From Chloroflexota bacterium (GTDB lineage: Bacteria; Chloroflexota; Dehalococcoidia; UBA2247; RBG-13-53-26), in NCBI GenBank assembly GCA_017885485.1, contig JAFNFZ010000126.1, positions 1 to 12,385 of the forward strand: a stretch of DNA of 12,385 nt, read 5' to 3'. Position numbers and translations under genes: made by a program. The notes beneath the pieces were generated by a model. That model searched no databases and had not been told where the DNA came from. It saw only the letters and a program-made list of their open reading frames with translations. Numbering within the stretch: position 1 is the first letter of the stretch; each line of letters opens with the position of its first letter. Of the stretch, positions 1-12,385 are shown piece by piece.

Positions 1-264
1 ATGTTGCAGGAGGTGTCCGGAGTCCATGGACGCTGCTACGGCATCCCGGTATGGCAGCTCTATATGATGGCCGGAATAGCCTGGGCCTACAACTGGATCA
101 GGGACACTGTGCCGGGCTTCACCCTGGACGAAGCCCGCATCGTCAAGAGCAATTCCGTCATCAGCCACGAAAAGGCCAGCCGGGAGCTGGGGTTCCAGCC
201 GCGCACCATGAAGGAGACCGCCGCCGACTCCATTGCCTGGTTCCGGCAGAACGGGAAGCTGTGA
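1..264 (+). CDS. NAD-dependent epimerase/reductase, C-terminal part (cut by window edge)
   Basis: This is the last 87 residues of what looks like an extended short-chain dehydrogenase/reductase (NAD-dependent epimerase or dihydroflavonol-4-reductase type). The visible part lacks the N-terminal Rossmann GxxGxxG and the YxxxK catalytic motif, which would lie left of the window. The support is the C-terminal signature: a conserved SHEKASRELGFQPR segment (substrate-domain helix and turn, residues about 54-68) followed by a helix ending in AWFRQNGKL. This is the usual last helix of these enzymes, which act on nucleotide sugars or related carbonyl substrates. The ATG at position 1 is probably an internal methionine, since a complete family member is around 330 residues. 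Substrate cannot be inferred. It ends in TGA and is followed by a gap of about 260 bp before the next promoter. Confidence 0.75.
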   Translation: MLQEVSGVHGRCYGIPVWQLYMMAGIAWAYNWIRDTVPGFTLDEARIVKSNSVISHEKASRELGFQPRTMKETAADSIAWFRQNGKL

Positions 265-522
265 TCTCTCCCACCCCCTCAGCCCCAGATGGTCACAGGG
301 GGCGTCTGTGGAGTTCTGGGATACTGCCAATTCTCAGCCTCTATGGCTGGATTTGCCTAGATTCTGATTTCAAACGGTATGGATGCGGGTGTGGGTCTAT
401 TGCGGGTCCTCAATCCTGATCTGGTCATACCGATCTGTATCCAAGCTCAGGTTGACAGCGTGTACCAGATAATGCTGTGCCTTCCCGAACCACAGACGAT
501 GAGAACACGTTCTTACCTAAGT

Positions 523-551
523 TTGACGGTGCCAAACCCCTTTGCTACCAT
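523..551 (+). promoter_or_regulatory. Putative sigma70-type promoter of the zinc-ribbon gene
   Basis: A TTGACG -35 box (523-528, 5/6 to consensus) is followed after exactly 17 bp by TACCAT (546-551, 4/6 to TATAAT). Transcription would start near 558, about 23 nt upstream of the TTG start codon at 581. Spacing and location are right; the -10 box is weak. Confidence 0.45.
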
Positions 552-555
552 GATG

Positions 556-573
556 CCGAATTCGGTTCGGGAG
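556..573 (+). promoter_or_regulatory. Ribosome binding site overlapped by a short hairpin
   Basis: CCGAA (556-560) can pair with TTCGG (566-570) over a 5-nt loop. The ribosome binding site GGGAG (569-573) overlaps the right arm and lies 7 nt before the TTG codon at 581, which decides that start. If transcription begins near 558 the left arm would be partly missing from the mRNA, so the hairpin may matter only for a longer transcript. Confidence 0.4.
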
Positions 574-580
574 CACAGTC

Positions 581-880
581 TTGGGATCAACCGCGATTAT
601 TATCACCGCCGTGATTATTGCCGCCCTAGTTGTTCCCTTGATTTTCGTGCTGGCAAGGAATTCAGCGGGCATCTTGCAGCTTTCCCACCTCAAATGCATG
701 GAATGCGGGACAGAGTTCGATTATGCGTGGATTCCCCTTGTATCGTTCACTTCGCTGCGCTTCGGCCCGTGGCGCTTCTTCAGGTGTCCCGTTTGCAGGA
801 GATTCTCAGTATTCAACATCTGGGATACAAGAGTTGATCCCGAAACACATCATTGTCCCGTCAAGATCGGACCCAGCTAG
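581..880 (+). CDS. Small membrane-anchored zinc-ribbon protein
   Basis: A 99-residue protein of unknown function. Residues about 5-25 form one strongly hydrophobic segment (AIIITAVIIAALVVPLIFVL), an N-terminal membrane anchor. The soluble part has two Cys pairs, C39-x2-C42 (CMEC) and C69-x2-C72 (CPVC), arranged like a zinc ribbon with about 26 residues between the knuckles. Zinc binding is inferred from this spacing. The start is TTG at 581: the frame is closed by a TGA at 551, no ATG or GTG lies between, and GGGAG sits 7 nt upstream. A promoter-like pair lies just ahead. The gene ends tail-to-tail with the methyltransferase on the other strand, the two stop codons sharing CTAG. No partner is evident; such proteins are usually annotated as hypothetical. 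Confidence 0.72.
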   Translation: MGSTAIIITAVIIAALVVPLIFVLARNSAGILQLSHLKCMECGTEFDYAWIPLVSFTSLRFGPWRFFRCPVCRRFSVFNIWDTRVDPETHHCPVKIGPS

Positions 881-1737
881 GCCAGCAGGAATCTCAGGTG
901 AGCCACCTTCACGACCCCAAGCAGATCACAGACATCCATCAAGACCCGAGTCCTTATCCTCCATTTGGGATTGCGTTCTGTCCTGGCGTAAAGCGGGAAC
1001 CATTCGACCAGTCTGATTCTGTCTGACCACTTCGGAATCTGCTTGGTTGGGTTGCCTAAGCCGAAGGAGAATTCTACACCAGTGACACCACGCTTTCTGA
1101 AGCGTCTGTTCATCACTCTGTTGCCGAGCCCCGAAGGGGCATCAAACACCAATTGGCCACCGGGGAACCGTTCGGACATCGCCCTACACAGATCAGAGAC
1201 CTTGTCCTCTCGGAAGTAGTTGAAGAGGCCCCCTGAGAAGAAGAGGACACCCCTATCCGGGGCGAACCTCACATCGTTGAACCAACTGTGGTCAAGGACT
1301 GATTTGGATATGCAACTGCTGCGGGGAGAATCAGGAATCAGTTTCCTACGGTATTCGATTGCCTCTGGCAGATCCAGATCATGCCAATGGATTCTGCCGT
1401 TGTCGACACGGGAGAAGGTAGTATCTAGTCCGCACCCGATGTTGACCACGGTGGCCTCCGGATACTCTTTCAGATATTCGCCTATTGCATGATCAAAGGT
1501 TCGAGCCCTGATCACTAGGCTGAGTCCTAGGAATTCGTCAATGAATTCTCGCATCAAGTCAAATCGAGCCTTTGCTTCGGGCTCTGGATGCATTGCCAGC
1601 AACGCTTCGAAGATTCGAAGGCCGTCGTGATCCGTTAGCAGATCGGGATACCGTTGACTGAAAGTCGCCCGCGCCCATAACGGACCAACCATTGTTGACA
1701 GGATCGTTATTCGCGTCGCTTCGCTTCCCTGGCTCAT
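877..1737 (-). CDS. Class I SAM-dependent methyltransferase, LCM/TcmP-like family
   Basis: A 286-residue cytosolic protein resembling the leucine carboxyl methyltransferase (LCM/PPM1) and TcmP-like O-methyltransferase family. Motif I is VVNIGCGLDTTF at residues 97-108, with the SAM-binding GCGLD loop. The acidic strand-2 motif follows as WHDLDLPEAIEYRR (residues 118-131), typical of this family. Further on, GVLFFSGGLFNYF matches the motif IV region, where many relatives have an acidic 'AEGLLMYL'-type segment. The length matches family members. It probably methylates a carboxylate or hydroxyl group of a small molecule, but the substrate cannot be read from sequence. The ATG is preceded by GGGGAG 9 nt upstream. 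The gene stands alone on this strand and overlaps the zinc-ribbon gene by 4 bp at the 3' ends. Confidence 0.88.
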   Translation of the reverse strand: MSQGSEATRITILSTMVGPLWARATFSQRYPDLLTDHDGLRIFEALLAMHPEPEAKARFDLMREFIDEFLGLSLVIRARTFDHAIGEYLKEYPEATVVNIGCGLDTTFSRVDNGRIHWHDLDLPEAIEYRRKLIPDSPRSSCISKSVLDHSWFNDVRFAPDRGVLFFSGGLFNYFREDKVSDLCRAMSERFPGGQLVFDAPSGLGNRVMNRRFRKRGVTGVEFSFGLGNPTKQIPKWSDRIRLVEWFPLYARTERNPKWRIRTRVLMDVCDLLGVVKVAHLRFLLA

Positions 1738-1752
1738 GACGGGCTCTCCCCT

Positions 1753-1793
1753 CGTGACCTGCCGCCAATAGTTGTACCACTACTCAAGTCACG
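1753..1793 (-). promoter_or_regulatory. Inverted repeat just upstream of the methyltransferase ribosome binding site
   Basis: A perfect 6-bp inverted repeat, CGTGAC (1753-1758) and GTCACG (1788-1793), encloses a smaller one (TAGT and ACTA). On the minus strand the inner end of the outer repeat runs directly into AGGGGAG, the ribosome binding site of the methyltransferase. It could be an operator or a leader hairpin. The 29-nt loop makes the hairpin reading less certain. Confidence 0.3.
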
Positions 1794-1797
1794 GTTG

Positions 1798-1857
1798 CCA
1801 GGCAGAAGGCCAGTTCGAAGCGCGGCGTTCTGTCTATCGTCCAGTATAGCCCACCAT
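1798..1857 (+). repeat. 60-bp dispersed intergenic repeat, copy 1
   Basis: First of three same-orientation copies (others at 6285 and 10272). The core of 47 bp (1811-1857) starts CAGTTCGAAGC and ends with CAGTATAGCCCACCAT. It is 42/47 identical to copy 3 and 39/47 to copy 2 by direct counting, without gaps. The 13 bp ahead of the core are more loosely conserved. It lies between the divergent methyltransferase and large exported-protein genes. Confidence 0.85.
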
Positions 1858-2282
1858 TCTACTTGCAGAAACCATTAGGCGGTGCCAAATTGCTTGCTCC
1901 GGTATGGCCCAAAACTGATTGCAGGAGGCCGCAGGTACCCCATCCAAGCCAGACCAACTGACCACCTGTCCTGAATACAGAAGGTCGCCGATTCAGGCCC
2001 ATGATATTACGCCAACTCCTCAAGCCTCACCTCTGGCAACTGTGACCTTAGAGTCAGTGCAGGCATTGCGGGCGGGTAGATCAGGCAGCGGCCAGTGCCA
2101 GAAGGCGGGGTAGCGCAGTAGTATAATATGGGCAAATTACCTGAGACGATACTATCTCAGGCACGTGAAGCCTCAATGCCAGCGCGGCAGGTCTTTCTGC
2201 AGCTTTGAGCTGCAACTGTCTCCTCGACACAGCTGGGCCGGTTCATTCGGCTTGACATAGCCAAGTCAAACAAGGAGGCGAG
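1858..2282 (+). promoter_or_regulatory. Intergenic region and structured leader of the large exported-protein gene
   Basis: No gene is seen here. A TATAAT hexamer at 2122-2127 is a candidate -10 box, although no good -35 lies 16-18 bp upstream. Downstream come three inverted repeats. CCTGAGA/TCTCAGG (2140-2146 and 2155-2161) has an 8-nt loop. TGCAGCT/AGCTGCA (2198-2204 and 2208-2214) has a 3-nt loop. TTGAC/GTCAA (2252-2256 and 2265-2269) has an 8-nt loop. The last is followed two bases later by AAGGAGG (2272-2278), the ribosome binding site, 4 nt before the ATG at 2283. None has a T-tract, so they look like leader structure or operator sites rather than terminators. Confidence 0.45.
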
Positions 2283-5200
2283 ATGCTGATAAGGATACCG
2301 CTCCGCACTGCACTTACGAAGACCGTCGCTGTTCTCGTCTTGCTTGCCATCTTGATCAGCACTGCACCGCACCTTCAGCTGGTTCGGGCTGCCGAGAGAA
2401 CCATCAGCCTCGTTAGCCCTAACGGAGGGGAATTGCTGTTGGGGGGCGGCGATCAGTACGTCGAGTGGATCGCGTCTGAGCCCGGTGGTTACGTCAGTGT
2501 GCTCTACTCTTTGGACAGTGGCGCCAGCTATTCATTGGTGGAATGCGTTTCCAATCCTTTGGCCGTCGGCGAAGGCAATGCTTCTTACCGATGGCAGGTG
2601 CCGAGTGTGAGTTCTACCCTATGCAGAGTGAGAGTCGTCTGGATAAGCAGCTGTACCGGTATGGCGACCGTCTATGCAGCCGACTCGAGTGATGCCGACT
2701 TCAGCATAACGCCGGTCCAGGTGTTTTTCTCCAAGGACTGGGACATCACCACGCTTTTTGGCTACGATTTCGGCGAGATCAACCTCACGCTGACAACCGA
2801 TGTCGTGGAGCTTCAGCCCTCAGCTTCAGCCGATGGCGAACTCGTGGCGTTCAGCCGAAAAGGAGTGCGACTCCCGGGCGGAGGGGTGACGGGCACGTAT
2901 GAGATCTGGCTCATGGATTCCCAAGGCGCGACACAGACACAGGTGACCCAGAACGGAGTGGATGATGTCGATCCCGCGCTCTATTCGGGTAGCACCGCCT
3001 TCGATTGGAAGGTGGTTTTCTCACGGTTCGATGCTGATGGGAGATACTGCCACCTTTATGTGGCCGAGATGAAGAGAGAGTGGAATCCGGTGCTGGGCAC
3101 ATTCCGTTTCTTCATCCAAGAAACACAACTGACCTCGGGCAACCATCAGGATCGCGAGCCCTGCTTCTCACCCGACGGCACCCAAGTGGTATTCTCCTCC
3201 AACCGCAGCGGCAATTTCCAGCTGTACACGCTCAGCATTGGCGACCCGGAGGACGTGGTGCGTTCTTTGCCTGGTGTGCCACCGTACACCGAAAGGAACC
3301 AGAGAACGCCCGATTGGTCTCCTGACGGACAGTGGTTCGCCTGTTCTATGAGCTGGGGAAGTGAGTCTGAGATCTTCGTAGCGGACTCGTCAGGGCCGGT
3401 CAATACCAGGCGTGTCTTCCAGGTCACTGACACGGCGGGTTCACCTCGCGCGGTCTCTCCCAGCTGGGGCCCCAACTCTGTTGAAGTGGCCTACATCAAA
3501 AAGATCGCCGGTGCGGATTCATATCGCGAGGAACTCTGGTCCCTCCGCTTGGATATCCAGGGCACTATCAGTGCGTTTGGCGACAGAAAGCTGAACGACC
3601 TGGGTGTGGTGGGCGGGATGGAGCCCTACGAAGGGTCAAAAGGAGATCCCTGCTGGAGACGGCTGGCAGGTCTGCGCATCCCGGACGTCGAGTTGGAGGG
3701 CAGAGTCAGCTATGACTTCAGCACTCCACTGGACGTCTTTGGCGGTACAGCTCCATACACCTGGACGCTGCTAGACATTCTGCCTTCTGGTCTAGCTCTA
3801 TCCTCAGACGGATTGGTCTCTGGTACGCCGACCCAGGCAGTCAAGGAACATGAGTTCCAAGTCAAAGCGGAGGATGGCTCTGGACTCTCGGGACAGAAGC
3901 GCTTGACAGTCACCATCAGGCCCAGGAACGACCTCGCGTTGCTGACGATAGGGCGTTTTCTTCCGCCAGCGTTGGAAGGAGTAGCCTACACTGCCAACGT
4001 CGTGTTCATAGGAGGGTTGTCTCCATACGAGGTAGTCATTGAATCAGCCACCACCGGACAGAGTCTGCCCAATAACATGAACACAGCCTACAACATACTC
4101 GGGAATCAGATCATAGTTGCGATTTCATCTGACGAGAGCGGCTTCGCCAGCGGGCGGTATAGGCTGAAGGTGGAGGTGACCGATTCCTTCGGCGATACTG
4201 TGGCCGGCTTCTTTGACCTCAACGTACTCAGCATAGACTGGCTTATGGCCGACCCTCTTGGAGACAAGCTCACGGTTGTTGTCCGGGGCTTCCCAGAAGA
4301 CGTTGGGACAGAAGAGTTCGTGGAGGCAGTCTCAATTGAAGCTGAAAGCATCGAAGCACTCCTCCCGATCAGCGGAGTCTCTCGGATCGCGGCCTGGACC
4401 AATATCACGGTTGACTATCCGGATGACTTCTCCGCCTGGAGCAGCCTCTTCGAACCCGGAGTCAGCACCATTGAGGGAAGACTGAAGCTTAGAGTTGATC
4501 TGGATGGTCAGAAGAACACAGTGAGCATCGACTTCCCGCTCCACCGCTACATGTTTCGCAGGGACAGAGGGTTCAGGTTCGGGAACTTCTCTTCTGAGCG
4601 GATTCAATTTGAGAGCTTCGCCCACTTCTTCGGCTTTGAAGAGACAGTATTCTGGCTTTTTGGAGAGCCTATCCCTCGCCTGATCCCCTGGGCCATCTGG
4701 AACGCCGCGCCCATCGGTCGTGGTGGCAACTGTACCGGGATGTCCGTTTCGGCCGGTAATATCGCCGACGATCTCATCAGGACACACCTGGAGCAAGACC
4801 CCAACCTGCCGCATGCGGCTGACAGATTCGACAGCCTCCTCATACCCAACGAAATCCTCGACGACTACATTCGTGAACGTCAGTATTGGGTCATGTCGAT
4901 GGAGTTCATCAGGGATCTGGCTTTCTTCATCGGCGATCATCCGGGGAGGTATTCCAACGCAGTGCTGAGCAAGGTCAGGGAGTGGGAACCGGGAGAACCT
5001 CCCTACCTCATCGCCATGTTCCAGGAGGGAAAGGCTCATACTGTGACGGCCTATGCTGTGGAGGACCTGCCGGATGGTCGATTGGCCATCCGGGTGTACG
5101 ATTCCAACAAGCCCTTCGAGTACAGGGAGACATCCGACGATTCCAGCGCTATATACGTTGAACCGCGTTTGGACAATTCATGGTCCTACAAGATTGGTGA

Positions 5201-6164
5201 GAGGACCACCGACAGCGGCACTATCGAGGACGTATGGTGGCATGACGACTTCATTGTAGCCATTCGTTCGGACGTCCTCCGCGGCGACCCCAATCTTCCT
5301 GGGTTATTGAATGTTCCGGAATTGGCCGCGATTGGATTCACTCTCGGCATGCTGTACAGCATCGGCAGTGCGGATCTAGTCCAGGCCACTGACGGCGAGG
5401 GCCACCAGATGCTGACTGATGAAGGCAGTGTCAGCATCAACGCAGAAAACGGACTGCCCTATTGGATACCCATCCCCATACCGGCCGGCGAATCCGATTC
5501 CTCTGCCAGAGTCTACTATATCCCTATGGAGAGGTCTTACGCATTGAGGCTGTCCGGCATCGCGTCTGGTGACTATGACCTATCATATATGCCCTTGGAT
5601 GGCATGTTGATCAGCCTCAAGGTCGATACTTCGGAAGGCTCGGTGGACAGCGTGAGTATTGACCCAGCCGCGCTCTCCACCGGAATGGCCGCGAGCGGCT
5701 CCAAGCAGTTCAGCTACAGGATGGCGTGGGGGTCAGAGCAGGAGGACAAAGCGTTCACAGCAAGTGACATGGGGGCCGATCAGACCGGCGCCATCAGAAT
5801 AACCGCCATGGCCGACGGTAACGGGGTCAAGGTCTACAACGGTGGCAACGCGACATCGTACACGCTCCTGGTGGAGTACCTGCGTCAGGACCAGAAGGCG
5901 CAAAGCCTGAAGAGCAGTCGGATCAGGATAGGCAGCGGCGAGACACAGATTCTGACGTGCACCGCATGGGAAGATCTCAGGGGGAACGGCATCCAGATGC
6001 AGAGGGACGAGGATAGCGACGGGACTTGGGAGGAGACAGTAACCATCCACCATCAGAGCGGCGGGGAAGGCCTTTGGGTCTGGATCCTGGCGGCCCTGGG
6101 CGTAGCCGGTGTTATGGCAGGGGGATTCGTGTTCTGGAGAAAGCGGAAGGCTAAGCCAGCCTAG
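2283..6164 (+). CDS. Large exported, C-terminally anchored protein: PNGGE domain, PD40 propeller, Ig-like domains and papain-like domain
   Basis: A 1293-residue protein. A signal peptide occupies residues 1 to about 36 (basic start, hydrophobic core, cleavage near VRAA). Residues about 38-145 start with the common SPNGGE extracellular beta-domain. Residues about 180-405 carry PD40/TolB-type propeller blades, e.g. FSPDGTQVVFSSNRSGNFQLY and WSPDGQWFACS. Residues about 462-545 are a putative-Ig (He_PIG) domain with GGTAPYTWTL and GLVSGTPTQ, followed by a second, weaker copy to about 650. Residues about 790-1000 look like a papain-like domain: C817 in GGNCTGMS, H919 in KAHTVTAYAV, and D940/N942 in VYDSNKP. 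The C-terminus has a DEDSDG acidic loop, then one membrane helix (about 1263-1285) and a WRKRK stop-transfer tail. The bulk should therefore face outside. The ATG has AAGGAGG 4 nt upstream. Catalytic activity is inferred, not shown; substrate unknown. Confidence 0.85.
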   Translation: MLIRIPLRTALTKTVAVLVLLAILISTAPHLQLVRAAERTISLVSPNGGELLLGGGDQYVEWIASEPGGYVSVLYSLDSGASYSLVECVSNPLAVGEGNASYRWQVPSVSSTLCRVRVVWISSCTGMATVYAADSSDADFSITPVQVFFSKDWDITTLFGYDFGEINLTLTTDVVELQPSASADGELVAFSRKGVRLPGGGVTGTYEIWLMDSQGATQTQVTQNGVDDVDPALYSGSTAFDWKVVFSRFDADGRYCHLYVAEMKREWNPVLGTFRFFIQETQLTSGNHQDREPCFSPDGTQVVFSSNRSGNFQLYTLSIGDPEDVVRSLPGVPPYTERNQRTPDWSPDGQWFACSMSWGSESEIFVADSSGPVNTRRVFQVTDTAGSPRAVSPSWGPNSVEVAYIKKIAGADSYREELWSLRLDIQGTISAFGDRKLNDLGVVGGMEPYEGSKGDPCWRRLAGLRIPDVELEGRVSYDFSTPLDVFGGTAPYTWTLLDILPSGLALSSDGLVSGTPTQAVKEHEFQVKAEDGSGLSGQKRLTVTIRPRNDLALLTIGRFLPPALEGVAYTANVVFIGGLSPYEVVIESATTGQSLPNNMNTAYNILGNQIIVAISSDESGFASGRYRLKVEVTDSFGDTVAGFFDLNVLSIDWLMADPLGDKLTVVVRGFPEDVGTEEFVEAVSIEAESIEALLPISGVSRIAAWTNITVDYPDDFSAWSSLFEPGVSTIEGRLKLRVDLDGQKNTVSIDFPLHRYMFRRDRGFRFGNFSSERIQFESFAHFFGFEETVFWLFGEPIPRLIPWAIWNAAPIGRGGNCTGMSVSAGNIADDLIRTHLEQDPNLPHAADRFDSLLIPNEILDDYIRERQYWVMSMEFIRDLAFFIGDHPGRYSNAVLSKVREWEPGEPPYLIAMFQEGKAHTVTAYAVEDLPDGRLAIRVYDSNKPFEYRETSDDSSAIYVEPRLDNSWSYKIGERTTDSGTIEDVWWHDDFIVAIRSDVLRGDPNLPGLLNVPELAAIGFTLGMLYSIGSADLVQATDGEGHQMLTDEGSVSINAENGLPYWIPIPIPAGESDSSARVYYIPMERSYALRLSGIASGDYDLSYMPLDGMLISLKVDTSEGSVDSVSIDPAALSTGMAASGSKQFSYRMAWGSEQEDKAFTASDMGADQTGAIRITAMADGNGVKVYNGGNATSYTLLVEYLRQDQKAQSLKSSRIRIGSGETQILTCTAWEDLRGNGIQMQRDEDSDGTWEETVTIHHQSGGEGLWVWILAALGVAGVMAGGFVFWRKRKAKPA

Positions 6165-6284
6165 GCCTATCTTTGCCCACGGGGCCAGGGTTAGCAGATA
6201 TGTGGATTCCGGGCGCGAAGGCTGCCGTGAGGGCTGCTGACGCTGGAAACGGACTGGGGGCATGCCGGAGCTCTCTCCCGTTTC

Positions 6285-6344
6285 ACAGGCTGAATGCCAG
6301 CTCGAAGCGTGCAGTTCTTGATATCGTACAGTATAGCCCACCAT
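6285..6344 (+). repeat. 60-bp dispersed intergenic repeat, copy 2
   Basis: Second copy of the repeat, 120 bp after the stop of the exported-protein gene and in the same orientation as the others. The core is 6298-6344, 41/47 identical to copy 3. The terminal CAGTATAGCCCACCAT block is unchanged. GATATC is shared with copy 3 only. Confidence 0.85.
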
Positions 6345-6391
6345 ATTCATGTCTGCTTGCTGCTCATCGTCTACTGACCTGCTTCCAGAAA

Positions 6392-6431
6392 TGTAGCGAG
6401 GGTCTGGCAGCAGTGTAGCGAGAGCTGGCAG
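6392..6431 (+). repeat. Imperfect 19-bp tandem repeat
   Basis: Two adjacent units, 6392-6410 and 6414-6431, both begin TGTAGCGAG and end CTGGCAG, differing by one substitution and one missing base. They lie about 80 bp upstream of the TIR promoter candidate. They could be a two-site binding element for a regulator or a chance duplication. Confidence 0.5.
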
Positions 6432-6511
6432 ATCACTGGCTGCGAGTTCGCAGTTCTTGGCCAAGCGCAGCCTACCCAGGAAGAGAGTCCTCGCTCCACG
6501 TGACCCAGTTC

Positions 6512-6543
6512 TTGACAACGTTTGTGCCAGACTATGTTATTAT
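6512..6543 (+). promoter_or_regulatory. Putative promoter of the TIR/cyclase gene
   Basis: A perfect TTGACA -35 box (6512-6517) is followed by TGTTAT at 6535-6540 after 17 bp (4/6 to consensus), with TATTAT at 6538-6543 as an alternative at 20 bp. Transcription would start about 50 nt before the GTG start at 6600. It is the best promoter candidate in the window. Confidence 0.55.
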
Positions 6544-6588
6544 CATGCCGATAGATATCTGACTAACATGGTGCATGGTTGTGCGCTC

Positions 6589-6598
6589 AAGGGGGTGA
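6589..6598 (+). promoter_or_regulatory. Ribosome binding site fixing the GTG start of the TIR gene
   Basis: AAGGGGGTGA matches 9 of 10 bases of the full anti-16S complement AAGGAGGTGA. It selects the GTG at 6600 over the in-frame TTG at 6579. The G-run ends 4 nt before the start, the same spacing as at the large exported-protein gene. Confidence 0.65.
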
Positions 6599-6599
6599 A

Positions 6600-7019
6600 G
6601 TGGGCACCATCTTCATCAGTCACTCCGAGAAGGACCTCGCTACTGTCAACGAGATAATCCGGGGGTTAGAGCAGGCCGGGTACCGCACTTGGCACTTTGA
6701 GCGGGACATTCTGCCCGGTACTAGCTACCTCATTCAGATCACCGAAGCTGTAGCCCAGTGTGATGCCGTTGTCCTAGTCATATCCTCCAACTCCATTTCC
6801 TCGGACCAGACCACCAAAGAAGTCGTCGGTGCTTTCGAGAGTCGCAAGCCGTTCTTCCCCATTCTCCTGGATATGACGCCGCCGCAACTCAAGGAGAGTC
6901 AACCGGAATGGGCGTCACGCCTTGGGCGGTACTGCCATGATCTGCGTGGGTTTCAGAGGGATCGGCGACTGTGTAGCTCAGGTCATCGAGGGACTGAAAG
7001 CTCGCGGTCTGTACCCTGA
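6600..7019 (+). CDS. TIR domain protein; probable N-terminal part of a frameshifted TIR-cyclase-STAND-TPR protein
   Basis: From the GTG at 6600 the product is 139 residues, starting MGTIFISHSEKDLATVN, a classic TIR_2 opening (first strand plus SHSEKD box 1). Residues 26-36 (AGYRTWHFERD) match the second strand and BB-loop region. VVLVISSNSISSDQTTKEV (residues 57-75) contains E74, where NAD-hydrolysing TIR domains have their catalytic glutamate. Strand D is FFPILLDM. TIR character ends near residue 108 (EWASRLG): after base 6924 this frame gives an Arg/Ser/Cys-rich tail to the stop at 7019. The other frame continues with a fitting last TIR strand and helix. So the gene most likely reads on into the cyclase gene after a +1 change. 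NADase or scaffold function is inferred from the family. Confidence 0.8.
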   Translation: MGTIFISHSEKDLATVNEIIRGLEQAGYRTWHFERDILPGTSYLIQITEAVAQCDAVVLVISSNSISSDQTTKEVVGAFESRKPFFPILLDMTPPQLKESQPEWASRLGRYCHDLRGFQRDRRLCSSGHRGTESSRSVP

Positions 7020-10000
7020 AGCAGAGGGCAGGAGGCCCTCCGCCCGGAAGGCGGTGACTACCACACCCGGGGAGCCTCTCCGCAAAGACCTCAGGGAGAA
7101 GATACTCTCGTCGCGGGGCAGCATGGAGGGTGAGCGCAAGCAGGTGACTGTCCTGTTTGCCGATATCGCCGGGTTCACCTCGATATCTGAGGACATGGAC
7201 CCGGAGCAGGCCCGGGACTTCGTCAATCAGTGCCTGGTGATCATGGCCGACGAAGTATACCGCTATGAAGGCACTGTGGCTCAGTTTCTGGGTGACGGAG
7301 TCATGGCCCTCTTCGGCGCTCCCATTGCCCACGAAGATGATCCGCAGCGGGCCCTTCATGCAGCCCTGGGAATCAGGGAGCGGCTGAGGGATCATGCCAA
7401 CAAGCTCAAACAGCAAGGCATTGACTTCGATATCCATATTGGGGTCAACACTGGCCTGGTGGTGGTGGGGCGGATCGGAGATGACCTTTCTATGGATTAC
7501 ACGGCTGTAGGGGACACGGTCAACCTGGCTTCACGGATGCAGAGCACCGCCGGGCCGGGAGCCATCCGGGTGGCCGAAAGCACCCACCGCCTGACGGCGG
7601 GCTATTTCGACTTTCAGCCGCTAGGCGAAGTCGAAGTCAAAGGGAAGAAGCAGCCAGTCAAGGCCTATGAGCTCTTGCGGGCCGGCCGGGCCCGGACCAG
7701 AATGGGCATGTCGGTAGCCAGAGGACTCACCCCGTTCGTGGGACGCGAAAGCGAACTGCAGAAGTTGATGAAATGCTATGAGCGGGCCAAGAAAGGCCAG
7801 GGCCAGGTGGTGGGCATAGTGGGAGAACCAGGCGTGGGCAAATCCCGGCTGGTTCTCCAGATGAAAGGGGGCATTCCCAGAGATGAGTGCACCTGCCTGC
7901 AAGGGGAGTGCCTCCACTATGGCGAGGCCTCTCCCTACTTGCCGGTGCTGGATATATTAAGGTCTTACTTTGGCCTGGAGGAGGGCGAGCTGGAGTCGGT
8001 GGCCAAGACGAAGATGAGCGAGAAGGTCCGACGACTGGATGAGAGCTTGGAAAGCCTCCTGCCGCCTTTGCACGATATCCTGTCTCTGAAAGTGGAGGAC
8101 GAGCAGTATCTCAAACTAGAGTTACAGAAGAAGAGGGAGAGGACTTTCGAGGCTATCCGGAACCTCTGGACCCAAGAGAGCCAGAGCCGCCCTCTCATTG
8201 TGATCGTAGAAGACCTTCACTGGATGGACAAGACCTCAGAGGAGTTCCTGGACCATCTCATCGGCCGCCTGCCAGGTGCCCGCCTGTTGCTGCTACTGCT
8301 CTACCGGCCCCAATACACGCACTCCTGGGGCAGCAAGACCTATTACAGCCAGATCTCGTTGGACGAGTTCCCTCCGGACACCAGCACCGAAATGGTACAT
8401 GCCTTTTTCCGGGAAGGCCAGGCGGCCCCAGACCTAGGCGATCTCATTCTGAAGAAGGCAGCCGGCAATGCCCTGTTCATGGAGGAATTGACCCGGGCCC
8501 TTCTGGACAGGGGTTACCTCCGCAGAAGCGACGGCGAGTATGCACTGGCGGTAGACCCGAGTGAGATACATGTTCCAGAGACCATTCAGGGCATCATCGG
8601 AGCCAGGATTGATGGTCTGGAGGAGAACATCAAACAGACAATCCAGGTAGCTTCGGTAATTGGTCGGGAGTTTCCGTTGGCTATGCTCCAGAAGGTGTTG
8701 GCTGCGGAGCAGGGACTTGAAGAACACCTCAGCGCGCTTCAGGGGCTGGAGTTGGTCTATGAGAAGAGCACCTTCCCCAAGACAGAATATGTATTCAAGC
8801 ACGCCCTCACCCATGACGTGGCCTACAATAGCCTGCTGCTGAAGAGACGGAAGGAGATCCACCAGAGGATAGGAAAGGGCATTGAGGAGCTCTACCCCGA
8901 GCGTCTGGAGGAGTTCTACGAGATGCTGGCCCATCACTTTGTCAAGAGTAATGATCTGGACAAGGCTTACCAGTACCTCAAGTTGTCTGGGGACAAAGCA
9001 GCACGCAGTTGCTCCAATTCGGAAGCTAATCGCTTCTATAGAGAGGCTATCAAAGTGCTTGACGAGCTGCCCCGCAGTGAACAGAACAGAAGAAGTGGAG
9101 TGGAAGTCCGTCTTTCATTGGCACTACCTATGATGAGCTATCCCGACGAATGCTTGAGAATCCTTGAAGATGGTGTGGCAATTGCCAAAGAACTGGGCGA
9201 CAGTCTAAGTCTGGCCAAGCTATACAGTTGGATAGGCATGTATCATTCGCTCAGCGGGAGACCGCTCTTGGGAATACAGTACTCTGAGGAAAGCTTCAGA
9301 GAAGCAGAGAGGGTCAAGGCCGTCGATATCATGGCACCAAACGCCTTCCACTTGTGTTCCTCCTACTTCTTCACTGGCGAGAATTGTCCCAAGATGATTG
9401 AATTGGCGTCAAAGACGATCGCTCTATTGGAAGAAACACAAAGACAATCTGAGTCCTTTGGCACAATGAATCCTTATGCCACGCTGCATTCGTACTATGG
9501 GACAGCCATGGACATGCTGGGGCGTTTCCAGGAAGGGCAAACTGCTCACGAGAAGGCCCTTGGCTTTGCCCTCGGATTGAAGGATCTGAACGTGATGACC
9601 TTGGTGGAAAACAACTTCGGCTGGTGTCTGCTTCTTCAAAAGGGCGATGCCGCGAAAGCTGCAGATCACCTAAGGGAATGCGTCAGGTACGGAGAAGAGG
9701 CAAGCCTGTTGGGCATTCTCGGAGCTGGCCTGACTGGACTAGGCTGGTCTCACTATATTCTGGGACAACTCGAGGATGCTGAGAAACAGATCAGTCAGGG
9801 GCTGAAGATACAGAAGGATAGCGGGATGACCTACTTGATGTCATTGCACCATTGTGCAATGAGCCTGCTCCACTACGAGCTAGGCGATATCGAGAAGGCT
9901 CACATCTGTGCGCAGGAAGCTGTGACATCATCTCAGAGTAACAACGAGAAATTCATGGAAGGGTTGTCGTGGGCTTTGTTGGGGAGAACGCTGGGCAGGC

Positions 10001-10245
10001 TGAATAGGTCGGAGTATGCTGCGGCGAAAGAGCACGTTATGCGAGGGATCGGTATCCTAGATGAGCGAGGACTCAGGCCGCCTGCGGCCCAGGCGAATTT
10101 CTATCTGGGAGAACTCCATTCCGGGGCCGATCAGAGAGACCAAGCTACAAGAGCGCTTGAGAAGGCTCAAACCATGTTCCAAGAGATGGGTATGGACTAT
10201 TGGCTGGCCAGGGCGGAGGCTGCGTTGGCTACGCTGCAATCATGA
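6922..10245 (+). CDS. Class III nucleotide cyclase-STAND/AAA ATPase-TPR signalling protein
   Basis: The open frame is 1107 codons from TTG 6922, but its real start is uncertain. Codons 1-33 complete the TIR fold of the preceding frame, so the protein probably begins at 6600; ATG 7123 (residue 68) would give a TIR-less form. Residues 68-255 are a class III cyclase domain: metal aspartates D81 (FADIAGF) and D125 (FLGDGVMALFGAP), T194 at the purine site, N201 and R205 in GDTVNLASR. Q121 replaces the base-selecting lysine. Residues about 272-560 are a STAND-like AAA_16 ATPase: FVGRESEL, Walker A GEPGVGKS (301-308), Walker B LIVIVEDLHWMD. FKHALTHDVAYNSLL (about 627) then leads into TPR-like helical repeats to the end, a likely protein-binding sensor. 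The layout matches large bacterial cyclase-AAA-TPR regulators. Repeat copy 3 follows 26 nt after the stop. Confidence 0.88.
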   Translation: MGGTAMICVGFRGIGDCVAQVIEGLKARGLYPEAEGRRPSARKAVTTTPGEPLRKDLREKILSSRGSMEGERKQVTVLFADIAGFTSISEDMDPEQARDFVNQCLVIMADEVYRYEGTVAQFLGDGVMALFGAPIAHEDDPQRALHAALGIRERLRDHANKLKQQGIDFDIHIGVNTGLVVVGRIGDDLSMDYTAVGDTVNLASRMQSTAGPGAIRVAESTHRLTAGYFDFQPLGEVEVKGKKQPVKAYELLRAGRARTRMGMSVARGLTPFVGRESELQKLMKCYERAKKGQGQVVGIVGEPGVGKSRLVLQMKGGIPRDECTCLQGECLHYGEASPYLPVLDILRSYFGLEEGELESVAKTKMSEKVRRLDESLESLLPPLHDILSLKVEDEQYLKLELQKKRERTFEAIRNLWTQESQSRPLIVIVEDLHWMDKTSEEFLDHLIGRLPGARLLLLLLYRPQYTHSWGSKTYYSQISLDEFPPDTSTEMVHAFFREGQAAPDLGDLILKKAAGNALFMEELTRALLDRGYLRRSDGEYALAVDPSEIHVPETIQGIIGARIDGLEENIKQTIQVASVIGREFPLAMLQKVLAAEQGLEEHLSALQGLELVYEKSTFPKTEYVFKHALTHDVAYNSLLLKRRKEIHQRIGKGIEELYPERLEEFYEMLAHHFVKSNDLDKAYQYLKLSGDKAARSCSNSEANRFYREAIKVLDELPRSEQNRRSGVEVRLSLALPMMSYPDECLRILEDGVAIAKELGDSLSLAKLYSWIGMYHSLSGRPLLGIQYSEESFREAERVKAVDIMAPNAFHLCSSYFFTGENCPKMIELASKTIALLEETQRQSESFGTMNPYATLHSYYGTAMDMLGRFQEGQTAHEKALGFALGLKDLNVMTLVENNFGWCLLLQKGDAAKAADHLRECVRYGEEASLLGILGAGLTGLGWSHYILGQLEDAEKQISQGLKIQKDSGMTYLMSLHHCAMSLLHYELGDIEKAHICAQEAVTSSQSNNEKFMEGLSWALLGRTLGRLNRSEYAAAKEHVMRGIGILDERGLRPPAAQANFYLGELHSGADQRDQATRALEKAQTMFQEMGMDYWLARAEAALATLQS

Positions 10246-10271
10246 CATCGGACTACTATGATTCGATTACA

Positions 10272-10331
10272 CCAAACTGAAGGGCAGTTCGAAGCTCGGA
10301 GTTCTCGATATCGTCCAGTATAGCCCACCAT
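10272..10331 (+). repeat. 60-bp dispersed intergenic repeat, copy 3
   Basis: Third copy, same orientation, starting 26 nt after the stop codon of the cyclase-ATPase gene. The core is 10285-10331. It contains both TTCGAA and GATATC palindromic words and the invariant terminal block CAGTATAGCCCACCAT. It is closest to the majority sequence of the three copies. Confidence 0.85.
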
Positions 10332-10654
10332 ACAGGACTTTTCGACAGCGGGAAATCGAGACTCTTCTCGAGGTGTCCGTAGCTCGCTGCCAGTCTCCTG
10401 CCCCAGCAGCATCTGCTTCAAGAGTCTAGTAAGACCATCTGCAGGGCGATATCAATCCAACCTCAGCCTGGATACAAACAATAGGGGAGGTCGCAGCTGG
10501 CAATAGGCATATCTACCTGCTCCATGTGGGGGGTCACTAGGTAAGTTTGACTTGTGCGACAAACAACCTTGACGTCTTTCATGCAGGGTCAATCAGGTAT
10601 TACAGCGGAAGTCGGTTTGGTCTTCAGGATGGTACTCTAATGGTGGAAAAGGAA

Positions 10655-10679
10655 AAGGCCTACGGCCTTGAGAAGGAGG
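10655..10679 (+). promoter_or_regulatory. Hairpin plus ribosome binding site of micro-protein 1
   Basis: AAGGCC (10655-10660) and GGCCTT (10664-10669) form a perfect stem with a 3-nt loop. Three bases later comes AAGGAGG (10673-10679), 7 nt before the ATG at 10687. The stem has no T-tract, so it is more likely a leader or mRNA-stability element than a terminator. Confidence 0.55.
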
Positions 10680-10686
10680 AAACAAA

Positions 10687-10836
10687 ATGGAATGGGAAGT
10701 TGTAACGGCACTAGCACTGGCAGCCCCAATCATCCTTCTACCGGTGGCCTTTGTCGGGTACCTCACGGTTGGCGGCATCTACGGTCTCGTGAAGGAAGCT
10801 CGAAAGGCTGGTAGGAAGGCAGAGGCAACAGCCTGA
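10687..10836 (+). CDS. Micro-membrane protein 1 (49 aa)
   Basis: A 49-residue protein starting MEWEVVTALALAAP. Residues about 5-34 are a continuous hydrophobic stretch (one long or two short membrane segments) containing ILLPVAFVGYL, and GGIYGLV lies at 29-35. A basic/acidic tail (KEARKAGRKAEATA) should face the cytoplasm. It is supported by a strong AAGGAGG 7 nt upstream of the ATG and by a clear paralogue 51 bp downstream sharing MEW at the start, ILLPVAFV, YL, GIY and V-EAR at the same residue positions. I do not recognise a named family. The conserved LLPVAFV and GIY...EAR suggest a defined role, perhaps as a small regulator or subunit of a membrane complex, but this is only inference. 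It is probably co-transcribed with the second copy up to the terminator at 11098. Confidence 0.8.
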   Translation: MEWEVVTALALAAPIILLPVAFVGYLTVGGIYGLVKEARKAGRKAEATA

Positions 10837-10851
10837 CAGTCAACAAGGCAG

Positions 10852-10880
10852 TGATTCAAGTATGTGTGAATCAAAGGAGG
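10852..10880 (+). promoter_or_regulatory. Hairpin plus ribosome binding site of micro-protein 2
   Basis: TGATTCA (10852-10858) and TGAATCA (10867-10873) form a perfect 7-bp stem with an 8-nt loop. The stem abuts AAGGAGG (10874-10880), which again lies 7 nt before its ATG (10888). The arrangement copies that of micro-protein 1, but the stem sequence is unrelated. Confidence 0.55.
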
Positions 10881-10887
10881 TACCAAA

Positions 10888-11055
10888 ATGGAATGGCAGT
10901 TCATCGTAGCGATGGTAGTGATAATCCCGGTGATTCTCTTGCCCGTGGCTTTCGTGTGGTATCTGAATTTAAGTGGCATCTATGCTGCAGTTCGCGAGGC
11001 TCGTATGAAGAGAGCAGCGGAGAAACGGCTGGCCACTGAGAAGGTGACAGGATAG
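10888..11055 (+). CDS. Micro-membrane protein 2 (55 aa), paralogue of protein 1
   Basis: A 55-residue protein starting MEWQFIVAMVVIIPV. The hydrophobic stretch covers residues about 5-27 (VVIIPVILLPVAFVWYL inside it), GIY is at 30-32, and a charged tail (REARMKRAAEKRLATEK) follows. It aligns without gaps to micro-protein 1 over about 39 residues, with identical MEW, ILLPVAFV, YL, GIY, V and EAR. The DNA differs at many third positions, pointing to an old duplication kept by selection at the protein level. The ATG has a perfect AAGGAGG 7 nt upstream. A strong intrinsic terminator begins 42 bp after the stop, so the two genes form a compact transcription unit. Function unknown. Confidence 0.82.
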   Translation: MEWQFIVAMVVIIPVILLPVAFVWYLNLSGIYAAVREARMKRAAEKRLATEKVTG

Positions 11056-11409
11056 GGTAGCTTCAGAGGACGTCGACGACACGCTTCCAGTATACTTGGG
11101 GCTCTTCACGAGCCCCTTCTCGTCTTTCCGCATTGAGACTGCATGGCATGAGCCGAGTCCGGGACGGCCTGAAGTTCTGGAGGGCGCTGGCTGTAACGAA
11201 CCAGAGGTTATTGGGAGCAAGGTCGAGGCTCCTATAGGGCAGTGCATCTGTTGTGCCTAAGAGGTAGTCCCTCCAATGACCCGGTGGGGAGATCATCAGA
11301 GTGCGGGTGTCTTGCCAAGCACATGGGGGAGTCCTGGTTCATCTCGCCAGCTATCTGGCTTGAATGGGGATCTTAAAGAGGGAGGATTGGGAGCTCTCAG
11401 GCTGGATTG
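11056..11409. other. Intergenic region between the micro-protein unit and the response regulator
   Basis: This stretch of 354 bp separates a plus-strand unit from a converging minus-strand unit. It holds the intrinsic terminator at 11098-11127. In the remaining 280 bp I see no convincing gene, tRNA or repeat. Short open frames on both strands have no ribosome binding site or recognisable residues. Confidence 0.55.
11098..11127 (+). terminator. Intrinsic terminator of the micro-protein unit
   Basis: A perfect 7-bp stem, GGGGCTC (11098-11104) and GAGCCCC (11110-11116), with a 5-nt loop is followed by the T-rich run TTCTCGTCTTT. It ends the plus-strand micro-protein transcription unit. It might also work weakly for the opposing response regulator transcript, although the T-run is on the plus-strand side only. 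Confidence 0.85.
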
Positions 11410-11796
11410 TCAGGCGCCGACCAAGCACTCATCTGTATGCAGGCCTTTCTCAACGGCCTCCATGAGCTGGCCCATATCAAAGGGTTTTTGAATGTAGGCA
11501 CACAGCTTGGCATCAGCCACCTTGCCTCTATCGGGATCCAGAACCGACATCACAATCATCGGCACCTTCTGAGTCAACTCCAGTTTCTTCAGCATTTCGG
11601 CCAGAAACCAGCCATCACAGTCAGGTAGCCTGATGTCAACCAGCATGAGGTCCGGCTGCTCTTCGAACAAATACTTGACTGCACTGGCTCCGCTGTGGAA
11701 GACCTTGACGCTGTGCCCTCTCCTGCAAAGGCACACGTCTATGGTCTTGGCAAGGAGTGAGTCATCATCTACAACCAGGATTCTCTTTCTGCTCAT
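11410..11796 (-). CDS. Stand-alone response regulator (receiver domain only)
   Basis: A 128-residue protein made of one REC domain. All key residues are visible: acidic pocket D10-D12 (ILVVDDDS), phospho-acceptor D54 in LMLVDIRLPDCDG, the switch Ser S84 (IVMSVLD) and K104 in YIQKPF. It ends soon after helix 5 with no DNA-binding or enzymatic output domain, so it should signal through protein contacts, in the manner of CheY/Spo0F-type regulators, after phosphorylation by a histidine kinase encoded elsewhere. The ATG is preceded by AAGGAA 7 nt upstream. It lies 33 bp downstream of the PLDc_N-like gene on the same strand, so the two are probably co-transcribed. No kinase is present in the window. 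Confidence 0.93.
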   Translation of the reverse strand: MSRKRILVVDDDSLLAKTIDVCLCRRGHSVKVFHSGASAVKYLFEEQPDLMLVDIRLPDCDGWFLAEMLKKLELTQKVPMIVMSVLDPDRGKVADAKLCAYIQKPFDMGQLMEAVEKGLHTDECLVGA

Positions 11797-11829
11797 GGCT
11801 ATCTTCCTTGGAGGAATCTCTCAGGCTCC

Positions 11830-12084
11830 TTAGTCATCCCACCGGTTGGTGCTGATCCATTCTCTCGAAGTCTCAGTCTCGTTCTCGGTGTCAGGGTGAA
11901 CCAGCAGGTATGCAATCGAACCCAGGCAAGTGGCGAACACTATCGCTGCTCCCCAGAGGGCTTTGCTACCGACCACTTTCGGCCGATCAATCAGCCTTTC
12001 CAGGGTTATCGGTACGAGGGCCCAGTGCATAATCCCGAGGGCTACTGCCAGTACTACTATCCTTACGATCGCTTCTGTCTCCAT
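11830..12084 (-). CDS. Small two-helix membrane protein, PLDc_N-like
   Basis: An 84-residue protein with two hydrophobic segments: residues about 5-27 (IVRIVVLAVALGIMHWALVPI) and about 42-61 (ALWGAAIVFATCLGSIAYLL). They are joined by a short basic linker (ERLIDRPKVVGSK) and followed by an acidic, polar tail. The second helix pattern, K-A-L-W...LGSIAYLLVHPD, resembles the PLDc_N domain (phospholipase D/cardiolipin synthase N-terminal membrane module), which also exists as a stand-alone small protein. No HKD catalytic domain is attached, so no enzyme activity is implied. The ATG has GGAGG 6 nt upstream. It is the first gene of a likely two-gene unit with the response regulator. Confidence 0.72.
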   Translation of the reverse strand: METEAIVRIVVLAVALGIMHWALVPITLERLIDRPKVVGSKALWGAAIVFATCLGSIAYLLVHPDTENETETSREWISTNRWDD

Positions 12085-12108
12085 GACTCGCCTCCGTTAT
12101 CTTTCATT

Positions 12109-12126
12109 GCCACAACTCATTGTGAC
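12109..12126 (-). promoter_or_regulatory. Hairpin in the leader of the PLDc_N-like gene
   Basis: On the minus strand GTCACAA and TTGTGGC pair (seven pairs, one of them G-U) around the 4-nt loop TGAG. The hairpin ends 13 nt before the ribosome binding site of the gene starting at 12084. There is no T-tract. Confidence 0.35.
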
Positions 12127-12211
12127 AGGGAATACATAAGGGAGGCATAAGAACCGATAGGAGTTCTATAAAGATTTCGTTAAGATTCCGCTGGGGGAGT
12201 TCACCTGTTGG

Positions 12212-12385
12212 GTGCGACACGAAGGGAAGTCAATATGTTATCCGACAGTCCATCCGAGACCATATGCAGAGCGATGCAACCTACGCCTCAGGCAGGATAC
12301 AGTTCGGATGCGACGGGGCGGCGAATTTTGGTGTGGGAGCGAGGCAGGCGTGCCCCCAACGGTAACAGCTCATGATCGACGCCCG
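12212..12385 (+). other. Possible 5' end of a group II intron or other structured RNA
   Basis: The sequence from 12212 opens with GTGCGAC, fitting the GUGYG 5' consensus of bacterial group II introns, followed by GAAGGGAAGTC and GC-rich sequence with little coding character. A domain I is usually a few hundred bases long and would continue past the window. No reverse transcriptase or domain V can be seen, so this is a hypothesis only. Confidence 0.2.

Follow-up and report, generated by a model that had tools for sequence, protein, structure and literature searches.

The question raised by this locus is whether a one-base frame change, which is present in the given sequence and splits a gene in two, is a recoding or switching site, a mutation or an error of assembly. 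The window (the whole 12,385-nt stretch analysed) contains no N bases. Our reading, to which we give a probability of about 0.86, is that this is one gene of a family with a continuous chain, split at 6910-6912 by an isolated change that arose either in assembly or by recent mutation, with no recoding.

The TIR reading frame stops at 7019 (ORF 6579/6600-7019) and the frame one base further on carries the cyclase, the ATPase and the TPR region, both as described by the first-pass annotation (Table 1). The TIR start is GTG at 6600, with TTG at 6579 possible too; it agrees with the M(G/S)xIFISH of the relatives, and AAGGGGGTGA lies immediately upstream. A promoter scan gave a single weak site at 6318 (9/12 matches, 0.3 expected), and an Rfam search gave no match. 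The alignment in the TIR frame to W104 was made with 43 TIR-bearing relatives (P0020 from residue 76 only), and the glutamate E74, which by analogy with TIR NADases we take to be a candidate catalytic residue, was tallied in the 42 that aligned from the start. This glutamate is present in the window, and only with the other frame is the TIR fold complete. The first-pass annotation had already put the final TIR strand and helix in that frame, and this placement was borne out by the alignments and by a modest model of an intact relative (L159), in which short strand pieces (114-117) and a helix (120-134) follow residue 104.

Table 1. Features of the interrupted gene in the window.
Feature	Position	Strand	Basis
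TIR piece, residues 1-104	6600..6911	+	TIR_2 5.9e-21; relatives align in frame to W104
Conserved TIR glutamate E74, candidate catalytic	6819..6821	+	E in 40/42 relatives
+1 register change, short G run	6910..6912	+	Zero residues between flanking codons in 43/43 relatives
Out-of-register TIR-frame tail, ends TGA 7017-7019	6912..7019	+	Residues 105-107 unmatched in 43 relatives
Last TIR strand and helix, cyclase frame	6913..7002	+	Aligns to residues 105-134 of relatives
Cyclase-AAA_16-TPR frame, 1107 aa	6922..10245	+	ORF list, Pfam; in-frame ATG 6937, ATG 7123
Class III nucleotide cyclase domain	7135..7671	+	Guanylate_cyc 3.4e-30
Cyclase residues (roles presumed)	Metal Asp 7162, 7294; Gln 7282 (substrate Lys position); Asp 7513; Asn 7522; Arg 7534	+	Residue tallies
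AAA_16 / STAND-type NTPase	7732..8292	+	AAA_16 5.1e-24; Walker A Lys 7840, Walker B Asp 8212
TPR region, putative sensor	8940..10242	+	TPR families (Pfam)

The exact place of the frame change was determined by alignment to the TIR-bearing relatives. In all 43, codon 6909-6911 of the TIR frame passes directly to codon 6913-6915 of the cyclase frame, and the change therefore lies in the G run at 6910-6912, 14 bases upstream of the GGG at 6924-6926 where the two frames had previously been joined. At positions 105-107 the cyclase frame gives R-H-A and the TIR frame A-S-R. The relatives have R at 105 in 39/43, H at 106 in 24/43 and A at 107 in 41/43, and not one of them has the TIR-frame residue at any of the three positions. 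For this reason the TIR frame, which had been considered convincing up to EWASRLG, is good only as far as EW (W104), the ASRLG that follows being out of register. Over 109 residues the TIR-frame piece shares 82.6-83.5% identity with P0002/P0003; for the cyclase-frame piece from 6913 the figure is 71-72% over 96 residues. The match of both pieces to relatives, in exact register in 43/43, is more than chance. Third-position G+C was 0.70 before the frame-change site and 0.51 in the out-of-register tail. By closeness to the TIR piece and to the linker, P0002 and P0003 both rank in the top three relatives, and they take the first two places for the cyclase and for the ATPase; the junction thus does not look chimeric.

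The intact relatives have one chain of ∼1215 residues in the order TIR, class III cyclase, AAA_16, TPR, and one of them, L159 (G003:C49; JAFGCL010000214.1), is a continuous gene in one frame from the same bacterial family. Matches to TIR_2, Guanylate_cyc, AAA_16 and TPR were found in both window and relatives; the window carries all four domain types in order, by which membership of the TIR-cyclase-AAA_16-TPR family was judged, and in the sequence as given its TIR is not continuous with the cyclase chain. Judged from these sequence relationships, the window gene is a family member by descent, broken as sequenced. A TIR matching that of the window was found in 43 of the 119 relatives listed and is continuous with the cyclase in every one. 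One protein interrupted by a one-base frame change, as first proposed, is thereby supported; the first-pass annotation had named as contrary evidence relatives in which TIR and cyclase are always separate genes, and the listed TIR-bearing relatives are all fused. When separate genes were searched for with four TIR queries (E 1e-4, flanks up to 4 kb or 1.5 kb), no separate-gene form was seen in 64 loci, nor any TIR gene beside the TIR-less relatives. On inspection, the N-termini of P0048 and P0088 look nitrilase-like; Pfam gave no match there for P0048.

Since the frame change is isolated, the most likely causes are a local assembly error in the draft and a recent mutation private to this genome, the former being favoured and the latter almost as likely. 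A homology split scan of the draft (G000) was performed with the ORFs of G002 (1.0 Mb), covering 53 contigs and the window, with 7 all-N contigs left out and 131 kb compared. Four sites were flagged in G000, three of which were antisense frames (L050, L051, L085) and one a gene boundary (L069), and two in G002 (L108, L131), which were the same gene pairs viewed from the other side. There were thus 0 genuine base-level splits in G000 in 131 kb, with a scan that detects about half: 77/150 planted single-base deletions were found, and 67/91 when at least 180 nt inside a match. With looser tolerance, the extra G000 sites were all near N and there were no extra G002 sites. Indels are not visibly a general problem of the draft, and a sequence error is a priori less likely for that reason. 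Frame breaks in the siblings C285 and C78 were considered as proof of base errors and rejected; both lie on NN joins and are therefore not comparable base errors. A coding-frame HMM was tried for frameshift detection and dropped, since neither setting picked up the shift in the window itself.

A genuine recent frameshift in the strain, by which the TIR output would be lost and the gene would be a pseudogene under way or kept as a TIR-less cyclase-ATPase-TPR protein, is a real possibility at somewhat less than even odds. Besides the lack of a general indel problem in the draft, relatives lacking such a TIR are frequent (for 76 of the 119 listed, no match to the window TIR was obtained at E 1e-5), and one of these, P0033, starts at the residue equivalent to ATG 7123. 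In G393 one copy is represented by two overlapping matches that lie in different frames, and further copies have short open frames; L164 lacks ∼27 residues and has a frame change, but both may have sequence errors of their own. Against a recent mutation, no second frame break was seen in the 3.6 kb of the gene and there is only one assembly (protein cluster P0001 consists of a single member from a single contig). The downstream frame of 1107 codons has no in-frame stop.

Whatever its cause, the split would leave a TIR fragment lacking the final strand and helix, plus a TIR-less cyclase-ATPase-TPR frame. That these two would be functional as a small TIR protein and a separate cyclase-ATPase-TPR protein is improbable: in-frame starts are available downstream (6937, 7123 and 7144 among others), but the TIR fragment is incomplete as stated, no neighbouring TIR gene was seen for the TIR-less relatives in the 64 loci searched, and the 98-base overlap from 6922 is unusual for coupling. 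Programmed +1 frameshifting, joining both frames in the cell, is less probable still. It is formally possible because of the overlap between a cyclase frame that is open from 6877 onwards and a TIR frame whose stop is at 7017-7019, but neither the TIR-bearing relatives (0/43) nor L159 need it, so that the frame change is not conserved as programmed frameshifting would require, and the recoding that had been suggested is not supported. The register requires TGG-GCG, without a stop or slippery run, and no recoding signal was seen; CCC-TGA at 7014-7019, presumably a shift-prone motif, is ∼100 bases too far downstream, because over the codons in between it is the cyclase frame alone that matches relatives. 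Phase variation by slippage, also raised earlier, is the least credible, since the site is a G run but one of only 3, in a gene with 74 G runs of at least 3 and a longest single-base run of 5. The isolated frame change should not be read as a mechanism, and one interrupted TIR-cyclase-AAA-TPR gene should be annotated.

The catalytic residues were tallied in the TIR-bearing relatives. The metal positions are D in 42/43 (Me1) and 41/43 (Me2), the cyclase Asn is present in 40/43 and the Arg in 43/43, and the Walker A Lys and Walker B Asp in 43/43 and 42/43. Both metal Asp, the Asn and the Arg of class III adenylate cyclases are all found in the window, and in place of the Lys-Asp substrate pair of adenylate cyclases it has Gln-Asp. 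Neither the two metal Asp positions nor the Asn is invariant, so part of the family may be inactive. The substrate Lys position is Q in 40/43 and H in 3/43 of the TIR-bearing relatives, and K in 39/76 and Q in 37/76 of those without a TIR match. A Lys-to-Gln change as a TIR-linked adaptation is unsupported, because Lys occurs in a single clade only, one that has no TIR matches. A P-loop NTPase with Walker A and B stands next to the repeat sensor, the arrangement by which a STAND NTPase is recognised.

Identity to P0002 drops from 83% to 35% at ∼8938, the start of the TPR region, and on these comparisons the putative TPR sensor is decoupled from the rest of the chain. In a tree of 44 of 120 rows picked by hand, the window TPR groups with P0004/P0012/P0031/P0014 (99% SH-aLRT). 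A tree forcing the window, P0002 and P0003 together was not worse (p-AU 0.55), and the forced grouping with P0025 added was rejected (p-AU 1e-33). TPR exchange in the window gene itself is thus suggestive only. For contigs of 10 kb or more the count was 30 of 103, with P0074 included. A sensor decoupled from a conserved catalytic part resembles immune-receptor evolution.

From the architecture and most of the catalytic residues, which are seen directly in the alignments, we infer the activities and trigger of the intact protein. The intact family resembles a STAND-type receptor that has a pair of enzymatic outputs. The TPR array would sense a ligand and the ATPase would switch to an oligomerising form with ATP bound. 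Class III cyclases work as dimers; oligomerisation would pair the cyclase domains and pack the TIR domains, and a cyclic nucleotide would be made and NAD+ cleaved together. Should both enzymes be active, a single receptor would deplete NAD+ while producing a cyclic nucleotide, and such dual-output signalling would be directly testable. It is a speculative and rather unlikely proposal that this is an uncharacterised NLR-like family combining TIR NAD cleavage, a Gln-Asp cyclase (possibly not making cAMP) and TPR cassette exchange, perhaps as a repertoire of phage or stress sensors.

Known systems share parts of this arrangement. CyaB (3r5g), CyaC (1wc1) and Cya2 (2w01) have the same cyclase fold and most of the catalytic residues; 3r5g was matched in sequence (6.6e-33), cyclase structures were also matched by Foldseek, and the best 50 Foldseek matches of the L159 model were only cyclases or cyclase-bearing proteins, with no TIR structure among them. 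They differ in their chain partners and in the substrate position, where Lys is the adenylate-cyclase residue and Gln is found here. Soluble adenylyl cyclase ADCY10 has a related cyclase domain (4clf, 5.1e-8) and the order cyclase-NTPase-TPR-like, whereas it has two cyclase domains and no TIR. TIGR03903 (TOMM system kinase/cyclase fusion protein) shares cyclase-ATPase-TPR with P0002 (residues 173-1154, 1.1e-106) and the window (5.5e-103), but the scores of 358 and 345.8 bits are far below the curated cut-off of 705.75, and the present family has an N-terminal TIR. Pycsar (PycC and PycTIR) likewise combines a TIR NADase and a cyclase of class III type, and the PADLOC PycC model was matched at 6.7e-24. 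According to the available part of the source, Pycsar consists of two proteins linked through a cNMP-binding domain (PMC11224242); the relatives here have a single chain instead of the separate cyclase and cNMP-gated TIR that define Pycsar, and no cNMP-binding domain was found by Pfam in the window or relatives. In the portions of the literature consulted, no description was found of a TIR and a cyclase together on one STAND-type chain. Among the closest counterparts are the STAND/NLR-like receptors, which, as far as the accessible sections of the sources go, include receptors of bacterial conflict systems with an N-terminal effector and C-terminal TPR (PMC7159879, PMC8195603) and fungal incompatibility receptors as NLR-like counterparts (PMC10907252). 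The order of effector, NTPase switch and repeat sensor is the same, as is the use of a TIR or a cNMP cyclase as nucleotide-signal module; in those sections the two modules are alternatives, whereas here both are carried on one chain.

Window C126 is one complete contig from a draft genome that totals 2.03 Mb over 353 contigs and is 63% complete, and in the given sequence the TIR frame and the cyclase frame are offset by one base, as the first-pass annotation had stated. When the TIR piece was compared with structure chains by sequence, it matched MyD88 (4.5e-5) and the bacterial TIR protein 3h16 (0.0026).

Features of the window and two-base NN joins in two sibling loci
Feature	Position	Strand	Remarks
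LCM-type methyltransferase	877-1737	(-)	flanks the region
1293-aa protein	2283-6164		PD40/TolB-like propeller and He_PIG domains; by eye, a putative signal peptide and C-terminal membrane helix
TIR ORF	6579/6600-7019		Pfam TIR_2 5.9e-21
Cyclase ORF	6922-10245		Pfam Guanylate_cyc 3.4e-30, AAA_16 5.1e-24, TPR
Single-domain response regulator	11410-11796	(-)	flanks the region
NN join, L005 (C78)	257-258		sibling gene frame breaks there
NN join, L041 (C285)	3916-3917		sibling gene frame breaks there
NN join, L041 (C285)	7212-7213		

Of 7992 candidates scored in a protein search that took the cyclase frame as query, the best 120 were listed, namely the window's own protein (P0001) and 119 relatives. 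A TIR like that of the window (E 1e-5) was found in 43 of the 119, although P0020 matched only from residue 76. The fused TIR-cyclase form, whose continuity in homologues had been proposed as a check, was continuous in all 43. In each of them, W104 (TIR-frame codon 6909-6911) is followed by residue 105 (cyclase-frame codon 6913-6915) with no residue between. Position 105 is R in 39 of the 43, 106 is H in 24, and 107 is A in 41. The window encodes R-H-A at these positions in the cyclase frame and A-S-R in the TIR frame, the latter occurring at the respective positions in none of the 43. The register and these residues therefore place the frame change in the G run at 6910-6912, 14 bases before the GGG at 6924-6926 originally proposed. 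Identity to the relatives P0002 and P0003 was 82.6-83.5% over 109 residues for the TIR-frame piece and 71-72% over 96 residues for the cyclase-frame piece. Among the listed relatives, these two are the closest for the cyclase and ATPase and within the three closest for the TIR and linker (P0018 is one point ahead for the linker), so the junction bears no sign of a chimera.

An assembly or sequence error is the leading explanation of the frame change, with a probability of about 0.5. According to PMC11017572, many of the genes that look like pseudogenes in assembled bacterial genomes result from assembly errors. In a scan for split genes, ORFs of a genome of the same genus (G002, 1.0 Mb) were compared with 53 contigs of the draft and the window, together 359 kb, of which 131 kb were covered; four cases were flagged, all antisense frames or a gene boundary, and the reverse scan flagged two in G002, which were the same gene pairs. 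Since 77 of 150 planted deletions were recovered, about half, the scan is compatible with an estimated error rate as high as about one per 20 kb. The window contains no N bases. Two-base NN joins are dispersed over contigs of this draft, and the sibling genes on C285 and C78 were rejected as frameshift parallels because both breaks fall on such gaps and are thus uninformative on base accuracy.

A recent mutation is a somewhat less probable cause. Broken copies of the family are known elsewhere: in the single-chromosome record G393, one copy appears as two overlapping matches in different frames and further copies have short open frames, and the deltaproteobacterial locus L164 lacks ~27 residues and changes frame at ~3616 without any N. 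The L164 gap and the NN break in C285 both lie around a FKHALTQEVAY motif. No second frame break was found in the 3.6 kb gene, which argues against a long-decayed gene. Recoding that joins the two frames is unlikely, because none of the 43 TIR-bearing listed relatives needs a shift and the register fixes the shift at a position that has neither a stop nor a slippery run.

The intact relative L159, from the same bacterial family, was modelled over residues 1-360 from 43 sequences, giving a modest model (mean pLDDT 69, pTM 0.44). It has a strand at 84-90 before the junction, and short strand pieces (114-117) and a helix (120-134) after it, in keeping with the earlier assignment of the final TIR strand and helix to the cyclase frame. 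Thus, the TIR fragment of the window, whose product terminates in an unrelated tail, is predicted to lack its last strand and helix, and the copy as sequenced would have no complete TIR. The best 50 Foldseek matches of the model were cyclases or cyclase-bearing proteins, with no TIR structure among them. The downstream frame resembles natural TIR-less members such as P0033, which starts at the residue equivalent to ATG 7123.

The relatives establish the domain order, its continuity and, in most members, conserved catalytic positions. The five members scanned have the order TIR, class III cyclase, AAA_16, TPR in ~1215 residues. Among the 43 TIR-bearing listed relatives, the metal-binding Asp residues are kept in 42 and 41, the Asn in 40, and the Arg and the Walker A Lys in all; residue roles are presumed by analogy with characterised class III cyclases and TIR NADases. 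At the adenylate-cyclase Lys position, 40 of them have Gln and 3 have His, and the window has Gln (7282), which makes substrate specificity uncertain. The 76 listed relatives without a TIR match have Lys (39) or Gln (37). A link between this choice and the TIR was rejected, since Lys is confined to one clade of the tree. This tree, from a quick search with SH-aLRT as the only support measure, also requires at least six changes in TIR presence. In place of the TIR, the members examined carry zinc ribbons, a long N-terminus or nothing. The N-terminus of P0048 and P0088 (residues 1-470, ~470 aa) is nitrilase-like by eye, and Pfam gave no match to that of P0048.

The locus survey comprised 64 loci (55 and 9 from two genome scans, with flanks of up to 4 kb and 1.5 kb, respectively). 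Four TIR queries at E 1e-4 matched only L012 and L159, which are one and the same contig with the TIR in frame with the cyclase, and detected no separate TIR gene beside a cyclase gene in these loci and flanks. G003:C49, a 9605-base contig from a genome of the same bacterial family, and JAFGCL010000214.1 (Dehalococcoidia bacterium) give the same match. When 393 genomes of the class were scanned with P0003 at a threshold of 1e-100, with no more than two candidates scored per genome, at least 38 P0003-like places were found in at least 27 genomes. The match began at residue 2 only in G003:C49, at 103 in the window and after 140 in the other 36; from these start positions, TIR forms look rare in this class.

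Identity between the window gene and P0002 falls from 83% to 35% at ~8938. Across the 120 listed proteins, the nearest neighbour was the same by cyclase-ATPase and by TPR in 33, and 191 pairs combined an identity of 80% or more in the first part with less than 55% in the TPR; 170 of the 191 change points fell between residues 660 and 709 of the cyclase-frame piece (~8890-9039). On contigs of at least 10 kb (44 of the 120), 103 pairs reached 80% in the first part, and the TPR was below 55% in 30 of them. For adjacent copies on one contig (G134:C22), the values are 86% for the first part and 49% for the TPR, and for L261 and L263 of G393 they are 79% and 16%. Faster TPR divergence explains much of the drop. 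Exchange is shown best by the 11 of 7140 pairs in which the TPR exceeds the remainder in identity by at least 5 points; several of these pairs lie on short contigs and could be assembly chimeras. Sensors across the family (window 8890-9039, P0002-P0120) look exchanged or fast-diverging, and for the window gene itself the tree comparison is at most suggestive of exchange. Cyclase-ATPase-TPR genes are numerous and clustered, with 23 places in L172 / G395 (contigs C17, C39, C50), 17 in G393 and a tandem pair in G134 (C22).

The literature searched, mainly non-subscription and seen in part, yielded no description of a TIR and a cyclase together on one NTPase chain. In the parts of PMC7159879, PMC8195603, PMC11224242 and PMC10907252 consulted, the nucleotide-signal module of an NTPase system is either a TIR or a cNMP cyclase. 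In the intact TIR-cyclase-AAA_16-TPR protein, the TPR would sense a ligand, ATP would drive assembly, the cyclase would be active as a dimer and the TIR may cleave NAD, a mode of action like that of a STAND/NLR receptor.
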